Source: Devosia aquimaris (GTDB lineage: Bacteria > Pseudomonadota > Alphaproteobacteria > Rhizobiales > Devosiaceae). From it: 64,000 nucleotides of DNA. The DNA lies in assembly GCF_020169335.1 (NCBI RefSeq), contig NZ_JAIEZN010000001.1, positions 885,426 through 949,425 on the forward strand, read 5' to 3'. The notes beneath the pieces are model-generated. The model saw only the letters and a list, made by a program, of their open reading frames with translations, was not told the origin of the DNA and made no database searches. A program made the translations under genes and the position numbers. Positions 1-64,000 of this stretch are shown piece after piece; within the stretch, counting starts at the first letter, position 1, and each line of letters starts with the position of its first letter.

Positions 1-808
1 GCGGCAGGATGACCTGCGCCTTGCCCTGGTTGGTCAGCTCTACCGTCACTGCGCCATGGCCGGACGCTGTCACCACGCCGGCCATGAAGTTCATCTTTGG
101 CGAGCCGATGAAGCCGGCGACGAACAGGTTTGCCGGATTGTCATAGAGGTCGAGCGGCTTGCCGACCTGCTCGATGATGCCATCACGCAGCACCACGATG
201 GTATCGGCGAGCGTCATGGCCTCCACCTGGTCGTGGGTCACATAGATGATGGTGGTCTGCAGCTCCTTGTGCAGGCGCGCGATCTCGATGCGCATGTGCA
301 CGCGCAGTTCGGCGTCCAGGTTCGACAGCGGTTCGTCGAACAGGAACACTTCCGGATTGCGCACGATGGCGCGGCCGATGGCGACGCGCTGGCGCTGACC
401 GCCCGAAAGCTGCTTGGGCAGGCGATCGAGCAGCGGCTCAAGCGCCAGGATGCGGGCAGCCTCGTTGACCTGCTTGGCGATCTGGTCCTTGGCGACACCG
501 GCAAAGCGCAGGGCAAAGCCCATGTTCTCGCGCACCGTCATATGCGGGTAGAGCGCATAGGACTGGAACACCATGGCGATGCCGCGCTTGGAGGGATCGA
601 CATCGTTCATGCGCACGCCGCCGATCTCGAGATCGCCGGAAGTGATGTGTTCGAGCCCGGCAATCATGCGCAGCAGGGTCGACTTGCCACAGCCGGAGGG
701 ACCAACGAAGACCACGAATTCCTTGGACTGGATTTCGAGGTTCACGCCCTTGATGACTTCGAGTTTCCCGTAGGTCTTGTGAACGTCCGTAAGCTTGAGA
801 CTGCTCAT
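1..808 (-). CDS. Sugar-type ABC transporter ATP-binding protein (UgpC/MsmK class), 3' end outside window
   Basis: This is the nucleotide-binding subunit that powers an ABC importer of the carbohydrate uptake family at the cytoplasmic membrane. The Walker A motif GPSGCGKS lies at about residues 36-43. The ABC signature [14 protein letters not shown] is at about 133-146 and is followed by a Walker B reading FLFDEP and a switch histidine in YVTHDQVEA. The start is the ATG at 806-808, 11 bases after the upstream permease stop, with AAGG about 9 bases before it. Reading continues off the window at base 1, so the C-terminal regulatory OB-fold domain is mostly missing here. It is the last visible gene of an operon with the permeases and binding protein at 820-3906. 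The substrate cannot be read from the ATPase. The class assignment is firm. Confidence 0.93.
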
Positions 809-819
809 GGTTCTGAACC

Positions 820-1632
820 TTATTTGACCGCGCCCAGCATGCCTTCAACGAAGCGGCGCTGGAGCAGGAAGAAGATGAAAAGGGTGGGGAGGGTGGCCAG
901 CACCGTGCCGAACAGGATCATGCCATAGTCAGGCGTATAGGCCGCCGTCAGCCCCGACAGGATCAGCGTGATCGTCTTGTTCTCGGCCGTCTGCAGCACG
1001 ACCAGCGGCCACAGGTAGTTGTTCCAGTTGGCCATGAACACGATGATGGTGGCCGCCGCATAGGTGGAGCGCATCACCGGCAGATAGACATAGAGGAAGA
1101 TCTGCCATTCCTTGAGCCCGTCGATCTTGGCGGCATCGCGCAGCTCCCGCGGGAAGGCCTTGGTGGCCTGGCGGAAGTAGAAGATGATGAAGATCGAGGC
1201 GACGGTCGGCAGGATCACCGCGGTAAAGGTGTTGACCAGCTTGGCCTGGCTGAACATCACGAACAGCGGCACCATCATGGCCGCGAACGGGATCGACAGC
1301 AGCAGCAGCAGGAAGCCGAACAGCCGCTCGCGGATGCGGGAGCGGAACATCTCGAAGCCGTAACCGGCCAGTGACGAGACTGCCAGCGTGAGCACGGTGG
1401 CCACCACGGCGATGACGCCCGAGTTCCAGAAGATGCGCACCGCATCCACCTGGGTGAAGAAGGCGGTGGCATTGAGCCACAGCGCATCACCCAGCGAAGA
1501 CTTGCCCTTGATGATTTCGGCCGAGGTGTTGGTGGCGCCCACGACCATCCAGTAAAACGGGAAGATCGAGACAAAGGCGGCCAGCGACAGCAGGATATAG
1601 ACGAGGCCGCGACGGATCATGGCGAAGGTCAT
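820..1632 (-). CDS. Carbohydrate ABC transporter permease (MalG/UgpE type)
   Basis: This 270-residue inner-membrane permease is one half of the importer channel. It has about six hydrophobic segments, beginning with [20 protein letters not shown] near residue 11. The cytoplasmic EAA loop that docks on the ATPase is visible as [15 protein letters not shown] followed by VYLPVM at about residues 165-187. Length and layout fit the MalG half of CUT1 importers. It overlaps the preceding permease gene by four bases (1629-1632), so translation is probably coupled. The ATPase follows after 11 bases. Substrate is unknown. Confidence 0.92.
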
Positions 1633-2522
1633 GACGTCCTCCTGTCACGGGCAACCATGAACTGCAGGAAGCTCAGTATGCCCACCAGAACCACGATCAC
1701 CCAGGAGACGGTGGCCGAATAGCCAAAGCTCGGCATGAACTTGAAGGTCAGATTGTAGATGTAAAGCGACAGCGTCAGCGTGGAATCCGACGGTCCGCCG
1801 GTGCCGGCGCTGAAGTTGTAGACTTCATCGAACAGCTGCAGCGTGCCGATGGTGGAGATCACCGTGGTGAACAGGATCACCGGCTTGAGCATGGGAATGG
1901 TGAGGTAGCGGAAGCGGGCCCAGGCAGGAACGCCGTCGATGCGGGCGGCCTCGTAGATCGAGCGGTCGATGTTCTGCAGCGCCGCCAGATAGAAGATCAT
2001 GTTGTACCCGGTCCAGCGCCAGGTGATGGCCATGATGATAAGCACCTTGGCCCAGAAGGGGTCGCCGAGCCAGGAGATGGGCGCACTGATCAGGTGCAAC
2101 TCCATCAGCGTCTGGTTGACGACGCCGTCGATGGCGAACATGGACTTGAAGACGGTCGAATAGGCGATCAGCGAGGTGGCGCAGGGCAGGAAGATCGCCG
2201 TGCGGAAGAAGCCCCGGAACTTCAGGGTCGAGTCGTTCAGCGCCACTGCAAACAGCAGCGCCAGCACGATCATGATCGGCACCTGGAAGATGAAGAAGGT
2301 GAAGGTGTTGCCCAGGGCCCGAAGGAAAACGGCGTCCTTGGTCAGCCTCAATATGTTGGCAAAGCCGCCAAAGCTGAGATTCATCCCCTTGCCGACCTGG
2401 AAGCTCATCCAGAGCGACCAGACGATGGGATAGATCATAAACAATCCGAGCAGGACCAGCGCCGGGGCGATGAATACCCAGCCGGTTATCTGTTCCTTGC
2501 GATCAAGTCGCGCTTGCGCCAA
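1629..2522 (-). CDS. Carbohydrate ABC transporter permease (MalF/UgpA type)
   Basis: This 297-residue permease is the MalF-like half of the importer channel. It has a short cytoplasmic N-terminus, then a first membrane segment reading GWVFIAPALVLLGLFMIYPI and roughly six segments in all. The EAA loop is seen as YEAARIDGVPAWARF near residue 190. The start codon is TTG at 2520-2522. I chose it because a strong GGGAGGG ribosome-binding site lies six bases upstream and no in-frame ATG gives a better fit. The 110-base gap to the upstream binding-protein gene holds a hairpin, and the downstream permease overlaps by four bases. Confidence 0.9.
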   Translation of the reverse strand: MAQARLDRKEQITGWVFIAPALVLLGLFMIYPIVWSLWMSFQVGKGMNLSFGGFANILRLTKDAVFLRALGNTFTFFIFQVPIMIVLALLFAVALNDSTLKFRGFFRTAIFLPCATSLIAYSTVFKSMFAIDGVVNQTLMELHLISAPISWLGDPFWAKVLIIMAITWRWTGYNMIFYLAALQNIDRSIYEAARIDGVPAWARFRYLTIPMLKPVILFTTVISTIGTLQLFDEVYNFSAGTGGPSDSTLTLSLYIYNLTFKFMPSFGYSATVSWVIVVLVGILSFLQFMVARDRRTS

Positions 2523-2595
2523 TTGTCACCCTCCCTGATGCACAACCGAAATAACTGCCGAAGGGCCGGGCACCAGGTTATGGCGCCCGACCCAT

Positions 2596-2623
2596 ACGAA
2601 AGCAGGTTGGAGCCCGCCTTCGT
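2596..2623 (-). promoter_or_regulatory. Intercistronic hairpin after the binding-protein gene
   Basis: On the minus-strand RNA, eleven bases (ACGAAGGCGGG) pair with CCTGCTTTCGT across a six-base loop. Two of the pairs are G-U. It begins nine bases after the stop codon of the binding-protein gene and precedes the permease gene. There is no U-tract, so it is more likely to stabilise the upstream mRNA or attenuate partially than to end transcription fully. Confidence 0.6.
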
Positions 2624-2631
2624 CGGGGAGG

Positions 2632-3906
2632 TTACTGCATCTGCTGCTGGGCCTGGTCGCTGATGGCCTGCAGGGCTGCGTCGATGTCGCCGCCTTCGAT
2701 GATCGAGGGGAGCTGGGCCTGAACAGCGGCGTCGACTTCGGCCGTGAAGGTGCCATAGTCAACGCTGGGAACCTGCGACAGCCAGGTCGAGAAGTCCTGC
2801 CAGACCGGGGCGCCACCGAAGAACTCGTCGGATGCCTTGAAGGCTTCGCCATTGCGAGCCGACAGCAGCGAGCCAACGGCGCCGCGCTTGATCAGGATGT
2901 CCTGGTAGAAGTCGTCATTGCCGGCCCAGACGGTCTTGAGGAAGTCGATGGTCTCTTCCTTGTTGTCCGAGGACGACAGCACGAACCAGCTCGAGCCACC
3001 CTGGTTGGAGGCGTTGACGGCGCCTTCCATGTCGAGGCGCGGGATGGGCGCAACGCCCCACTTGCCGGACTGATCGGCATTGGCCTTGATGGTGGCGGTG
3101 ATCCACACGCCAACCGGAACCACGGCCACTTCACCCGAGGTGAAAGCGCCGGTGTATTCGGCCCAGCCGGAAACCGGCTTCACCAGATCGTTCTGGTAGA
3201 ACTTGGCGTAGGTTTCGAGGGCCTTCTTGAGGGCAGCGTTGTCGGTGATATGCAGGCTGCCGTCGGCATTGAAGTACCACTCGCCGGCCGACTGCATCAT
3301 CATGCGGATGACGCCGGTGTCATTGAGGTCGAGGTCGAGCAGGGGCTTGCCGATCTTGGCTTTGACTTCGGTGCCGATCTCGATCAGGCGATCCCAGGTG
3401 ATGTCCTTGAGGTCGTCGGCGGTGAAGCCGGCTTCCTGCAGATAGTCCGAACGGTAGAACAGGCCGGTCACGCCGGAATCGAAGGGCACCGAGTAAGACT
3501 TGCCGTCCAGGGTCGCGGCGGCGACCTTGTACTGGGCGAACAGCGACATATCGATCGAATCCGAGAGCGGCTCGAAGGCGCCGGGGAAGGACTGCAGATA
3601 CTTCTGCGCCACGTCGTCCTGTATCAGCACGATGTCGGGCAGGCCTTCGGTGCTGCCGGCCAGCAGCTGCGTCTGCAGCTTGGCGCGGATGTCGTCCTGG
3701 CTGGCGGTATCATCGACATTGAAGGTCACATCGGGATGGTCGGCGCTATAGATGGCGCCAGCCTCACGCATGGTGTCGCCATTGAATGCCTTGTCCCACA
3801 CCCAGACCGAGATTTCTCCGGCCGAGGCAGCAGCGACGCTGAGAAAGCTCACGCCGGCGAGAGCCAGCCCAAGCACGCGTCCACGACGCGAAGCAATACG
3901 GTTCAT
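2632..3906 (-). CDS. Extracellular sugar-binding protein of ABC importer (COG1653 type)
   Basis: This periplasmic solute-binding protein of about 424 residues delivers its ligand to the permeases at 820-2522. The N-terminus is a signal peptide: basic MNRIASRRGR, a hydrophobic stretch, then AAASA before the mature EISVWVWDK. The mature part has the alternating-lobe pattern of family 1 sugar-binding proteins, including PFDSGVTGLFYRSDYL and the late GGSSWFVLS segment. Two ATGs compete for the start. The one at 3910-3912 touches the GGGAGG ribosome-binding site directly, whereas the one at 3904-3906 sits six bases away, so I chose the latter. A long upstream reading frame is antisense to the AraC gene and is not coding. 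The ligand is unknown. Confidence 0.92.
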   Translation of the reverse strand: MNRIASRRGRVLGLALAGVSFLSVAAASAGEISVWVWDKAFNGDTMREAGAIYSADHPDVTFNVDDTASQDDIRAKLQTQLLAGSTEGLPDIVLIQDDVAQKYLQSFPGAFEPLSDSIDMSLFAQYKVAAATLDGKSYSVPFDSGVTGLFYRSDYLQEAGFTADDLKDITWDRLIEIGTEVKAKIGKPLLDLDLNDTGVIRMMMQSAGEWYFNADGSLHITDNAALKKALETYAKFYQNDLVKPVSGWAEYTGAFTSGEVAVVPVGVWITATIKANADQSGKWGVAPIPRLDMEGAVNASNQGGSSWFVLSSSDNKEETIDFLKTVWAGNDDFYQDILIKRGAVGSLLSARNGEAFKASDEFFGGAPVWQDFSTWLSQVPSVDYGTFTAEVDAAVQAQLPSIIEGGDIDAALQAISDQAQQQMQ

Positions 3907-3966
3907 ATTCATCCTCCCTTTAAGGTTGCTCTTGCGATGAGCGATTTCTAAGCTATCTGAATAGTC

Positions 3967-3980
3967 GGTGGCGTCCCACC
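3967..3980. promoter_or_regulatory. Palindrome in the divergent AraC/importer promoter region
   Basis: GGTGG and CCACC face each other across four bases, between the divergent importer operon (start 3906) and the AraC gene (start 3997). The placement suits an operator for the AraC regulator or another factor. AraC-family sites are more often direct repeats, so the role is only suggested. Confidence 0.3.
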
Positions 3981-3996
3981 AAAAGGGTATGCAGAG

Positions 3997-4911
3997 TTGG
4001 CGGAAAGTAAGATAGCGGACAGGGCCTATTACGAGCCCGTCGCCAATGGCGTGGAACGCCTGCCGACATCGCTGAGCATGTTCCATGCCACGCCGCTGAT
4101 CATGCGGGCGCCTCACTGGCATGCGCAGGTCGAGGTCAACTACATCGTCCGCGGTTGGGCCCACTACAAAATGAGCGGGCACGAAGTGCAGTTCCAGCAA
4201 GGGGATATGGCCCTGTTCTGGGGTGGGCTGCCGCATCAGCTCGATGATTGCTCCGATGATCTGGTCTACACCGGGGGCCATCTGCCGCTGGTGCACTTCT
4301 TCCGCCTGCGCCTGCCGCGCGACGTGCAGGCCCGGCTGATGCAGGGGGCAACGCTGGTGACCCGCGCCACCGACATCGCCGACACCCTCAATTTCTCGCG
4401 ATGGAATGAATATGCCCGCTCGGGCGACCCCATGAAGGCGGTCATGGCGGTGGACGAGTTGCTGCTGCGCATCGAGCGCATCCGGTTCGATCGGTTCCAG
4501 CTGTTGCCGGACATCGACAAGGCCGGCCTCACGGTCGAGGGGCTCGACCACCAATCCTCGCCGATCGTGGTGCGCATCTGCGACTTCATCGCCGAGAATT
4601 TCCGCGAGGACATCGATTCAGCCGACATAGCCTCGGCTGCCGACATTCATCCCAAATACGCGATGAACGTGTTCAAGAAGTCCACCGGCATGACGCTGAA
4701 CGACTATGTGAACCTGATGCGCCTGAGCTACGCCCAGGCCCTGCTGATGCAGGAAGATGCCAATGTGCTGCAGGTGGCCATGGATAGCGGCTTCGGCTCG
4801 CTGAGCGCCTTCAACAAATCCTTCCGCAAGATTGCGGGCATGTCGCCCAGCGATTTCCGCCGGGATGGCCGCGTGCGCCCCGGCGCCCCGCTCAAGCTGC
4901 GCGCCAACTGA
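3997..4911 (+). CDS. AraC-family transcriptional regulator
   Basis: This 304-residue protein has an N-terminal cupin-like ligand-binding half (histidine-rich APHWHAQVEVNYIVRG near residue 40, then GDMALFWGGLPHQL). Its C-terminal half is a double helix-turn-helix AraC domain (about residues 195-295). That domain contains DIASAADIHPKYAMNVFKK and ends with the typical GFGSLSAFNKSFRKIAGMSP block. It is divergent from the sugar importer and probably controls it in response to the imported ligand. The start is TTG at 3997 with AAAAGGG nine bases upstream. The nearby ATG at 3989 is out of frame. A later in-frame start cannot be excluded. Confidence 0.9.
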   Translation: MAESKIADRAYYEPVANGVERLPTSLSMFHATPLIMRAPHWHAQVEVNYIVRGWAHYKMSGHEVQFQQGDMALFWGGLPHQLDDCSDDLVYTGGHLPLVHFFRLRLPRDVQARLMQGATLVTRATDIADTLNFSRWNEYARSGDPMKAVMAVDELLLRIERIRFDRFQLLPDIDKAGLTVEGLDHQSSPIVVRICDFIAENFREDIDSADIASAADIHPKYAMNVFKKSTGMTLNDYVNLMRLSYAQALLMQEDANVLQVAMDSGFGSLSAFNKSFRKIAGMSPSDFRRDGRVRPGAPLKLRAN

Positions 4912-4923
4912 CGCTGGCGGCGA

Positions 4924-6141
4924 TCATCGAAGGATGGGGGCCGGACGCTCGAAACTGAGCCGGCCACGCTTCCAGCCGGCCAGGACCGGCGCACAGCGGC
5001 GTACGGCATCGGCGCCGGATGTGGCATCAACAAGAATGAGATCGGCCGCAGCGCCGACGCTCACGGCGTGCTGGCGGCCCAGAAGTTGGGCTGGGCGAGC
5101 CCCGATCATCGCAAAGGCTGCATCGAGATCATCATCGCGCGCAAGTTGCGCCACGTTGGCGAAGAGATTGGCCATGCGCAGCAGGTTGACGTCGCCATAG
5201 GGCGTGAACGGGTTGAGCACATTGTTGGTGGCCACAGCGGTGACCACGCCGCGCGCGGCCAGCGCCATCAGCGGCGCCACGCCGCGCGGCACCAGTGTTT
5301 CGGCGCTGCGGCCCAGAAGAAACAGGTCGGTGGCGGGCAGGGCGACAATGCCCACGCCGGCAGCCGCCAGCCGGTCGGCCATGGCGTCTCGCTCGGCCGG
5401 CGCCCAGGTGGAGAATTTGGTGGCATGGCCGCAAGCCACGGGGCCCTGCCAGCGCCGGCGCTCCATTTCAGCCAGGATAGCCGGCAGGTCAGAGCCTGTG
5501 GGCACGAGGTCGAAGTCGACATGGAAATCGGCGGCCACGCCGAAGCGCTCGGCCAGGGCAAAGATGCGCCGGATATGCTCGACCGGGTCGGGGTCGGTAT
5601 AGCTGCAGCCACCGACGAGGTCGGCGCCATCAGCCAGCGCCGTTTCCAGCAGGGCCTGCGTCTCCGGCTCGTTGGTCAGCCCCTCCTGCGCGAAGGCGCA
5701 GATCTCGATATCGATGGAGGAAGCGAATTCCGCGCGCACTGCCTTGATAGCCTCGAACGAGCGCAGTCCAGCGCGTGGGTCGACTTCCACATAGGTGCGC
5801 ATGGCCATGGTGCCGTGGCTGATCGCCCTGCGCACGACGGCGCTGGCGCGGGCATGCACATCCTCGACCGTGAAGCCGGCCTTGAGCCGCGCCGTCTCGC
5901 GCACGGCCTCGGGCAGCGTGCCTTCGACAATACTGGCGCGATCAAGAATGCCGGCCTTGTCGAGATGGATATGGCATTCGACAAAGCCGGGGACGAGCAG
6001 GGCCCCTCGCGCATCGTGGCGCGGCGCGTCGGAGACGATCTGCGGCGCAATGCCGGCAATCCGTCCGCCGGCCACCGCGACGTCCATCGGCATGGCAGCG
6101 CCGGGCAGACGGGCATTGGCGATGACCAGGTCAGGCGTCAT
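4924..6141 (-). CDS. Cytosine deaminase-like amidohydrolase with altered active site
   Basis: This 405-residue cytosolic protein belongs to the amidohydrolase superfamily, in the branch of cytosine deaminase (CodA) and N-isopropylammelide amidohydrolase (AtzC). It has the metal-binding HIH at residues 57-59 (VECHIHLDKA), a strand-5 histidine in FHVDFD at about 207 and the GHATKF histidine at about 239. The strand-8 aspartate, expected where CodA reads HDDVFDP, is replaced: the segment reads TNNVLNPFTPYGD with Asn306 in that place. This may be a subfamily with different chemistry or a non-deaminating role. The gene overlaps the upstream TauE gene by four bases and is the last of the minus-strand operon. 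The substrate is not known. Confidence 0.85.
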   Translation of the reverse strand: MTPDLVIANARLPGAAMPMDVAVAGGRIAGIAPQIVSDAPRHDARGALLVPGFVECHIHLDKAGILDRASIVEGTLPEAVRETARLKAGFTVEDVHARASAVVRRAISHGTMAMRTYVEVDPRAGLRSFEAIKAVRAEFASSIDIEICAFAQEGLTNEPETQALLETALADGADLVGGCSYTDPDPVEHIRRIFALAERFGVAADFHVDFDLVPTGSDLPAILAEMERRRWQGPVACGHATKFSTWAPAERDAMADRLAAAGVGIVALPATDLFLLGRSAETLVPRGVAPLMALAARGVVTAVATNNVLNPFTPYGDVNLLRMANLFANVAQLARDDDLDAAFAMIGARPAQLLGRQHAVSVGAAADLILVDATSGADAVRRCAPVLAGWKRGRLSFERPAPILR

Positions 6142-6965
6142 GTCAGGCTCGAATAGAGCATCTTGCCGGCGGTGATGACCAGGAACAGCGCAAAGGCGCG
6201 CTTGACCCAGATCGGCTCCAGCGAATGGGCCAGCCGCGCGCCGATGGGCGCGAAAAAGGTGGTGAAGGGCAGGATGATCGCGGCGGCGATCAGGCTCACA
6301 TAACCCAGTGACAGTGGCGGACGGCCCGGGATGTCCCAGCCCGAGATGACAAAGCCCAGGGCAGCGGGAATGGCGATGACCACGCCAAAGGCCGCCGCTG
6401 TGCCCACGGCGCGATGGATGGGATAGGAAAAGGCCGCCAGGGTCGGGACGCCCAGCGTGCCGCCGCCAATGCCCATCAGGGCCGAGACAAAGCCGATCAC
6501 CGTCGCCAGTGCGACCTGGATGGGCGTGGCCGGGAGCGCGGGGCCGATGACCAGCGTGCGCTTGGTGGCCAAATTGGCCGCGACCAACAGGCCCACCACC
6601 CCGAAAATGCCGGTGAGCACCGCCGGCTCGAAGAACCGCGCCGCCAGGCCTCCAGCCAGTGCGCCCACGGCCAGCGCCGGCGCCCAGCGCTTGAGCAGGT
6701 CAAAGTCCACCGCACCGCGCTTGTGATGCGCGCGCATGGAGACGATGGAGGTGAAAATGATGGTGGCCAGCGAGGTGGCCACGGCCATGTGCATGGCCAG
6801 ATCGTCGGGGAAATGGGTGAATCCGAAAATCCAGAACAGCACCGGCACGATGACAATGCCACCACCCACGCCCAACAGGCCCGCGACGAGCCCGGCGATG
6901 ATCGAGGCCACGCCCAGGCCGCCGAGCAGCATCAGCAGTTCGAGCGGCGAGAAACTCATGTCCAT
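6138..6965 (-). CDS. TauE/SafE-family membrane exporter
   Basis: This 275-residue integral membrane protein belongs to the TauE/SafE (DUF81) family, whose members export sulfite, sulfonates or related organic anions. It shows the two-fold repeated pattern: AGLVAGLLGVGGGIVIVPVL near residue 24 in the first half and GFVSALMGIGGGTLGVPTL near 155 in the second, with about eight hydrophobic segments. It overlaps the amidohydrolase gene by four bases and follows the GGT gene by 24 bases. It may therefore move a substrate or product of that operon. The substrate is inferred only from context. Confidence 0.88.
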   Translation of the reverse strand: MDMSFSPLELLMLLGGLGVASIIAGLVAGLLGVGGGIVIVPVLFWIFGFTHFPDDLAMHMAVATSLATIIFTSIVSMRAHHKRGAVDFDLLKRWAPALAVGALAGGLAARFFEPAVLTGIFGVVGLLVAANLATKRTLVIGPALPATPIQVALATVIGFVSALMGIGGGTLGVPTLAAFSYPIHRAVGTAAAFGVVIAIPAALGFVISGWDIPGRPPLSLGYVSLIAAAIILPFTTFFAPIGARLAHSLEPIWVKRAFALFLVITAGKMLYSSLT

Positions 6966-6989
6966 GGCAGGCTTTCTTGCTTTGGCGGG

Positions 6990-8567
6990 TCAGAAGGCGA
7001 TGGCGTCGCCATCCGAGCGGGGATCGGTGGCCGCTTCCATCAGGCCGCTGGCATGATGCACCACGGCCCCGGCATTGCCCATCATGGGATCAAAGGCGCC
7101 CACAGTTTCAGTGACATGGCCGGCATCGGCCAGCGCCTGGACCAGGGCGGGATCAAATCGGTTTTCGAGCTTGAGCGTCGTGGTGGGGTCGGCCCAGGTG
7201 GTGCCGAGCAACCAGCGCGGCGCGGTGATGGCGGCCTGCAGGCCCTGGCCGAACTGCACATAGCGCGAATAGAGCGCCGTCATGGTCTGCGGCTGGCCCT
7301 CGCCGCCCTGCGTGCCGAAGGAGAGCACACGCCCGTCCTTAAGGCGGGCCATGCCGGGATTGAGCGTGTGGAACGGTCGCTTGCCTGGGGCCAACTGGTT
7401 GGGGCCAGGGCGCAGCGAGAAGCCGGCGCCACGATTTTCAAAGGTGATGCCGGTGGTGGGGCAGGTGAGGCCTGAGCCATATTCCCAATAGAGGCTCTGG
7501 ATGAAGCTGACTACCGTGCCGTCCTTGTCGGCGGCGCCCATCCAGATGGTGTCGCCGGGCGATGAGGGCTCCGGCCAGGGCGTGGCGCGGCTGGGGTGAA
7601 TGCCGGCGGCCAGCGCGTCGAGTGCGGCGTCGCTGAGCCAGGATTTGGGGTCCACCGTCATGAAATCGGGGTCGGCCACATGGCGGTTGCGCAGGCTATA
7701 GGCGCGCTTGGTGGCTTCCACCATGCCATGGATATGGGCAAAGCCATCGGCCTCGGTGATGCCCAGCCGGTCAAAGGCGGCCAGGGCAATCAGCGTGGCA
7801 ATGCCCTGGGTCGGCGGGGCAATATTGTAGGTGGTGCCGGCCGAGGTGGTGACGCCGAGCGGCGCGCCGGTCTCGGCGCGGTACGTGGCGAAGTCGCTGG
7901 CGCGCAGCGGGCTATCGGCCTTGTCCAGAAAGGCGCCATGAGTAGCGGCGAGATCGCCACGGTAGAAATCGTCGAGCCCGGCTGCGACCAATTGCTCCAG
8001 TGTGGCGGCAAGGCCGGATTGCACGAAACGGTCGCCGGCCTGATGCGGCTGGCCGCCCGGCTGATGCACGGCGGAAAAACCGGTGATGGCGCGCAGTTCA
8101 GCGGCCTTGACCCGGCTGGTGTGGGCCAGCAGCGGCGTCACCGCCACACCGGCCTTGGCCAGCGCAATGGCATCGGCCAGCAATTCGCCAAGGCTGAACC
8201 GCCCAGGTGCCACCGCCAAAGCCGCCTGCCAGGTGGCGACGGCGCCCGGCACCACTAGCGCCGCATCGGGGCCGCGGGCGGGAATGGTGGTGAGGCCGCG
8301 CTCGGCATAGCGTTCGGGCGTGGCCAGGGCCGCGGCGCGTCCGGCGCCGGAAATGGCGACGGGGTCGTGGCCGGGGCGATGGATGATCCAGAACGCATCG
8401 CCGCCCAGCCCGTTCATATGCGGATAGGCGACCGCGATGGTTGCCGCAGCGGCCACCATGGCTTCGACGGCACTGCCGCCCGCCTTGAGGATATCGCGGC
8501 CGGTGAGGGCGGCGGCGCGGTGGGGGGCGGTGAAGGCGCCAGCAAAGCCCAGGGCGGTTTCGAGCAT
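6990..8567 (-). CDS. Gamma-glutamyltransferase/hydrolase-family enzyme (Ntn hydrolase)
   Basis: This 525-residue protein has the fold and landmarks of the gamma-glutamyltranspeptidase family. It carries an early MNGLGGDAFWIIHR segment near residue 51 and the self-cleavage/nucleophile region GDTIWMGAADKDGTVVSF, with Thr340 as the likely nucleophile. GTQGGEGQPQT lies further on. Unlike classical periplasmic GGT it has no signal peptide, which fits the cytosolic GGT-like subgroup. Family members cleave gamma-glutamyl amides or act as acylases, so the exact reaction is not assigned. Its ATG shares one base with the stop of the upstream amidohydrolase gene (TGATG at 8565-8569), so the two are probably co-translated. 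Confidence 0.87.
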   Translation of the reverse strand: MLETALGFAGAFTAPHRAAALTGRDILKAGGSAVEAMVAAAATIAVAYPHMNGLGGDAFWIIHRPGHDPVAISGAGRAAALATPERYAERGLTTIPARGPDAALVVPGAVATWQAALAVAPGRFSLGELLADAIALAKAGVAVTPLLAHTSRVKAAELRAITGFSAVHQPGGQPHQAGDRFVQSGLAATLEQLVAAGLDDFYRGDLAATHGAFLDKADSPLRASDFATYRAETGAPLGVTTSAGTTYNIAPPTQGIATLIALAAFDRLGITEADGFAHIHGMVEATKRAYSLRNRHVADPDFMTVDPKSWLSDAALDALAAGIHPSRATPWPEPSSPGDTIWMGAADKDGTVVSFIQSLYWEYGSGLTCPTTGITFENRGAGFSLRPGPNQLAPGKRPFHTLNPGMARLKDGRVLSFGTQGGEGQPQTMTALYSRYVQFGQGLQAAITAPRWLLGTTWADPTTTLKLENRFDPALVQALADAGHVTETVGAFDPMMGNAGAVVHHASGLMEAATDPRSDGDAIAF

Positions 8568-9775
8568 CAGTTCACCCCCACGCGCTTGCCGTCCCGCGCC
8601 ACCAGCCGCCCGGATTTGTACACCGAGCGCGCACCCGGCACGGCCACAACGGCCTCGGGCACATGCTGGGCCCGGAAGGTGACGAAATCGGCCTTGCAGC
8701 CGGGTGCAATGCCATAGCCGGAGAGGCCCAGCGCCTTGGCGCCCGCCGATGTCACCACGTCAAAGGCCGAGGCCAGCTCCCAATCCTCGTAAAAGCCCGA
8801 GCGATAGCCGATGATATTGGCACGGCGCAGCATGTCGCCATCGCCATAGGGCCACCAGCTATCGCGGATATTGTCCGAGCCGCTGAACACGGTCACGCCG
8901 GCCTGACGCAGAATGGTCACCGGCGGGAAGTTCACCGCGCCGGGCGCATTGGTCATGATGGCGACGCCCGCTTCCGCCAGGGTCGCGGCAATGCGGCGCT
9001 GCTGGTCGGACGCAATATCGCCCAGCCCATAGGCATGGCTGATGGCGACGCGCCCGCCCAGGCCAAGACGGCGCGTGCGGGCCGCGATCTGTTCGATGGT
9101 GAACAGGCCCAGCGAGCCTCCGTCATGCAGGTGAATATCCACGCCGACGCCGCGCCGCTCGGCAATGTCGAACACCGCATCGAGATGGCCCTCGATATCC
9201 CTATCAAAACTGGCGGGGTCGAGCCCGCCAACGAGGTCGCAGCCCAGCGCAATGGCCTCGTCCATCAACTGCGCCGTGCCGGGGCTGGCCAGAATCCCGC
9301 TCTGCGGAAAGGCCACCAGCTCGATATCGATGAGCTCGGCATACTCTTCGCGCACCGCGAGGATGGTTTCGAGATGGCGCAGCCCGACATCGGCATCGAT
9401 CATGACATGGCTGCGCATGCTGGTGCTGCCCTGGGCGATGCAGAGATCGAGCTGGTTGCGGGCGCGCTGGTCCATGGGCGCGGCATTGGCAATGTTCTGC
9501 ATCTGGAAGGCGACGCGCTCGCGCACGTCAAAGCCATTGGTACAGGGCAGGTGCGGCTTCCAGGCGTCGCCATAGAAACTGGTGTCGAGATGGATATGCC
9601 CCTCGACAAAGCCGGGGACCAGCATGGCGCCAGCGAGGTCTGTGTCCTCGCCCGCCGGTGGCGCGGGCTCCGAAGCCGGAACAACGGCGGCAATCAGCCC
9701 CGCAGCAATGCCGACATGGGCGCGTTCGCCGTCGACCAGCGTGGCATTGCGGAAAATGGCATCGAAATCCGTCAT
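8567..9775 (-). CDS. Cytosine deaminase/AtzC-like amidohydrolase
   Basis: This 402-residue protein is a second member of the CodA/AtzC branch of amidohydrolases. It is expected to hydrolyse an exocyclic amino or amine group from a nitrogen heterocycle using one metal ion. The metal ligands are visible: HIH at residues 60-62 (VEGHIHLDTS), the histidines in DIHLHD at about 214-217, ISHAYG at about 247, and the catalytic aspartate in GSDNIRDSWWPYGDGD (Asp301). It therefore keeps the aspartate its neighbour at 4924-6141 has lost. It starts at the ATG at 9773-9775 with no clear ribosome-binding site and is coupled to the downstream GGT gene. The true substrate could be cytosine, a triazine or another ureide. 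Confidence 0.87.
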   Translation of the reverse strand: MTDFDAIFRNATLVDGERAHVGIAAGLIAAVVPASEPAPPAGEDTDLAGAMLVPGFVEGHIHLDTSFYGDAWKPHLPCTNGFDVRERVAFQMQNIANAAPMDQRARNQLDLCIAQGSTSMRSHVMIDADVGLRHLETILAVREEYAELIDIELVAFPQSGILASPGTAQLMDEAIALGCDLVGGLDPASFDRDIEGHLDAVFDIAERRGVGVDIHLHDGGSLGLFTIEQIAARTRRLGLGGRVAISHAYGLGDIASDQQRRIAATLAEAGVAIMTNAPGAVNFPPVTILRQAGVTVFSGSDNIRDSWWPYGDGDMLRRANIIGYRSGFYEDWELASAFDVVTSAGAKALGLSGYGIAPGCKADFVTFRAQHVPEAVVAVPGARSVYKSGRLVARDGKRVGVN

Positions 9776-9909
9776 GCTGGTCTATCCGTTCTGATGGGAG
9801 TCTGTGCCGTCAGCCTAACGCAGCCCGGGGCAAAGGCGAGACCCGCGCGGCCGCTTCTGGCACATGGCGCCATCCCGCTCCGCGCATGGTCGGGCCTGAG
9901 GCACGACAG

Positions 9910-10713
9910 CTAGGCCGCGGTCGGCAGACCACGCAGCCGGTCCATGAAGCGGTGCACGCGGTCGCCATCGACCGGCTTCCACGTGTCGCCATCGACCTTG
10001 AAATGCGTGCCGATGACGCAGCCATCGGCGATGGCCATGATGTCGGAGACATTGTCGATATTGACGCCGGTATTGGCGAACAGCGGCGTATCGGGCATGG
10101 CGTCGCGCACGCTCTTGAGGTTGGACATTTCCGCCGGCTGGCCGGTGATGGGGCCCGAGACAAGCAGCACATCGGCCAGCGAGGAGAACACTGCGCTCTT
10201 GGCGCGCAGGGCGATGGAGCGGGTATCGAGGGAATCGGCGAACTCGGCATTGATGTTGAACATCAGCTTGAGATCGGGCCGACCAAGCTGGCGGCGCAGG
10301 CGCAGGGCCTTGGCGGCATTGGGCTCCCACAGGCCCATGTCGGAGGCGAACAGGCCCGTAAAGATCTCGCGGGCGAAGCTGGCGCCGGTGGTGGCGGCAA
10401 TGGCCACCGTGGCATAGGGATCCCAGAGGAAATTGACGCCGAACGGCACCTTGAGCAGCGGCTTGACCGCGCTGACCACCGCCGTCATGGCGATGGCGCT
10501 TTCCACCGACGCTGTCAGTTCATAGGGGCGATCGTTCTCATTGCCGAACATGATCGCATCTACGCCGCCATCCTGGAGCTTTTCGACATCCTTGATGACA
10601 TTCTCGATCAGCCGATCCATGCCGCCATCGGCGTCATAAAGCGGCGCACCGGGCAGGGCGCCGATATGGGCCATGGCGATGACGGTCTTGTGGCTGCGAT
10701 TGAACAGATCCAT
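9910..10713 (-). CDS. BtpA/SgcQ-family protein
   Basis: This 267-residue protein matches the BtpA family (TIM-barrel type; includes the cyanobacterial photosystem I factor BtpA and E. coli SgcQ). Typical segments are MAHIGALPGAPLYD at about residue 14, GGVDAIMFGNENDRP at about 49, and VPFGVNFLWDP at about 89. The C-terminal end reads GCVIGTHFKVDGDTWKPVD. No photosystem genes are present, so the SgcQ-like role in sugar or nucleoside catabolic operons is the better guide; the biochemical reaction is not established. It sits 38 bases after a DeoR regulator gene and leads the amidohydrolase-GGT-TauE genes after a 134-base gap. Confidence 0.85.
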   Translation of the reverse strand: MDLFNRSHKTVIAMAHIGALPGAPLYDADGGMDRLIENVIKDVEKLQDGGVDAIMFGNENDRPYELTASVESAIAMTAVVSAVKPLLKVPFGVNFLWDPYATVAIAATTGASFAREIFTGLFASDMGLWEPNAAKALRLRRQLGRPDLKLMFNINAEFADSLDTRSIALRAKSAVFSSLADVLLVSGPITGQPAEMSNLKSVRDAMPDTPLFANTGVNIDNVSDIMAIADGCVIGTHFKVDGDTWKPVDGDRVHRFMDRLRGLPTAA

Positions 10714-10751
10714 TGGTCCTGTGAACTCCGGTCGGTGGGCGTGACGATCTG

Positions 10752-11582
10752 TCAGCCGGCAATGATGGTTTGAACGCCCGCCTCGGCCAGCGCCTGGGCG
10801 AGATCCTGTGGGGGCTCGGCGTCGGTGATCAGGATATTGATCCGGTCCAGCGACACGATGCGGGAAAGGGCGCGGCGCCCGAATTTGGAGGAGTCGCAGA
10901 GCACCACGACGCAGCCGCCGCTCTCGACAAAGGCGCGCTTCACCTCGGTGTCCTCGGGCGAATAGTCGTAGAGCCCATTGGCATCGATGCCCGAGACGCC
11001 CAGGAACACGCGATCGAGGAAATGGCTCTTGAGCCCTTCGATGGCCTGGGGGCCGATGACCGAGAACTCGGGCACGCGCACCTGGCCGCCCAGGATATAG
11101 ACCGAGCTGTTGCCCTCGGCCATCTGCATGCCAACGCGCAGATTATTGGTGAAGACGCGCAAATCCTTGCGCGGGGCCAGTTCGGTGGCCAGCGCCAGAA
11201 TGGAGGTGCCGACATCGAGCCCCACCGACTCGCCAGGCGCCACCAGCTTGGCAGCCGCCTGGGCGATAGTGGATTTCTCGGCTGCATTGCGGCGCATGCG
11301 CTGTTCGAACGCCGGCTCATCCTCGTCATAGACCATCTGGCCGGCCGCCACGGCACCGCCGTGCGTGCGCTCGAGCAGGCCGCGCTTGCCCAACAGGTCG
11401 AGGTCGCGCCGCACCGTCATACCCGAAACGCCGAGCTCCTCCGCCAGGCTCGTGATGGAGACAAAGCCATCCTTTTCGAACGCCGACATGATGCGCGCAT
11501 GGCGCAGCGCCGCCGGCAGTTTCGTATTGCCGTTGCCGCCCTCCGCCTGTGCTGATTTCACGTCGTCTTCGTTATTGGTCAT
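10752..11582 (-). CDS. DeoR/GlpR-family transcriptional regulator
   Basis: This protein of about 276 residues has an N-terminal DeoR winged helix (HARIMSAFEKDGFVSITSLA, then ELGVSGMTVRRDLDLLGKRG and LERTHGGAV). The C-terminal sugar-phosphate sensor domain is of the DeoRC type, with GLDVGTSILALA and the late VVVLCDSSKFGRRA. DeoR proteins usually repress nearby catabolic operons and respond to phosphorylated sugars. It is divergent from the SDR gene at 11753 and leads the BtpA operon. I placed the start at the ATG at 11580-11582. A GTG nine bases upstream is also possible, and neither has a clear ribosome-binding site. Confidence 0.9.
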   Translation of the reverse strand: MTNNEDDVKSAQAEGGNGNTKLPAALRHARIMSAFEKDGFVSITSLAEELGVSGMTVRRDLDLLGKRGLLERTHGGAVAAGQMVYDEDEPAFEQRMRRNAAEKSTIAQAAAKLVAPGESVGLDVGTSILALATELAPRKDLRVFTNNLRVGMQMAEGNSSVYILGGQVRVPEFSVIGPQAIEGLKSHFLDRVFLGVSGIDANGLYDYSPEDTEVKRAFVESGGCVVVLCDSSKFGRRALSRIVSLDRINILITDAEPPQDLAQALAEAGVQTIIAG

Positions 11583-11677
11583 GTTTCGCACACCCGGCCT
11601 GTTGCCTGCCGCTTTGATGGTTCGTTGACATCCTGCCTAACACAGGAATTCACACGAATAAAGGTTGTATTATGTTA

Positions 11678-11683
11678 TATAAT
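11678..11683 (+). promoter_or_regulatory. Possible -10 element for the SDR gene
   Basis: A perfect TATAAT stands in an unusually AT-rich patch between the divergent DeoR and SDR genes. It is followed at once by ATGTTC-like bases that resemble a DeoR-family half-site. I could not place a convincing -35 box at normal spacing, so an activator-dependent or extended promoter is possible. Confidence 0.35.
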
Positions 11684-11752
11684 GTTCAAAAGTGCAAAGC
11701 GGATGGGCCGGCAGTGCTGTGCGGCCGCTGTTAAGAGGCTTTTGGAGGCGGA

Positions 11753-12526
11753 ATGTCGGAGTTTTCGGGCAAATCGGTGGTGGTCACGGGCGGCGCGTCC
11801 GGCATTGGCGCGGCCATTGTGCGGGAGTTTCACGCGGCTGGCGCGCGGGTCACAATTCTCGATCTCGACCCCGCCCGGGCGGCGGCGCTGGCGAGCGAAT
11901 TGGGCGCCAATGCCTTCTCCGGCGCCATCGATGTGCGCGAGCGCGCGTCAGTCCAGTCGGCCATGGACGGCGTGATCGCGGCTCAGGGCGGCATCGACAT
12001 TCTGTGCGCCAATGCCGGGGTCTCGACCATGCAGCGTTCGGTCGATCTGACCGACCAGGACTGGGACTTCAACATGGACGTCAACGCCAGGGGCGTGTTC
12101 CTCTGCAACCAGATCGTGGTCCGCCATTTCCAGGCCACTGGCCGCAAGGGCATCATCGTCAACACCGCTTCGCTGGCCGGCAAGGTCGGCGCGCCATTGT
12201 TGGCGCACTACTCGGCCAGCAAGTTCGCCGTGCTCGGCTGGACGCAAGGCCTGGCGCGCGAACTGGCGCCCAGCGGCATCCGCGTCAACGCCGTCTGCCC
12301 CGGCTTTGTGCGCACCGGCATGCAGGAGCGCGAAATCATCTGGGAAGGCGAGCTGCGCGGCATGACGCCCGAGGCGGTCCGTCAGGAATATGTAACGCTG
12401 ACGCCCATGGGCCGCATCGAGGAGCCCGAGGACGTTGCTGTGGTGGTGAAGTTCCTGGCCTCGGATGCGGCCCGCTTCATGACCGGGCAGGGCATCAATG
12501 TCACCGGCGGCGTGCGCATGGACTGA
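11753..12526 (+). CDS. SDR-family NAD(P)-dependent oxidoreductase
   Basis: This 257-residue classical short-chain dehydrogenase has the cofactor motif TGGASGIG at residues 12-19 and the NAG motif at about 87-89. The catalytic residues are Ser140, Tyr153 and Lys157 (HYSASKFA), and the end is typical (GQGINVTGGVRMD). Asp37/Asp39 at the end of strand 2 (TILDLDP) favours NAD over NADP. It probably oxidises a polyol, sugar or other secondary alcohol. The ribosome-binding site GGAGG at 11744-11748 fits the ATG. It is divergent from the DeoR regulator, which may control it, and is followed after 30 bases by a questin-oxidase-like gene in the same orientation. Confidence 0.9.
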   Translation: MSEFSGKSVVVTGGASGIGAAIVREFHAAGARVTILDLDPARAAALASELGANAFSGAIDVRERASVQSAMDGVIAAQGGIDILCANAGVSTMQRSVDLTDQDWDFNMDVNARGVFLCNQIVVRHFQATGRKGIIVNTASLAGKVGAPLLAHYSASKFAVLGWTQGLARELAPSGIRVNAVCPGFVRTGMQEREIIWEGELRGMTPEAVRQEYVTLTPMGRIEEPEDVAVVVKFLASDAARFMTGQGINVTGGVRMD

Positions 12527-12556
12527 GCCGCCGTGAGCGGACCGGAGGGACTGGAC

Positions 12557-13612
12557 ATGGACTATATTGGCACCGAAATCGCCCGCCATCCGCGCGCAGC
12601 CGCGCGGCTGCGGCCGCTGATTGCCGAGATCGGCCAGCGCAGCGGGGAGTTCCCTGTGCTGCTGGCCAACCACCTGCCCATGGTGCTCGAAGCCATGGGT
12701 CGGCTGGGCGCCAGCCCCGAGCGGCTGGATGAATATGCCATGCATTACAACACCGCCCATGCGGTGCCGTTTCCGCCGCCGCCCGTGGCGCCGTTGACCG
12801 AAGCCAATTGGCGCACGGCCATCGGCCATCGCGAGCGGGAAACCGATCTGCGCGACTTCTTCGCCGACGTGGTCTGGCGCATCGGCGGCGTCGAGGCGAT
12901 CCGGCGCTATCTGCCCGAGCTCTTTCCCGGCGTGGCCGCTTCGGCGACCCATGGGCTGATGCGGCTGGCCTATGCCGTGCTACGGCGCGACGACACCGAA
13001 ATCGGCATTTCCCTGGGCTATTGGGCGGCGACCTACCTGGCCTTTCCGCGCCCCGACAGCGTCGGCACGCCGACCAATAGCGCCGCCGAACTGGTGCTGG
13101 CCATGCCGTCCGAGCCCAGTTTCCGGGGGATCACGGTGGAATCAACGCTGCTGTGGAAATGGATCGAGCACATGGGCACGGTCCCGGCGTTCCGGGGCCT
13201 GCTTGGGCGGCTGCAGCCGGCGGATGACCTGCTCGATCAGGTCCGCGCGGCCTCGCTGGCGGTCTATGCCGCCACCATGACCTTTGAGGCGCTGCATGCG
13301 GTGACCGGCAGCCATTGGCTGCGGCTGGTGTCACCCCATCTCGACCAGCCACAGGCGCTGGTGGCGCATTGGTGGGAAGTGGTGATGGCGCTCTATGTGC
13401 GCATCGGCATGCCGGACCTGCCTGATGCGGCGACGCTCGAGGCCTGGCGCAACCTGCCGCTGCCATCGGACGCCGAAATCGCCGCGGCGGCGGTGGCCTC
13501 CGACGACGAGCACGACCACTCGCTGGCCTTCTCAGCCTTTGAGGAATTCAAGCTGACCGGGGACCGGCTCTATAAGGTCGTTGCCGCCCGCCGGGTGGGC
13601 CTGATCGCCTGA
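12557..13612 (+). CDS. Questin oxidase-like family protein
   Basis: This protein of about 351 residues resembles the questin oxidase-like family (PF14027; includes fungal AflY and questin oxidase, Baeyer-Villiger-type oxidases of anthraquinone pathways). Recognisable blocks are FPVLLANHLPMVLEAMGRLG at about residue 26, ATHGLMRLAYAVLRR near 130, LGYWAATYLAF near 152, and the histidine-bearing ALHAVTGSHWLRL near 245. Its C-terminus has the DDEHDHSLAFSAFEEFK block. No classical FAD or heme motif is visible, as is usual for this family. I chose the ATG at 12557 because GGAGGG lies seven bases upstream; a GTG at 12533 has weaker support. It is probably transcribed with the SDR gene. The substrate is unknown. 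Confidence 0.75.
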   Translation: MDYIGTEIARHPRAAARLRPLIAEIGQRSGEFPVLLANHLPMVLEAMGRLGASPERLDEYAMHYNTAHAVPFPPPPVAPLTEANWRTAIGHRERETDLRDFFADVVWRIGGVEAIRRYLPELFPGVAASATHGLMRLAYAVLRRDDTEIGISLGYWAATYLAFPRPDSVGTPTNSAAELVLAMPSEPSFRGITVESTLLWKWIEHMGTVPAFRGLLGRLQPADDLLDQVRAASLAVYAATMTFEALHAVTGSHWLRLVSPHLDQPQALVAHWWEVVMALYVRIGMPDLPDAATLEAWRNLPLPSDAEIAAAAVASDDEHDHSLAFSAFEEFKLTGDRLYKVVAARRVGLIA

Positions 13613-13619
13613 CACAACG

Positions 13620-13641
13620 GCCCGGGGCTTGGTCCCCGGGC
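13620..13641. terminator. Bidirectional terminator-like hairpin
   Basis: GCCCGGGG and CCCCGGGC form a perfect eight-base stem with a six-base loop. It lies between the convergent ends of the questin-oxidase-like gene (13612) and the FGGY kinase gene (13646). No U-tract is seen on either side, so it may act as a hairpin barrier rather than a textbook terminator. Confidence 0.6.
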
Positions 13642-13645
13642 TGGC

Positions 13646-15136
13646 TTAGACGGCGTGGAAATAGGGCGCGAGGCGCTCATAGAGGTCGCGATAGCGCTGA
13701 TAGCGGCGATTGTAGATGGCGTGGGCGGCCATATCGGGCTGAAGCGTTTCGCCGAGCTGCGACAGGGCCGTCACGGCGCTCCAGTCGCTGGCAAGGCCGG
13801 TGCCGATGGCGGCGACGAATGCCGCGCCGACCGAGGAACCATGCGCATTGTCGAGCAGGGTGACCGGCGCGCCCAGCACATCGGCGGTAATCTGCATCCA
13901 GACGCGGCTCTTGCTGCCGCCATCGGAGGCCACATAGCGGCGCGGGCTGTGGCCGATATCGACCAGCACATCCATATGGTGGCGGAAGCCATAGGCTACC
14001 GCCTCGAGCAGCGCGCGCCAGAGATGGCCGCGCCCATGGCCCAGACTGAGGCCAACAAAGCTGCCGCGCGCCAGGGGATCGTGGATCGGGGTCTTTTCAC
14101 CCAGGAAATAGGGCAGGCAGATGAGGCCGTCCGAGCCGGGCGGAATGTCTGCCGCCAGGGCGTCGAGTGCCTGATGCGGCTTGCTGCCATCGGCCGTGGG
14201 CGTGATGAGTTCGCCCAGCCAGTTGAGCGCGGACCCCGACGAGGCCATGCAGCCATTGGGCGCGTAAAGCCCTGGTACCAGATGATAATCGAGGTAAAGC
14301 CGCGCATCGGGCACCGGCTTGTCAGTGGCCACCACAATGTCGCCGGCGCCGCCGAACTTGAGCAAGATATCGCCCGGCGCTGTGATGCCGGCGCCTAGGG
14401 CTGAAACGATATGATCCGCCGCGCCGCCAAAGATCGGCAGACCCTCGGGCAGGCCGGTCAGCGCGGCGGCTTCGGCGGTGACGGTGCCCATCTGCACATG
14501 CGATACGCTGCGCGGCGGCACGGCCGAGCGCGGAATACCGGCCAGCGCCACCAAATCATCAGCAATGGACCCGCTGGCCAGATCGGTGAAACCGGCTTCG
14601 AGCGCCCAGTTCTGCTCGACGGCGCGCACGCCGGTGAGACGCCAGTTGATATAGTCATAGGAGCCGAACACCGTACCGATGCGGGCAAAGACCTCGGGCT
14701 CGTGGCCTGCGATCCAGCGCAGCTTGGCGGCGACCAGCTGCTGGTTGATGCCATTGCCGGTGCGCTTGAGGAAGGCGGCCTCGTCGAGTTCGGTCCGCAT
14801 GGCGTCGACCTCGGCGCCGCAGCGGCCATCGCTCTGCTGGATCGAGGGCCGCAGCAGCGTGCCGGCGTCATCGAGCAGCACCACGGCGGGCAGCATTCCG
14901 GTGGTGCAAAGGCCAGCGATCGATGCTGGATCAATGCTGCTCAGGATCTCGCGCAGCACGGCCACGGCATTGTCCCACCATTGGTGGGGATCCTCCTCGG
15001 CCCAGCTCGCCTGGGGCGACGACAGGGCCACCGGCCGGCTGGCCACGGCCAGGATCTGGTCGGGCAGGCGCACGGCGGCGGCAATGGTCGAGGTCGTGCC
15101 GATATCAAGGCCGATCACGATGTCTGGTTGGGGCAT
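13646..15136 (-). CDS. FGGY-family carbohydrate kinase (xylulokinase-like)
   Basis: This 496-residue cytosolic protein is an ATP-dependent sugar or polyol kinase of the FGGY family. The N-terminal phosphate-binding loop reads GLDIGTTSTIAAAV at about residues 9-22. The domain-linking FGGAADHIVSALGAGI follows at about 240, and the C-terminal ATPase signature YVASDGGSKSRVWMQITADV is at about 405. The WAEEDPHQWW segment near residue 45 is common in xylulokinase-like members. It is the last gene of an operon with the monooxygenase-like and 8-oxoguanine-deaminase-type genes. Within the family, xylulose, ribulose, gluconate or erythritol-type substrates cannot be told apart here. Confidence 0.9.
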   Translation of the reverse strand: MPQPDIVIGLDIGTTSTIAAAVRLPDQILAVASRPVALSSPQASWAEEDPHQWWDNAVAVLREILSSIDPASIAGLCTTGMLPAVVLLDDAGTLLRPSIQQSDGRCGAEVDAMRTELDEAAFLKRTGNGINQQLVAAKLRWIAGHEPEVFARIGTVFGSYDYINWRLTGVRAVEQNWALEAGFTDLASGSIADDLVALAGIPRSAVPPRSVSHVQMGTVTAEAAALTGLPEGLPIFGGAADHIVSALGAGITAPGDILLKFGGAGDIVVATDKPVPDARLYLDYHLVPGLYAPNGCMASSGSALNWLGELITPTADGSKPHQALDALAADIPPGSDGLICLPYFLGEKTPIHDPLARGSFVGLSLGHGRGHLWRALLEAVAYGFRHHMDVLVDIGHSPRRYVASDGGSKSRVWMQITADVLGAPVTLLDNAHGSSVGAAFVAAIGTGLASDWSAVTALSQLGETLQPDMAAHAIYNRRYQRYRDLYERLAPYFHAV

Positions 15137-15157
15137 GAAACCGTCCGGTTGGGCCGC

Positions 15158-16606
15158 TCAGGCAAGGCCTGCGGCGGCGGGATCGAAATGGACCTTCGCG
15201 TAGCCATCGAGTGACCGATAGTGCAGCGCCGCATCGGCAAGGAACAGGCCGCGCGTGACGCCGCTGACCAGCTTGGGCACGCCGGATTTCAGCCCGGTAA
15301 TGCCATTGCACACCGGCCCGAGACTGGGCACGGCGCCATTGTTGAAGATGTGGATGTCTTTGAGGAACGGCGCGCTGCCGGGCGTTTTCTCGGTGAATTC
15401 AAAGGCCGGGCCCAGATAGGGATAGGCCAGGAGGTCACGGTCAATACTGTCGACCGGCGGGGTGAAGCGGTCTGCCCACAGCGCGATGGAATCGATCAAG
15501 CCAGCCAGTTCCCTGCGCTGGCTGATGTCGACGGCATAGCCGGTGCCCAGCAGCAGATGATCGAAGCGATAGCTCTGGCCGCCGGCGGTGAGGGCGATGC
15601 TGTCGCCATCCATCGCCGCCGCCTCGAGCGCCGCGCCGCCCACGAAGCGGAAGGCTGGGCTGGCGGTGGCGCGGGTATACATCTCCATGGTCGGCGGCGT
15701 CTTGAACGCGAACATGCGGCGCGCGAACTGGTAACGCAGCGCATCATCAAGATCGGCGAAGTGATTGAGGAAGCCTGGGAAGTTGGACCAGTCCAGGATC
15801 TCGGTCTGGGGCAGGGTGGGGCTACGCGCCAGCATCGTGACCTCTGCGGCGCCGGCGTCGAGCGCCGCCACGGCCCAGTCAAAGCTAGAGGCTGCCGCGC
15901 CGATGACGCCGATGGATTTGCCCGTGAGCCGATCGAGGTCCAGCAGTTCGCCGCTATGCGTCCAACGCTCACGCGGCAGGCTCTTGGCAATCAGCGACGG
16001 CACATGCAGCCCGCCGGCGCCCTCGATGCCGGTGGCCAGAACCACCTTGCGGCAGGCCAGCACAGCCGGGCCATCGGGGGTTTCCAGCGTCAGGGCGATG
16101 TGGTCGTCGGCCGGGGTGATGGCCATCAGGCGCGTGTCATTGCTGACGGCAATGCCCACCATGCTGCGGAACCAGACCAGGTAGTCCATCCAGGTGCAGC
16201 GATCGATCTTGTCCAGAGCGTCCCAGTCGGCGGTGCCGAACATGGCCTCGTGCCAGGCGCGATAGGTGAGCGAGGGTACGCCCAAATCCGGCCCGCTCAG
16301 CGTCTTGGGTGAGCGCAGGGTGCGCATGCGGGCCGAGGTGACCCATGGCCCCTCGCGCCCCATGGGTGCGGCGTCGACCACCTGCAGCCGGGATACGCCC
16401 TGACGCATCAGACCAAAGGCAATGGCGAGGCCCGAGAGACCCGCGCCGACAATGACCACATCGGTGAGGACGTCACCATTGGCCGTGCGGCGCTCGGGCA
16501 CCCAAGGGCGCAGCGGCACTTCAATGCTGGCGAGGTCCCGGCGCACCTGCGCCTCAAGGGCGGTCAGGGCCGGCGGGGTCTGGGGTGCTGGATCAGGGGT
16601 GGTCAT
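15158..16606 (-). CDS. FAD/NAD(P)-binding monooxygenase-like protein
   Basis: This 482-residue flavoprotein has an FAD-binding Rossmann motif, VVIVGAGLSGLAIAFGLMRQ, at about residues 50-69. A second nucleotide-binding strand reads SIGVIGAAASSFDWAV near 230. The closing block of flavin-containing monooxygenase relatives is visible as LLLGTGYAVD at about 350. Members of this group oxidise nitrogen, sulfur or carbon centres with NADPH and oxygen. The second motif departs from GxGxxG (GAAASS), so NADPH binding may be modified. Only three bases separate it from the upstream deaminase gene, and the FGGY kinase follows after 21 bases, so the three are one operon. The substrate is unknown. Confidence 0.82.
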   Translation of the reverse strand: MTTPDPAPQTPPALTALEAQVRRDLASIEVPLRPWVPERRTANGDVLTDVVIVGAGLSGLAIAFGLMRQGVSRLQVVDAAPMGREGPWVTSARMRTLRSPKTLSGPDLGVPSLTYRAWHEAMFGTADWDALDKIDRCTWMDYLVWFRSMVGIAVSNDTRLMAITPADDHIALTLETPDGPAVLACRKVVLATGIEGAGGLHVPSLIAKSLPRERWTHSGELLDLDRLTGKSIGVIGAAASSFDWAVAALDAGAAEVTMLARSPTLPQTEILDWSNFPGFLNHFADLDDALRYQFARRMFAFKTPPTMEMYTRATASPAFRFVGGAALEAAAMDGDSIALTAGGQSYRFDHLLLGTGYAVDISQRRELAGLIDSIALWADRFTPPVDSIDRDLLAYPYLGPAFEFTEKTPGSAPFLKDIHIFNNGAVPSLGPVCNGITGLKSGVPKLVSGVTRGLFLADAALHYRSLDGYAKVHFDPAAAGLA

Positions 16607-16609
16607 GGT

Positions 16610-17974
16610 CTAAAGGCTTTCGGCAAAGGCTTTGGCGGCGGCGCCGTGCTCATGGCGCAGCCGGGCGAGATCGATTCCGACGGGCTGGCCGTCTTCGACG
16701 GTCCAGCGACCCTGCACCATGACGCGATCGGCATGGTGGGCGCCGCACAGCACCAGGGCCGCCAGCGCATCGCCGGCGCCGGAAAAGCGCAGCTCATCGA
16801 GGGTGAAAAAGGCCAGGTCCGCCTGCTTGCCCACGGCAATGCGGCCAATGTCGCTGCGCCCGAGGCAGGCCGCCGAGCCCTCGGTTGCCCAGTTGAGCAC
16901 GTCCAGATGGGTGATGGCTTCGGCGCCATAGGTCAGCCGGCCCAGCATCAGCGCGTGGCGCAGGCTTTCCATGAGGTTGGAATTGTCATTGGAGGCGGAG
17001 CCATCGACGCCCAGCCCGATCTTGCAGCCGGCGGCCTCCAAATCCTTGGTGCGGCAGGTGCCGGAGGCCAGAACCATATTGGACGTCGGGCAATGGCAGA
17101 TGCCCACGCCGTGCTTGCCCAGGCGGGCGACCTCGGAATCACCGAAATGAATGCCATGGGCCAGCCAGACCCGCTCATTGAGCCAGCCGCATTGCTCGAG
17201 GAAATCCACGGCGTCGCAGCCATGTTCGCTGCGCACGAAATCGGCCTCGGCACGGGTTTCCACCAGATGGGTATGGAGGCCACAGCCGGTCTGGGCCGAG
17301 AGTCGCGCCGTCTCCACCATCAGCTCGAAGCTGACATCGAAGGGCGCATTGGGGGCCAGCGCCACCTGCAGCATGGCGCCGTCGGAACGGTCGTGGTAGC
17401 GGCCGAGGATGCGTTCGCAATCGGCCAGAATAGCATCGGTCTTCTGGATCACCGCGCGCGGGGCCACGGCCTGTTCGCCATCTCCCGCCATCAAATCGAG
17501 CGCGCCGCGGGTGAGGGTCATGCGCAGGCCCAGCCGCCCGGCTTCCTCGGCCTGGATATCCATGGCGTCTTCAAGGCCCGGCGTGAAGAGATATTGATGA
17601 TCCGAGGCGCAGGTGCACCCGGACAGCATCAGTTCGGTCATGGCCAGTTGTGAAGCGGTGCGGAAAGCATCGGGCCGCATGCCGCGCGCCCAAATGGGGT
17701 AGAGCGCCTTGATCCAGGGCCAGAGCGACTTGTTGATCGCGGCGGGATGCGCCCGCGTCAGCGTCTGGAACATATGGTGATGTGTATTGACCAGACCGGG
17801 GATGACCACATGGCGGCTGGCGTCAAAGCTCCGCGCATAGCGGACGGTGGGAACGGCGTCCGCCGGGACCAGTTCGACGATACGACCATCGCGCACCACC
17901 AGACCATTGCTGGCGCCGTCGGCCAGAATGGCCAGCGGCGCTTTGATCCATAGTCCGGCGGCGGTTTCGACCAT
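16610..17974 (-). CDS. 8-oxoguanine deaminase-type amidohydrolase (ATZ/TRZ family)
   Basis: This protein of about 454 residues closely follows the 8-oxoguanine deaminase/hydroxyatrazine hydrolase branch of amidohydrolases. Those enzymes remove an exocyclic amino group from a purine or triazine. The metal site is VIPGLVNTHHHMFQTLTRA (HHH at 65-67). Next come LHTHLVETRAE, WLAHGIHF, CHCPTSNMVLASG, and the catalytic aspartate in LGVDGSASNDNSNLM. The block ALYPIW after the metal site is typical of 8-oxoguanine deaminases, so I favour that over AtzB. The start at 17972-17974 gives a normal N-terminus; an ATG at 18005-18007 adds 11 residues. Neither has a strong ribosome-binding site. Confidence 0.85.
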   Translation of the reverse strand: MVETAAGLWIKAPLAILADGASNGLVVRDGRIVELVPADAVPTVRYARSFDASRHVVIPGLVNTHHHMFQTLTRAHPAAINKSLWPWIKALYPIWARGMRPDAFRTASQLAMTELMLSGCTCASDHQYLFTPGLEDAMDIQAEEAGRLGLRMTLTRGALDLMAGDGEQAVAPRAVIQKTDAILADCERILGRYHDRSDGAMLQVALAPNAPFDVSFELMVETARLSAQTGCGLHTHLVETRAEADFVRSEHGCDAVDFLEQCGWLNERVWLAHGIHFGDSEVARLGKHGVGICHCPTSNMVLASGTCRTKDLEAAGCKIGLGVDGSASNDNSNLMESLRHALMLGRLTYGAEAITHLDVLNWATEGSAACLGRSDIGRIAVGKQADLAFFTLDELRFSGAGDALAALVLCGAHHADRVMVQGRWTVEDGQPVGIDLARLRHEHGAAAKAFAESL

Positions 17975-18313
17975 GAACGGGGTTCCAACTCTGTCTGGAA
18001 GAACCATATCCGGCGGCTATGCGTTGTAAAGTGTGTGATTTTGTTATTTTGGCAATTTTGGCCGAATTTCGGGTCTGCCCACTTTTCGTAGGTTGCGGGC
18101 CGGTTGCTCCTAGATGCCTGATCTTTAGTCGCTTTCTTGGGAATCATGATTTGTAGAATGAGGAATTTTCAGCGCTTTCAACCAGTGAGGTATCCCGCGG
18201 CGTCGGTCGCCGGCGTCTCGTGTCGATTTGCCGAATATTTATGCACCATGCGAATGTTTTGATCTGTTATGTTCAGATGAGTTAGATTTGCTGCTAGAAA
18301 TGTGAAATTATGT
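17975..18313. other. Divergent intergenic region without a gene
   Basis: These roughly 340 bases separate the 8-oxoguanine-deaminase operon (minus) from the biuret/allophanate importer operon (plus). They are clearly richer in A and T than the neighbours. A short inverted repeat ATCTG/CAGAT with a seven-base spacer lies at 18262-18278, a possible operator. I see no small gene or RNA here. The plus-strand promoter is listed separately. Confidence 0.5.
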
Positions 18314-18341
18314 TTGACAGCGCTGTTCTGTCAGATAGCTT
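18314..18341 (+). promoter_or_regulatory. Sigma-70-type promoter of the biuret/allophanate importer operon
   Basis: A perfect -35 box TTGACA (18314-18319) is followed after 16 bases by TAGCTT as a weak -10. Transcription would start near 18348, giving a leader of about 34 bases to the ATG at 18382. This placement also argues against the upstream in-frame ATG at 18310, which would put the promoter inside the coding region. Confidence 0.5.
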
Positions 18342-18381
18342 TGCTCGCGGTTGTGCAACAATCCCGAAGGGCAGGGTGCAG

Positions 18382-19677
18382 ATGACGAAGATTGCCAATT
18401 TCCGACTGTCAAAGACGACAAGTGTTCTGGGCGCCAGCCTGCTGGCGCTGATGGCCACCACGGCCTATGGGCAGGACAAGCCGCTTGAGGGCGTGACGCT
18501 GACGCTGGCCTCGCAGAACGACCAGTTCGGCGCAGTGCTGGCCAAGATGGCCCCCGAGTTCAAGGAAGCCACTGGTGCCGATCTCAAGGTCGAGATCATG
18601 GACTATGGCACCCTGCTGACCAAGACGACGGCCGACTTTGTAGGTGACACCAAGGGCTATGACCTGGTGACAATGGACATCGTCTGGGCAGGCGCCTATG
18701 CCGAGAACCAGTATTCGGTGGACCTGACCGAATGGGTCAAGCGCGATGCCGCCGAGCTGGAACTTGATGACATCTATCCGGTGATCCTGGAATCGCTGGG
18801 CCAGTATGACGGCAAGTATGTCGCCTTCCCCTTTGCCGCCTATGCCAATGTGCTGGCCTATCGCAAGGATCTGTTCGAGGCGGCTGGCCTCGACGTCCCC
18901 AAGACCATGGAAGAAATGGTCGCCGACGCCAAGACGCTGACCGACCCGGCCAAGAACCAGTATGGCTTTGTTGCCAATGGCCAGATGGGCGCCGCCGTGG
19001 CGCAGGACTGGATGCAGTACAACAGCCAGATGGGCGGCTCTATCCTGGATGCCGAAGGCATGCCGGCTCTCAACTCGCCGGAAAACGTCAAGAGCCTGGC
19101 CGTCTATAAGGAACTGTTCGCCGACACCGCCCCTCCGGGCGCCATCGAATATGACTGGGGCGGGCGTGAAGAGAGCTTCCGCCAGGGTATCGCCGCGATG
19201 ATGCAGACCTGGTCTGTTGGCGCGCCGGGCTATTCCGATCCAGCCATTTCCAATGTCGTGGGCAAGGTGGGCATCGCCACTGCGCCGGTCGGCGAGGGTG
19301 TTGCGCCCGAATATGGCGTGGGCGGCTGGGGCATGGCCATCAATGCCGACATCGACGCCAAGCAGCAGGAAGCCGCCTGGACCTTCATCAAGTGGCTGGT
19401 GTCCAAGCCCATCCACAAGGAGTTCAACCTCGATGGCGCCGGCTCGTTCATGCGCAAGAGCCAGATGACCGATCCGGACCTGCTGGCCAAGTTCGACTTT
19501 CTGCCCGTGATCGCCACCACCTATGAAAACGGCAATGGCGATTACCGTCCGCGTATTCCGGAATATCCGGAAATCCAGGACATCCTGGGCTCGGCTGTCA
19601 ATGCCGTGCTCTCGGGCGCTGTCGAGCCGCAGGCGGCTCTCGATGAAGCGCAGGCCAAGGCCGAAGAGCTTTTCTAG
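18382..19677 (+). CDS. ABC importer periplasmic binding protein, biuret/allophanate operon
   Basis: This protein of about 431 residues has a signal peptide (MTKIANFRLSKTT, a hydrophobic stretch, then TTAYGQ before DKPLEGVTLTL). Its body is of the COG1653 sugar-binding type, with VTMDIVWAGAYAENQ, AYANVLAYRKDLF and GGWGMAINADID. The start at 18382 has a GGGCAGGG purine run upstream and a normal signal peptide. The upstream ATG at 18310 lies in the promoter. It heads an operon of two permeases, an ATPase and three ureide-hydrolysis genes, so I infer a nitrogen-rich ligand such as biuret, allophanate or a related ureide rather than a sugar. That inference rests on context alone. Confidence 0.9.
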   Translation: MTKIANFRLSKTTSVLGASLLALMATTAYGQDKPLEGVTLTLASQNDQFGAVLAKMAPEFKEATGADLKVEIMDYGTLLTKTTADFVGDTKGYDLVTMDIVWAGAYAENQYSVDLTEWVKRDAAELELDDIYPVILESLGQYDGKYVAFPFAAYANVLAYRKDLFEAAGLDVPKTMEEMVADAKTLTDPAKNQYGFVANGQMGAAVAQDWMQYNSQMGGSILDAEGMPALNSPENVKSLAVYKELFADTAPPGAIEYDWGGREESFRQGIAAMMQTWSVGAPGYSDPAISNVVGKVGIATAPVGEGVAPEYGVGGWGMAINADIDAKQQEAAWTFIKWLVSKPIHKEFNLDGAGSFMRKSQMTDPDLLAKFDFLPVIATTYENGNGDYRPRIPEYPEIQDILGSAVNAVLSGAVEPQAALDEAQAKAEELF

Positions 19678-19694
19678 GCAAAACCTGCATGCGT

Positions 19695-19723
19695 TGTCCC
19701 TCGCCACCTCCAGGCGAGGGACA
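19695..19723 (+). promoter_or_regulatory. Intercistronic hairpin after the binding-protein gene
   Basis: A perfect 11-base stem (TGTCCCTCGCC pairing with GGCGAGGGACA, seven-base loop) starts 18 bases after the binding-protein stop and precedes the first permease gene. No U-tract follows. Such hairpins commonly protect binding-protein mRNA from 3' decay, which raises its level over the permeases. Confidence 0.7.
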
Positions 19724-19766
19724 TCCTGATCGGACGACCGGCCCCAAGGCCAGGAATTGGACCACC

Positions 19767-20732
19767 ATGAGCCAGACCTCATCCACCGGTGTGCAGCCGC
19801 GCACGCAGACACCGCGCCTTGCCTGGCTCTCGCGGCCCCGCAGCTTTACCGACAGCCGCCGGTTCTTCCTGTTCTTCATGGCGGCGCCCGCCGTGCTCTA
19901 TGTGCTTGTTGTCGGCGTCTGGCCGCTGGCGCAGGGCTTCTGGTACAGCTTTTTCCGCTACAATCTGATCCGCCCGCAGCGCACCAAGTTCATCGGGCTC
20001 GACAATTACATCGCCATTTTCGAGGACCGTGGCGCGCGGCAGGCCATTGTCAACACGTTCCAGTTCACCCTCACCAGTGTCGGCCTGCAGCTCTTCTTCG
20101 GCTTCTGCCTGGCACTGCTGCTGTGGCGCGATAGCCGCTTCAACCGCATCGCCCTGGCGTTCCTGCTGATCCCCGCGACCATCACGCCGCTGGTGGTTGG
20201 CCTGATCTACAAGGCGCTGCTGGGCGCCGACTATGGCCTGATCGGCTATTACCTGGCCAATGCCGGCATCGGGCCGCGCACCGGATTGCTCACCGACGCC
20301 GGCACGGCGCTCTGGGTGCTGATCCTGATCGATTGCTGGGAGTGGACGCCGCTGATGGCGCTGATCCTGCTCGCCGGGCTCAAATCCCTGCCGACCGATG
20401 TGCTCGAAGCCAGTCGCGCCGATGGCGCCACCGCCTGGCAGCGCTTCACCCTGATCGTGCTGCCGCTGATGCTGCCATCGATCTTCCTGGCACTGGTGCT
20501 GCGCACCATGGACGCCTTCCGTGTGTTTGACTCGGTGTTCGTGACGACCGGTGGCGGGCCCAATGACGCCACCAACACGCTCATGGTGCTGGCGGTGAAG
20601 GAGGGGCTGCAGTTCTTCAACATCGGCTATGCCTCGGCCATCGGCAACATCACCATTCTCTTCATCGCCTGCATGGCCGCCGTGCTGCTGCTGGTGGTGC
20701 GTCGCGCCGACGTGCGCATCAACGGGAAATAG
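19767..20732 (+). CDS. ABC transporter permease (MalF type), biuret/allophanate operon
   Basis: This 321-residue inner-membrane permease has a cytoplasmic N-terminus of about 40 residues, then FFLFFMAAPAVLYVLVVGVW as the first of about six membrane segments. The EAA loop appears as LEASRADGATAWQRFTLIVL near residue 215. The ATG at 19767 is preferred over an upstream in-frame ATG at 19689, which lies inside the hairpin region. AGGAAT precedes the chosen start. The next permease follows after four bases. Confidence 0.9.
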   Translation: MSQTSSTGVQPRTQTPRLAWLSRPRSFTDSRRFFLFFMAAPAVLYVLVVGVWPLAQGFWYSFFRYNLIRPQRTKFIGLDNYIAIFEDRGARQAIVNTFQFTLTSVGLQLFFGFCLALLLWRDSRFNRIALAFLLIPATITPLVVGLIYKALLGADYGLIGYYLANAGIGPRTGLLTDAGTALWVLILIDCWEWTPLMALILLAGLKSLPTDVLEASRADGATAWQRFTLIVLPLMLPSIFLALVLRTMDAFRVFDSVFVTTGGGPNDATNTLMVLAVKEGLQFFNIGYASAIGNITILFIACMAAVLLLVVRRADVRINGK

Positions 20733-20736
20733 CGCC

Positions 20737-21558
20737 ATGGCCCAGGTTTCCGGACGACAGGTCTTTGCCGAGCGGACAGCGGTTCTGCTCATCACCATAG
20801 TCATGCTGCTGCCGGTGGTGTGGTTGATCACCACGGCCTACAAGCCTTCCAACCAGATTTTCTCGATCCCGCCGCGGCTCGACTTCCAGCCGACGCTGGA
20901 TCAGTTCCGCAATATCTTCGGCTATTTCGACGTGGTCTCGTTGCTGCGCTCGTCAGTGGCGATCAGCTTGGGGACGACCGTACTGTCGCTCTTGCTGGGC
21001 GTACCCTCCGGCTATGCTCTTGCCCGGTCGCGGTCGCGCTATGCCACCGGCTTTGCCTATTTCTTCCTCGCCATCCGCATGGTGCCGGCGATTGCCTCGC
21101 TGATCCCGTTCTACCTGATGATGCGCGACATTGGTCTGCTGGGCAGCTGGTGGGCGGTGGTCATCATCAACACCATGCTCAACTGCGCCTTTGTCACCTG
21201 GATGATGTTCTCCTATTTCCGCGCCCTGCCGCGGGACATGGAAGAGGCCGCGCTGACCGATGGCTGCACACAATTGGGCGCCTTCTTCAAGGTGGCGGTG
21301 CCGGCGGCGCGCTCGGGCATCATTGCCTGCGTGCTGTTCTGCGTGATGTTCTCCTGGAACGACTTTTTGTACCCCATGTTCCTGACCACGCTGGATTCCA
21401 AGCCGCTGTCGGTGGCCCTGCTGACCGCCTATGGCACCAAGGACATCACCTGGGGCTCGCTCGGCGCCCTGGCGCATTTCTCCACCATTCCCATCGTCCT
21501 GATGGCGCTGTTCCTGAACCGCTATTTCGTTCAGGGCGCCACCAACGGCGTGCAGTAG
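20737..21558 (+). CDS. ABC transporter permease (MalG type), biuret/allophanate operon
   Basis: This 273-residue permease pairs with the MalF-type subunit before it. Membrane segments begin at AVLLITIVMLLPVVWLITTA, and the EAA loop is seen as MEEAALTDGCTQLGAF near residue 170. The end NRYFVQGATNGVQ is the usual C-terminus of this half. The start at 20737 lies four bases after the upstream stop. An upstream in-frame extension is antisense-like shadow of the previous gene and is not used. The ATPase follows after 12 bases. Confidence 0.9.
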   Translation: MAQVSGRQVFAERTAVLLITIVMLLPVVWLITTAYKPSNQIFSIPPRLDFQPTLDQFRNIFGYFDVVSLLRSSVAISLGTTVLSLLLGVPSGYALARSRSRYATGFAYFFLAIRMVPAIASLIPFYLMMRDIGLLGSWWAVVIINTMLNCAFVTWMMFSYFRALPRDMEEAALTDGCTQLGAFFKVAVPAARSGIIACVLFCVMFSWNDFLYPMFLTTLDSKPLSVALLTAYGTKDITWGSLGALAHFSTIPIVLMALFLNRYFVQGATNGVQ

Positions 21559-21570
21559 GAGGCCATCGCA

Positions 21571-22716
21571 ATGGCGCAAATCTCGTTCCGCAATGTGTTC
21601 AAGAGCTACGAGGGCGGCCACACCGCCGTGCGCGACCTGAACCTGGATATCGCCGATGGCGAGTTCATGGTGCTGGTCGGTCCCTCCGGCTGCGGCAAGA
21701 CCACGGCGCTGCGTATGATCGCGGGGCTGGAGGATATTTCGGGCGGCGAACTGCTGATCAATGGCGAGCGCGCCAATGATTTGGCGCCGCGCGACCGTAA
21801 CATCGCCATGGTGTTCCAGAGCTATGCGCTCTATCCGCACCTGACTGTGGCCGACAATATCGGCTTTGGCCTCAAGGTGCGCGGCATGTCGCGCGACGAG
21901 ATTGCCGCCAAGGTGAAAAAGACCGCCGAACTGCTTGAGCTCACCGATTATCTCGAGCGCAAGCCGGCCAAGCTGTCGGGCGGCCAGCGCCAGCGCGTCG
22001 CCATGGGCCGGGCCCTAGTGCGCTCGCCCAATGCCTTTTTGATGGATGAGCCGCTGTCCAATCTCGACGCGCGGCTGCGCGGACAGATGCGCGCCGAAAT
22101 CGCCAAGCTGCAACGGATGAGCGCCGTGACCACCGTCTATGTGACGCATGACCAGGTGGAGGCCATGACCATGGGCCACCGCGTGGCGGTGATGAACAAG
22201 GGCGCGCTCCAGCAACTCGATACGCCGCGCAATCTCTATGACCATCCGGTCAACCTCTTTGTCGCCAGCTTCATCGGCTCGCCGCCGATCAACTTCTTCG
22301 AGGGGATGGTGGGGCAGGCGGACGGCGCTGCAGTGGTCAAGCTGGGTAGCTTCATACTGCCGCTGGGCGCCTTTGGCGCGAGGGCGGCAGCCTATCAGGA
22401 TCGCAAGGTGATCGTCGGTATTCGCCCCGAGGCGCTAAAGCTGACCGAGGCGGCGGGCGGCCCGGGCACGATTTCGGCGCGCACGGCCTTTGTCGAGGAT
22501 CTCGGCGCGACGCTTCTGGTGCAGCTCGATGTCGAAGCGGCCAATCTGGTCCATGCCAGCGTCGCCGAGGAAGAGGATGACCTCAAGGCCATCCGCCCGC
22601 GCATGCGGGCCATGATCGATGGCGTGCTGGCCATCGCGCCGGGCGATGTGCTGAGCTTCAGCGTCGACCCCGGTGCCATTCACCTGTTCGATGCCGATAC
22701 CGGCATGGCTTTGTAG
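21571..22716 (+). CDS. ABC transporter ATP-binding protein (UgpC type), biuret/allophanate operon
   Basis: This 381-residue ATPase energises the importer. Walker A is GPSGCGKT at residues 37-44, the signature [19 protein letters not shown] lies near 136, and Walker B is [11 protein letters not shown]. The switch region reads [15 protein letters not shown]-terminal TOBE/OB-fold regulatory half begins with FIGSPPINFFEG at about 234. GTAGGAGG precedes the ATG. Only two bases separate its stop from the biuret-hydrolase-like gene, the strongest sign that transport and hydrolysis are one unit. Confidence 0.93.
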   Translation: MAQISFRNVFKSYEGGHTAVRDLNLDIADGEFMVLVGPSGCGKTTALRMIAGLEDISGGELLINGERANDLAPRDRNIAMVFQSYALYPHLTVADNIGFGLKVRGMSRDEIAAKVKKTAELLELTDYLERKPAKLSGGQRQRVAMGRALVRSPNAFLMDEPLSNLDARLRGQMRAEIAKLQRMSAVTTVYVTHDQVEAMTMGHRVAVMNKGALQQLDTPRNLYDHPVNLFVASFIGSPPINFFEGMVGQADGAAVVKLGSFILPLGAFGARAAAYQDRKVIVGIRPEALKLTEAAGGPGTISARTAFVEDLGATLLVQLDVEAANLVHASVAEEEDDLKAIRPRMRAMIDGVLAIAPGDVLSFSVDPGAIHLFDADTGMAL

Positions 22717-22718
22717 TC

Positions 22719-23405
22719 ATGGCGGTCTTGACGTCGTCTTGGCCGTCTTTGCGGCCGTTGGACATCCGGCGCACGGCGCTGGTGATCATCGACATGCAGG
22801 TCGATTTCTGTGCTCCCGGCGGCTGGGTCGACCAGTTGGGCGAGGATGTGTCCAACACCCGGGCGGTGATCGGCCCCATCAGCGAGGCGCTGGCAGCCGC
22901 CCGTGCTGCCGGCATGGTGGTGGTCCACACCCGCGAAGGCCACAAGGCCGACCTCGCCGACCTGCCGCTCAACAAACAATGGCGCACGCGGGCGCATGGG
23001 CTGGGCATTGGCGACATGGGCGCCAGCGGCCGCATCCTGGTGCAGGGTGAACCCGGCTGGCAGATCATCCCCGAACTCACCCCGCTGCCAGGGGAGATCG
23101 TCATCGACAAGCCTGGTAAATCCTCCTTCCATGCCACGGACCTCGAGGACCAGTTGCGGGCGCTGGAGATCACCTGCCTGGTGGTGACCGGCGTGACCTC
23201 GGACTGCTGCGTGCAATCCACGATCCGTGACGGCTTCGAGCGCGGATTCGAATGCGTGCTGCTGGCCGATTGCACGGCCGCAGTGGAGACAGACAACCAC
23301 CTGGCCACACTCGACATTCTCAGCGCCTTCGGCGGCCGTTGGGGCAAGATCTCTGACAGGTTTGCCTTTCAGCAGGCCGTTTCTGGCGGCGGCAAGGGCG
23401 CATGA
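22719..23405 (+). CDS. Cysteine hydrolase of the isochorismatase family, biuret hydrolase-like
   Basis: This 228-residue cytosolic amidohydrolase closely resembles biuret hydrolase (BiuH, which turns biuret into allophanate and ammonia), with ureidoacrylate hydrolase RutB as the other near relative. The catalytic triad is complete: Asp25 in VIIDMQVDF, Lys131 in DKPGKSSF and Cys164 in TSDCCVQST, with the same spacing as in BiuH. The HTREGHKADLADLPLNKQW block at about 70-88 is shared with that enzyme. An allophanate hydrolase gene two genes downstream supports the biuret assignment. It overlaps the next gene by four bases. The substrate is inferred, not shown. Confidence 0.82.
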   Translation: MAVLTSSWPSLRPLDIRRTALVIIDMQVDFCAPGGWVDQLGEDVSNTRAVIGPISEALAAARAAGMVVVHTREGHKADLADLPLNKQWRTRAHGLGIGDMGASGRILVQGEPGWQIIPELTPLPGEIVIDKPGKSSFHATDLEDQLRALEITCLVVTGVTSDCCVQSTIRDGFERGFECVLLADCTAAVETDNHLATLDILSAFGGRWGKISDRFAFQQAVSGGGKGA

Positions 23406-24013
23406 TGGTACCTCCGGAGCCGGGACTGTCCTACAAGAGTGTCGCAGCGAACCCATACGCCTGGCCGTTTGACGGACAATGGTCCAGCGCGGACACCGCG
23501 CTGCTGCTGCTTGGCCTGCAACAATGCGCGGTCGACGCCCTGCAGGCCCGCGAGGCCGTGCTGGCGGCGCGCGACCTGCTGCTGCTGGCCCATGAGCATG
23601 GCATTGCCATCTATGTAGCGCGACGCGAGGCGCGACCGGAGAAATTGGCGTCGGATGACCATGTGGCGCCGGCGGCCTGGCAATGGGCGCGCGACATTGC
23701 GCTGCCCGAGGATGCGCACATTATCACCCACGCTGGCGACAATGCCTTTTACCAGACCGGGCTTGAGAACAGTCTTCGCTCTGCGGGCATCCGTAACCTG
23801 CTGATTGCCGGCCTGCCCACCGACGGGTTGGTTCACGCCACCCAGCGCACGGCCAATGACATGGGCTTTGAGTGCCTGGCCATTGCCGATGCCTGTGCCG
23901 GCACCACCCCGGCCCGCCATGCCGCACAACTGCGCATCACCACTTTTGGCAATGGCCTGTTCGGGGCCGTTGCCGACCTGGCCGCCGTGCGGGCGGCCCT
24001 GACCCCATCGTAA
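23402..24013 (+). CDS. Isochorismatase-fold paralogue lacking the catalytic triad (pseudoenzyme)
   Basis: This 203-residue protein aligns with the hydrolase encoded just upstream but has lost every catalytic residue. The Asp of IIDMQ is Gly38 (LLLLGLQQ), the Lys is His110 (THAGDNAF), and the nucleophile Cys is Leu143 (GLPTDGLVHAT). Flanking structural residues such as GFEC and the fold-forming strands remain. Its N-terminus NPYAWPFDG resembles the N-terminus of true biuret hydrolases, which the upstream gene lacks. The reading frame is intact and overlaps the active gene by four bases. It is therefore more likely a partner or regulatory subunit than a decaying gene. Its function is not known. 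Confidence 0.75.
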   Translation: MMVPPEPGLSYKSVAANPYAWPFDGQWSSADTALLLLGLQQCAVDALQAREAVLAARDLLLLAHEHGIAIYVARREARPEKLASDDHVAPAAWQWARDIALPEDAHIITHAGDNAFYQTGLENSLRSAGIRNLLIAGLPTDGLVHATQRTANDMGFECLAIADACAGTTPARHAAQLRITTFGNGLFGAVADLAAVRAALTPS

Positions 24014-24022
24014 GGACGTCCC

Positions 24023-25846
24023 ATGCCCAATGCTTCCTGGTCACCCACAAGCGGCAGCCTCGACCTCACCACCTTGACCGAGGCCTATGCCACCGGGGCG
24101 CTGACCCCGACGCAGGTGATCTCGGCCATCTACGATCGCATCGATGCGCGCGGGGAGGACCATGTGTGGATCCATCTGGTGTCGCGCGCGGATGCGCTGG
24201 CCGCCGCGGCGGCGCTGGAGGCCGAGGGCTATGACGGTCGACCGCTCTGGGGCATTCCCTTTTCCGTCAAGGATTGCAACGACATCATCGGCCTGCCCAC
24301 CACCAATGCGCTACCCGAAGGCGCTTATGTGGCGGACAGTTCCGGACAGGCTATCACCCGCCTGTTCGATGCCGGCGCCATCCTGATCGGCAAGACCAAT
24401 ATGGATCAGTTCGGTATCGGCCTCGTCGGCATGCGCACGCCCTATGGCGCCTGTTCCTCGGTGTTCAACCCCGACTATATCTCGGGCGGCTCCAGCTCTG
24501 GCTCGGCCGTGTCGGTGGCAGCCGGGTTGGCAAGCTTCTCCATTGCCAACGACGCCGCGGGCTCCGGGCGCGTGCCCGCCGCTTTCAACAATATTGTGGG
24601 CATCAAGCCGACGCCGGGGCTGGTGAGTAATGCCTGTGTCTCGGGTGGCGGCTGCGTCAAGACCATCGAGACGCTGTCGGTGTTTGCGCTGACCGTCGAG
24701 GACGGCATGGCTGTGACCCGTTTGATTGCCGGGTATGACCCCAGCTATCCCTTTTCCAGGCCGGAAGCAGACGATGTGCCGCTGGTGCCCGTCCCGCCAC
24801 CGGCGGCCTTCAAATTCGGCATCCCGAAGGGAGATGCGCTGCGGTTCTTTGGCGATGCCGAGGCCGAACGTCTGTTTGGCGAGGCGGTCGCCCGGGCTGA
24901 GGCCATGGGCGGGACAGCGGTGCCGGTGGATTTCACGCCCTTCGAGGAAACCCAGCGCATTCTCTATGAGGGCCCCTGGATTTCCGAGCGCGCCCTGAGC
25001 CTGGACGCCGTGCTGGCCCGGCACGGCGAGGCCATCCATCCCGTCACCCGGCAGATCCTTTCCAAGTCCGGCGGGTTCACGGCGCTCGACACGTTCGCGG
25101 CCATCCACCGCATCGCCGAGCTCAAGCGGGACACGCGGGCTGTGTGGGACGAGATCGCCGTGCTGATGGTACCCACCACGCCCACCATCTATTCCAAGGC
25201 CGAGATTGCCGCCGACCCCATCGCGCTGAATGCTCGGCTGGGCATCTATACCAATTTCGTCAATCTGATGGGCCTGTGCGGCGTCGCCGTGCCGAACGGT
25301 TTCCGCGCCGATGGCCTGCCGCAAGGCGTGACCTTCCTGGCGCCCGGCTTTGCCGAGGCCCGAGCCGCCGGCATTGCCGCGGCCTTCCACCGTCGGACCG
25401 GGCTGAACCTGGGCGCCTTTGACAATCCCTATCCAGGCGAGACGGCAAACGATGTCTTGCCGGCCGGCTATCGCGCGCTGGCCGTTGTGGGCGCCCATAT
25501 GAGTGGCATGCCGCTCAATGTCGAACTGGTCGAACGCGGCGGTATCCTGCTGAGGAAGGCGCGCACCAGCCCCGACTATCGCCTGTTTGCCCTGAGCACC
25601 ACGCCGCCCAAGCCGGGCCTGGTGCGCAGTTCTGGCGAGGGTGGATCGATTGACCTCGAAATCTGGGCGCTGCCGCTCGCCGGCTTTGGCGACTTCATCG
25701 ACCGCATCCCCGCTCCGCTGGGCGTGGGCAAGGTGACGCTCGATGACGGCAGCCAGGTGACTGGTTTTCTTTGTGAGGCGGCCGCCGTCGAAGGGCAGGA
25801 GGACATTACCCGCTTTGCCGGCTGGCGCGCCTATCGCGCGGCGTGA
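24023..25846 (+). CDS. atzF: Allophanate hydrolase (AtzF type)
   Basis: This 607-residue cytosolic enzyme hydrolyses allophanate to ammonia and CO2. Its length matches AtzF (about 605). The N-terminal amidase-signature domain carries the Ser-cisSer-Lys triad: Lys83 in PFSVKDCND, Ser157 in SGGSSSGSA and Ser181 in NDAAGSGRVPAAFNN, with the same spacing as AtzF. The C-terminal allophanate-hydrolase domain (about 440-607) includes MPLNVELVERGG and KPGLVR. There is no biotin-dependent urea carboxylase beside it, so allophanate probably comes from biuret rather than urea. The start follows AAGGAC by a short spacing. It is the last gene of the operon. Confidence 0.9.
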   Translation: MPNASWSPTSGSLDLTTLTEAYATGALTPTQVISAIYDRIDARGEDHVWIHLVSRADALAAAAALEAEGYDGRPLWGIPFSVKDCNDIIGLPTTNALPEGAYVADSSGQAITRLFDAGAILIGKTNMDQFGIGLVGMRTPYGACSSVFNPDYISGGSSSGSAVSVAAGLASFSIANDAAGSGRVPAAFNNIVGIKPTPGLVSNACVSGGGCVKTIETLSVFALTVEDGMAVTRLIAGYDPSYPFSRPEADDVPLVPVPPPAAFKFGIPKGDALRFFGDAEAERLFGEAVARAEAMGGTAVPVDFTPFEETQRILYEGPWISERALSLDAVLARHGEAIHPVTRQILSKSGGFTALDTFAAIHRIAELKRDTRAVWDEIAVLMVPTTPTIYSKAEIAADPIALNARLGIYTNFVNLMGLCGVAVPNGFRADGLPQGVTFLAPGFAEARAAGIAAAFHRRTGLNLGAFDNPYPGETANDVLPAGYRALAVVGAHMSGMPLNVELVERGGILLRKARTSPDYRLFALSTTPPKPGLVRSSGEGGSIDLEIWALPLAGFGDFIDRIPAPLGVGKVTLDDGSQVTGFLCEAAAVEGQEDITRFAGWRAYRAA

Positions 25847-25862
25847 CGCGACACGGGCAGGG

Positions 25863-25886
25863 CGCCATGGCTAGTCGGCCATGGCG
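25863..25886. terminator. Convergent-gene hairpin
   Basis: CGCCATGG pairs with CCATGGCG across an eight-base loop. It lies between allophanate hydrolase (ends 25846) and the convergent efflux gene, whose stop codon (25871-25873) falls in the loop. It can serve both strands. No U-tract is present. Confidence 0.45.
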
Positions 25887-27445
25887 TGGGCGCGTTCGAG
25901 GGCCTTCTCTTCTTCGGTCTGCGGCCGGGCGGCTTTTTTGGGGCCGCGCATCAGCAGGATCAGCGGCACGACGGCCAGGCTCAGCAGCAGCATCAACCAG
26001 AAATCGTCGAGATAGCTCAGCATCGCCGCCTGCTGGGTGACCATGCCATTGACGATGGCGGTGATTTGCGGATTGCCCACCAACAGGCCTGGCATCTGGT
26101 TGACTACGGCCTGCGAAGTAGCGGTGATCCGCGCAGCCAGCTCGGCATGGTTGACCTGCATCATGCTCGACAGCACGGCCGTGACCACCGAAATGCCCAC
26201 GCCCTGGCCCATGTTGCGCACCAGGGCAAACATGGAGGTGGCGTCACCCCGGAAGCGGGGGGCGATGGTGGCAAAGGCCATGGTCGAGAGCGGCACGAAG
26301 AGGAACCCCATACCAAAGCCCTGCAGCATGCCGGTGGTGACCACCGGCCAATAGTCCATCTGCAGGCTGAACTTGGTCATTTCATAGAGCGAGAACGCCA
26401 TGCAGACCACGCCGAACATCATCATGATGCGCGCGTCGACCTTGCCGCTCAGCCGGCCCACGATCATCATAGATATCAGGGTCGCGACGCCGCGCGGCGC
26501 CATGATGACGCTGGAAAAGATCACCGGATAACCCATCAGCGACTGCAGCAGCGGTGGCAGCAGGGCCAGGCCCGAGAACAGCGTGATGCCCACCACGAAC
26601 ATCATCACCGACGCCAGCATGAAGTTGAGGTCTTTGAAGATGCGGATGTCGATGAATGGATTTTCGTCGGTCAGGCAATGGATGATGAAGACCCACAGGC
26701 CGGCGATGACCAGGCCCAGCTCGATCCAGGTTTCGGTCGAGGCAAACCAGAAATTGTCGGCGCCACGGTCGAGCATCAGTTGCAGCGAGCCCACGCTGAG
26801 CGCCAGCATGCCGAAGCCGAAAAAGTCGAAGCGCCGGATCTTGATCTCGGTACGCGGCATGAAGGTGAAAAGCATCACCACGGCCGCCACGCCCACTGGC
26901 AGGTTGATCAGGAACACCCAGCGCCAGTCAAAACTCTCGGTGAGCCAGCCGCCCAGGGTCGGCCCGATGATCGGGGCCACCATGATGCCCATGCCATAGA
27001 TGGCCATGGCCTGGCCGATCTTTTCCCTGGGATTGATATTGAGCAGCACGGTCTGCGCCAGCGGCGCGATGACGGCGCCGAACAGGCCCTGCATCACGCG
27101 GAACAGCACCATTTCGGGCAGGCTCGTGGCAATGCCGCACAGCGCCGAGGCGACGGTGAAGCCGATGACGGCGATCAGGAACAGCCGTTTCTGGCCCAGC
27201 CGGTCGGCCAGCCAGCCGGTGAGCGGCGTGGCGATGGCAGCAGCCACGATATAGGAGGTCAGGACCCAGGTGATCTCGTTCTGCGCTGCGCCCAGCGAGG
27301 CCGCCATATGGGGCAGGGCCACATTGGCAATGGTGGTATCGAGCACCTGCATGATGGTGGCCAGCATCAGCGCCGCGGTCAGCAGCGTCTTGTTCTTGAC
27401 CACGATGGCGGGGGGCGAAAGCGTCTGGGGAGTCGTGCTGGCCAT
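25871..27445 (-). CDS. DHA2-family multidrug efflux transporter (EmrB type)
   Basis: This 524-residue major facilitator with about 14 membrane segments exports hydrophobic drugs with proton exchange. Family motifs are visible: LDTTIANVALPHMAASLG near residue 35 (motif D1), GWLADRLGQKRLF near 77 (motif A), and APIIGPTLGGWL near 152 (motif C). The start is the ATG at 27443-27445, with GGAGG five to six bases upstream; a TTG further up overlaps that site and is rejected. It follows the adaptor gene (27495-28649) and the MarR gene, forming a repressor-adaptor-pump operon as in emrRAB. Confidence 0.92.
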   Translation of the reverse strand: MASTTPQTLSPPAIVVKNKTLLTAALMLATIMQVLDTTIANVALPHMAASLGAAQNEITWVLTSYIVAAAIATPLTGWLADRLGQKRLFLIAVIGFTVASALCGIATSLPEMVLFRVMQGLFGAVIAPLAQTVLLNINPREKIGQAMAIYGMGIMVAPIIGPTLGGWLTESFDWRWVFLINLPVGVAAVVMLFTFMPRTEIKIRRFDFFGFGMLALSVGSLQLMLDRGADNFWFASTETWIELGLVIAGLWVFIIHCLTDENPFIDIRIFKDLNFMLASVMMFVVGITLFSGLALLPPLLQSLMGYPVIFSSVIMAPRGVATLISMMIVGRLSGKVDARIMMMFGVVCMAFSLYEMTKFSLQMDYWPVVTTGMLQGFGMGFLFVPLSTMAFATIAPRFRGDATSMFALVRNMGQGVGISVVTAVLSSMMQVNHAELAARITATSQAVVNQMPGLLVGNPQITAIVNGMVTQQAAMLSYLDDFWLMLLLSLAVVPLILLMRGPKKAARPQTEEEKALERAHAMAD

Positions 27446-27468
27446 GAGGGCCTCCAAAGGGGGAGCGT

Positions 27469-27487
27469 GCCCGGGCTGAGCCCGGGC
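27469..27487 (-). promoter_or_regulatory. GC-rich hairpin between adaptor and pump genes
   Basis: Two copies of the self-complementary octamer GCCCGGGC form an eight-base stem with a three-base loop in the 49-base gap between the adaptor stop (27495) and the pump ribosome-binding site. It may reduce read-through or tune translation of the pump. No U-tract follows. Confidence 0.45.
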
Positions 27488-27494
27488 GCGCCGC

Positions 27495-28649
27495 TTACAG
27501 CCCGCGCAGCTTGTCCAGCGTCGAGCGGCCGGTATCGACCGTGACGGTGGCGCTCATGCCGGTGCGCAGCACTTCGCCATTCTCGCCATCCAGCGCGATG
27601 CGGACAGGCACGCGTTGCACCACCTTGACCCAGTTGCCGGTGGCGTTCTGGGCAGGGATGAGGGCAAATTCGGAGCCGGTAGCGGCGCTGAAGCTGTCAA
27701 CGCGGCCATGCAGCGGTTCGGAATAGGCATCGAGGCGGATGTCCACCGGCTGGCCCACCTTGAGCTCGGCCAGCTGGGTTTCCTTGAAATTGGCCTGAAC
27801 CCAGGTGTCCTCGGTTTCAACCAATGCGGCGATCATGGCGCCGGCCGCGATGAACTGCCCGACATTCAGGCTCGACACATTGGAGACAATGCCGTCTGCC
27901 GGAGCGACCACTGTGGTCTTGTCGAGATTGCGCTGCGCCTGTTCGACGGCGGCGAGCGCAGCCAGAACCATGGGATGGTCGTCGGTGTTGATGCCGGCGT
28001 CGCCCGCCAAGGCTGCGGTTGCGGCGGCCAATTGCTGGTTTGCCAGGTCGACAGCGGTCTGTGCCTGCTGCAGGGCGAGCCTGGAATCATCGAGTGAAGA
28101 ACTGGCACTAACACCCTGGCTGACAAGGCTTGTGGTGCGGTCGAATGCCGATTGACGGATGGCCAGTGTCGCCTCTGCAGCCTGCAACTGCGCCTTGGCA
28201 GTACCGACGCTGACCTTGAGCTGCTCGACATTGACGCGGGCAGAGGCCAAAGCCGCCTGCGCCTGGCTGAGCGCGATCTTGAACGGCGTCGCGTCGATGA
28301 CGAATAGCACGTCGCCGGCCTTGACCACCTGATTGTCCGCCACGCGCACGTCGGAGACGCGGCCCGAGACATCGGCGCTCAGCGACAGCTTGGCCTGCTG
28401 CACATAGGCATTGTCGGTCTCTTCATAACGGCCACCGGTGAGCCAGAACCAGCCGCCGCCCGCCAACAGCAACAGCGGCACGCCGGCCATCAGTGCCAGG
28501 CGCCGGCCGCCGCTCTTGCGCTTGGGCGCAGCTTCTGGCGCTGCAGCAGGGGCAACATCGGCTTCGACTGCGGGTGCGGGCGACACGGGGCGTAGCTTGG
28601 TTTCGGGGGCGGCTTGGGCCTGGGTGGGCGGCGTAACGCGTGCGTTCAT
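27495..28649 (-). CDS. HlyD/EmrA-family efflux adaptor
   Basis: This periplasmic adaptor of about 384 residues links the inner-membrane pump to an outer-membrane channel. It has an N-terminal Pro/Ala-rich cytoplasmic tail of about 50 residues and one membrane anchor, LALMAGVPLLLLAGGGWFWL. A biotinyl-lipoyl-like domain follows (SLSADVSGRVSDVRVADNQV), then a long alpha-helical hairpin region (about 115-220), and a beta-barrel with EPLHGRVDSFSAATGSEFAL. The ATG at 28647-28649 lies one base after the MarR stop, so translation is likely coupled. No outer-membrane TolC partner is encoded nearby. Confidence 0.9.
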   Translation of the reverse strand: MNARVTPPTQAQAAPETKLRPVSPAPAVEADVAPAAAPEAAPKRKSGGRRLALMAGVPLLLLAGGGWFWLTGGRYEETDNAYVQQAKLSLSADVSGRVSDVRVADNQVVKAGDVLFVIDATPFKIALSQAQAALASARVNVEQLKVSVGTAKAQLQAAEATLAIRQSAFDRTTSLVSQGVSASSSLDDSRLALQQAQTAVDLANQQLAAATAALAGDAGINTDDHPMVLAALAAVEQAQRNLDKTTVVAPADGIVSNVSSLNVGQFIAAGAMIAALVETEDTWVQANFKETQLAELKVGQPVDIRLDAYSEPLHGRVDSFSAATGSEFALIPAQNATGNWVKVVQRVPVRIALDGENGEVLRTGMSATVTVDTGRSTLDKLRGL

Positions 28650-28650
28650 G

Positions 28651-29121
28651 TCAGGAGGCTTTCCCTGTCTCGGCAATATCTTGGCTGGATGAAATCAAAT
28701 TGGCGCGGACATGGGCCAGATGCTGGCCCAGGGCCGTGAGGTCGTCCGGACTGAGACCCCGAATGGCTTGTTCGAATACGGTGGTGCCGATGGCACTGGT
28801 CTGCTTGACCAGCGCCTGGCCGGAGGCTGTCAACCGGGTGAGCTTGGCGCGGCTATCCTCGGGGTGAACAAAGCGCTCGATCAATCCGCGCTTTTCCAGC
28901 CGGTCTAGGATGCCGCTGAGCGTCATCGCGTCGATCTCGAGATGAGCTGAGAGGGCAACCTGGGTGATGCTGTCCTGCTTCTGGATCGTGCTGAGCGCCT
29001 TCCACTGCGGCAGGGTGACGCCAAACGGCTTGGCTTCATCCTCGAAGCGGCGGCGCAGCAGGCGCGACACGTCTGCCATCAGCGTACCAACGGCCCGTTC
29101 CTGTTCACCGAGTTCAGTCAT
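28651..29121 (-). CDS. MarR-family repressor of the efflux operon
   Basis: This 156-residue winged-helix regulator shows the MarR core: TLPQWKALSTIQKQDSITQV, the recognition helix in HLEIDAMTLSGILDRLEKRG, and the wing FVHPEDSRAKLTRLTASG. It starts the efflux operon and probably represses it until a drug binds. I place the start at the ATG at 29119-29121 (MTELGEQ), with GGA six bases upstream. Earlier in-frame codons (29127 and 29157) would run into or behind the palindromic operator, so they are less likely. It is one base from the adaptor gene. Confidence 0.9.
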   Translation of the reverse strand: MTELGEQERAVGTLMADVSRLLRRRFEDEAKPFGVTLPQWKALSTIQKQDSITQVALSAHLEIDAMTLSGILDRLEKRGLIERFVHPEDSRAKLTRLTASGQALVKQTSAIGTTVFEQAIRGLSPDDLTALGQHLAHVRANLISSSQDIAETGKAS

Positions 29122-29136
29122 CCGCATTCCATATGT

Positions 29137-29168
29137 GCACTTATTATATGTGCGCATATAGTAAGTGC
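29137..29168. promoter_or_regulatory. MarR operator palindrome
   Basis: Two 14-base arms (GCACTTATTATATG and CATATAGTAAGTGC) match at 13 of 14 positions as an inverted repeat with a four-base TGCG spacer. The site lies 16 bases upstream of the MarR start in a strikingly AT-rich patch. This is a likely autoregulatory operator that also covers the promoter. Confidence 0.7.
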
Positions 29169-29237
29169 GCTTTGTAAGTCAACGCCGTGGCAGCATGGCT
29201 TCCATGCCGCCTGCACACAGCCCTAACGCGCAATGAA

Positions 29238-29264
29238 AATGGCGCGCCACAAGGGCGCGCCATT
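29238..29264 (-). terminator. Rho-independent terminator of the arsenic operon
   Basis: An 11-base stem (ATGGCGCGCC core pairing with GGCGCGCCAT, five-base loop) lies about 20 bases after the arsC stop at 29287. On the minus strand it is followed by a run of three to four T. It closes the ars operon. Confidence 0.75.
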
Positions 29265-29286
29265 AAAAGCAATCGGGGGTGGGGGA

Positions 29287-29709
29287 TCAGCGCAGCCGCT
29301 TGCCATCGGCGTCGATGATCACTTCACCATCTTCCTTGGTGAAGGGCCCGATGTCAGGGTTTTCCAGAATGTCGAGCACCACTTCGGACGGGCGGCACAG
29401 GCGCGTGCCGATGGGCGTTTCGACAAAGGGGCGATTGAGCAGAATCGGGTGCTCGGCAATCGCCGCCAGCAGGGCGTCGTCGCTGACCGCCGGATCATCC
29501 AGGCCCAGTTCGAGATAGGGCGTATCCTTCTTGCGCAACGCGTCGCGCAGGCTCATGCCGGCGGCCTGGACCAACTCCATGATGCGGGCGCTGCTCGGTG
29601 GCGTCCTAAGATACTCAATCACGACCGGCTCGACGCCGGACTGGCGGATCATGGCCAGCGTGTTGCGCGAGGTGCCGCACTCGGGATTGTGATAGATGGT
29701 GACGCTCAT
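29287..29709 (-). CDS. arsC: Arsenate reductase, glutaredoxin-coupled ArsC family
   Basis: This 140-residue cytosolic enzyme reduces arsenate to arsenite using glutathione and glutaredoxin. The catalytic cysteine is Cys11 in HNPECGTSRNTL. The arginine segment GTRLCRPSEVVLDIL near residue 93 and the C-terminal half match the E. coli R773-type family, and the length is normal (about 140). It overlaps the acr3 gene by four bases and is the last gene of the operon, upstream of a terminator. A second, unrelated arsenate reductase is encoded at 30791-31318. Confidence 0.92.
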   Translation of the reverse strand: MSVTIYHNPECGTSRNTLAMIRQSGVEPVVIEYLRTPPSSARIMELVQAAGMSLRDALRKKDTPYLELGLDDPAVSDDALLAAIAEHPILLNRPFVETPIGTRLCRPSEVVLDILENPDIGPFTKEDGEVIIDADGKRLR

Positions 29710-30767
29710 GGCGCGGACCTCGTTGCAGGATTGCGTTTGACGGCAGCGCCGGCCTCGTACCAGCCGCGCGAACGGTTGACGATATAGACCACCGACAGCA
29801 TGACCGGCACTTCGACCAGCACGCCGACTACGGTGGCCAGCGCGGCACCGGAGTTGAAACCGAAGAGGCTAATGGCGGCGGCGACGGCCAGTTCGAAGAA
29901 ATTGGAGGCCCCGATCAGCGCCGAGGGGCCAGCCACGCAATGCTGCTCGCCGCTGATGCGGTTGAGCAGATAGGCCAGGCCGGAGTTGAAATAGACCTGG
30001 ATCAGGATGGGCACGGCCAGCAGCAGGATGACCAGCGGCTGCGCGATGATCTGTTCACCCTGGAACCCGAACAGCATGACCAGGGTCAGCAGCAGCGCGG
30101 CGATCGAAACCGGCTGCAGCACAGCGAGCACGCGAGTCATGGCCTCCGGACCGCCCGATGCCAGCAGCCAGCGGCGCAGCAGCTGAGCCGCAATCACCGG
30201 CACCACGATATAGAGCCCGACCGACAGCATCAGCGTGTCCCAGGGGACAGTGATGGCCGAGAGGCCGAGCAGAAGGCCGACCAGCGGGGCAAAGGCCACG
30301 ATCATGATGGCGTCATTGAGCGCCACCTGGCTGAGGGTGAAATGCGGCTCGCCCTTGGTGAGGTTGGACCAGACAAACACCATGGCGGTGCAGGGCGCAG
30401 CGGCCAGGATAATCAGCCCGGCGATATAGCTGTCGATCTGCCCGGCGGGCAGATAGGGGCGGAACAGCCAGCCAATGAACAACCAGCCCAGCAGCGCCAT
30501 CGAGAAGGGCTTGACCGCCCAGTTGATGAACAGCGTTACCCCGATGCCGCGCCAATGGCTGCCGACATGGCGCAGGCTGGCGAAATCGATGCGCAGCAGC
30601 ATCGGTATGATCATCAGCCAGATCAGCACCGCCATGGGCAGGTTGACCTTGGCGTATTCCAGCGCCCCGACAGTCTGGAACAGGCCGGGCAGGAAATGGC
30701 CTGCGGCAATGCCCGCGACAATGCACAGGGCCACCCAAAGGGTGAGGTAACGTTCAAAGATGGACAT
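29706..30767 (-). CDS. acr3: Arsenite efflux transporter Acr3
   Basis: This 353-residue membrane protein with about ten segments extrudes arsenite. The conserved cysteine lies in AAPCTAMVFVWSNLTKGEPH near residue 130, the Acr3 signature, and the early LWVALCIVAGIAAGHFLPG is also typical. It follows the thioredoxin-type arsenate reductase after 23 bases and overlaps the glutaredoxin-type one. The whole set forms arsR-arsC-acr3-arsC. Confidence 0.94.
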   Translation of the reverse strand: MSIFERYLTLWVALCIVAGIAAGHFLPGLFQTVGALEYAKVNLPMAVLIWLMIIPMLLRIDFASLRHVGSHWRGIGVTLFINWAVKPFSMALLGWLFIGWLFRPYLPAGQIDSYIAGLIILAAAPCTAMVFVWSNLTKGEPHFTLSQVALNDAIMIVAFAPLVGLLLGLSAITVPWDTLMLSVGLYIVVPVIAAQLLRRWLLASGGPEAMTRVLAVLQPVSIAALLLTLVMLFGFQGEQIIAQPLVILLLAVPILIQVYFNSGLAYLLNRISGEQHCVAGPSALIGASNFFELAVAAAISLFGFNSGAALATVVGVLVEVPVMLSVVYIVNRSRGWYEAGAAVKRNPATRSAP

Positions 30768-30790
30768 GGGAACCTTTTGGGATGGAGCGG

Positions 30791-31318
30791 TCAGGCAGGG
30801 CTTGAGGACTTGGCCGTCGCGCCATCCATGGCGCCAATTCCCTGTAGCTTTGTATTGAGCGCCAGACGGTCGAGGCTCGCCAGCGGCAGGTTGACGAAGG
30901 CGGCGATGCGATTGCGCAGGAAGCGCAGCGTGTCCTCAAAGGCCGCCCGCTGCTTGAACTCGGGCCCGGATACGGCGGCGGGATCCTCAAGGCCCCAATG
31001 GGCCGTCATCGGGTGGCCAGGCCAAACGGGGCAAGCCTCGCCCGCGGCGTTGTCGCAGACGGTGAAGATGAAATCCATCTGCGGCGCGCCGGGCAGGGCG
31101 AACTCGTCCCAGGCCTTGGAGCGCAGGCCCTCGGTGGAGATGCCAGCCTTTTCCAGCACCTCAAGGCTCATCGGATGCACCGCGCCCTTGGGCGTGGAGC
31201 CGGCCGAGAAGCCGCGAAAGCGCCCCTGGCCGACATGGTTGAGCAGGGCCTCGCCCAGGATGGAGCGGGCCGAATTGCCCGTGCACAGAAACAGGACATT
31301 GTAGACGCGGTCAGACAT
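30791..31318 (-). CDS. Arsenate reductase, low-molecular-weight phosphatase family (thioredoxin-coupled)
   Basis: This 175-residue enzyme has the phosphatase P-loop CTGNSAR at residues 12-18 and the redox cysteines in FTVCDNAAGEACPVWPG near 80-90, the pattern of thioredoxin-linked ArsC (pI258/Synechocystis type). The C-terminus has an extension of about 30 residues past the usual end. The ATG at 31316-31318 lies inside the end of arsR (eight-base overlap), so translation is coupled. A start seven codons earlier would lie further inside arsR and lacks support. Two unrelated arsenate reductases in one operon are redundant or use different electron donors. Confidence 0.9.
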   Translation of the reverse strand: MSDRVYNVLFLCTGNSARSILGEALLNHVGQGRFRGFSAGSTPKGAVHPMSLEVLEKAGISTEGLRSKAWDEFALPGAPQMDFIFTVCDNAAGEACPVWPGHPMTAHWGLEDPAAVSGPEFKQRAAFEDTLRFLRNRIAAFVNLPLASLDRLALNTKLQGIGAMDGATAKSSSPA

Positions 31319-31667
31319 GGCTCGATTCCTTGGGAGCACAGCAGGGGGTGAATTCGGCGATCAGCGGCTGGCACAGTTCGGGGCGACCGCCGCAGCAGTC
31401 CTGCACCAGAAAGCTGGTGATCTCGCGCACGCGCTCGATGACCGCGCGATAGACGATCGACCGGCTCTGCCGCTCGGCCTCGACCAGTCCGGCACGGGCC
31501 AGAATGGCCAGATGGGTGGAAAGCGTGTTCTGCGGAATCTCGAGCTGGCGCGCGATGTCGCCGGCGGCGAGCCCGGCGGGCTCATGCGCCATCAGCAGGC
31601 GCAGCGTCTCCAGCCGTGTCGGCTGTGACAAGGCGGTAAAGACAGCGATCGCATCTGTTGTTTCCAT
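31311..31667 (-). CDS. arsR: ArsR-family arsenic-responsive repressor
   Basis: This 118-residue winged-helix repressor has the core QPTRLETLRLLMAHEPAGLA and QNTLSTHLAILARAGLVEAE. The metalloid site is not the classical CVC of plasmid ArsR. Instead there is a C-terminal cluster: a CC pair in QDCCGG at about 91-92, a Cys in PELC near 98, and another CC pair near 109. This resembles Acidithiobacillus-type ArsR, which binds arsenite with C-terminal cysteines. Its start codon lies within the operator at 31666-31689, so autorepression is likely. It leads the ars operon. Confidence 0.93.
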   Translation of the reverse strand: METTDAIAVFTALSQPTRLETLRLLMAHEPAGLAAGDIARQLEIPQNTLSTHLAILARAGLVEAERQSRSIVYRAVIERVREITSFLVQDCCGGRPELCQPLIAEFTPCCAPKESSHV

Positions 31668-31689
31668 ATTTCGAGAATAGTCGATATAT
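31666..31689. promoter_or_regulatory. ArsR operator overlapping the arsR start
   Basis: Arms ATATTTCGA and TCGATATAT match at eight of nine positions as an inverted repeat with a six-base spacer. The right arm is itself part of a perfect 12-base palindrome, TCGATATATCGA (31681-31692). The site overlaps the arsR ATG (31665-31667), the usual place for autorepression. Confidence 0.6.
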
Positions 31690-31761
31690 CGAGCGCGTCA
31701 AGATGGATCGTCGACCGGGCAGGTGAGGATGCTGGCCTAGTCCGCCAGTCCGCTTTCGGTT

Positions 31762-32760
31762 CTAGGGGGCGCGGGTCTGATCGGTGCTGGTGCCCCAGCG
31801 CACCACGCAGTCGACAATGCGTCGGTCCGTGCGCGCACCACGCGGCAGCTCGATCTGCTCGACCAGGGCCGCGCTGACTTCGCCCTGCGGGGCCATGATG
31901 GTCGTGATTGAGTGCGAGTCCCAGGCTGCCAGCGCCACGCCATCATGGCCGACGATCGCCACATCCTGCGGCACGCGCAGCCCCAGCACGGCCGCGGCAT
32001 CCCGCCCGCCAATGGCCATCACGTCGTTGGCGCAGACCAAGACGTCCGGTCGCATGCGGCGGAGCAGCAGGGCGCTCTCCTTGAAGCCGGATTCATAGGA
32101 ATAGTCGCCGTGCTCGACCACCTGGAACGACAGACCATGCTGCTGCAGGGCCTGCGAGAACCAGTTCTGCCGCCGCTTGTCGATGTGACTGGAGGCGCGG
32201 CCGGAGAGGTAGACAAAGCGGTGCCGACCCTGTCGCACCAGATGATCGACGACCTGCTGGGTCGCCGCAGACGCATCCAGCCGCACCTCGAACAGGTCGC
32301 GTCCGTCCAGCGGCTCTGATGAGGCGATGATCGGGATGGCCGAGCGGAAGATGCGAACCGCATCATCGATGGAGACCGCGTCGGAATGCAGCACGACGTG
32401 ATCAACCTGATAGGTCGAGGCGATCCGCATCAGCAGGCCGCGGTCATTGTGGTTGGCGCAGCACAGCACCAGGGGCATGCGCTCCTTTTCCTGCAGCAGG
32501 TGGATCAGCTCATCAAGGCCCTCGCCCTCTGCGGGATTGGCCACGGTATTGTAGACGAGCGCGACCAGGCGCGACTGCTTGTTGTTGAGCGATCGCGCCA
32601 TGGAATTGGGCCGAAAGCCGTATTCGTCCGCCAGCGCCAGGATGCGCGCGCGCGTTTCGGGCTTCATGCTTGAGTCGGCCGAAAAGGCGCGCGAGACCGT
32701 GGCTGAAGACACTCCAGCCAGCTTTGCCAGCTCAACGGACGTCAGACTCTTCTTGGGCAT
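31762..32760 (-). CDS. LacI-family transcriptional regulator
   Basis: This 332-residue repressor has the N-terminal LacI helix-turn-helix (LTSVELAKLAGVSSATVSRA, then hinge-proximal NSMARSLNNKQS) and a periplasmic-binding-like effector domain. In that domain VDHLVRQGRHRFVYLSGRAS and the late GHDGVALAAWDSHSITTI blocks are typical. The effector is probably a sugar imported by the neighbouring transporter. It is followed by the Gfo/Idh/MocA gene region on the same strand. Likely target sites are the two copies of CGTGTACAT in the divergent region at 33786-33983. Confidence 0.92.
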   Translation of the reverse strand: MPKKSLTSVELAKLAGVSSATVSRAFSADSSMKPETRARILALADEYGFRPNSMARSLNNKQSRLVALVYNTVANPAEGEGLDELIHLLQEKERMPLVLCCANHNDRGLLMRIASTYQVDHVVLHSDAVSIDDAVRIFRSAIPIIASSEPLDGRDLFEVRLDASAATQQVVDHLVRQGRHRFVYLSGRASSHIDKRRQNWFSQALQQHGLSFQVVEHGDYSYESGFKESALLLRRMRPDVLVCANDVMAIGGRDAAAVLGLRVPQDVAIVGHDGVALAAWDSHSITTIMAPQGEVSAALVEQIELPRGARTDRRIVDCVVRWGTSTDQTRAP

Positions 32761-32792
32761 TGGTCCTGCTTGGTCGGATCGGGTTCCCGACC

Positions 32793-33785
32793 CTATACCG
32801 AAACAGGCTCTCCGTCGCGAGAGGAGGACAGCTTAATCGCGTCCCACAGCCGGGCAAAACGCAGTCCATTGGCAACTGTGGAGGGATTGCTCATGCGCCC
32901 GTCGCGCACCGCCTGGAAGGTCTGCATCGGCGTATCGCGGATCTCGCTCTCATCGCGCGGCTCCGCGACGCCATTGATGGTGACTTCGCGCCACTTGCCC
33001 CAGGCGTCGATGCGCACAATCGCTTTGGTGTAGAAAAAGGTGATGGCGGAGGCGCAGCCGGGCGGGCCGTCGCCCGCGGCATTGAAGGTCACCAGTGCGC
33101 CATTGCCCAGACGGGCGGCAACAGCGGTCACCAGATCGACCTTGAGGCCACGATTGGTGGCGAAGGCCGACAGCCGTTCGAACTCCGAATCGGCCAGCAC
33201 GCAGACCGTGTTCATCATGTGGGCGCCGGTGTCGAACATGAAGCCGCCGCCCGAGATTTCCGGCATCTGCTTCCATTGGCCGGCATAGGCCCGGGCCCAG
33301 CCTTCCCAGATGGAAGCATTGACGCTGACGAGGTCGCCGAAATCGCCGCGACGCGCTCGATCCTTGGTGTCATGCACCAGGGGCGACAGGCCGCCCTGGA
33401 AGGCGATGACGACCGTGCGCCCGGTGCGCTTTTCGGCCTCGGCCAGCGCGAGCGCCTCCGGAACTGTTGTCACCATCGGCTTTTCCAGCAGCAGGTCGTA
33501 GCCCGCCTCGATGACGGCCAGGGCATTGGCACCATGGAAGGCATGAGGGGTGGAGACATAGACCGCGTCCATCTGCCCGGCCATGGCCTTGAGCATGGCA
33601 TCGGCGTCCGGATACTCCGCCGGGCGCGGCGCGCCCGCAGCCTCGCAGGTATCGCCGAAACGCTGCCTCGAGACCGGGCTGACCTCTGCCGTTGCGACGA
33701 TGCGCACATCCTCCATGGCCGCCCAGCCCTTGGCATAATCCGCCGCCTTGAGCCCGGCCCCGATGACCCCCAAACGCAAAACCAT
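32793..33785 (-). CDS. Gfo/Idh/MocA-family oxidoreductase
   Basis: This 330-residue NAD(P)-dependent dehydrogenase has a Rossmann domain starting LRLGVIGAGLKAADYAKGW and the catalytic EKP lysine in LLLEKPMVTT at about residue 95. The C-terminal substrate domain has GGGFMFDTGAHMMNTV near 175. Members oxidise or epimerise sugars, inositols or glycosides. The start is the ATG at 33783-33785 with AGGGG upstream. The same frame stays open far beyond it, but that part is antisense to the binding-protein gene and is rejected. It is divergent from the importer at 33984-38242 and likely acts on the imported sugar. Confidence 0.92.
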   Translation of the reverse strand: MVLRLGVIGAGLKAADYAKGWAAMEDVRIVATAEVSPVSRQRFGDTCEAAGAPRPAEYPDADAMLKAMAGQMDAVYVSTPHAFHGANALAVIEAGYDLLLEKPMVTTVPEALALAEAEKRTGRTVVIAFQGGLSPLVHDTKDRARRGDFGDLVSVNASIWEGWARAYAGQWKQMPEISGGGFMFDTGAHMMNTVCVLADSEFERLSAFATNRGLKVDLVTAVAARLGNGALVTFNAAGDGPPGCASAITFFYTKAIVRIDAWGKWREVTINGVAEPRDESEIRDTPMQTFQAVRDGRMSNPSTVANGLRFARLWDAIKLSSSRDGEPVSV

Positions 33786-33811
33786 GACACGACCCCTCTG
33801 AAATTGGGTCA

Positions 33812-33820
33812 CGTGTACAT
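33812..33820. promoter_or_regulatory. LacI half-site upstream of the Gfo/Idh/MocA gene
   Basis: CGTGTACAT here repeats exactly at 33920-33928. This copy lies 27 bases upstream of the minus-strand dehydrogenase gene. It lacks a matching left arm, so it is a half-site. Confidence 0.4.
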
Positions 33821-33910
33821 GATCGTTTGATCGCTCGTAAACGGCAAAATGCTCCAGAAATGCCGAAATCTGGAGAAATGGAAGAAATGTTCGATTTCGA
33901 CTTGCCGACA

Positions 33911-33930
33911 AAATGTAAGCGTGTACATTT
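33911..33930. promoter_or_regulatory. LacI-type operator upstream of the sugar importer
   Basis: The 20-base site has arms AAATGTA and TACATTT around a central AGCGTG. The two halves match at eight of ten positions around a central CG, the layout of LacI-family operators. It lies about 55 bases before the importer binding-protein gene and probably overlaps its promoter. The LacI gene at 31762-32760 is the likely partner. Confidence 0.6.
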
Positions 33931-33983
33931 GCCTCCGTCACATAGAGAGACAGGGCGGCCCAGGCCGCCAAAGGGAGGAAATT

Positions 33984-35276
33984 GTGAATAGATTTATCGT
34001 AGGTGGCCTTGCGGCCATCGCCGTGAGCCTGCTCGCCGGTACGGCAAATGCCGAGACCCTGCGCATCGCCTTGCACGGCCAGGCTGGTATCGACGCCTTT
34101 GCCCCGACCGCTGCACGCATCGAGGCCAACCTGGGCGTGGATGTGGAGATCGTCGAGTATCCGGCGCCCGATGGCGAATACCTGACCAAGCTGCTGACCG
34201 AGCTGGCCGCGGGCAATGGTCCGGACCTGTTCTCGATCCCCAGCGCCGCTGGCGTTGCCGACATGGTGGCCGCGGGCTATCTGGCGCCCGTTGGTGCCGA
34301 TCTCGCCGCCTGGCCGCCCTATGCCGACTTTGTCGACGTGGCCAAGAAGCTGGCTGTCAGCCCCGATGGCGAGACCTACGTCATGCCCTATATCCTGGGC
34401 ATCCAGCAGATCTACTTCCGCCGCGACGTGCTCGAGGCCGCTGGCATTTCGACCGAACAGCCCAAGACCTGGGCGGAACTGCTCGATCGCGCCAAGGAAA
34501 TCAAGGAAAAGACCGGTGCCTATGGCCTGTTGTTCCCCGCGGGCACCAGCTGGGGCGGCGGCGCCTTCGATGAAGGCTTCTCGCACCTGATCATTGGCTC
34601 CTCGACCCCGCAGCTGGTCACCGATGATGGCAAGTTCGACCTCAACAGCCAGGGCGTGCGCGATGTCTTCCAGTTCTACAAGGACCTGATCGACGCCGAC
34701 CTGATGCCGGTTGACCCGCTGCTCGGGCCTGAGCCCTGGGTGATCCCCAAGTACGAGATGTTCCCGGCGGGCGAGCTGGCCGCCACCACCTGCGGCTCCT
34801 GGTGCTACATCTTCGATTGGGGCCGCGAGAGCCGGAACCCGATCCCCGACGTCATCAACGCCGTCGGCACCTGGGCTGACCCGGGCCAGGAGGGCGGGGA
34901 GTTCGTGCTCGCCAACCTCGGCGCGCCGTGGGCTGTCAACGCCAAGGCCGCAAACCTCGAGCTGGCCAAGAAGGCCCTGCTGGAAACCGGCTCGATCGAA
35001 AACCAGATCGAGACTGCGACCCGCATCGGCAATATCCCGGCCAGCAACGCCGTCCAGGCCGATCCGCGCTTCCAGGCGCTGACCGAACTGGTGCCGATCC
35101 AGGCGGCGGCCAATAACGGCACCTACCTCAAGCAGGCCAACGGCATGTCCGTGGTTTCCGACGGTGTGGCTCGCGCCACCGAGGCGCTGCTGCGCAAGGA
35201 AGTCGACGCTGCCGGTGCCCAGGCCATCCTGGTGGACCATGTGCGCCAGACGCTGGGTGACGAGGCCGTAAAGTAG
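33984..35276 (+). CDS. Extracellular sugar-binding protein of ABC importer
   Basis: This 430-residue periplasmic binding protein has a signal peptide (MNRFIVGGLAAIAVSLLAGT, then ANAE at the cleavage site) and a mature part of the family 1 sugar-binding type. IQQIYFRRDVLEAAGIS and the late GIPASNAV-like segment (GNIPASNAVQADPRF) are visible. It starts with GTG at 33984, five bases after a strong AAGGGAGG site. A longer frame from an upstream ATG includes the operator region and is rejected. It is the first gene of an importer operon that runs to 38242. The ligand is probably a sugar or glycoside. Confidence 0.92.
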   Translation: MNRFIVGGLAAIAVSLLAGTANAETLRIALHGQAGIDAFAPTAARIEANLGVDVEIVEYPAPDGEYLTKLLTELAAGNGPDLFSIPSAAGVADMVAAGYLAPVGADLAAWPPYADFVDVAKKLAVSPDGETYVMPYILGIQQIYFRRDVLEAAGISTEQPKTWAELLDRAKEIKEKTGAYGLLFPAGTSWGGGAFDEGFSHLIIGSSTPQLVTDDGKFDLNSQGVRDVFQFYKDLIDADLMPVDPLLGPEPWVIPKYEMFPAGELAATTCGSWCYIFDWGRESRNPIPDVINAVGTWADPGQEGGEFVLANLGAPWAVNAKAANLELAKKALLETGSIENQIETATRIGNIPASNAVQADPRFQALTELVPIQAAANNGTYLKQANGMSVVSDGVARATEALLRKEVDAAGAQAILVDHVRQTLGDEAVK

Positions 35277-35302
35277 CCCGCACCAGGCTCCAGCCGGACA
35301 AC

Positions 35303-35330
35303 GAGACGCGGCAGTAACAAGCCGCGTCTC
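35303..35330 (+). promoter_or_regulatory. Intercistronic hairpin after the binding-protein gene
   Basis: GAGACGCGGC and GCCGCGTCTC form a perfect ten-base stem with an eight-base loop, 26 bases after the binding-protein stop. TCCTTTCC follows, a weak pyrimidine tract. It is the third case in this window of a hairpin directly after a binding-protein gene, and probably sets a high binding-protein to permease ratio. Confidence 0.7.
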
Positions 35331-35361
35331 TCCTTTCCCAGTCCCCAACCCTGGCAGAGAC

Positions 35362-36249
35362 ATGGTCACCGACGCATTCCAGAAGCGCAAGGAGAGGCAG
35401 CTGCTATGGCTGCTGCTGCCAGCACTTCTGCCGATCCTAATCCTCACGATCTATCCAGCGGTCTATGCCATCTACCTGAGCATGACCAATGAAGCGCTCA
35501 CCGGCGTCGCCGCGGCCAAGCCGCGCTTCCTCGGCGTCGCCAACTATCTGCGGCTGTTCTCGGATGGTCGCTTCTGGAACTCACTGTTCGTGACGGTGGT
35601 GTTCGTGGTGGGGTCGGCCATTATCGGCCAGTTCGTGCTCGGCTTCATTTCGGCAGTCGCCCTGCGGCGCAAGGTCGTGGGGGCGCCGGTGTTCGGCGCG
35701 GCCATCCTGCTGCCCAATGCGGCGCCGGAAGTTGTCGCCGGCTTTATGTGGATTTCGATGCTGGCGGGGGGCGAATACTCCACTCTGAGCCGCATCATGA
35801 TGGCGCTTGGTCTGCCGTGGGTGGACTGGCTCAACACCTTCCCGCTGTTCATGGTGGTCATGGTCAACACCTGGCGGGGCATCGGCACGGCCATGATCCT
35901 GCTGACCGCCGGCTTGGCGGCCGTCCCCGCCGAAGTCTATGAGGCCGCGCGCATGGATGGCGCCAATCCGCGCCAGACCTTCATGCGCATCACTCTCCCA
36001 CTCATGGCGCCGACGATCTTCCTCTACATGCTGATCTCGACCGTATCGACCATCTCGGTGTTCGGTCTGGTCTATGCGTTAACGCGTGGCGGGCCCGGCA
36101 ACAAGACCGAGGTCATCAGCGTCTACATCTACAACCAATCGTTCACGGCCTTCCAGATCGGCTATGGCGCTGCCGGTGCCGTGGTGGCGCTGGTCGTCAC
36201 GCTGGCCCTGGGCATCGGCTATGTACGCTCACTCAAGGTGCAGGTCTGA
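35362..36249 (+). CDS. Carbohydrate ABC transporter permease (MalF type)
   Basis: This 295-residue permease starts after a short basic N-terminus (QKRKERQ) with LLWLLLPALLPILILTIYPA as the first of about six segments. The EAA loop is YEAARMDGANPRQTFMRITL near residue 200. Its stop shares one base with the ATG of the next permease (TGATG), so expression is coupled. It belongs to the LacI-linked sugar importer. Confidence 0.92.
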   Translation: MVTDAFQKRKERQLLWLLLPALLPILILTIYPAVYAIYLSMTNEALTGVAAAKPRFLGVANYLRLFSDGRFWNSLFVTVVFVVGSAIIGQFVLGFISAVALRRKVVGAPVFGAAILLPNAAPEVVAGFMWISMLAGGEYSTLSRIMMALGLPWVDWLNTFPLFMVVMVNTWRGIGTAMILLTAGLAAVPAEVYEAARMDGANPRQTFMRITLPLMAPTIFLYMLISTVSTISVFGLVYALTRGGPGNKTEVISVYIYNQSFTAFQIGYGAAGAVVALVVTLALGIGYVRSLKVQV

Positions 36250-37151
36250 TGGCTGCTATCGCCGACAAGCGCTCCGGCGCGTACACATTCCTCGCCTATG
36301 TCACGCTGGTGATCATCTCGATCTTCTGCCTGCTGCCCTTCGTCTGGATGGCCCTGGCTTCGGTCGACACCAATGCCAAGCTGTTCCTCAAATGGCCCGA
36401 TGGCATCACCTTCGAGCACTACACCAAGGTGTTTGCCGAAGAGAATGGCGTGCGCTGGTTCGCCAACTCGCTGTTCACCGTCCTGAGCGCCACCGTTCTG
36501 GTGATGATCATCTCGGGGCTGGGCGGCTATGCGCTCTCGCGCTCGCGGGCCTGGTGGAAGCAGCCCTTTCTCTACGCCATCCTGCTGATCCGCGTGCTGC
36601 CCTCCACGGCGCTTCTGGTGCCGCTCTACAAGGTGCTGCTCACCGCCAACATCGGCCTGGGCAACATGCTGCGCCCCATCACCGGGGAGTACTACCGCAC
36701 GGTCATGCAGTGGTTCGGCTTCATCGACGGCTATCTGGGTTTGATCGTCGTGCTGGCCACCGGCCAGCTGCCCCTGGCACTGTGGATCATGAAGATATTC
36801 TTCGACGGCGTGCCCAAGGACTATGAGGAAGCGGCCATTCTTGATGGTGCCACGCTGGTCCAGCGCATCCATCGCGTGCTGATCCCCCTGGCCTTGCCCG
36901 GCCTGGCGGCCGCGGGCCTGTTCACCTTCATGTCGGCCTGGGGCGACTTCCTCCTCCCGCTGATCCTGTTGTCCTCGCCAGAGCTGCAGACCCTCCCTAT
37001 CGGCCTGTTCCGCGCTTTCCTGCGTGTCAACGAGATCGACTACGGGCTGCTGGCCGCACTGGCCACCATCTACCTCATCCCGGCCGTCATCGCCTTCAGC
37101 TTTGCGCGACGGTTCCTTGTTCAAACCTTCTCCGGCGGCGTCAAAGGCTAA
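36249..37151 (+). CDS. Carbohydrate ABC transporter permease (MalG type)
   Basis: This 300-residue permease pairs with the preceding one. Its segments include YVTLVIISIFCLLPFVWMAL near the N-terminus, and the EAA loop appears as YEEAAILDGATLVQRIHRVL near residue 195. The ending RRFLVQTFSGGVKG is typical of the MalG half. It is slightly longer than usual owing to an insertion around TGEYYRTVMQWFGFIDGYLG at about 138-157. The ATPase gene follows after two bases. Confidence 0.92.
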   Translation: MAAIADKRSGAYTFLAYVTLVIISIFCLLPFVWMALASVDTNAKLFLKWPDGITFEHYTKVFAEENGVRWFANSLFTVLSATVLVMIISGLGGYALSRSRAWWKQPFLYAILLIRVLPSTALLVPLYKVLLTANIGLGNMLRPITGEYYRTVMQWFGFIDGYLGLIVVLATGQLPLALWIMKIFFDGVPKDYEEAAILDGATLVQRIHRVLIPLALPGLAAAGLFTFMSAWGDFLLPLILLSSPELQTLPIGLFRAFLRVNEIDYGLLAALATIYLIPAVIAFSFARRFLVQTFSGGVKG

Positions 37152-37153
37152 CG

Positions 37154-38242
37154 ATGACCACTCCCATGATCCAACTTTCCGGCGTGCGCAAAAGCTTTGG
37201 CCAGGTCGGCGTTATCCAGGGCGTCGATATTGAGGTCGAGGACGGCGAGTTTTCCGTCTTCGTCGGCCCGTCCGGCTGCGGCAAGTCCACCTTGCTGCGC
37301 ATGATCGCCGGGCTCGAAACCATCGACGGTGGCGACCTGATCCTCAACGGCCAGCGCATCAACGACCTGCCGCCCGACCAGCGTGGCATCGCCATGGTGT
37401 TCCAGAGCTATGCGCTCTATCCGCACATGACGGTGGCGCAGAACATCGGCTTCTCGCTCGATCTCAAGAAAGTGCCCAAGGCCGAGATCGCCCGCGAGGT
37501 CGGCCGGGTCTCTGAACAGCTCCAGCTCTCCGAGCTGCTCGATCGGCGGCCGGCCGAACTCTCCGGCGGGCAGCGCCAGCGCGTTGCCATCGGCCGCGCC
37601 ATCATCAAGCGTCCTCGGGTGATTCTGTTCGACGAGCCGCTCTCCAATCTCGATGCGGCGCTGCGCGTACAGATGCGTGCCGAACTGCAGAAGCTGCACC
37701 AGGAGCTGCGCCCCACCATCGTCTATGTGACGCACGACCAGGTCGAGGCCATGACCATGGCGACCCGCATCGTGGTCCTCAACAAGGGCAGGGTAGAGCA
37801 GTGGGATACCCCCATTGCGCTCTACAACAACCCCATCAACACCTTCGTCGCCGGCTTCATCGGCTCGCCCCGGATGAACCTGATCACCGGCACCATTACC
37901 GGCGATGCAATGGTCCAGGGGTTCAAGGCAGATGCCGGCTGGGTGGCCCGGCTCGATGGCCGGTCGCTGGCGGGCAGTATTGGCCAGTCCGTGACGCTGG
38001 GCGTGCGGCCCGAGGACATTCGTCCCGTGGCCACCGCCGCTGAAGCCGATCTGGAGGCCCGCGTGGCCATTGTCGAGCGCCTCGGGGCCGAGACCTATCT
38101 CAACGTGCGCAATGGCGAGGACACGCTGCTGGTGCGCGCCCAGGGCGATCTGGCCATGACGCCAGGAACGTCCGTGCAGCTGGCGCTCAACCACGCCGCC
38201 TTCCACCTGTTCGATCAGACCGGCGCTGTCATCGCGGCCTGA
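37154..38242 (+). CDS. Sugar ABC transporter ATP-binding protein (UgpC/MsmK class)
   Basis: This 362-residue ATPase has Walker A GPSGCGKS at residues 38-45, the signature [19 protein letters not shown] near 136, and Walker [12 protein letters not shown]. The switch region is [13 protein letters not shown]. The C-terminal OB-fold domain starts at GFIGSPRMNLITG. It completes the LacI-linked importer, and a ThuA gene follows after 23 bases. Its core is near-identical in motif to the two other UgpC-class ATPases in this window, as expected of the family. Confidence 0.93.
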   Translation: MTTPMIQLSGVRKSFGQVGVIQGVDIEVEDGEFSVFVGPSGCGKSTLLRMIAGLETIDGGDLILNGQRINDLPPDQRGIAMVFQSYALYPHMTVAQNIGFSLDLKKVPKAEIAREVGRVSEQLQLSELLDRRPAELSGGQRQRVAIGRAIIKRPRVILFDEPLSNLDAALRVQMRAELQKLHQELRPTIVYVTHDQVEAMTMATRIVVLNKGRVEQWDTPIALYNNPINTFVAGFIGSPRMNLITGTITGDAMVQGFKADAGWVARLDGRSLAGSIGQSVTLGVRPEDIRPVATAAEADLEARVAIVERLGAETYLNVRNGEDTLLVRAQGDLAMTPGTSVQLALNHAAFHLFDQTGAVIAA

Positions 38243-38265
38243 CTTCACACCTACGGAGACTATAC

Positions 38266-38994
38266 GTGACCATTCGCCTGACCATGTGGAACGAAGGCCG
38301 CCACGAAAAGAACGATCCGCCGGTCGCCAGGATCTATCCTGACGGCATGGACGGAGCATTGGCTGCCGGCTTTGCGGACCGCGATTTCAGCATCGAGCGA
38401 CGGACCATTGACGATCCAGAGCAGGGTCTGACCCAGGAGCTGCTCGATCGCACCGATGTGCTGACCTGGTGGGGCCATGTGGCCCATGACGAGGTCAAGG
38501 ACGAATATATCGACCGCGTGCAGCAGCGTGTGCTGGCGGGCATGGGGCTGGTCGTGCTGCATTCGGGCCATCATTCCAAGATGTTCCGCCGCATGGTGGG
38601 CACCAATGCCAACCTGTCCTGGCGCGAATTGCCCGAAGGCGATCTTGAACGGGTCTGGACTATCCTTCCCAATCATCCGATCGCGGACGGCGTGCCGCCG
38701 TTCTTTGAAATCCCGGCCTCCGAGATGTACGGCGAGCCCTTTGACATCCCGGCGCCCGACGAGATCGTCTTTCTCAGCTGGTACAAGGGCGGCGAGGTGT
38801 TCCGCTCGGGGCTGACCTTCTATCGGGGCCTGGGCCGCATCTTCTATTTCTCGCCCGGCCACGAGACTTTCCCGATCTATCACCAGCCCATGGTGCAGCA
38901 CGTCATCGGCAACGGGATCGAATGGGCGATGCAGCCGCACAAGCCTTCGCGCAAGCTGGACAACTGGCACCGCAAGGAGCCCATTCACCGCTAG
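38266..38994 (+). CDS. ThuA-domain protein (trehalose utilisation-like)
   Basis: This 242-residue cytosolic protein has the glutamine amidotransferase-like fold of the ThuA family. Recognisable blocks are LTWWGHVAHDEV near residue 66, LVVLHSGHHSKMF near 94 and RIFYFSPGHETFPIYH near 190. ThuA in Sinorhizobium is encoded with an alpha-glucoside importer and is linked to 3-keto-sugar metabolism. The context here (importer plus Gfo/Idh/MocA dehydrogenase) is similar. It starts with GTG at 38266, with GGAG about seven bases upstream. Confidence 0.88.
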   Translation: MTIRLTMWNEGRHEKNDPPVARIYPDGMDGALAAGFADRDFSIERRTIDDPEQGLTQELLDRTDVLTWWGHVAHDEVKDEYIDRVQQRVLAGMGLVVLHSGHHSKMFRRMVGTNANLSWRELPEGDLERVWTILPNHPIADGVPPFFEIPASEMYGEPFDIPAPDEIVFLSWYKGGEVFRSGLTFYRGLGRIFYFSPGHETFPIYHQPMVQHVIGNGIEWAMQPHKPSRKLDNWHRKEPIHR

Positions 38995-39171
38995 CCTCAG
39001 CGCCTGCCGCTGGCGTAATCCTGTGGGAGGTGCTGGCGGTGCGGCGCGAGGTGTCTGTTGCCGCCTGGTCTGGCCGGAACGCCTCGGCGTCCGGCCGCGC
39101 CTTGTCCGAGTGTATTCCGTGGCCGGGCCATAGTGCGCGCCGGCATGCGGCCTGATCGTTGGAACGTCCTG

Positions 39172-41202
39172 ATGAGCAATGCCACTACCGCCCGCGCCCC
39201 CGTGACCCCATTGGTCGTGCATGACCCGTTCATGAGCGTATGGTCCTGGTCCGACACGGCCACGGACAGCTGGCCGGCCCACTGGACGGGCAAACGCAAC
39301 GAGATGTGCGGCCTGCTGCATGTCGATGGCACGGCATGGCGCTTCATGGGCGGCGACGACTACATGGCGGCCAATGCGCCGGCGATGACGCAGACGTCGC
39401 GCGAGGTAACGCCGCTGCGCACCATCTATCGTTTCGCCGCCGCTGGCGTTGAGCTCCAGATCACCTTCACCAGCCCCATGCTGCCGGACGATCTCGAATT
39501 GCTGGGCAGGCCGGTCAGCTATGTCGACATCGACGTCCGCTCGACCGATGGGCGCGACCATGCCGTCAGTGTCTATTACGACTGGTCGGCCAACTGGTCT
39601 GTCGGCGAGGCCGAGACCGAATTGAGCTGGGGTCGGCACCGCGCCGGCCCGGTCGAGGCGCTCTTCGTGGGCGCCGCCGAACAGCGGCCCCTCAAGCGTT
39701 CGGGCGACGAGGTGCAGATCGAATGGGGCTATCTGTTCGTATCGTCGCAGCCCGGCGTTGCCGTGGCCAGCGCCTTTGGCGACTCCACCACGCTGCGCAA
39801 TGACTACCTGCGGTCGGGCCAGATTGCGGACCGGGACGATGTGCGCGCCGTCCGGCCTCTGCGCATGCCGGCTGGCAGCACCCACAAGGTGATGGCCTTT
39901 GCGGCCGACCTGGGGCAGGTCGGCGCAGCGGGCAAACGCTGGAGCCAGTTGGCGGCTTACGATCAAATCTGGGCCCTGAGCTATTTCGACCGCCGTCTGC
40001 GCCCCTATTGGAGCCGGAACGGGCAATCGGCCATCGGGCTGATCGAGCGGGCGTGGGCGGACCGCGACAGCGTGTTGCAAGGTGTGGCCGCTTTCGATGC
40101 CGGATTGATCGCCGACCTCGAGGCTTCGGGCGGCGAAATCTATGCCCGGCTGGGCATTCTCGCGTTCCGGCAATGTCTCGGCGCCCATATCCTGGCTGAG
40201 GATTTTGGCGGCGACTTGCTGCATTTCTCAAAGGAGGGCTCGTCGAACGGCTCGATGGGGACGGTCGATCTGACCTATCCGGGCGCTCCCTTCTTCCTGC
40301 ACTTCAAACCGGAACTGCTCGAAGCCCAGATGCGGCCGGTCCTGGCCTATGCCAAGTCTGGCCGCTGGCCGTTCCCCTATGCACCCCATGATGTCGGGCA
40401 CTACCCCTGGGCCAATGGACAGAACTATGGCGGCGGCGATCGCACCGAGCATGACCAGATGCCGGTCGAGGAGAGTGGCAACATGCTGATCCTCGCCGGT
40501 GCACTGGCGCAGCGCACCGGCAGCACCGCCCTGGCCGAAGAGTTCTGGGCTGAGCTGACCCGCTGGGCGCAGTATCTGGAGGCGAGCGGTCTCGATCCGG
40601 ACAACCAGCTCTGCACCGACGATTTTGCCGGCCACATGCCGCACAATGCCAATCTGGCCATCAAGGCCATCCTGGGCCTGGGCGCCTATGGGCAGCTGTG
40701 CCAACGGCTGGGCAAGGCTGCCGAAGCCGAGCACTATCTGGCAATCGCCGGGGAATGGGCCACCCGTTGGCAGGATCTGGCCGATGACGGTGCCAATTAT
40801 CGCCTGGCCTTCGATCAGCCCGGCACCTGGAGCCAGAAATACAATCTGGTCTGGGACCGCATCCTGGGGCTCAACCTGTTCGATGCTCGGATCGCCGACA
40901 AGGAAATGGCCTTTTATCGCAGCCAGCTCAACGCCTATGGCCTGCCGCTCGATAGCCGCAAGGCCTATACCAAGCTCGACTGGCTGGTCTGGTCGGCATG
41001 CCTGACAGGCCGACAGGACGATTTTGATGCCATGCTTGCCCCCTTGGCGGACTGGCTGGACGCCGCACCGCAGCGCGTGCCGCTGTCGGATTGGTTCGAG
41101 ACCGACACCGGCAAGCAGCCCCATGGTCACGGCTTCTGGGCTCGCTCGGTCGTCGGCGGCATCTTCATCAAGCTGATGATCGACAAGAGCGGGCGCGCCT
41201 AG
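39172..41202 (+). CDS. Glutaminase A-family protein (DUF5127/DUF4965), cytosolic
   Basis: This 676-residue protein matches the large family named after Aspergillus glutaminase A. It opens with TPLVVHDPFMSVWSWSD, carries RNEMCGLLHVDGTAWRFMGG in the beta-domain, and then an (alpha/alpha)6 C-terminal half with YAPHDVGHYPWANGQ near residue 405 and DWFETDTGKQPHGHGFWARS near the end. Those acidic and histidine blocks resemble inverting glycosidases. There is no signal peptide, unlike the secreted fungal enzyme. Encoded after a sugar importer and ThuA, it is more likely to act on a glycoside than on glutamine. I chose the ATG at 39172 with GGAAC upstream; 39145 is an alternative. Confidence 0.82.
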   Translation: MSNATTARAPVTPLVVHDPFMSVWSWSDTATDSWPAHWTGKRNEMCGLLHVDGTAWRFMGGDDYMAANAPAMTQTSREVTPLRTIYRFAAAGVELQITFTSPMLPDDLELLGRPVSYVDIDVRSTDGRDHAVSVYYDWSANWSVGEAETELSWGRHRAGPVEALFVGAAEQRPLKRSGDEVQIEWGYLFVSSQPGVAVASAFGDSTTLRNDYLRSGQIADRDDVRAVRPLRMPAGSTHKVMAFAADLGQVGAAGKRWSQLAAYDQIWALSYFDRRLRPYWSRNGQSAIGLIERAWADRDSVLQGVAAFDAGLIADLEASGGEIYARLGILAFRQCLGAHILAEDFGGDLLHFSKEGSSNGSMGTVDLTYPGAPFFLHFKPELLEAQMRPVLAYAKSGRWPFPYAPHDVGHYPWANGQNYGGGDRTEHDQMPVEESGNMLILAGALAQRTGSTALAEEFWAELTRWAQYLEASGLDPDNQLCTDDFAGHMPHNANLAIKAILGLGAYGQLCQRLGKAAEAEHYLAIAGEWATRWQDLADDGANYRLAFDQPGTWSQKYNLVWDRILGLNLFDARIADKEMAFYRSQLNAYGLPLDSRKAYTKLDWLVWSACLTGRQDDFDAMLAPLADWLDAAPQRVPLSDWFETDTGKQPHGHGFWARSVVGGIFIKLMIDKSGRA

Positions 41203-41233
41203 CGCCCGCACCGATCTCCCGGTTCATCAACGT

Positions 41234-41263
41234 CCCGCCAATTGCCTTGGGCAAATTGGCGGG
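41234..41263 (+). terminator. Terminator-like hairpin after the sugar operon
   Basis: CCCGCCAATT pairs perfectly with AATTGGCGGG, with a further short GCC/GGC inner stem. It lies about 30 bases after the glutaminase-A-family gene. No U-tract follows. Confidence 0.6.
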
Positions 41264-41331
41264 CTGGGTCAGCCATCAGCTCAGATGGGTGGCTGTCCTT
41301 TGGCGCCAGCTAAAGCTGCGCCTCTCCAGGG

Positions 41332-41356
41332 GGCCGGTGCTTTCATAAGCACGGCC
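41332..41356. repeat. Inverted repeat upstream of the tRNA gene
   Basis: GGCC-GTGCTT and AAGCAC-GGCC form a hairpin with a TCAT loop and one bulged G. It lies between the sugar operon terminator and the tRNA promoter. Its role is not clear; it may simply be a second transcription barrier. Confidence 0.4.
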
Positions 41357-41411
41357 ACCGCACACATCCCCATTCAAATCGCCATTTGTTCCATTTCTCC
41401 AAAAATGAGGG

Positions 41412-41440
41412 TTGCGCGAAATCCCGGCCTTCTCTATGTC
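41412..41440 (+). promoter_or_regulatory. tRNA-Pro promoter
   Basis: TTGCGC (41412-41417) and TATGTC (41435-41440) stand 17 bases apart. Transcription would begin about four bases before the tRNA. The first halves of both boxes match consensus. Confidence 0.55.
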
Positions 41441-41450
41441 TCCGCGCAGT

Positions 41451-41527
41451 CGGGGCGTAGCGCAGCCTGGTAGCGCATTTGTCTGGGGGACAAAGGGTCG
41501 TGGGTTCGAATCCCGCCGCTCCGACCA
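41451..41527 (+). tRNA. tRNA-Pro (anticodon GGG)
   Basis: The 77-base cloverleaf is complete. The acceptor arms CGGGGCG and CGCTCCG pair with one G-U, the D stem is GCGC/GCGC, and the anticodon stem is TTTGT/ACAAA around loop CTGGGGG (anticodon GGG, reads CCC). The T arm is GTGGG-TTCGAAT-CCCGC. The CCA end is encoded. The D-loop has AGCCTGGTA. Confidence 0.97.
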
Positions 41528-41594
41528 TTCATCCAAAACCTGTTGAACTGCTGGCCGAAGGCAATTGCTTTTGGCTTGGCCGGACTATGCCGTC

Positions 41595-42572
41595 ATGCCG
41601 CTGAGCGCCCAAGACATTGCCGCTGCGCTTGCGCTTTGGCCCGAGCTGACCGGCGGTACGGCCAGGCTCGTCAACCACTCCGAAAACCACACCTTCCGCA
41701 TCGACACACCGGCGCGCCGCAGCTTCAGCCTGCGCATTCATCGGCGCTTCTATCAGTCGGAGGCCGCGATCCGCAGCGAGCTCGATTGGCTCACCGCGAT
41801 CGCGCGCGAAACCGACGTGCCAGTGCCGCAGCCGATCCCCGGCCTTGACGGCGCCGTGCTGCAGGCCTTTGCCACGCCTGACGGCGGCCAGCGCCTCGCT
41901 GTGCTGTTTCCCTTCCTGCCCGGCAGCGAGCCGGATGGGGCAGGGCGGCTGGATGATCTGTTCACAACGCTCGGTCGCTACGCCGCGATGCTGCACCACC
42001 ACGCGCGGACGTGGGCGCGTCCCGCCGGCTTTGAGCGCCCCACCTGGCAGGCGCAGTCCATCCTGGCGCCGGACGGGCTCTGGGGCGACTGGCGGCTATC
42101 GCCCGATGTGGATGCACAGAGTCGTGTCGTGCTCGAATCGCTCTCCGACAGGCTGACCGAACGGCTTGCCGCCTATGGCACGGGGGCGGATCGCTTTGGA
42201 CTGATCCATGCCGATATGCGGCTGGGCAATCTGTTGGTCGAGGGCGATCACGTCACCCTGATCGATTTCGACGACTGCGGCTTCTGCTGGTTCGCCTACG
42301 ACTTTGCCGCGGCCATCTCCTTCCACGAGACTCGTGCCGACATGCCCGCGCTGCGGGCAGCCTGGTGCGCCGGCTATGCCAGCGTCCCCAACATGACGCC
42401 ACCGTCGGCGGAGGTATTGGAGACCATGGCCATGCTGCGGCGCATGGCGCTGCTGGCCTGGATCGGCTCGCATGGCGAGACGCAACTGGCGCAAACCCAC
42501 CGCCCCGGATTTGCCGCCGGAACGCTGGAGCTGGCGCAGCGCTACATGCGCGGACGCATCTGGCCGGACTAG
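41595..42572 (+). CDS. Phosphotransferase of the APH/homoserine kinase type II fold
   Basis: This protein of about 325 residues has a kinase-like fold of the aminoglycoside phosphotransferase/ChoK family. The catalytic loop LIHADMRLGNLLVEGD (Brenner motif HxDxxxxN) lies near residue 208, and the metal-binding IDFDDCGFCWFAYDFA near 225. The N-terminal part HSENHTFRIDT with SLRIHRR is a kinase N-lobe. The phosphate acceptor is not known; such genes often modify small alcohols or homoserine. The start is uncertain: ATG at 41595 is my choice, while TTG codons at 41565 and 41571 are in frame and near a GAAGG. It converges on the polymerase gene, with four bases of overlap at the stops. Confidence 0.8.
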   Translation: MPLSAQDIAAALALWPELTGGTARLVNHSENHTFRIDTPARRSFSLRIHRRFYQSEAAIRSELDWLTAIARETDVPVPQPIPGLDGAVLQAFATPDGGQRLAVLFPFLPGSEPDGAGRLDDLFTTLGRYAAMLHHHARTWARPAGFERPTWQAQSILAPDGLWGDWRLSPDVDAQSRVVLESLSDRLTERLAAYGTGADRFGLIHADMRLGNLLVEGDHVTLIDFDDCGFCWFAYDFAAAISFHETRADMPALRAAWCAGYASVPNMTPPSAEVLETMAMLRRMALLAWIGSHGETQLAQTHRPGFAAGTLELAQRYMRGRIWPD

Positions 42573-43852
42573 ATCAGCAGCTTGGGTGCGGAATTGGGAA
42601 CGCGCGGTGCCATGTTGATGGCGCTGGCCACACCCCAGATCAGCCCGGCAATCAGGAAATAGTGCCGCCAGTGGTCGCTGTCGATGATGGCCGATTCCCC
42701 TACCAGCATGGTGAAGGTGGCCATCAGCGGGATCATGATCAGCCGGTATCGCGTCGGCTTGAACAGGGCCTTGGTGCCGCGCCACAGCGTCAGGATCACC
42801 AGAAGGTAGTACATGGCGCCGCCGCCCCAGCCATAGACGTGCAGCACCGAGACATAGACATTGTGCGGCTCTTCAATGACGCGAAGATTGCGGAATTCAT
42901 GCGGGCCGATGCCCAGGGGATTATCCAGCGCCAGCTCGAAGGCAAAGCCCTGCCGGCCGAAGCGACCGGTGTCGCCCGTGTCATAGTTCTGGCTGGCGGC
43001 GCGCAGCTCGAACAGATTGGCCACCGAGGGAATGCTCAGCAGCCCAGCAACGGCGCCCAGCAACATGCCGGCGCCCAGCAGCGACATGATCATGATGCGC
43101 ACCTTGTCGCGGGCGTTTGATTCCAGCCAGAAGCACAGCACCAGCACGATCGCCGACGACAATGCGAAATGGCCCCAGGCTGCGCGCGAGAAGCTGACGA
43201 AGACACCCACGAACAGCGCCATATAGATCAGCCCGGCAACGATCTGCACCTTGCCGCGGCCGAGCAGGATGCGCTGCAGCGCGAACATGGCCGGCAGGAT
43301 CAGGAAGGGGCCGAACACATTGGGGTCGTTGAAGGCGGCGCGAGCGCGGCCATAGATGACGAAGACGTCGCCGCCTGGCAGCAGGTGGAGATAGGCGAGG
43401 GTGCCCACGATCGCGCTGATCACCGCGATCGCCGTATAGGCATTCATCACCAGGCGCATGCGGCGCTCGGTCGCCTCGGCGACATAATTGGCGACGAAAT
43501 AGCTCGTCAGCATCAGAAAGACGGTGACGATGGAGAAGATCAGCGCATCGCTGATGGCGGTGAACTTGACCTGGAAGCAGGCTATCAGCGCGAAGGGGAT
43601 AAAGCCGATCATCAGGGCTAGGAGCCCAAAGGTCGACCGGTAGATGCCCATGCCGGCCAGGAATGCGATTGGCAACACGCCCAAAAAGATCAGCTCATAG
43701 GGCGCTGGCTCGACGAACACCATGCCGCCGCTGAACACCCACAAGCCCACCATGAAGTCGAGCAGGCGCATGGCGCGGGCCCGAATGACAGCAAGGCCGA
43801 GTCCATCGGACCCGGCCAGGGACTTGCCGCCGATGCCAGCTGCATCGGTCAA
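42569..43852 (-). CDS. O-antigen ligase/polymerase-like membrane protein (Wzy_C family)
   Basis: This 427-residue membrane protein with about ten to twelve segments resembles O-antigen ligases and exopolysaccharide polymerases. The large periplasmic loop holds the family's motif region: GRFGRQGFAFELALDNPLGI, then GPHEF and the EEPHNVYVSVLHVYGWGGG block. It probably polymerises lipid-linked repeat units in the periplasm. It overlaps the upstream priming-transferase gene by four bases and is the last gene of the minus-strand exopolysaccharide operon. Confidence 0.85.
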   Translation of the reverse strand: MTDAAGIGGKSLAGSDGLGLAVIRARAMRLLDFMVGLWVFSGGMVFVEPAPYELIFLGVLPIAFLAGMGIYRSTFGLLALMIGFIPFALIACFQVKFTAISDALIFSIVTVFLMLTSYFVANYVAEATERRMRLVMNAYTAIAVISAIVGTLAYLHLLPGGDVFVIYGRARAAFNDPNVFGPFLILPAMFALQRILLGRGKVQIVAGLIYMALFVGVFVSFSRAAWGHFALSSAIVLVLCFWLESNARDKVRIMIMSLLGAGMLLGAVAGLLSIPSVANLFELRAASQNYDTGDTGRFGRQGFAFELALDNPLGIGPHEFRNLRVIEEPHNVYVSVLHVYGWGGGAMYYLLVILTLWRGTKALFKPTRYRLIMIPLMATFTMLVGESAIIDSDHWRHYFLIAGLIWGVASAINMAPRVPNSAPKLLI

Positions 43853-45405
43853 TAGGCGTTCTCGTTCTTGGAGAGCAGCGACACCGGCGTCATCAGCACG
43901 ATGTACAGATCGAACAGGATCGACCAGTGCTCGATGTAATAGAGGTCGTGGTTCACGCGCTGCATGATCTTGTCGATGGTGTCGGTCTCGCCGCGCCAGC
44001 CATTGATCTGGGCCCAGCCGGTCATGCCGGGACGGACGCGGTGACGGGCGAAATAGCCCTCGACAGCATCATAGTAGAGCTTGTTGTCGGCCTTGGCCTG
44101 CAGCGCGTGCGGACGGGGGCCGACAATGGAGAGCTCGCCCTTGAGCACGTTGAACAGCTGCGGCAGCTCGTCAATCGAGGTCTTGCGGATGAACTTGCCC
44201 ACGCGGGTGACGCGCGGATCGTCCTTGGTCACCAGTCTTGAGGCCGTGGCATCGGCCATGTCGGTGCGCATGGAGCGGAACTTGTAGATCTTGATCAGCT
44301 CATTGTTGAAGCCGTGCCGGTTCTGCCGGAAGAACACCGGGCCCTTGCTCTCGAGCTTGATGGCGACGGCCGTTGCCAGCATCACCGGGCTGAGCAGCAC
44401 CAGGGCCACAATGGCGACGACCTTGTCGAACACCCATTTGAAGACGCGGTTCCAGTCCGAGATGGGCCGGTCGGCCATGTCGAACACGGCCAGGTCGCCG
44501 ACATAGGAATAGGCGCGGTTGGTGAACTTGAGCTTGCTCATATGGGCCGAGAGTCGGATGTCCACCGGCAGCACCCAGAGCTGGGTCAGCATGTCCAGGA
44601 CGCGCTTTTCCGCCGACAGCGGCATCGACACGATCACCAGATCGACCGGCGTGCGCCGGGCGAACTCGATGAGGTCCACAACTTTGCCCAGCTTGGGATA
44701 GCCGGCGACGCTCTCGGGCGAGCGCGCGTCGAAACGGTCGTCAAACAGGCCAAGCAGCGTGATGTCATTGCTGGCGCTGGTGCGCACTTGCTCGATCAGC
44801 GCTTCGGCGTCCTTGCCGCCACCCACGATCACCGTGCGCCGGCGCAGCCGGCCCAGACGTGTCCAGTGATTGATCAGCGAGCGCAGCCCCAGGCGATAGG
44901 CAACCAGCAGCACGGCGCCGCCTACGGCCCAGCTCGCCAACCAGACCCGGGAGAACAGATCGCCCGCCTTGAAGAAGAAGATGCTGACGGCCAGCAGCGT
45001 CATCACCATCAGCCAGGCAACGAGCACACGCCCGACCTGGCTGAACACCGTGCGATAGGCAGTGATACGATGGGTGCGGCCGGCATTGAACAGCACATTG
45101 GCCAGCAGGCACGACGCCAGGATCACCGGCACGTAGAAAGCAGGATGTCCCAGCTCGACGTAGAATTCATAGATGGCGTATCCCAGGCCCGCCAGCAGCA
45201 GGGCTTCCACGACCTGCGCAATGCCGACCACCACGGCCCCCGAGACGGACGACTCCGCAGGCGTGGCAATGATGGCCTCGGCTTCCGGCGAAAGCTGCCG
45301 GCCAGACTCGCCGGCTGCCGTCTGCTTTGAGACATGATCGAGAACGGCTTGCTTGGGATCGACGCGGAACATGCAAAACAACCGATACAATACGTTGGCC
45401 CGCAT
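43849..45405 (-). CDS. Undecaprenyl-phosphate sugar phosphotransferase (exopolysaccharide priming enzyme)
   Basis: This 518-residue membrane enzyme starts exopolysaccharide repeat units by moving a sugar-1-phosphate (probably glucose or galactose) onto undecaprenyl phosphate. An N-terminal domain with about four membrane segments and a CoA-binding-like Rossmann part (RTVIVGGGKDAEALIEQV near 190) is followed by the catalytic bacterial transferase domain. It has SKGPVFFRQNRHGFNN near 360, KFIRKTSIDELPQLFNVLKG near 415 and HRVRPGMTGWAQINGWRGET near 460. This layout is the WcaJ/PssZ type. It starts at 45405 with GCGGGAC upstream; a second ATG 11 codons in is possible. Confidence 0.92.
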   Translation of the reverse strand: MRANVLYRLFCMFRVDPKQAVLDHVSKQTAAGESGRQLSPEAEAIIATPAESSVSGAVVVGIAQVVEALLLAGLGYAIYEFYVELGHPAFYVPVILASCLLANVLFNAGRTHRITAYRTVFSQVGRVLVAWLMVMTLLAVSIFFFKAGDLFSRVWLASWAVGGAVLLVAYRLGLRSLINHWTRLGRLRRRTVIVGGGKDAEALIEQVRTSASNDITLLGLFDDRFDARSPESVAGYPKLGKVVDLIEFARRTPVDLVIVSMPLSAEKRVLDMLTQLWVLPVDIRLSAHMSKLKFTNRAYSYVGDLAVFDMADRPISDWNRVFKWVFDKVVAIVALVLLSPVMLATAVAIKLESKGPVFFRQNRHGFNNELIKIYKFRSMRTDMADATASRLVTKDDPRVTRVGKFIRKTSIDELPQLFNVLKGELSIVGPRPHALQAKADNKLYYDAVEGYFARHRVRPGMTGWAQINGWRGETDTIDKIMQRVNHDLYYIEHWSILFDLYIVLMTPVSLLSKNENAY

Positions 45406-45441
45406 TGTCCCGCTAAGGCGTTTAAACTCAGTGAACCGGAC

Positions 45442-46575
45442 CTATCGTCCTGTCGGCATCAGGGACTGGTAAAGCGCCTCGATATCGCCCGCCATGCGCT
45501 GCAGCGAGAACTTGCTGCGGACATGGTCAAGCCGCTCTGCCATTTCGGCTTTTGCCTTGGCAGGATCATCAAGTGCCGCCTGCATGGCAGATCGGAGAGC
45601 AGCAGCGTCGCCGGCTGGCACCAGGCTTGGCGCTGTCGTGCCGAAAATCTCGGGAATGCCGCCAACCTGGGTTGAGATGACGGGGAGCTGGGCCGCTGCT
45701 GCCTCGAGCACGATATAGGGCAGGGACTCCGCCAGCGACGGCACCACCGCGACCCTGCCGCGGGCAAAGGCCTTGCGGGCCGGCTGCGCGTGCAGCATCT
45801 CGACCTGGTTGGCGAGACCCAGGGCGGCAATCTGGGCGACGAGGGCGTCATGCCGGTCGCCGTCGCCGACCATGACCAGGCGAGCCGGCCTGCCGTCGGG
45901 ACGGGTCAGCCCGGCCAGGGCATCGACCAGCACATGCACGCCCTTGAGTTCGCGCAATTCGCCCACAAACACGAAGTCAGCGGCGTCGGCATCGGGTGGC
46001 ACGGCAATGAACTCATCCTCCCCCAGCCCATTATGGATGACCTTGGTGGGGCAGGTGGGTGCGCCGATCAGGGCTGAATAGGTGGCCTGAGCATAGGCGC
46101 TTTCGAACACGATAGCGCCCGTCTGCGCCATCAGCCAGCGTTCCAGCACGTGAAAGACACGGCCGGAGACAGAGCTTCGGGCAAAATGCAGCACCCCGCC
46201 ATGCGGGGTATAGACCGCAGCCGCCTTGCCGCCGCCCAGCTTGGCCAGGCGTGCATAGAAGCCGCCTTTGGCACCATGGCCGTGCAGCACATCGATATCG
46301 AGCTTGCGCGCCAGTTGGCGCACGCCAAATGGCGTGGTCAGGTCGCCCGCACCGAGCACGCGCGGCATGGCAAAGCTGTGTACGCCCAGCTTGGCATGCG
46401 GCGCCAGGCCGTTGAGCAGCGTTTCGGTCTGTGAGTCGTTGGCCAGGCTGTCGACAACAAGGCCGATCTCGTGCCCCTGCGCGTCGAGCCACCGGGTCAG
46501 ATCGGCAACATGGCGGAACAGCCCGCCCACGGGCGCCCGCATGACCTGCAGGATGCGCAGCGTGGGCGAGGCCAT
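45442..46575 (-). CDS. Glycosyltransferase family 4 (GT-B)
   Basis: This 377-residue retaining glycosyltransferase is of the GT-B fold. The N-lobe opens RILQVMRAPVGGLFRHVADL, and the C-lobe carries FVGELRELKGVHVLVDAL near residue 205 and the E-x7-E block ESLPYIVLEAAAAQLPVIST near 290. It probably adds a sugar to the growing exopolysaccharide unit on the cytoplasmic side. The start is the ATG at 46573-46575, six bases after GGAG; the GTG just before it is closer than ideal. It follows the export lipoprotein gene by 11 bases and precedes the priming transferase. Confidence 0.9.
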   Translation of the reverse strand: MASPTLRILQVMRAPVGGLFRHVADLTRWLDAQGHEIGLVVDSLANDSQTETLLNGLAPHAKLGVHSFAMPRVLGAGDLTTPFGVRQLARKLDIDVLHGHGAKGGFYARLAKLGGGKAAAVYTPHGGVLHFARSSVSGRVFHVLERWLMAQTGAIVFESAYAQATYSALIGAPTCPTKVIHNGLGEDEFIAVPPDADAADFVFVGELRELKGVHVLVDALAGLTRPDGRPARLVMVGDGDRHDALVAQIAALGLANQVEMLHAQPARKAFARGRVAVVPSLAESLPYIVLEAAAAQLPVISTQVGGIPEIFGTTAPSLVPAGDAAALRSAMQAALDDPAKAKAEMAERLDHVRSKFSLQRMAGDIEALYQSLMPTGR

Positions 46576-46586
46576 CACCGTCTCCG

Positions 46587-47138
46587 TCAGAACCAGCGTT
46601 CGCCCACCACGATGGTGTCGCCGGGCGCAATGGGGAAGTCCAGGTTGACCGACTGGCGCACCATGCGGCCGCCCTGGCGGCGATAGACCTGCGCGCCGCC
46701 CTTGTCGGCGGTCTCGGTATAGCCGCCTGCAGCGCTGATCGCGGCCCGCACGGTCATGCCATAGCCATACTGGAACTGGCCGCCATTCTTGATCTGGCCC
46801 TGGATGAAGAAGGGCCGGTATTCGGCAACCTCGACGGCAACGTCGGGGTTGCGCATGTAGCCATTGGCCAGCGCCGCAGCGATATTGCCGGCCGCCTGCT
46901 TGGTGGTGGCGCCGCGCACCGGCACGGGGCCGACCAGCGGGAAGGCGACGGCGCCACTGTCATCCACGCGATAGGTGTCGGTCAGCTCTGCATCGCCATA
47001 GACGGTGACCTTTACCGTGTCGCCCGTATCGAGCTGGTAGGGCGGCGCCGAGTCGACGGCGCGGGAAACCGGACGCGGCGTCGCGCAGGCCGTCAGCGGC
47101 AGCACGAGGGCAAGCGTGATGAGGGTGAGCCAGCGCAT
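46587..47138 (-). CDS. Polysaccharide export lipoprotein (Wza/BexD-like)
   Basis: This outer-membrane lipoprotein of about 183 residues has a lipobox: MRWLTLITLALVLPL then TACAT, with the lipidated Cys at about 17-18. A Poly_export domain (PYQLDTGDTVKVTVYGDAEL at about 33-52) and one SLBB-type domain (FFIQGQIKNGGQFQYGYGMT) follow. It is much shorter than E. coli Wza (about 380), like the short Rhizobium-type export proteins, and lacks the C-terminal outer-membrane helix domain. The ATG at 47136-47138 gives a proper lipoprotein signal; an upstream frame extension does not. It is divergent from the Wzc-like gene. Confidence 0.88.
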   Translation of the reverse strand: MRWLTLITLALVLPLTACATPRPVSRAVDSAPPYQLDTGDTVKVTVYGDAELTDTYRVDDSGAVAFPLVGPVPVRGATTKQAAGNIAAALANGYMRNPDVAVEVAEYRPFFIQGQIKNGGQFQYGYGMTVRAAISAAGGYTETADKGGAQVYRRQGGRMVRQSVNLDFPIAPGDTIVVGERWF

Positions 47139-47293
47139 GGAAGGACCGTGGTGTTTTTGCTGCCTGCACTGTTGCTCTGTTGTGGTTAACAAACCCCTTC
47201 TGGCGGGCCGGTTTTGTTGCTGTCTGCAAGCGGCTTAACGGTTTGCTTACTACGCCAGGACCATAAGAGACCCCAAGTTTCAGGGGGTTCGCT

Positions 47294-49699
47294 ATGACCT
47301 ATGAGTCGTCAGCGGCGCGCGATGCGCGGATTGATGTGTCGGCTGTCCTGGGCGCGGTCATTGCGCGCCTGCCAAGGATCATCATCGTCACATTGGTGCT
47401 GCTGGCGCTGGCCTTTGTGGCCATGATGTTCATGCCAAGGCTTTATGAATCCTCGGCGTCCATCCTCGTGGAGCCGCGCAGCAACGTCTATACGCGCTCG
47501 GCCAACGAGCAGGCGCCCACCACCAATGGCAATGAGACCGGCGTTGTGTCCAGCCAGATCGAGTTGATCAAGTCGCGTGACACCCTGCTCAAGGTGATCG
47601 ACCAGCTCGACCTGCGCTCGGTGCCCGAATTCAATGGCTCGGGCGGTGGCGGCTTCTCGCCCATTGGCGTGATTTCGAACCTGCTGGGCCGCAAGTCCAC
47701 GCCGGTCAGCATCGATGAGACCGTGCTCGATAATCTGCTGGGCCGGATGACCGTGATTCAGGAGCGCGACTCGCGCATTATTTCCGTGCTGGTCCGATCA
47801 CAGGATCCGCAACTTGCGGCCGATATCGCTAACGCCGTTGCCTATGCCCATGTGACCCGGCGCGCGCAGCTGTCAATCTCGGACACCGCGGAAGCCTCCG
47901 GTTGGCTGCTCGACGAGATTGGTCGTCTGCGTGTCTCGGTGAAAGAGGCCGAGACCGCCGTGGCCGACTACAAGGTCAAGAACGACCTGTTCACCGGCCC
48001 CAACAACACCAGCCTGATCGACCAGCAGCTGTCGACCATCGCCGGCCAGATCAATGCCGCCCAGGAGCGTCGCAACCAGGCTGCCTCGCGCGCCACGCTG
48101 ATCCGCGGCATGCTCGATCGTGGCCAGTCGATCGAGGGCGTTTCCGACGTCCGCGATTCCGCGGTGATCCAGAACCTGAGCGAAGAGAAGGCGCGCCTGC
48201 GCTCGGAAATGGCCCAGAAGGCGGCGACGCTGCTGCCCAGCCATCCCACCATGCGGGCCATCAATGCCCAGATCGCCGAGCTCGATGCCCAGATTGCCGC
48301 CGAAGGGCGTCGCGTTGCCGACGCCCTTGAGGCTGAGGCCCAGATCGAAGGTGATCTGGAGGCCTCGCTGAAGGCCGACCTGGCGCGCACCAAGACCTCC
48401 GCATCCACCGCCACCCAGGATGGGGTAACCCTCGACGGCCTGCAGCGCGAAGCCAAGGCGCAGCGCGACCTGCTGGAGGCCTATCTGCTGCGCTACAACG
48501 AAGCCTTCTCCAAGACGGAAGCCAATTCGGCGCTGCCCGACGTGCGGGTGGTCAGCGAAGCGGCGCCTTCGGTCGTGCCGGCGTCTCCCAAGACGCAGAT
48601 GATCCTGCTGGCGGTCGGTATCGTCGCGCTCGCCGGACAGGTGGGGCTGGTCGTCTTTGGCGAGCTCATCTCGGGCCGCGCCATCATTGCGGCTGCCGAA
48701 CCGCAGCGGAATCTCGACGAACTGGAATCCGAGCCGTTCTCGGTGGCCGAACTCGAACCGGAACAGCGCTGGGAAGAGCCTGTCGCGGTGGACGTCGAGG
48801 CTGAGGACCTGCCCGCAGTAGAAGCGGAAACCAGCTACCTCGCGCCTGTTGTCCCCGATGTTGAACTCGACCCCGAAATGGCGATCGAGCCCGAGGCGGC
48901 GGTTGACGAGGAAGCCGAGCCCGAACCCGAGTCGTATCGGATCGATGCCGACCCGATCATGGCCCGGCCCGAAAGCGCGGCGACGCCGGCGCGCGAATCG
49001 TCTGCCTTCATCAAGGCCCTGGCCAACGAGTTTGGCCGCCCGGCCGCGGCTGTCGACACCATTGTGCCGGCAGAGTCGCAGACTGTCGCCGCTGCGCCCG
49101 CAGAGCCGCGCACGGCCCCGCCGGCTGCAGCCGCGTCCCTGCCGAAGCTGACCGGGCTGATCTCCAAGGACGATCTGGCCTCCGACCTCATGCTGGGTCG
49201 CACCCATCTGGTCGTGCTGGCGGCGCATAATGCCAATGACGATTGCGAAGCACTGGCTGAAGAGCTGGTGGGCGATGCGCTCGGCCGTGGCCTCAGCGTG
49301 GCGCTGGTGGACGCCGGAAGCGCCCGGCCGAGCCAGGAGCTGGGCCTCACCGATCTCAGCACCGACGCCGCCAGCTTTGGCGATGTCGTCCACAAATCGG
49401 CCGACAACAGCTTTGCCGAGATTCCCTGGGGCAGGGGGCGCGCCATCGCGCGGCATTCGTCCAAGCCCTTCACCCTCATCGAGGCATTGGGCGACATCTA
49501 TGAGGTTGTCGTGCTCAAGACGGGCAAGGTTGGTCTCGCCTCGACGCTGCCGCTGTTTCAGGGTCTGGACGGGCGCATCGTGTTGATCGCTGGCCCCGAT
49601 GACGACCTGACCGCCGTCAGCGACACCCGCGAACAGCTTTATGACGCCGGTTTTGAGGCTGTCGAAATCGCTGCCCTCGACTCGCGCGTCGCGGCCTGA
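47294..49699 (+). CDS. Wzc-like polysaccharide chain-length/export protein with degenerate kinase domain
   Basis: This 801-residue inner-membrane protein belongs to the Wzz/GumC/Wzc family that controls polysaccharide export. There is a first membrane segment at about residues 30-52, the Wzz domain (LYESSASILVEPRSN), a long coiled-coil region (about 210-400), and a PxxP-like VPASPKTQMILLAVGIVALA segment at about 427-446. An acidic low-complexity linker (about 470-560) leads to a C-terminal BY-kinase-like domain (about 615-801). That domain lacks a Walker A (AAHNANDDCEAL) and has a changed Walker A' (ALVDAGSARP), with no tyrosine tail, so ATP-dependent kinase activity is unlikely. AGGGGG lies six bases before the start. 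Confidence 0.9.
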   Translation: MTYESSAARDARIDVSAVLGAVIARLPRIIIVTLVLLALAFVAMMFMPRLYESSASILVEPRSNVYTRSANEQAPTTNGNETGVVSSQIELIKSRDTLLKVIDQLDLRSVPEFNGSGGGGFSPIGVISNLLGRKSTPVSIDETVLDNLLGRMTVIQERDSRIISVLVRSQDPQLAADIANAVAYAHVTRRAQLSISDTAEASGWLLDEIGRLRVSVKEAETAVADYKVKNDLFTGPNNTSLIDQQLSTIAGQINAAQERRNQAASRATLIRGMLDRGQSIEGVSDVRDSAVIQNLSEEKARLRSEMAQKAATLLPSHPTMRAINAQIAELDAQIAAEGRRVADALEAEAQIEGDLEASLKADLARTKTSASTATQDGVTLDGLQREAKAQRDLLEAYLLRYNEAFSKTEANSALPDVRVVSEAAPSVVPASPKTQMILLAVGIVALAGQVGLVVFGELISGRAIIAAAEPQRNLDELESEPFSVAELEPEQRWEEPVAVDVEAEDLPAVEAETSYLAPVVPDVELDPEMAIEPEAAVDEEAEPEPESYRIDADPIMARPESAATPARESSAFIKALANEFGRPAAAVDTIVPAESQTVAAAPAEPRTAPPAAAASLPKLTGLISKDDLASDLMLGRTHLVVLAAHNANDDCEALAEELVGDALGRGLSVALVDAGSARPSQELGLTDLSTDAASFGDVVHKSADNSFAEIPWGRGRAIARHSSKPFTLIEALGDIYEVVVLKTGKVGLASTLPLFQGLDGRIVLIAGPDDDLTAVSDTREQLYDAGFEAVEIAALDSRVAA

Positions 49700-49706
49700 C
49701 CAGGCC

Positions 49707-50747
49707 ATGGCGATGAAATATGCCGTCATCCGGGCCATGTTCGAGGCCATGTGGCTGTCGCGGCTGCCCGCATTGTTGCGGGCGCTGTCGTCATCGCGGG
49801 GGGTGATCTTCACCCTCCACCGCGTGCTGCCCGAGGCGCCGGCTGCATTCTCGCCCAATGCCATCCTGCAGGTGCGGCCCGATTTCCTCGCCTATGTCAT
49901 CGAGCGCATGGGCGTGCTGGGAATTGACATCGTCAGCCTTGATGAGGCCATCGAGCGTCTGGCCGCACCGAAGCGCGGCCGGCCCTTCGTGGTGCTGACC
50001 TTCGACGACGCCTACAAGGACAATCTGGAGCATGCGCTGCCGATCCTGCGCGAGCATGCGGCGCCGTTCACCCTCTATGTGCCCACCGCCTACATCGATG
50101 GTGTGGGCGAGCTGTGGTGGCAGGCGATCGAGGACATCATCGCCCGCCAGCAGGCGATTGGCATCGAGAGCGGCGGCGACACTGAATATGTCGACACCCG
50201 CACGCTGCGTGAGAAGCACGAGGCCTTCAACCAGCTCTATTGGCAGATGCGCCGCATCCCCGAGACTGAGCGCATCGCGCTGCTGCATGGCTTTGCAGCA
50301 TCCTATGGCTATGACCTGGGCCAGCAGTGCCGCAGCCTGATCATGGACTGGACCGAGCTGGCAACTTTTGCCCGCGAGCCGCTCTGCACCATCGGTGCCC
50401 ACACGGTCAATCACTACGAACTGGCCAAGCTGCCGATCGACCAGGCGCGCAGCGAGATCGAACAGTCGGCTGACATCCTGCTTGCCCAGTTCGGCAAGCG
50501 GCCGCAGCATCTGTCCTACCCGCTGGGTGGTCCGCTATCGGCGGGCGAACGTGAGTTCGGCCTGGCGCGGGAACTGGGCTTTGTCTCGGCGGTCACGACA
50601 CGGCCGGGCGGACTCTATCCGCACCACACCAACGCGCTGCATGCCCTGCCGCGCATTTCGCTCAACGGTTACTTTCAGTCGCGCCGCTATGTCGATGTTT
50701 TTGCAAGTGGAGCGATCTTCTCGCTCATGGGCCGCATCACCGGCTAG
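49707..50747 (+). CDS. Polysaccharide deacetylase (NodB domain)
   Basis: This protein of about 346 residues is a carbohydrate esterase family 4 enzyme that removes N- or O-acetyl groups from polysaccharides. The catalytic base lies in VVLTFDDAYKDN near residue 93, and the metal histidines in GAHTVNHYEL near 232. QHLSYPLGGPLSAGEREFGL continues the NodB barrel. No clear signal peptide is seen, so it may act in the cytosol or be anchored by its hydrophobic N-terminus. It starts at 49707, eight bases after the Wzc-like stop; ATG 49713 is an alternative. Its 3' end overlaps the convergent small membrane gene by four bases. Confidence 0.88.
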   Translation: MAMKYAVIRAMFEAMWLSRLPALLRALSSSRGVIFTLHRVLPEAPAAFSPNAILQVRPDFLAYVIERMGVLGIDIVSLDEAIERLAAPKRGRPFVVLTFDDAYKDNLEHALPILREHAAPFTLYVPTAYIDGVGELWWQAIEDIIARQQAIGIESGGDTEYVDTRTLREKHEAFNQLYWQMRRIPETERIALLHGFAASYGYDLGQQCRSLIMDWTELATFAREPLCTIGAHTVNHYELAKLPIDQARSEIEQSADILLAQFGKRPQHLSYPLGGPLSAGEREFGLARELGFVSAVTTRPGGLYPHHTNALHALPRISLNGYFQSRRYVDVFASGAIFSLMGRITG

Positions 50748-51037
50748 CCGCGGCCCAGAAAGCTGGTGGCGATGAAGATGGCATAGGCAGCGCCGCCCGC
50801 CACGGCCAGGCTGTTGGCCCATTGCGGCGGCAGCGGCGTGCTGCGCGCCATGGCCAGGGCCGCCAAGGCGAGCAGCAACCAGCACAGGCTGTGGAACCAA
50901 CGCAGCACCCACCAGCGCAGGCCCGCGGCGTCTCCGGCGGTGTCGATCACCACATAGATAACCGCGATGGCCAGGGCCAGCAGCGCCAGCACGGACCAGG
51001 GCACGCCCCAGATGCGCTCGGCAAACAGCCTAGTCAC
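50744..51037 (-). CDS. Small membrane protein of unknown function
   Basis: This 97-residue protein has three likely membrane segments: VPWSVLALLALAIAVIYVVI, WFHSLCWLLLALAALAMA and SLAVAGGAAYAIFIATSFLG. I do not recognise a family. It starts with GTG at 51035-51037, overlapping the end of the DUF2842 gene by eight bases, so the two are probably co-translated. Its 3' end overlaps the NodB gene on the other strand. The function is unknown. Confidence 0.6.
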   Translation of the reverse strand: MTRLFAERIWGVPWSVLALLALAIAVIYVVIDTAGDAAGLRWWVLRWFHSLCWLLLALAALAMARSTPLPPQWANSLAVAGGAAYAIFIATSFLGRG

Positions 51038-51248
51038 CTTGCGGCCCGTCCGGTCGTGCCATCCAGCGGATGATCAGCATGGCCGGATAGAGCCACCCCA
51101 TGCCGGCAACAATGAAATAGGGCATCAGTACCCAGATCGGCAGGCCGGGCGGAAAGGCCAGGTAGACCGAGGTGAAGATCGAGAGCCAGGCGACGATGGA
51201 CCCCAGGATGAGGAACACGCCGATCAACTTGCGGTTACGCTGAGTCAT
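51030..51248 (-). CDS. DUF2842-type small membrane protein
   Basis: This 72-residue protein opens MTQRNRKLIGVFLILGSIVA and has two membrane segments, ending with WLYPAMLIIRWMARP. The RxRKLIG start and size fit the alphaproteobacterial DUF2842 family, whose function is not known. Start: ATG at 51246-51248; an ATG nine bases upstream is possible. A much longer frame on this strand runs antisense through ctaA and is rejected. It is divergent from ctaA. Confidence 0.7.
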   Translation of the reverse strand: MTQRNRKLIGVFLILGSIVAWLSIFTSVYLAFPPGLPIWVLMPYFIVAGMGWLYPAMLIIRWMARPDGPQGD

Positions 51249-51326
51249 GTGCGGCATCGCGGCTATTGCGGGACAGGTTATTGCGGCATACCACTCCGGC
51301 TCGCCCTCCGACACCGGGAAAATGCC

Positions 51327-52400
51327 GTGACCGCCGTTCACAATGCCGCACTGAGCCAGACCCAATATGCCAGCGACCGGCTGCGTCCGGTGCGCATCTG
51401 GCTCTATGCCATGGCCGCCTTTGTGCTGGTGATGGTGGTGGTGGGCGGCATTACACGGCTCACCGAATCTGGCCTCTCGATCACCAGCTGGAAGCCGATT
51501 TCCGGCATTATCCCGCCGCTGAACGATGCCGACTGGGCCGCCGAGTTCGATGCCTACAAGCAGATCCCGCAATACCAGGTGAACAACAGCTGGATGAGCG
51601 TGGACGACTTCAAGGTCATCTTCTTCTGGGAATATATCCACCGCCTGCTCGGGCGCCTGCTGGGTGTGGTCTTTATCGTGCCGTTCCTCGTGTTCCTGGC
51701 GCAGAAGCGCTTCACGCCGCGTCTGGCCATGCCGCTGTTCGGCCTGTTCCTGCTGGGTGGTTTCCAGGGCCTGCTGGGCTGGTGGATGGTCTCCTCGGGC
51801 CTGAGCGAGCTGACCTCGGTGTCGCAATATCGCCTGGCTGCGCATTTGACGGCCGCCTCGCTGCTCTTCATCGCGCTGATCTATGTGCCGCGTTCGCTTG
51901 AGCCGGGCAGGGTGGCTGACCCGGCCGCGGGCAACAATATCGGCTGGGCCGGGCTGTTGCTGGTGCTGATCGTGCTGCAGATCGCGGCGGGGGCCTTTGT
52001 TGCCGGCCTCGACGCCGGCATGGGCTACAACACCTGGCCGCTGATGGACGGTGCTCTGGTGCCCGAGGGCTTGGGCGTGATGCAGCCCTGGTGGAAGAAC
52101 CTGTTCGAGAATGCACTGACGGTGCAGTTCATTCACCGCACCATAGCCTATGTCATTGTTGCCTATGTTGCCGTGATGGTCTGGCAGCAGCGCAGCGCCG
52201 GCGGCTATTCGGGCGTGCACGGCTGGCTGCCGCGCCTGGCCTTCCTGGTCCTGCTGCAGGTGGTGCTGGGCATCGGTACGCTCCTGATGCATGTTCCCAT
52301 CTCTCTTGCCGTGGGCCATCAGGCGCTGGCTTTCATGCTGGCGGGTGTAACGGTGGCCTATCTGGCCGACCTGCGCCGCGCCGCCCGTATCGGCGACTGA
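51327..52400 (+). CDS. ctaA: Heme A synthase (CtaA/COX15, type 2)
   Basis: This 357-residue membrane protein with eight segments converts heme O to heme A for cytochrome c oxidase. The family's histidines and blocks are visible: VGGITRLTESGLSITSWKPI near 33, FWEYIHRLLGRLLGV near 88, QYRLAAHLTAASLLF near 165, FIHRTIAYVIV near 270 and VGHQALAFMLAGV near 330. The length fits alphaproteobacterial type 2 CtaA. I chose GTG at 51327 with GGGAA eight bases upstream; the longer frame upstream covers the divergent DUF2842 gene. Confidence 0.94.
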   Translation: MTAVHNAALSQTQYASDRLRPVRIWLYAMAAFVLVMVVVGGITRLTESGLSITSWKPISGIIPPLNDADWAAEFDAYKQIPQYQVNNSWMSVDDFKVIFFWEYIHRLLGRLLGVVFIVPFLVFLAQKRFTPRLAMPLFGLFLLGGFQGLLGWWMVSSGLSELTSVSQYRLAAHLTAASLLFIALIYVPRSLEPGRVADPAAGNNIGWAGLLLVLIVLQIAAGAFVAGLDAGMGYNTWPLMDGALVPEGLGVMQPWWKNLFENALTVQFIHRTIAYVIVAYVAVMVWQQRSAGGYSGVHGWLPRLAFLVLLQVVLGIGTLLMHVPISLAVGHQALAFMLAGVTVAYLADLRRAARIGD

Positions 52401-52473
52401 AACAGGGCGCAATGTGCGGTAGTATAATACCGCGCTTGTAACGCCTTGATTTTATTGATGAAAATCTAGGCTC

Positions 52474-52502
52474 TTGACGGGGCGGGGATTCCCCCCTACA
52501 CG
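52474..52502 (+). promoter_or_regulatory. Candidate rplM-rpsI promoter
   Basis: TTGACG (52474-52479) and TACACG (52497-52502) stand 17 bases apart, about 65 bases before rplM. The spacer holds a G-run facing a C-run (GGGG...CCCCCC). The 169-base ctaA-rplM gap is otherwise AT-rich in its first half and has no other feature I can support. Confidence 0.4.
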
Positions 52503-52569
52503 AGCCGCCGAACACGCCGTTTTCGCCTGTGCGAAGGCTGGCAACCCCAAGAATCTAGGGAATTCAAGC

Positions 52570-53034
52570 ATGAGCACTTACTCGGCAAAACCGAGCGAGA
52601 TCGAAAAGAAGTGGATCCTGATCGACGCCGAAGGCCTCGTCGTGGGTCGCGTTGCTTCGATCATCGCTTCGCGTCTGCGCGGCAAGCATAAGCCGACCTT
52701 CACCCCCCACATGGACATGGGCGACAACATCGTTGTCATCAATGCCGACAAGGTGAAGCTGACCGGTCGCAAGCTGGACCAGCACAAGTTCTACTGGCAC
52801 ACCGGTTTCCCCGGCGGCATCAAGGACCGTTCGGCCCGCGAAATCCTGGAAGGCCGTTTCCCCGAGCGCGTTCTCGAGAACGCCGTGCGTCGCATGATGC
52901 CGGGCGGCCCGCTGACCCGTGCTCAGCTCAAGAACCTCCGCGTCTATCCCGGCGCCGAGCATCCCCATGAAGCGCAGAACCCGGCCAAGCTGGATGTCGC
53001 TGCGATGAACACCAAGAATGCGCGGGTGAAGTAA
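52570..53034 (+). CDS. rplM: 50S ribosomal protein L13
   Basis: This 154-residue ribosomal protein shows the L13 core: [20 protein letters not shown] near the N-terminus, [18 protein letters not shown] near 54, [17 protein letters not shown] near 75, and [20 protein letters not shown] near 105. It is assembled early into the large subunit. The ATG at 52570 gives the normal length; the in-frame extension to 52474 overlaps the promoter. rpsI follows after one base, the usual operon. Confidence 0.98.
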
Positions 53035-53035
53035 T

Positions 53036-53521
53036 ATGGCCGAAACCATCAACTCCCTCGAAGATCTGGGCACCTCGACTGCCGCTTCGGCTGCGGTCAA
53101 CACCGCGCCCGTCCATGTGCAGAAGCTCGACGCCCAGGGCCGCGCCTATGCCACCGGCAAGCGCAAGAACGCCGTTGCACGCGTCTGGATCAAGCCGGGC
53201 AAGGGCAAGGTGACCATCAATGGTCGCGAGTTCGCCACCTATTTCGCCCGTCCCGTTCTGCAGCTGATCGTCAAGCAGCCGATCGTGGCCACCGAGCGCA
53301 CTGACCAGTACGACGTCGTCGTCACGGTCGCCGGCGGCGGCCTCAGCGGCCAGGCCGGTGCTGTGCGTCACGGCATCTCCAAGGCGCTGAACTATTTCGA
53401 GCCGGCCCTCCGCCCGGTTCTCAAGAAGGGTGGTTTCCTCACCCGCGACAGCCGCGTCGTCGAGCGCAAGAAGTACGGCAAGGCGAAGGCCCGTCGTTCG
53501 TTCCAGTTCTCCAAGCGCTAA
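53036..53521 (+). CDS. rpsI: 30S ribosomal protein S9
   Basis: This 161-residue protein has an N-terminal extension of about 35 residues (acidic and Ala-rich, common in alphaproteobacteria). The S9 core follows: [20 protein letters not shown], then [20 protein letters not shown] and the basic tail ending FQFSKR, whose last Arg touches P-site tRNA. It is one base from rplM and is followed by a strong terminator. Confidence 0.98.
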
Positions 53522-53541
53522 GCTGGCAGACCAAATTATGC

Positions 53542-53570
53542 AAAGGGCCGGGAAACCGGCCCTTTTCTTT
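53542..53570 (+). terminator. Rho-independent terminator of rplM-rpsI
   Basis: AAAGGGCCGG and CCGGCCCTTT form a perfect ten-base stem with a GAAA tetraloop, followed by TTTTCTTT. It lies 20 bases after the rpsI stop. Confidence 0.92.
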
Positions 53571-53596
53571 GGCACTTTCTTTTCGCAGCGGGCGCA

Positions 53597-54277
53597 ATGC
53601 CCCCTCGCATTGTTGTCCAGGCACCCTATCTAGCCAGCATGCAGAACCTGGTCACCCGCTTCCACATGCTCCTGTTCTCGGTGACCATCGCCATCACCGC
53701 TGTGGCGCTGCTGCGCGTGCCCGCCGATTTCGTCTATCCCGCCCATTGGAGCGGCAGCACGGTCGACTGGTCCTGGTCGCGCAACATGGCCCTCTCGGTC
53801 GGGCCGCTGCTCGACCTGATGCTGATGGCGCTGTTCTTTGCCGTCGGCCGGGCGCTGACCCGCAACCACTATGCCAAAAGCCAGCATATCCTTGATCCGG
53901 CGCTGAGCGCTGTGCTGGCCCTGGTCGCCGCTTGCCAGATGGGGCTGTTGCTCACCGGCGTCGGCTCGGACGTCGATCTTATCCGCATTATCGGCTTTGG
54001 CTTTGGCGCGGCGCTCATGCCGTTGGCCCTGGTCATCTTCGAGGCCGAGCGCCACACCTACGCTGGCCTCCGCGCCCCCTGGCCGATCGCCTCCGACCGG
54101 GCGTGGCGCTGGGTGCATCGGCTCACCGGCATAGGCTTCGGGCTTGGCGGCATCGGCGTCCTCGTGCTGGCCTGGCTCGATTCTGGGCCGGGCCCATTGG
54201 TCCTGGCTTTCGCCGCGGCATTATCCCTGCCGGTGGTCGTTGGTGGGCTCGCCACGCTTGCCCTGCGCGGCACCTGA
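53597..54277 (+). CDS. SdpI/DUF1648-like membrane protein
   Basis: This protein of up to 226 residues has about six membrane segments. The segment LLRVPADFVYPAHWSGSTVD with following WSRNMALSVGPLLDLMLMAL resembles the DUF1648/SdpI pattern (P...P.HW, then a long helix). SdpI is an immunity protein in Bacillus, but most homologues have no known role. Start: ATG at 53597, or the ATG at 53639 (MQNLVTRFHML), which begins just before the first membrane segment; neither has a strong ribosome-binding site. Neighbours give no functional hint. Confidence 0.55.
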   Translation: MPPRIVVQAPYLASMQNLVTRFHMLLFSVTIAITAVALLRVPADFVYPAHWSGSTVDWSWSRNMALSVGPLLDLMLMALFFAVGRALTRNHYAKSQHILDPALSAVLALVAACQMGLLLTGVGSDVDLIRIIGFGFGAALMPLALVIFEAERHTYAGLRAPWPIASDRAWRWVHRLTGIGFGLGGIGVLVLAWLDSGPGPLVLAFAAALSLPVVVGGLATLALRGT

Positions 54278-54450
54278 CTCAACAGTATCGCCATTGCCCG
54301 GAAACTCTTGGCGTCGATACGAATTTTCGCTCCGGGCTGTGGATACGGAAAACGGTTTGCAGCAGTTCGAGCGGAATAGGCGTAAGGTCTGCTCAATTGC
54401 GATGCATAGCGCCTAATTGTTGTGCGCTCGCTTCATTCATGCAGGTCAAT

Positions 54451-55821
54451 ATGTCTCCTACATCCGTTTCCGCTCGAGCGCCGCGGGCCCCCAAGCCGCT
54501 CTACCGCCAGTTCGGCGCACAGGTCCTCGTCGCCATGGTCATTGGCCTGGCTCTGGGCTACGTCGCCCGCCAGATGGGCCCGGGCGCCGCCGGCAATGCC
54601 AATTGGCTGGTCCAGACCCTCGCCACCATCGGTTCGACGTTCGTGTCCCTGTTGCGCGCGCTGGTGCCGGTCCTGGTCTTCACCGCCATCGTGGCGTCGA
54701 TCGCCAATCTGCGTGAGCTCAACAACGCCGCCAAGCTGGTCTGGCAGACCCTGTTGTGGTTCGCCATCACCGCACTGATCGCCGTTTTCATCGGCATTGC
54801 CCTGGGCCTGATCATCCAGCCGGGCCTCAACACCGCCGTCGCCGCCGAAGCCGCCCGGGCGCCAGCCTCTTCCGGTTCCTGGCTCGATTTCCTCAAGGGC
54901 CTGGTCCCGTCCAACATCCTGGGTCTGCAGGCCTCCACACGCGTCACCGATAGCGGCGCGACCACGAGCCTCAACTTCAACGTGCTGCAGATCCTGGTGG
55001 TCTCCATCGTGGTCGGAATCGCGGCCCTCAAGGTCGGCGCCGCGGCCGATCCCTTCCTGGCGTTCAACCGCTCCTTCCTCAAGATCGTCCACAAGATCCT
55101 GTGGTGGGTCATCCGGCTGACGCCAATCGGCACCATTGGCCTGCTGGGCAATGCCGTGGCCGTCTATGGCTGGGACGCGTTGGCACAACTGGGTTGGTAC
55201 TCGGCGGCCATCTATATCGGTCTCGCCCTGGTGCTGTTTGTGGTCTATCCGGTGCTGCTGCAGGCCCATGGTCTCAACCCGCTCCGCTACTTCCAGAGCG
55301 CCTGGCCCGCCATCCAGCTCGCCTTCGTGTCGCGCTCTTCGATTGGAACGCTCCCTGTGACCGAGCGCATCACCGAGCAGAACCTGGGTGTTCCGCGTGA
55401 ATATGCCGCCTTTGCCGTGCCGCTCGGCGCCACGACGAAGATGGATGGCTGCGCCGCCATCTATCCGGCGATCTCGGCCATTTTCGTGGCCCAGTTCTTC
55501 GGCATCCAGCTTGGCCTCCAGGAATATCTGCTGATCGTGTTCGTATCGGTCATCGGCTCTGCGGCGACAGCCGGTCTGACCGGCGCCACCGTCATGCTGA
55601 CGCTGACCCTGTCGACGCTTGGCCTGCCGCTCGAAGGCGTCGGCCTGCTGCTGGCGGTCGATCCGATCCTCGACATGGGCCGCACCGCGGTCAACGTCGC
55701 CGGCCAGGCGCTGGTGCCCACCATCGTCGCCAAGCGCCAGGGCATTCTCGACGAGGCGACCTATGCCCGCGGCGAGAGCATCGAAGCGCTGGACGCCGCC
55801 GACGCCGTTCCGGCCCAGTAA
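54451..55821 (+). CDS. Dicarboxylate/amino acid:cation symporter (DAACS family)
   Basis: This 456-residue transporter belongs to the glutamate/dicarboxylate symporter fold. The re-entrant loop serines and blocks are visible: AFVSRSSIGTLPVTERITEQ near 292, PLGATTKMDGCAAIYPAISA near 326 (canonical NMDG is KMDG here) and DPILDMGRTAVNVAGQ near 408. The first Asn of the NMDG cation-binding motif is replaced by Lys, which may change coupling. The ATG at 54451 has AGGT four bases upstream; 54439 is an alternative. A terminator follows. The substrate could be a C4-dicarboxylate or a neutral amino acid. Confidence 0.87.
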   Translation: MSPTSVSARAPRAPKPLYRQFGAQVLVAMVIGLALGYVARQMGPGAAGNANWLVQTLATIGSTFVSLLRALVPVLVFTAIVASIANLRELNNAAKLVWQTLLWFAITALIAVFIGIALGLIIQPGLNTAVAAEAARAPASSGSWLDFLKGLVPSNILGLQASTRVTDSGATTSLNFNVLQILVVSIVVGIAALKVGAAADPFLAFNRSFLKIVHKILWWVIRLTPIGTIGLLGNAVAVYGWDALAQLGWYSAAIYIGLALVLFVVYPVLLQAHGLNPLRYFQSAWPAIQLAFVSRSSIGTLPVTERITEQNLGVPREYAAFAVPLGATTKMDGCAAIYPAISAIFVAQFFGIQLGLQEYLLIVFVSVIGSAATAGLTGATVMLTLTLSTLGLPLEGVGLLLAVDPILDMGRTAVNVAGQALVPTIVAKRQGILDEATYARGESIEALDAADAVPAQ

Positions 55822-55846
55822 GGGCAGGGTCCATCGCAGAAAAACC

Positions 55847-55874
55847 AAGGGGAGGCGCAAGCCTCCCCTTTCTT
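55847..55874 (+). terminator. Rho-independent terminator of the symporter gene
   Basis: AAGGGGAGGC and GCCTCCCCTT form a perfect ten-base stem with a GCAA loop, followed by TTCTT. It lies 25 bases after the symporter stop. Confidence 0.88.
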
Positions 55875-55926
55875 GCATTCTGTCCGGGCCAAAGTCGCCC
55901 AGGGCGTAGTGGCCTTATAGGCTGGC

Positions 55927-57243
55927 TCAGCTGACCTTCTTGAGTACCGACTTGACCTTCTTGGCCTTGGGCACCTTGGCGGCGCGGGGAACATAGTTCT
56001 CCATCACGCGCTCGATCACTTTGATGGCCTTGTCAAAGCCATCTTCGGCCTGCAGTTTTTCGGCCACCATCGCGGCATTGCGGCGGTATTCGGCATTGGT
56101 GGTCAGGTCGGCCAGGGCGCCGGCCAGGATTTCCGAGGTCAGCTTGCGCAGGCGCACCGGCTTGGGGCCACAGCCGAGCTCATAGACCCGGCGACCCCAA
56201 TAGGGCTGGTCGACGAACTGCGGCACCACAAAGGTCGGTCGTCCCAGGTGCAGGCCGGCCGAAGTCGTGCCGGCGCCGCCATGGTGGACGACGGCCGAGA
56301 CATATTTGAACAGCTTGTCGTGCGGCGCCTTCTCGATGGCGAAGATGGTTTCGGGCAGGTCTTCGGGATTGATGCCGCCCCAGCCGCGCGCCACAACGGC
56401 CCGGCCGCCCCACATTTCGACGGCTTCCTTGAGGATCTTGGTGTTGCGCTCGGCGCCAAAGGGCATCGAGCCAAAGCCGATATAGACCGGCGCCTCGCCC
56501 TCGGAGAGGAACTTCTGGAACGCTTCTGACGGCTGCCAGTCGGTGCGGTCCTTGAGCGGCCAATAGCCGGTGACGATGGCGCTCTTGGGCCAGTCGCGCG
56601 GGCGCGGCGACACCAGGGGCGAATAGGGGTAGAGCGTGGTCAGGGCCGTGCCGTCGGTGTTGCGGAAGAAGCCGCCGTTCTTGCGGGCATCCAGACCCAT
56701 CAACTCGCGGCGCAGCTTGTTGCGCGGCAGGTTGTAGTAGATCTGCTGCACGGTCATGGCGGTATAGGTCAGCCGGTTGAAGGCCGGGCCCAGATCGGCG
56801 CTGTAATAGCTGCAGAGCGGGAATTCGCTGGTCGAATTGAGCGGCTGCAACGCCACCATGACCGCGGGAACGCGCAGGGCTTCGGCAATGTCGATGCCAA
56901 AACTGGTGTTCATGTTCAGGATCAGCATGTCGGCGCCCTGGCACATCTGCCAGGCATGGCGCGCCGCCGTGTCCACGATCTGCTGGCCCTGGCGCAGCAG
57001 GAACGGGCCATTGATGAGCAGGGACTGGCTCATGGCGTTTTCGAAACGCTGCTGCCGCAGGAAGGCCTGGATCGAGGGGCCTAGCGTATGGAATTCGATT
57101 CCATAGCCCTCGACCATGTCCTGGAATTCTTCGGAAGCGCCCAGAATCACGGAGTAGCCGCGCTCCTTGAGCGCAACAGCAAGGGCCAGATAGGGTTGAA
57201 CGTCGCCTTGCGTGCCGATTGTGACAAGGGCAATGCGCTTCAA
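55927..57243 (-). CDS. UDP-glycosyltransferase (GT1/GT28, sterol glucosyltransferase-like)
   Basis: This 438-residue GT-B enzyme opens MKRIALVTIGTQGDVQPYLA, the hallmark of the sterol/rhamnolipid glycosyltransferase group. It has PVYIGFGSMPFG near residue 255 and the donor-binding block VHHGGAGTTSAGLHLGRPTF near 315, followed by PQFVDQPYWGRRV. It probably glycosylates a lipid or small hydrophobic acceptor. The C-terminal 25 residues are unusually Lys-rich (AKVPKAKKVKSVLKKVS), perhaps for membrane binding. The start at 57241-57243 matches the family N-terminus. The acceptor is unknown, and no acceptor-pathway gene lies next to it. Confidence 0.88.
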   Translation of the reverse strand: MKRIALVTIGTQGDVQPYLALAVALKERGYSVILGASEEFQDMVEGYGIEFHTLGPSIQAFLRQQRFENAMSQSLLINGPFLLRQGQQIVDTAARHAWQMCQGADMLILNMNTSFGIDIAEALRVPAVMVALQPLNSTSEFPLCSYYSADLGPAFNRLTYTAMTVQQIYYNLPRNKLRRELMGLDARKNGGFFRNTDGTALTTLYPYSPLVSPRPRDWPKSAIVTGYWPLKDRTDWQPSEAFQKFLSEGEAPVYIGFGSMPFGAERNTKILKEAVEMWGGRAVVARGWGGINPEDLPETIFAIEKAPHDKLFKYVSAVVHHGGAGTTSAGLHLGRPTFVVPQFVDQPYWGRRVYELGCGPKPVRLRKLTSEILAGALADLTTNAEYRRNAAMVAEKLQAEDGFDKAIKVIERVMENYVPRAAKVPKAKKVKSVLKKVS

Positions 57244-57324
57244 GTGTGGAACCTCACCATGTGGCCGTCAACGCGCCCAAGGTTGGCGTCGGGCGCGCCA
57301 TTTACAAGTCCTCGACGAGGAATT

Positions 57325-57372
57325 ATGAACGGCGTTATCTATAGCCGATTTCATTACAAAATACGCTTCTGA
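57325..57372 (+). CDS. Possible 15-residue leader peptide
   Basis: An ATG at 57325, with GAGG four bases upstream, opens a 15-codon frame (MNGVIYSRFHYKIRF) whose stop TGA overlaps the purine-rich ribosome-binding site of the small gene at 57385. The layout would allow translational coupling. It is short enough to arise by chance. Confidence 0.25.
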   Translation: MNGVIYSRFHYKIRF

Positions 57373-57384
57373 AGGGCAAGGGAC

Positions 57385-57483
57385 ATGCAGTCTCTGTACA
57401 CTGTTGCTAAGGTTGGAGCCTCGCTCGCCGCTGGTGCAGTGGTCGCGGCCGCCATGATGGCGGCCGGCGCGAACGCCCGCTAG
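57385..57483 (+). CDS. 32-residue hydrophobic small protein
   Basis: This short frame encodes MQSLYTVAKVGASLAAGAVV followed by AAAMMAAGANAR. It is preceded by GAAGGG eight bases from the ATG and a second AAGGGA. It has one lysine early, then an Ala/Gly/Val-rich stretch of about 22 residues that could cross the membrane or act as a signal peptide ending in ANA. A strong hairpin begins at its stop codon. It stands alone between the divergent glycosyltransferase gene and the aminotransferase gene. I recognise no family. The ribosome-binding site and the hairpin make it more credible than chance. Confidence 0.55.
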   Translation: MQSLYTVAKVGASLAAGAVVAAAMMAAGANAR

Positions 57484-57519
57484 CTCTTCCCGCATGGCCC
57501 CTGCCGGGCCGGGAAGAGC
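57483..57519 (+). terminator. Hairpin after the small protein gene
   Basis: GCTCTTCCCG and CGGGAAGAGC form a perfect ten-base stem whose first base is the last base of the small gene's stop codon; the 17-base interior is GC-rich and can pair further. No U-tract follows, so it may act as an mRNA stabiliser or a Rho-linked end. Confidence 0.6.
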
Positions 57520-57663
57520 CGAACACTGCGAGCGCGCCCGATGCCGGGCAATTTAACCCGATGACAATCATAATTCCGCGATAATCACATCCACATCATG
57601 TGGTGTGGCGCCCGAGCGCGTCGCGGCCGCATTCAGGTCCCCAGTTGGACCGCCGAGGAAATC

Positions 57664-58875
57664 ATGAGCGCAGACTTCCACAAGATCCGCCGTCTCCCCC
57701 CCTATGTGTTCGCCCATATCGATCCGCTCAAGGCCAAGGCCCGCGCCGAAGGCGTCGACGTGATCGACCTGGGCATGGGCAATCCGGATATGCCCACGCC
57801 TCAGCACATCGTCGAAAAGCTGCAGGAAACCGTCAAGGACGGCCGCACCCACCGCTATTCGACCTCGCGCGGCATTCCCGGCCTGCGCAAGGCCCAGGCC
57901 AGCTACTACGGCCGCCGCTTCGGCGTGAAGCTGAACCCCGATACCCAGGTCGTGGCGACGCTCGGCTCCAAGGAAGGCTTTGCCAATATGGCTTCGGCCA
58001 TCACCGCCCCCGGCGACGTGGTGCTGGTGCCCAACCCGACCTATCCCATCCACTCCTTCGGCTTCATCATGAGCGGCGGCGTCGTCCGCTCGATGCCGGC
58101 CGACCCCAATGAAGACTTTATGCGCTCGCTCGACCGGGCCGTGCGCCACTCGATCCCCAAGCCCATCGCCCTGGTGCTGAACTACCCGGCCAATCCCACG
58201 GCCTATACCGCTGACCTCGACTTCTACACCGAAGTGGTCAAGTACTGCCGTGAGCACGAGATCTTCATCCTCTCCGATCTCGCCTATTCCGAGATCTATT
58301 TCGACATCGATCCGCCGCCGTCCGTGCTGCAGGTGCCGGGCGCCATCGACATCGCGGTGGAATTCACCTCCATGTCCAAGACCTATTCCATGCCCGGCTG
58401 GCGCGTCGGCTTTGCCGTCGGCAATGAGCGCCTGATCGCCGCACTGGCGCGCGTGAAGTCCTATCTCGACTACGGTGCCTTCACGCCCATCCAGGTGGCG
58501 GCGACGGCAGCCTTGAACGGCTCGGACGACGTGGTCGACGAAGTGCGCAAGGTCTACAAGTTCCGCCGCGACGTCATGGTGGAGAGCTTTGCCCGTTCCG
58601 GCTGGGATATTCCGGTTCCCCAGGCCACCATGTTCGCCTGGGCGCCCATTCCGCCCCAGTTTGCCCACCTCGGCTCGCTCGAATTTGCCAAGCTGCTGAT
58701 CAAGGAGACCGGCGTTGGCGTCGCTCCGGGCGTCGGCTTCGGCGAATACGGCGACCAGTATATCCGCCTGGCCTTCGTGGAAAACGAGCAGCGTATCCGC
58801 CAGGCGGCGCGCAACATCAAGAAACTGCTGGGCGGCAAGACCGGCGCCGGCAACGTGGTGCCGCTGGCTCGCTGA
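57664..58875 (+). CDS. Class I/II aminotransferase, AlaC-type (glutamate-pyruvate)
   Basis: This 403-residue PLP enzyme follows the AlaC/YfdZ subgroup. The N-terminus reads IRRLPPYVFAHIDPLKAKAR. Next come DLGMGNPDMPTPQHIVEKL, the Asn of NYPANPTA near 180, the Asp/Tyr in LSDLAYSEIYFD near 208, and the PLP lysine in TSMSKTYSMPGWRVGF near 238. It probably makes alanine from pyruvate and glutamate, or acts on other neutral amino acids. GAGGAAATC precedes the ATG. It lies directly upstream of hom, a common alphaproteobacterial arrangement, but a strong hairpin separates them. Confidence 0.9.
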   Translation: MSADFHKIRRLPPYVFAHIDPLKAKARAEGVDVIDLGMGNPDMPTPQHIVEKLQETVKDGRTHRYSTSRGIPGLRKAQASYYGRRFGVKLNPDTQVVATLGSKEGFANMASAITAPGDVVLVPNPTYPIHSFGFIMSGGVVRSMPADPNEDFMRSLDRAVRHSIPKPIALVLNYPANPTAYTADLDFYTEVVKYCREHEIFILSDLAYSEIYFDIDPPPSVLQVPGAIDIAVEFTSMSKTYSMPGWRVGFAVGNERLIAALARVKSYLDYGAFTPIQVAATAALNGSDDVVDEVRKVYKFRRDVMVESFARSGWDIPVPQATMFAWAPIPPQFAHLGSLEFAKLLIKETGVGVAPGVGFGEYGDQYIRLAFVENEQRIRQAARNIKKLLGGKTGAGNVVPLAR

Positions 58876-58886
58876 TCGCACAAACT

Positions 58887-58919
58887 CGGTCCCTCTTTCC
58901 GCTGCGGGGAGGGGGACCG
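58887..58919 (+). terminator. Hairpin between the aminotransferase gene and hom
   Basis: On RNA, CGGUCCCUCUUUCC pairs with GGGGAGGGGGACCG over 14 bases including three G-U pairs, with a GCUGC loop. It starts 11 bases after the aminotransferase stop. No U-tract follows. hom is therefore likely to have its own promoter in the 58920-59003 gap, where TTGACG at 58966 is the only -35-like box I see. Confidence 0.55.
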
Positions 58920-59003
58920 CATCGCCCCTGTGCTGGGCTGACTGCGTGTCAGCACTAAACTCCTATTGACGGCTAGGCACTTTCCTATGCAGATGGCGTC
59001 ACC

Positions 59004-60512
59004 ATGAGTGATATCCAGTCTTTCCGCCAAGCTGTCGAAACCTTCATTGCCGCGCGCGGTTGGACTCCCACCCGCTTTGGCCGCACCGTCGCGGGCGATC
59101 CGCTCTTCGTGTTCGACCTGCGCGAGGGGCGCGAACCGCGCTCGGAGACCCGCACCCGCATCCTCAAGGCCATGCAGGATTTCGGCGACGGCGAAAGCCT
59201 GCCGCCGCTGCGCATTGGCGTGGCTGGTCTGGGCAATGTTGGCGCAACCCTGGTGCGCATCCTGCAGAAGGATAGCGCCGAGCTCACCAAGAAGCTCGGT
59301 CGCCAGTTGGTCGTCACCGCGGTTGCGGCGCGGTCGCGCTCTCGCGAGCGCGGCATCGACAATGCCGGTCTGGATTGGTTTGACGATCCGGTGGCGCTGG
59401 CCAAATCGGACGGCATTGATCTCTTCGTCGAACTGATCGGCGGCGAGGACGGCCCGGCCTATGCTGCGGTCAAGGCGGCTTTGGATATCGGCCGCCCGGT
59501 GGTCACCGCCAACAAGGCGTTGCTGGCCAAGCATGGCGTGGCCCTGGCGCGCCTGGCCGAAGAGTCTGGCACCCAGCTCGGCTTCGAGGCGGCCGTTGCC
59601 GGCGGCATTCCGGTGATCAAGACGCTGCGCGAGGGGCTGGGTTCAGCCCGCATCGCCAAGGTCTTCGGCATCATGAACGGCACCTGCAACTACATCCTCA
59701 CCCGCATGGGCAATGAGGACATTTCCTTTGCCGATTGTCTGCGGGACGCGCAGTCCCTGGGCTATGCCGAGGCCGACCCGACCTTTGACGTTGAAGGCTT
59801 TGACACCGCCCACAAGCTCTCGATCCTGGCGACGCTGTGCTTCGGTTACGAGATTGCGCCCGACAAGATCCGCGTCGAAGGCATTTCGCGCATCACCCAG
59901 CATGATATCCGCGTCGCTGCCGACCTGGGCTACAAGATCAAGCTGCTCGGCATTGCCCAGCGCACCGAGGACGGCATCGAGCAGCGCGTGCATCCCACCT
60001 TCGTGCCCAAGGGCAGCGCCATTGCCGGCGTCGATGGCGTGATGAATGCCGTGGCGCTTGAAACCGACCATGTGCACGAACTGCTGCTGGCCGGCCCGGG
60101 CGCCGGTGGTCCGCCGACGGCGTCTTCGGTGCTCTCGGATATTCTCGACATCGCCCGCGGCACCCGCGTACCGCCGCTGGGCGTGCCCAGCGAAGAGCTC
60201 TTGCCCTATCGCGAGGCGCCCATGCGCGCCCATGACGGCGGCTACTACATCCGCCTCAGCGCCAAGGACGTGCCCGGCGCACTGGCGGCGATTGCCACCC
60301 GCATGGGCGAGCGCTCCATCTCCATCGATTCTGTCATCCAGAGGTCGGACTTGAATGCTAAGGCCATGGCGCCCGATGGCTCGCCGACCCGCACGGTTGT
60401 GATGATCACTCAACAGACTTTAGAATCAGCTGTACGTGAATCACTTGCACAGATCGCGGCCGACGGGTTTATCGTCGGCGAACCGCAATTGATCCGGATC
60501 GAGAAGCTCTGA
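59004..60512 (+). CDS. hom: Homoserine dehydrogenase with N-terminal HTH-like domain
   Basis: This 502-residue enzyme reduces aspartate semialdehyde to homoserine, for threonine and methionine. The catalytic part starts near residue 68: NAD-binding GVAGLGNVGATL (73-84), VVTANKALLAKHG, GIMNGTCNYILTRM near 222, and SLGYAEADPTFDVEGFDTAH near 248 with the catalytic Asp/Lys region. A C-terminal ACT domain (about 415-500, YYIRLSAKDVPGALAAIATR) allows feedback control. The first 62 residues are extra compared with the usual 430-440. They read as a compact helix-turn-helix domain (ARGWTPTRFGRTVAGDP, then FVFDLREGREP). That pattern resembles small rhizobial DNA-binding proteins, so the enzyme may bind DNA. 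Confidence 0.93.
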   Translation: MSDIQSFRQAVETFIAARGWTPTRFGRTVAGDPLFVFDLREGREPRSETRTRILKAMQDFGDGESLPPLRIGVAGLGNVGATLVRILQKDSAELTKKLGRQLVVTAVAARSRSRERGIDNAGLDWFDDPVALAKSDGIDLFVELIGGEDGPAYAAVKAALDIGRPVVTANKALLAKHGVALARLAEESGTQLGFEAAVAGGIPVIKTLREGLGSARIAKVFGIMNGTCNYILTRMGNEDISFADCLRDAQSLGYAEADPTFDVEGFDTAHKLSILATLCFGYEIAPDKIRVEGISRITQHDIRVAADLGYKIKLLGIAQRTEDGIEQRVHPTFVPKGSAIAGVDGVMNAVALETDHVHELLLAGPGAGGPPTASSVLSDILDIARGTRVPPLGVPSEELLPYREAPMRAHDGGYYIRLSAKDVPGALAAIATRMGERSISIDSVIQRSDLNAKAMAPDGSPTRTVVMITQQTLESAVRESLAQIAADGFIVGEPQLIRIEKL

Positions 60513-60544
60513 CCTTCGGGGCCTGTCGCGCCCCGGGAGGACAG

Positions 60545-61531
60545 ATGAGACTCAGCAAGACCGAGCACCAGTCACGGCCCGCAAATCTGCATCGCAGCCT
60601 GACGCTCGAGCTGGTGCGTGTCACCGAGCGCGCTGCCGTTGCCGCCGCCGCCTGGCGGGGCAAGGGCGACGAAAAGGCCGCCGATGACGCGGCAGTGCTG
60701 GCCATGAAGGAAGAGCTCGACCAGGTCGGCATCTCCGGCCGTATCGTCATCGGCGAGGGCGAGCAGAACGAATGCGACAATCTCTACATCGGGCAGGCGG
60801 TCGGCGCCGGCAGCGGGCCTGAGGTCGATATTGCTGTCGATCCGCTCGAAGGCGTCACCCTCTGCGCCAAGAACCAGCCCGATTCGCTGGTGGTGCTCGC
60901 CATGGCCGAACGCGGCGGCCTGCTCAACGTCGCCCGCAATGTCTACATGCACAAGATCGCCATTGGCGCCGACTATGCCCCCGGCGTTGTGCACATCGAT
61001 GCCTCCGCAACCGATAATGTGACGGAATTGGCCAGGGCCAAGGGCGTGCCGCTGAGCGAGATCACCGCCATCGTGCTCGATCGCCCCCGCCATGCCGGAC
61101 TGATCGAGGAACTGCGCACCACAGGCGTTGCCGTCAAGCTGATCAGCGATGGCGACATTGCCGGCGTCATCCACGCGGTCAACACCAATGATACCGGCAT
61201 CGACATTTACCTCGGTTCCGGCGGCGCGCCCGAAGGCGTGCTGGCGGCGGCAGCACTGCGCTGCATCGGTGGCCAGATGCAGGGCAAGCTGATCCTCGAC
61301 ACGCCCGACAAGCGCCTCCGGGCCAAGGAAATGGGCATCGAGGACCCCAACCGCGTCTATGACGTCACCGAACTGGCGGCCGGCGACGTGCTGGTCGCAG
61401 CCACCGGCGTCACCGATGGCTCGCTGCTCGAAGGCGTCCGCATCGGCCGCAATTCGCTGGTGACCAGCACCATCGTCATGCGCTCCTGGAGCCAGACCGT
61501 CCGCTGGATCAAGGCGCAGCACGCGCGCTAG
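60545..61531 (+). CDS. glpX: Class II fructose-1,6-bisphosphatase (GlpX)
   Basis: This 328-residue enzyme dephosphorylates fructose-1,6-bisphosphate in gluconeogenesis. By alignment with E. coli GlpX the metal ligands are kept: Asp47 (KAADDAAV), Glu71 (IGEGEQNE), Asp99 and Glu102 (AVDPLEGV). The residue equal to E. coli Thr90 is Val104, since the usual LEGT reads LEGV, and the usual GEGE-DEAPMLYIGE reads GEGEQNECDNLYIGQ. These changes could affect catalysis or mark a subtype with altered substrate. It lies 32 bases after hom, with GGAGGAC before the start, and is followed by recJ. Confidence 0.88.
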   Translation: MRLSKTEHQSRPANLHRSLTLELVRVTERAAVAAAAWRGKGDEKAADDAAVLAMKEELDQVGISGRIVIGEGEQNECDNLYIGQAVGAGSGPEVDIAVDPLEGVTLCAKNQPDSLVVLAMAERGGLLNVARNVYMHKIAIGADYAPGVVHIDASATDNVTELARAKGVPLSEITAIVLDRPRHAGLIEELRTTGVAVKLISDGDIAGVIHAVNTNDTGIDIYLGSGGAPEGVLAAAALRCIGGQMQGKLILDTPDKRLRAKEMGIEDPNRVYDVTELAAGDVLVAATGVTDGSLLEGVRIGRNSLVTSTIVMRSWSQTVRWIKAQHAR

Positions 61532-61569
61532 GCCTCGACCGGGCCGTCGAAATCGCCTACCTCTCGCCC

Positions 61570-63360
61570 ATGCTGGATGCGCCGCGCCCATTTCTTGATG
61601 TTTCCCGCTCGGTCACCGGCCGGGCGTGGATTGACCGACTGGACAGCACCACCACCCGCACCGCTGGGGCCATTGCCCAGCGCATAGGCGTCTCGGAAAT
61701 CCTGGCGCGGGTTATGGCGGCGCGCGGCGTCGCCCTGGATGCGGCCGAGAGCTATCTCGAGCCCACCATAAGGGCGCTGATGCCCGATCCCTCCACGCTG
61801 ACGGCCATGGATGCCCTGGCGGACCGTCTGGCAAAGGCCATCACCGACAGCGAATCCATTGCCCTGTTCGGCGACTACGACGTTGATGGGGCCTGTTCCT
61901 GCGCCCTGATGGCCCGCTATCTCAGGCATTTCGGCATCGAGCCGCAGGTGCATATCCCGGACCGCATCTTTGAGGGCTATGGCCCCAATATCGCGGCCAT
62001 GGACAAGCTGATCGACGGCGGCGCCAGCCTCATCGTCACGCTCGACTGTGGCACCACCAGCGACAAGCCGATTGCCCATGCCCGCAGCCGCGGCGCCGAT
62101 GTGCTGGTGATCGACCACCATCTGGTCGATCATGAGCTCCCCGAGGCCACGGCACTGGTCAATCCCAATCGCCCGGACGATATCTCCGGGCTGGGCTATC
62201 TCTGCGCGGCCGGCGTCACCTTCATGACGCTCGTTGCCGTCAACCGGGCGCTGCGCCAGCGTGGCGACACCGGGCTGCCCGATCTGCTCAAGCTGCTCGA
62301 CATCGTCGCCCTGGGCACGGTCTGTGACGTGGTGCCCCTGGTCGGGCTCAACCGCGCCTTTGTCGTGCGCGGGCTCGAGGTCGCGCGCCGCGGCGACAAC
62401 AAGGGCATAGCCGCGCTGGCCCTGGCCTCGCGCATCAGCGGGCCGATCAATCCCTATCATCTGGGCTTTCTCATCGGCCCGCGCATCAATGCCGGGGGCC
62501 GCATCGGCAATGCCGCGCTGGGCACCGAACTGCTCGCCGTCGAGGACGAACATCATGCGCTCTCGATTGCGGCGCGGCTCGATGAACTCAACACCGAGCG
62601 GCAACGCATCGAGGTCGAGGCCGTCGAAGAAGCCACCGCCGTGGCGGAACTGGAGATCGGCTCCGGCGAGGGGCCTTCCGTGCTGGTTCTCGCCTCGGCC
62701 AATTGGCACCAGGGCGTGGTGGGCCTGGTCGCCGCGCGCCTGCGCGAGCGCTTCGAGCGCCCGGCCTTTGCCATAGCCCTTCACGCCGATGGAACCGGAA
62801 CGGGCTCGGGCCGCTCCATGCCGGGCGTCGATCTGGGCAGCGCCGTGCTGGCTGCGGTCGATGCCGGTATCATTGCCAAGGGCGGCGGCCACGCCATGGC
62901 CGCTGGCATCACCATCAAACCGGGCCAGCTGGGCGCCTTTCGCTCCTTTCTGTCCGATGCCCTGGCCACCGATGTCGCGGCCGCCCGCGCTGCCAGCGCG
63001 CTCAAGATCGATGCGGCACTCACCGCCCGCGGCGCCTCGCTCGATCTGGTGCGTGATCTCGAACGGGCAGGGCCATATGGCTCGGGCAATCCCGGCCCGG
63101 TGTTTGCCTTTCCCGCCCATCGCGCCAAGTTCGCCCAGGTGGTCGGCAAGGGTGGCCATGTCAGCTTCTCGCTGGTCTCCGAGGACGGCGCCAAGCTCAA
63201 GGCCATCGCCTTCCGCGCCGCCAGCACCGAGATTGGCGATGCGCTGCTGCGCGGCAATGATGCCAGCTTCCACTTCGCCGGCAGCCTGGGGATCGACCAC
63301 TACCAGGGCCGCGAACAGGTGCAGTTCCGCCTGCTCGACCTCGCTAAGCCCAAGGCCTGA
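61570..63360 (+). CDS. recJ: Single-stranded-DNA exonuclease RecJ
   Basis: This 596-residue 5'-3' exonuclease works in recombination and mismatch repair. The DHH domain shows ALFGDYDVDGACSCALMARY near 98, LDCGTTS near 158 and VLVIDHHLVDHELPEA near 178. The DHHA1 domain carries GGGHAMAAGI near 438, and an OB-fold follows to the end with FAFPAHRAKFAQVVGKGGH. Length is normal for the family. It follows glpX by 38 bases without a clear ribosome-binding site. The pairing hom-glpX-recJ is common in Hyphomicrobiales. Confidence 0.95.
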   Translation: MLDAPRPFLDVSRSVTGRAWIDRLDSTTTRTAGAIAQRIGVSEILARVMAARGVALDAAESYLEPTIRALMPDPSTLTAMDALADRLAKAITDSESIALFGDYDVDGACSCALMARYLRHFGIEPQVHIPDRIFEGYGPNIAAMDKLIDGGASLIVTLDCGTTSDKPIAHARSRGADVLVIDHHLVDHELPEATALVNPNRPDDISGLGYLCAAGVTFMTLVAVNRALRQRGDTGLPDLLKLLDIVALGTVCDVVPLVGLNRAFVVRGLEVARRGDNKGIAALALASRISGPINPYHLGFLIGPRINAGGRIGNAALGTELLAVEDEHHALSIAARLDELNTERQRIEVEAVEEATAVAELEIGSGEGPSVLVLASANWHQGVVGLVAARLRERFERPAFAIALHADGTGTGSGRSMPGVDLGSAVLAAVDAGIIAKGGGHAMAAGITIKPGQLGAFRSFLSDALATDVAAARAASALKIDAALTARGASLDLVRDLERAGPYGSGNPGPVFAFPAHRAKFAQVVGKGGHVSFSLVSEDGAKLKAIAFRAASTEIGDALLRGNDASFHFAGSLGIDHYQGREQVQFRLLDLAKPKA

Positions 63361-63373
63361 CGAAACTTTTGTC

Positions 63374-63403
63374 TGATCCACGCCGTTTCCTTCTGCGTAG
63401 GAA
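63374..63403 (+). promoter_or_regulatory. ECF11 (RpoE-ChrR)-type promoter
   Basis: TGATCC (63374-63379) and TAGGAA (63398-63403) are separated by exactly 18 bases. This matches the Rhodobacter RpoE/ChrR promoter pattern (TGATCC-N18-TAAG-like). Transcription would start about 25 bases before the flavoprotein gene. COG2907-type flavoproteins are known core targets of that singlet-oxygen sigma factor, so gene and site support each other. Confidence 0.65.
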
Positions 63404-63434
63404 CAGACAACACAAGCGGGGGACCAAGCCGATC

Positions 63435-64000
63435 ATGAACGCCACGACTATTGCTGTCATCGGATCGGGAATCTCAGGACTTTCAGCGGCTTGGCTGCTT
63501 TCTCAGACTCAGGATGTTACGGTTTTCGAGCAGGCCGACCGCCTGGGCGGCCACTCCAATTCCATCATGGCGCGGGTGCCCGAGGGCGAGGTTTCTGTCG
63601 ATACCGGCTTCATCGTCTACAACGAGCGCAACTACCCCAACCTCACGGCCTTCTTCAAACACTTCGATGTTCCCACGGCCGAGTCGTGGATGAGCTTTGC
63701 AGTCTCCATCGCCGAGGGCCGGCGTGAGTATTCCGGCGAATATCTCAATGGCCTCTTCGGCCAGCGCCGCAACATCATCCGTCCCGAACACTGGAAGCTG
63801 GTCGGCGATATCCTGCGTTTCTTCCGCGCGGCGGAAAAGCAGATCGCACAATGCCCCGACGATCTCTCGATCGCTGAGTTCCTTGATCGCTTCAACTATT
63901 CGCGCGTCTTCATTCAAGATCACATCCTTCCCATCTCGGCGGCGATCTGGTCGACGCCCTCGCGCGACATGCTGAGCTTTCCGGCCAAGACCTTCATCGA
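63435..64000 (+). CDS. FAD-dependent amine oxidase-like protein (COG2907), 3' end outside window
   Basis: The first 188 residues are present. A dinucleotide-binding motif reads IAVIGSGISGLSAAWLLSQ at about residues 6-24 and ends with VFEQADRLGGHSNS, followed by DTGFIVYNERNYPNL near 57. These are the landmarks of the COG2907 predicted NAD/FAD-binding protein. In many alphaproteobacteria it is encoded with a DUF1365 protein, a cyclopropane-fatty-acid synthase homologue and ChrR-RpoE. Those partners would lie to the right of the window. The start is ATG at 63435, without a close ribosome-binding site. The exact reaction is unknown. Confidence 0.85.
   Translation, partial: MNATTIAVIGSGISGLSAAWLLSQTQDVTVFEQADRLGGHSNSIMARVPEGEVSVDTGFIVYNERNYPNLTAFFKHFDVPTAESWMSFAVSIAEGRREYSGEYLNGLFGQRRNIIRPEHWKLVGDILRFFRAAEKQIAQCPDDLSIAEFLDRFNYSRVFIQDHILPISAAIWSTPSRDMLSFPAKTFI

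Follow-up and report, generated by a model that had tools for sequence, protein, structure and literature searches.

We argue that a biosynthetic enzyme in Devosia aquimaris and its family carries, at its N terminus, what is probably a domain captured from a bacteriophage. The enzyme is homoserine dehydrogenase (HSD), encoded by hom, and the added part is a small domain of phage Cro type that, in our reading, represses the very promoter from which the enzyme is made; to this “Cro-derived trigger enzyme” we assign a probability of roughly 0.85. Trigger enzymes, which join an enzyme and a DNA-binding part in one protein, are already known, but they are few, and how enzymes gain their DNA-binding parts has mostly been guessed. 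What appears to be new here is a class of them built from phage Cro, for which genomes let one see the probable donor (phage cro) and the enzymes that accepted it, as well as the operators and what are likely losses.

The window that we analyzed is a 64,000-nucleotide stretch of the D. aquimaris genome, and in it an ORF with an ATG start (59004-60512, plus strand) encodes 502 amino acids, as a preliminary description of this DNA had reported. From residue 67 to residue 502 (59202-60509, plus strand), the protein is an HSD with a C-terminal ACT domain: the NCBIfam model PRK06349 (HSD) gives a full-length match over residues 68-501 with 517 bits against a curated cut-off of 205, and the NAD-binding, catalytic, and ACT domains (Pfam NAD_binding_3, Homoserine_dh, and ACT, the last at residues 414-451) each score above their own cut-offs. 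Because a genome search returned this protein as the only HSD match, the fused enzyme, apparently intact, is likely to be catalytically active. Its upstream neighbor is a class I/II aminotransferase gene, and downstream lie a glpX-type FBPase gene and then an ORF that we take, from its sequence, to be recJ-like; no RNA element was found in 57300-61600 at Rfam gathering thresholds.

Are the extra ~61 residues real? They are genuine coding sequence, because 126 of 136 family genomes encode them and because their residues are conserved across homologues. With residues 1-65 as the query, each of those 126 genomes gave a single match, usually inside a frame of ~500 residues or more and in a few cases in a shorter one; the named relatives with the fusion are Devosia, Pelagibacterium, and Arsenicitalea. 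The 10 family genomes without a match comprise four (all of genus g20) with an HSD that has no domain, one with a partial HSD, and five with no HSD match. Sixteen genomes, from as many other families of the order, were compared: in 15, the match to HSD starts at query positions 54-69, the extension being missing, and the remaining copy, incomplete (from 216), is uninformative on the extension. The fusion is family-wide and, among the homologues examined, restricted to Devosia’s family; the preliminary description had allowed for the same extension in all homologues, and that is not the pattern found. Over 39 full-length homologues, 29 of the 60 columns at residues 1-60 are invariant, about the same as in the enzyme (67/135 and 92/183 columns in its two domains), and the core formed by helices 2-4 (residues 20-53; 24 of 34 columns) is better conserved than the enzyme domains. 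A variable linker follows at residues 62-66 (59187-59201, plus strand), with no invariant column among the nine at 59-67.

What does this extension look like? The preliminary description had read it as HTH-like from its letters, and structure prediction bears that reading out. The AlphaFold (AF2) model of residues 1-65 has a pLDDT of 92.5 and helices at 3-18, 22-30, 35-40, and 47-61, the same four that appear in the full-length model; this is the compact four- to five-helix arrangement of the lambda-repressor-like (XRE/Cro-CI) fold, with the HTH at helices 2-3, and its neighbors among PDB structures are mostly DNA-binding domains of HipB, C-protein, P22 c2, XRE, and POU type. The prediction of an XRE-like fold is strong; in a Foldseek comparison with viral and PDB models, no hit reached E < 0.001, though names and TM-scores agree. 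The compact helical domain described earlier thus stands, with the correction that its first helix (3-18) had been missing from the list. We refer to residues 1-61 (59004-59186, plus strand) as a predicted Cro-like DNA-binding domain and to residues 32-40, DPLFVFDLR (59097-59123, plus strand), as its recognition-helix region, here of the “DP” subtype.

Sequence comparison says much less about the domain. Residues 1-71 alone had no match in Pfam, PHROG, or NCBIfam and a chance-level sequence match in PDB (E 0.16); the window’s N terminus and the members of our two profiles (A1, built on the extension, and A2, an enlarged A1) had no HTH match at a meaningful E, the best HTH name being LacI at E 0.3 for one member; and searches with the domain profiles against Pfam, NCBIfam, and PDB gave nothing usable, with weak LacI or Lac-repressor rows at E 0.3-1.2. 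Since no HTH sequence family of Pfam or NCBIfam (HTH_3 and the like) was matched above its curated cut-off, we do not file the domain as a member of HTH_3. The PHROGs give weak matches to phrog_4779, a “transcriptional regulator” (best E 0.0013; 5 of 24 A1 members), and to phrog_7669, which has no name (best E 8e-8; 6 of 22 A2 members).

If the domain binds DNA, where would it do so? The regions upstream of hom have in common a stretch like CTCCTATTGACGGCTAGGCnnnTTCCTATGCA, and the palindrome TAGG-N6-CCTA, a candidate cognate operator at the gene’s own promoter, stands in 94 of the 102 regions that are distinct (out of 111 when identical ones are counted, and some genomes may be of the same species), against a shuffle expectation of 0.1 and at most 4 for other spacings. 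In the window, this putative operator is TAGG-CACTTT-CCTA, 14 bp at 58974-58987, the sole such site in 64 kb (0.08 expected); it lies inside the region, 58876-59003, that the preliminary description had named for testing when it proposed a candidate trigger enzyme, a candidacy that the site supports. A probable -35, TTGACG (58966-58971, plus strand), stands just ahead of it, the spacing TTGAC-N3-TAGG-N6-CCTA recurring in 88 of the 102 regions and its N4 version in 5. Overlapping the -35 is an extra upstream half-site, CCTAT (58962-58966, plus strand), in the position taken by the right half of a second operator in phage and prophage relatives; 76 of the 102 regions have CCTA-N8-TAGG-N6-CCTA exactly. 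When hom was scanned strictly for sigma-70 promoters, no complete one emerged, and it is from spacing that we infer a weak -10, GCAGAT (58989-58994, plus strand; 17 nt after the -35), which would have transcription begin on the ATG or right beside it; with so short a distance from this -10 to the start codon (both within window 58989-59004), the mRNA of hom may be leaderless. Inverted repeats tested without regard to their letters gave only weak selectivity (spacers of 4, 6, and 8 were enriched, those of 2 and 10 less so, a pattern expected of nested palindromes), and our claim about spacing therefore rests on the TAGG/TGGG test.

The site keeps company with the domain. In the 300 nt upstream of the enzyme core, neither TAGG-N6-CCTA nor TGGG-N6-CCCA was found at any of 14 domain-less hom genes from other families, at the hom of any of the four g20 genomes that have no domain, or at any of 23 domain-less cysD genes of relatives. 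Within g20, the operator reads CTCCTATTGACCCGATGGATTTTTCCTATTC in a genome with the domain (L075, whose site has two mismatches; that of L073, also in g20, is exact) and CCCTATTGACCCGCTTGTCTTTTCATATTC in one without it (L320). In the domain-less HSD loci L320, L321, and L323 of g20, the operator half-sites have decayed and the -35 is still readable.

The same architecture can be followed beyond hom. At E 0.001, profiles A1 and A2 detect the domain in 98 of 396 genomes from the order and in 31 of 290 from the class (both counts include Devosia’s own family), and it stands alone, in tandem pairs before an HTH_17-like segment, or N-terminal to other enzymes; viral contigs contribute 17 loci, mostly stand-alone frames. 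At 87 other loci (one a repeat, L120 being L290), TAGG-Nx-CCTA peaks at N6 with 20 sites and at most 1 for every other spacing from 0 to 15, and TGGG-Nx-CCCA peaks at N6 as well (20, other spacings at most 1). When 90 distinct loci are sorted by residues 32-34 of the domain, those with xDP have 18 TAGG sites, no TGGG site, and 22 with neither; those with xDG[KR] have no TAGG site, 20 TGGG sites, and 19 with neither; and those with other residues have 1, 0, and 10, respectively. Ten additional loci gave three TGGG sites (all xDGK), no TAGG site, and seven with neither. This 18:0 against 0:20 division indicates that the operator letters go with the residues that open the recognition helix; the Fisher value of 3e-11 is a guide only, the subtypes having been named post hoc and many rows being related. 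A two-letter specificity switch of this kind lends itself to testing by mutation.

The small stand-alone DNA-binding proteins to which the preliminary description likened the extension do exist, and they mostly sit where a phage would keep Cro. An S24 (CI/LexA-like) repressor gene lies head-to-head with the stand-alone domain gene in 46 of 60 loci (39 of 50 plus 7 of 10 further ones); in the remaining 14, no S24 gene was found, and none of the 60 has one placed otherwise. L318, L319, and L111 (whose S24 gene is also that of L280) supplied the S24 profile and so match by construction, and one of the 60, L286, resembles more the first part of a methyltransferase-like gene that has been split. 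Annotated records agree in L318 and L319, where the S24 gene is the divergent neighbor (the domain frame of L319 has no annotation), and a phage homologue with no S24 neighbor, L316, is annotated as “DNA binding protein.” Near the fusions, by contrast, S24 genes were found in the flanking DNA covered at 0 of 116 fusion loci and, for fused hom, at 0 of 80 loci with flanks of up to 4 kb a side, and it is this difference (0/80 against 46/60) that leads us to call the fused domain “Cro-derived” and not a Cro in a switch. With lambda-type phage Cro (a CI/Cro system with the XRE fold), it shares a small four-helix HTH domain and stand-alone relatives that are mostly divergent from an S24 gene, the DNA between the two genes containing as many as three palindromic operators; it differs in being the N terminus of a biosynthetic enzyme of 502 residues, near which no S24 gene was found, and in matching no curated HTH sequence model. 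One genus genome, G014, has an extra stand-alone copy of NDGK type (L279:2999-3199) beside an S24 gene, with two TGGG-N6-CCCA sites.

HSD is one of several enzymes with the domain. CysD, the small subunit of sulfate adenylyltransferase, is fused to the domain in at least two separate lineages, with different putative operators at or shortly before the gene start. In the near group (L112, with 549 bits in NCBIfam, L114-L119, L297, and L298), all nine have a TAGG-N6-CCTA site, exact in five and with one mismatch in four, 2-3 nt before the start codon, a count that covers 9 of the 14 g75 genomes with a CysD-length frame. The far pair (L257 and L294) has a divergent domain and shares 65% and 62% identity with L112 (378-379 aligned columns); both have TGGG-N6-CCCA. 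Two CoaBC fusions (coenzyme A biosynthesis), which may be one capture or two, have an exact TAGG-N6-CCTA upstream (L259) or a one-mismatch site (L113, 394 bits in NCBIfam). A further, widespread group, represented by 23 loci (L123, L230, L233, L240, and L260-L278), of the DG(K/R) subtype and grouped by an NRQKYL motif, we call “methyltransferase-like” from our own reading of the sequence; the one member examined, L123, has no Pfam or NCBIfam match, and some 10 like frames lie outside the count. TGGG-N6-CCCA is found in 5 of the 23, and several upstream regions have TGGGCAG-type repeats that the exact-site test does not count.

Where did these domains come from? On a rough domain tree (95 rows, 61 columns; bootstrap not settled), nine hom domains form one clade (92/80), nearest to which are a stand-alone domain linked to an S24 gene (L280, 100/97) and then a viral one (L311, 91/81). 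The CysD domains form another clade (98/88), joined by a viral domain (L300, 99/79), and the far CysD pair joins a different stand-alone copy (L292, 99/88); the methyltransferase-like group would need five changes, on a tree that is poorly resolved. The cro promoters of phages and prophages are laid out as hom is: one operator borders on the -35 with its right half, and another lies next, between the -35 and the start (L299, L305, L313, L279, L287, and others). Most economically, hom probably acquired a cro gene, joined to it in frame, that brought its own early promoter and operators along. More broadly, we think it likely that phage cro has been captured repeatedly in Alphaproteobacteria as the N terminus of housekeeping enzymes (HSD, CysD at least twice, CoaBC, and the methyltransferase-like proteins), each repressing itself. 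This would be a concrete way for a phage switch to be turned into feedback control of metabolism.

How, then, might the enzyme work on its own gene? In an enzyme dimer, two Cro-like domains would face the two half-sites, which are separated by about one turn of the helix, and the oligomer would bind TAGG-N6-CCTA at 58974-58987, between the -35 and the start codon, covering the promoter and blocking RNA polymerase; the downstream glpX and recJ-like genes would probably be repressed along with hom. More enzyme would mean less hom transcription, and threonine could tune the repression via the ACT domain, a gating that is speculative. With the matching operator in its own promoter, the enzyme very probably shuts off the gene that encodes it; that the control is repression is suggested by the position of the site, and regulation in answer to a substrate or product is predicted from operator position and the ACT domain only. 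Comparative genomics does bring out a domain family and its candidate operator, and the enzyme and the DNA-binding part are in one protein, the latter recognized by fold and operator only.

One might object that the domain has kept its XRE fold and lost its DNA, serving as an oligomerization or interaction segment. There is a precedent: hydroxypropylphosphonate epoxidase (HppE) is also an enzyme with an N-terminal XRE-like domain, found here as a structure match; its HTH-like domain is usually said to serve oligomerization or interaction, and we know of no operator or DNA role for it. For hom, we consider this quite improbable, since the operator is nearly always present with the domain and absent without it (0/14 and 0/4), the 20-53 core is more conserved than the enzyme domains, and the domain subtype predicts the operator letters. 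A very improbable rival is that the fused domain is incidental and the hom site either serves another regulator (a stand-alone Cro or an S24 protein) or reflects a conserved promoter shape. Phage operators are presumably common to Cro and CI, and the site does overlap the probable promoter, but no S24 gene was found beside hom in 80 loci (flanks of up to 4 kb a side), the hom copy is the only domain copy that profile A2 finds in the window’s genome (16 of 65 candidate places scored), and the site is absent where the domain is absent; the site of the CysD fusions lies just before the start codon, a different arrangement.

The domain might also bind its operator and yet activate, or it might mainly regulate other genes, so that autoregulation of hom would be secondary, which we regard as improbable. 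The 3.8-Mb genome has three TAGG-N6-CCTA sites besides that of hom, one of them ~54 nt before a murA-like ORF and repeated in other genomes, and these favor other targets. Against them, four sites in all is few (the reversed control pattern has 45), the 41 genus genomes have 2-16 each, and it is for the site at hom that a link with the domain has been shown; a position between the -35 and the start fits repression and speaks against activation. We therefore keep to self-repression of hom by its Cro-derived domain. The murA-associated site itself, TAGGACTTGGCCTA (L326:1501-1514), occurs as an identical 14-mer in at least seven other genus genomes and could be a second target.

PutA, BirA, and NadR, trigger enzymes of E. 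coli, are likewise catalytic proteins with their own DNA-binding parts, but they are other enzymes, their DNA-binding folds differ from the Cro-like domain, and the DNA-binding domain studied here is of phage type and turns up on enzymes that are unrelated to one another. According to one account (PMC8249747), PutA represses its own putA-putP region, and the five trigger enzymes listed there for E. coli do not include HSD, CysD, or CoaBC. BzdR, as described in PMC3602430, also joins a DNA-binding domain with an enzyme domain (shikimate-kinase-like), but there an enzyme that lost its activity became a regulator, whereas here the sole HSD match in the genome looks intact. Among the matches listed from the open-access literature, there was no DNA-binding homoserine dehydrogenase, CysD-HTH fusion, or enzyme-Cro fusion. 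Hom, CysD, and CoaBC make up a ready-made set of enzymes for asking whether product level gates DNA binding.

Finally, proteins with the tandem form of the domain had no TAGG or TGGG site upstream in any of five cases. In L237, L242, L245, and L249, from other families of the class, tandem domain copies are followed by a segment that is presumably HTH_17-like, as in TREAAAFLGLSPRTLDRYRVTGEGP.
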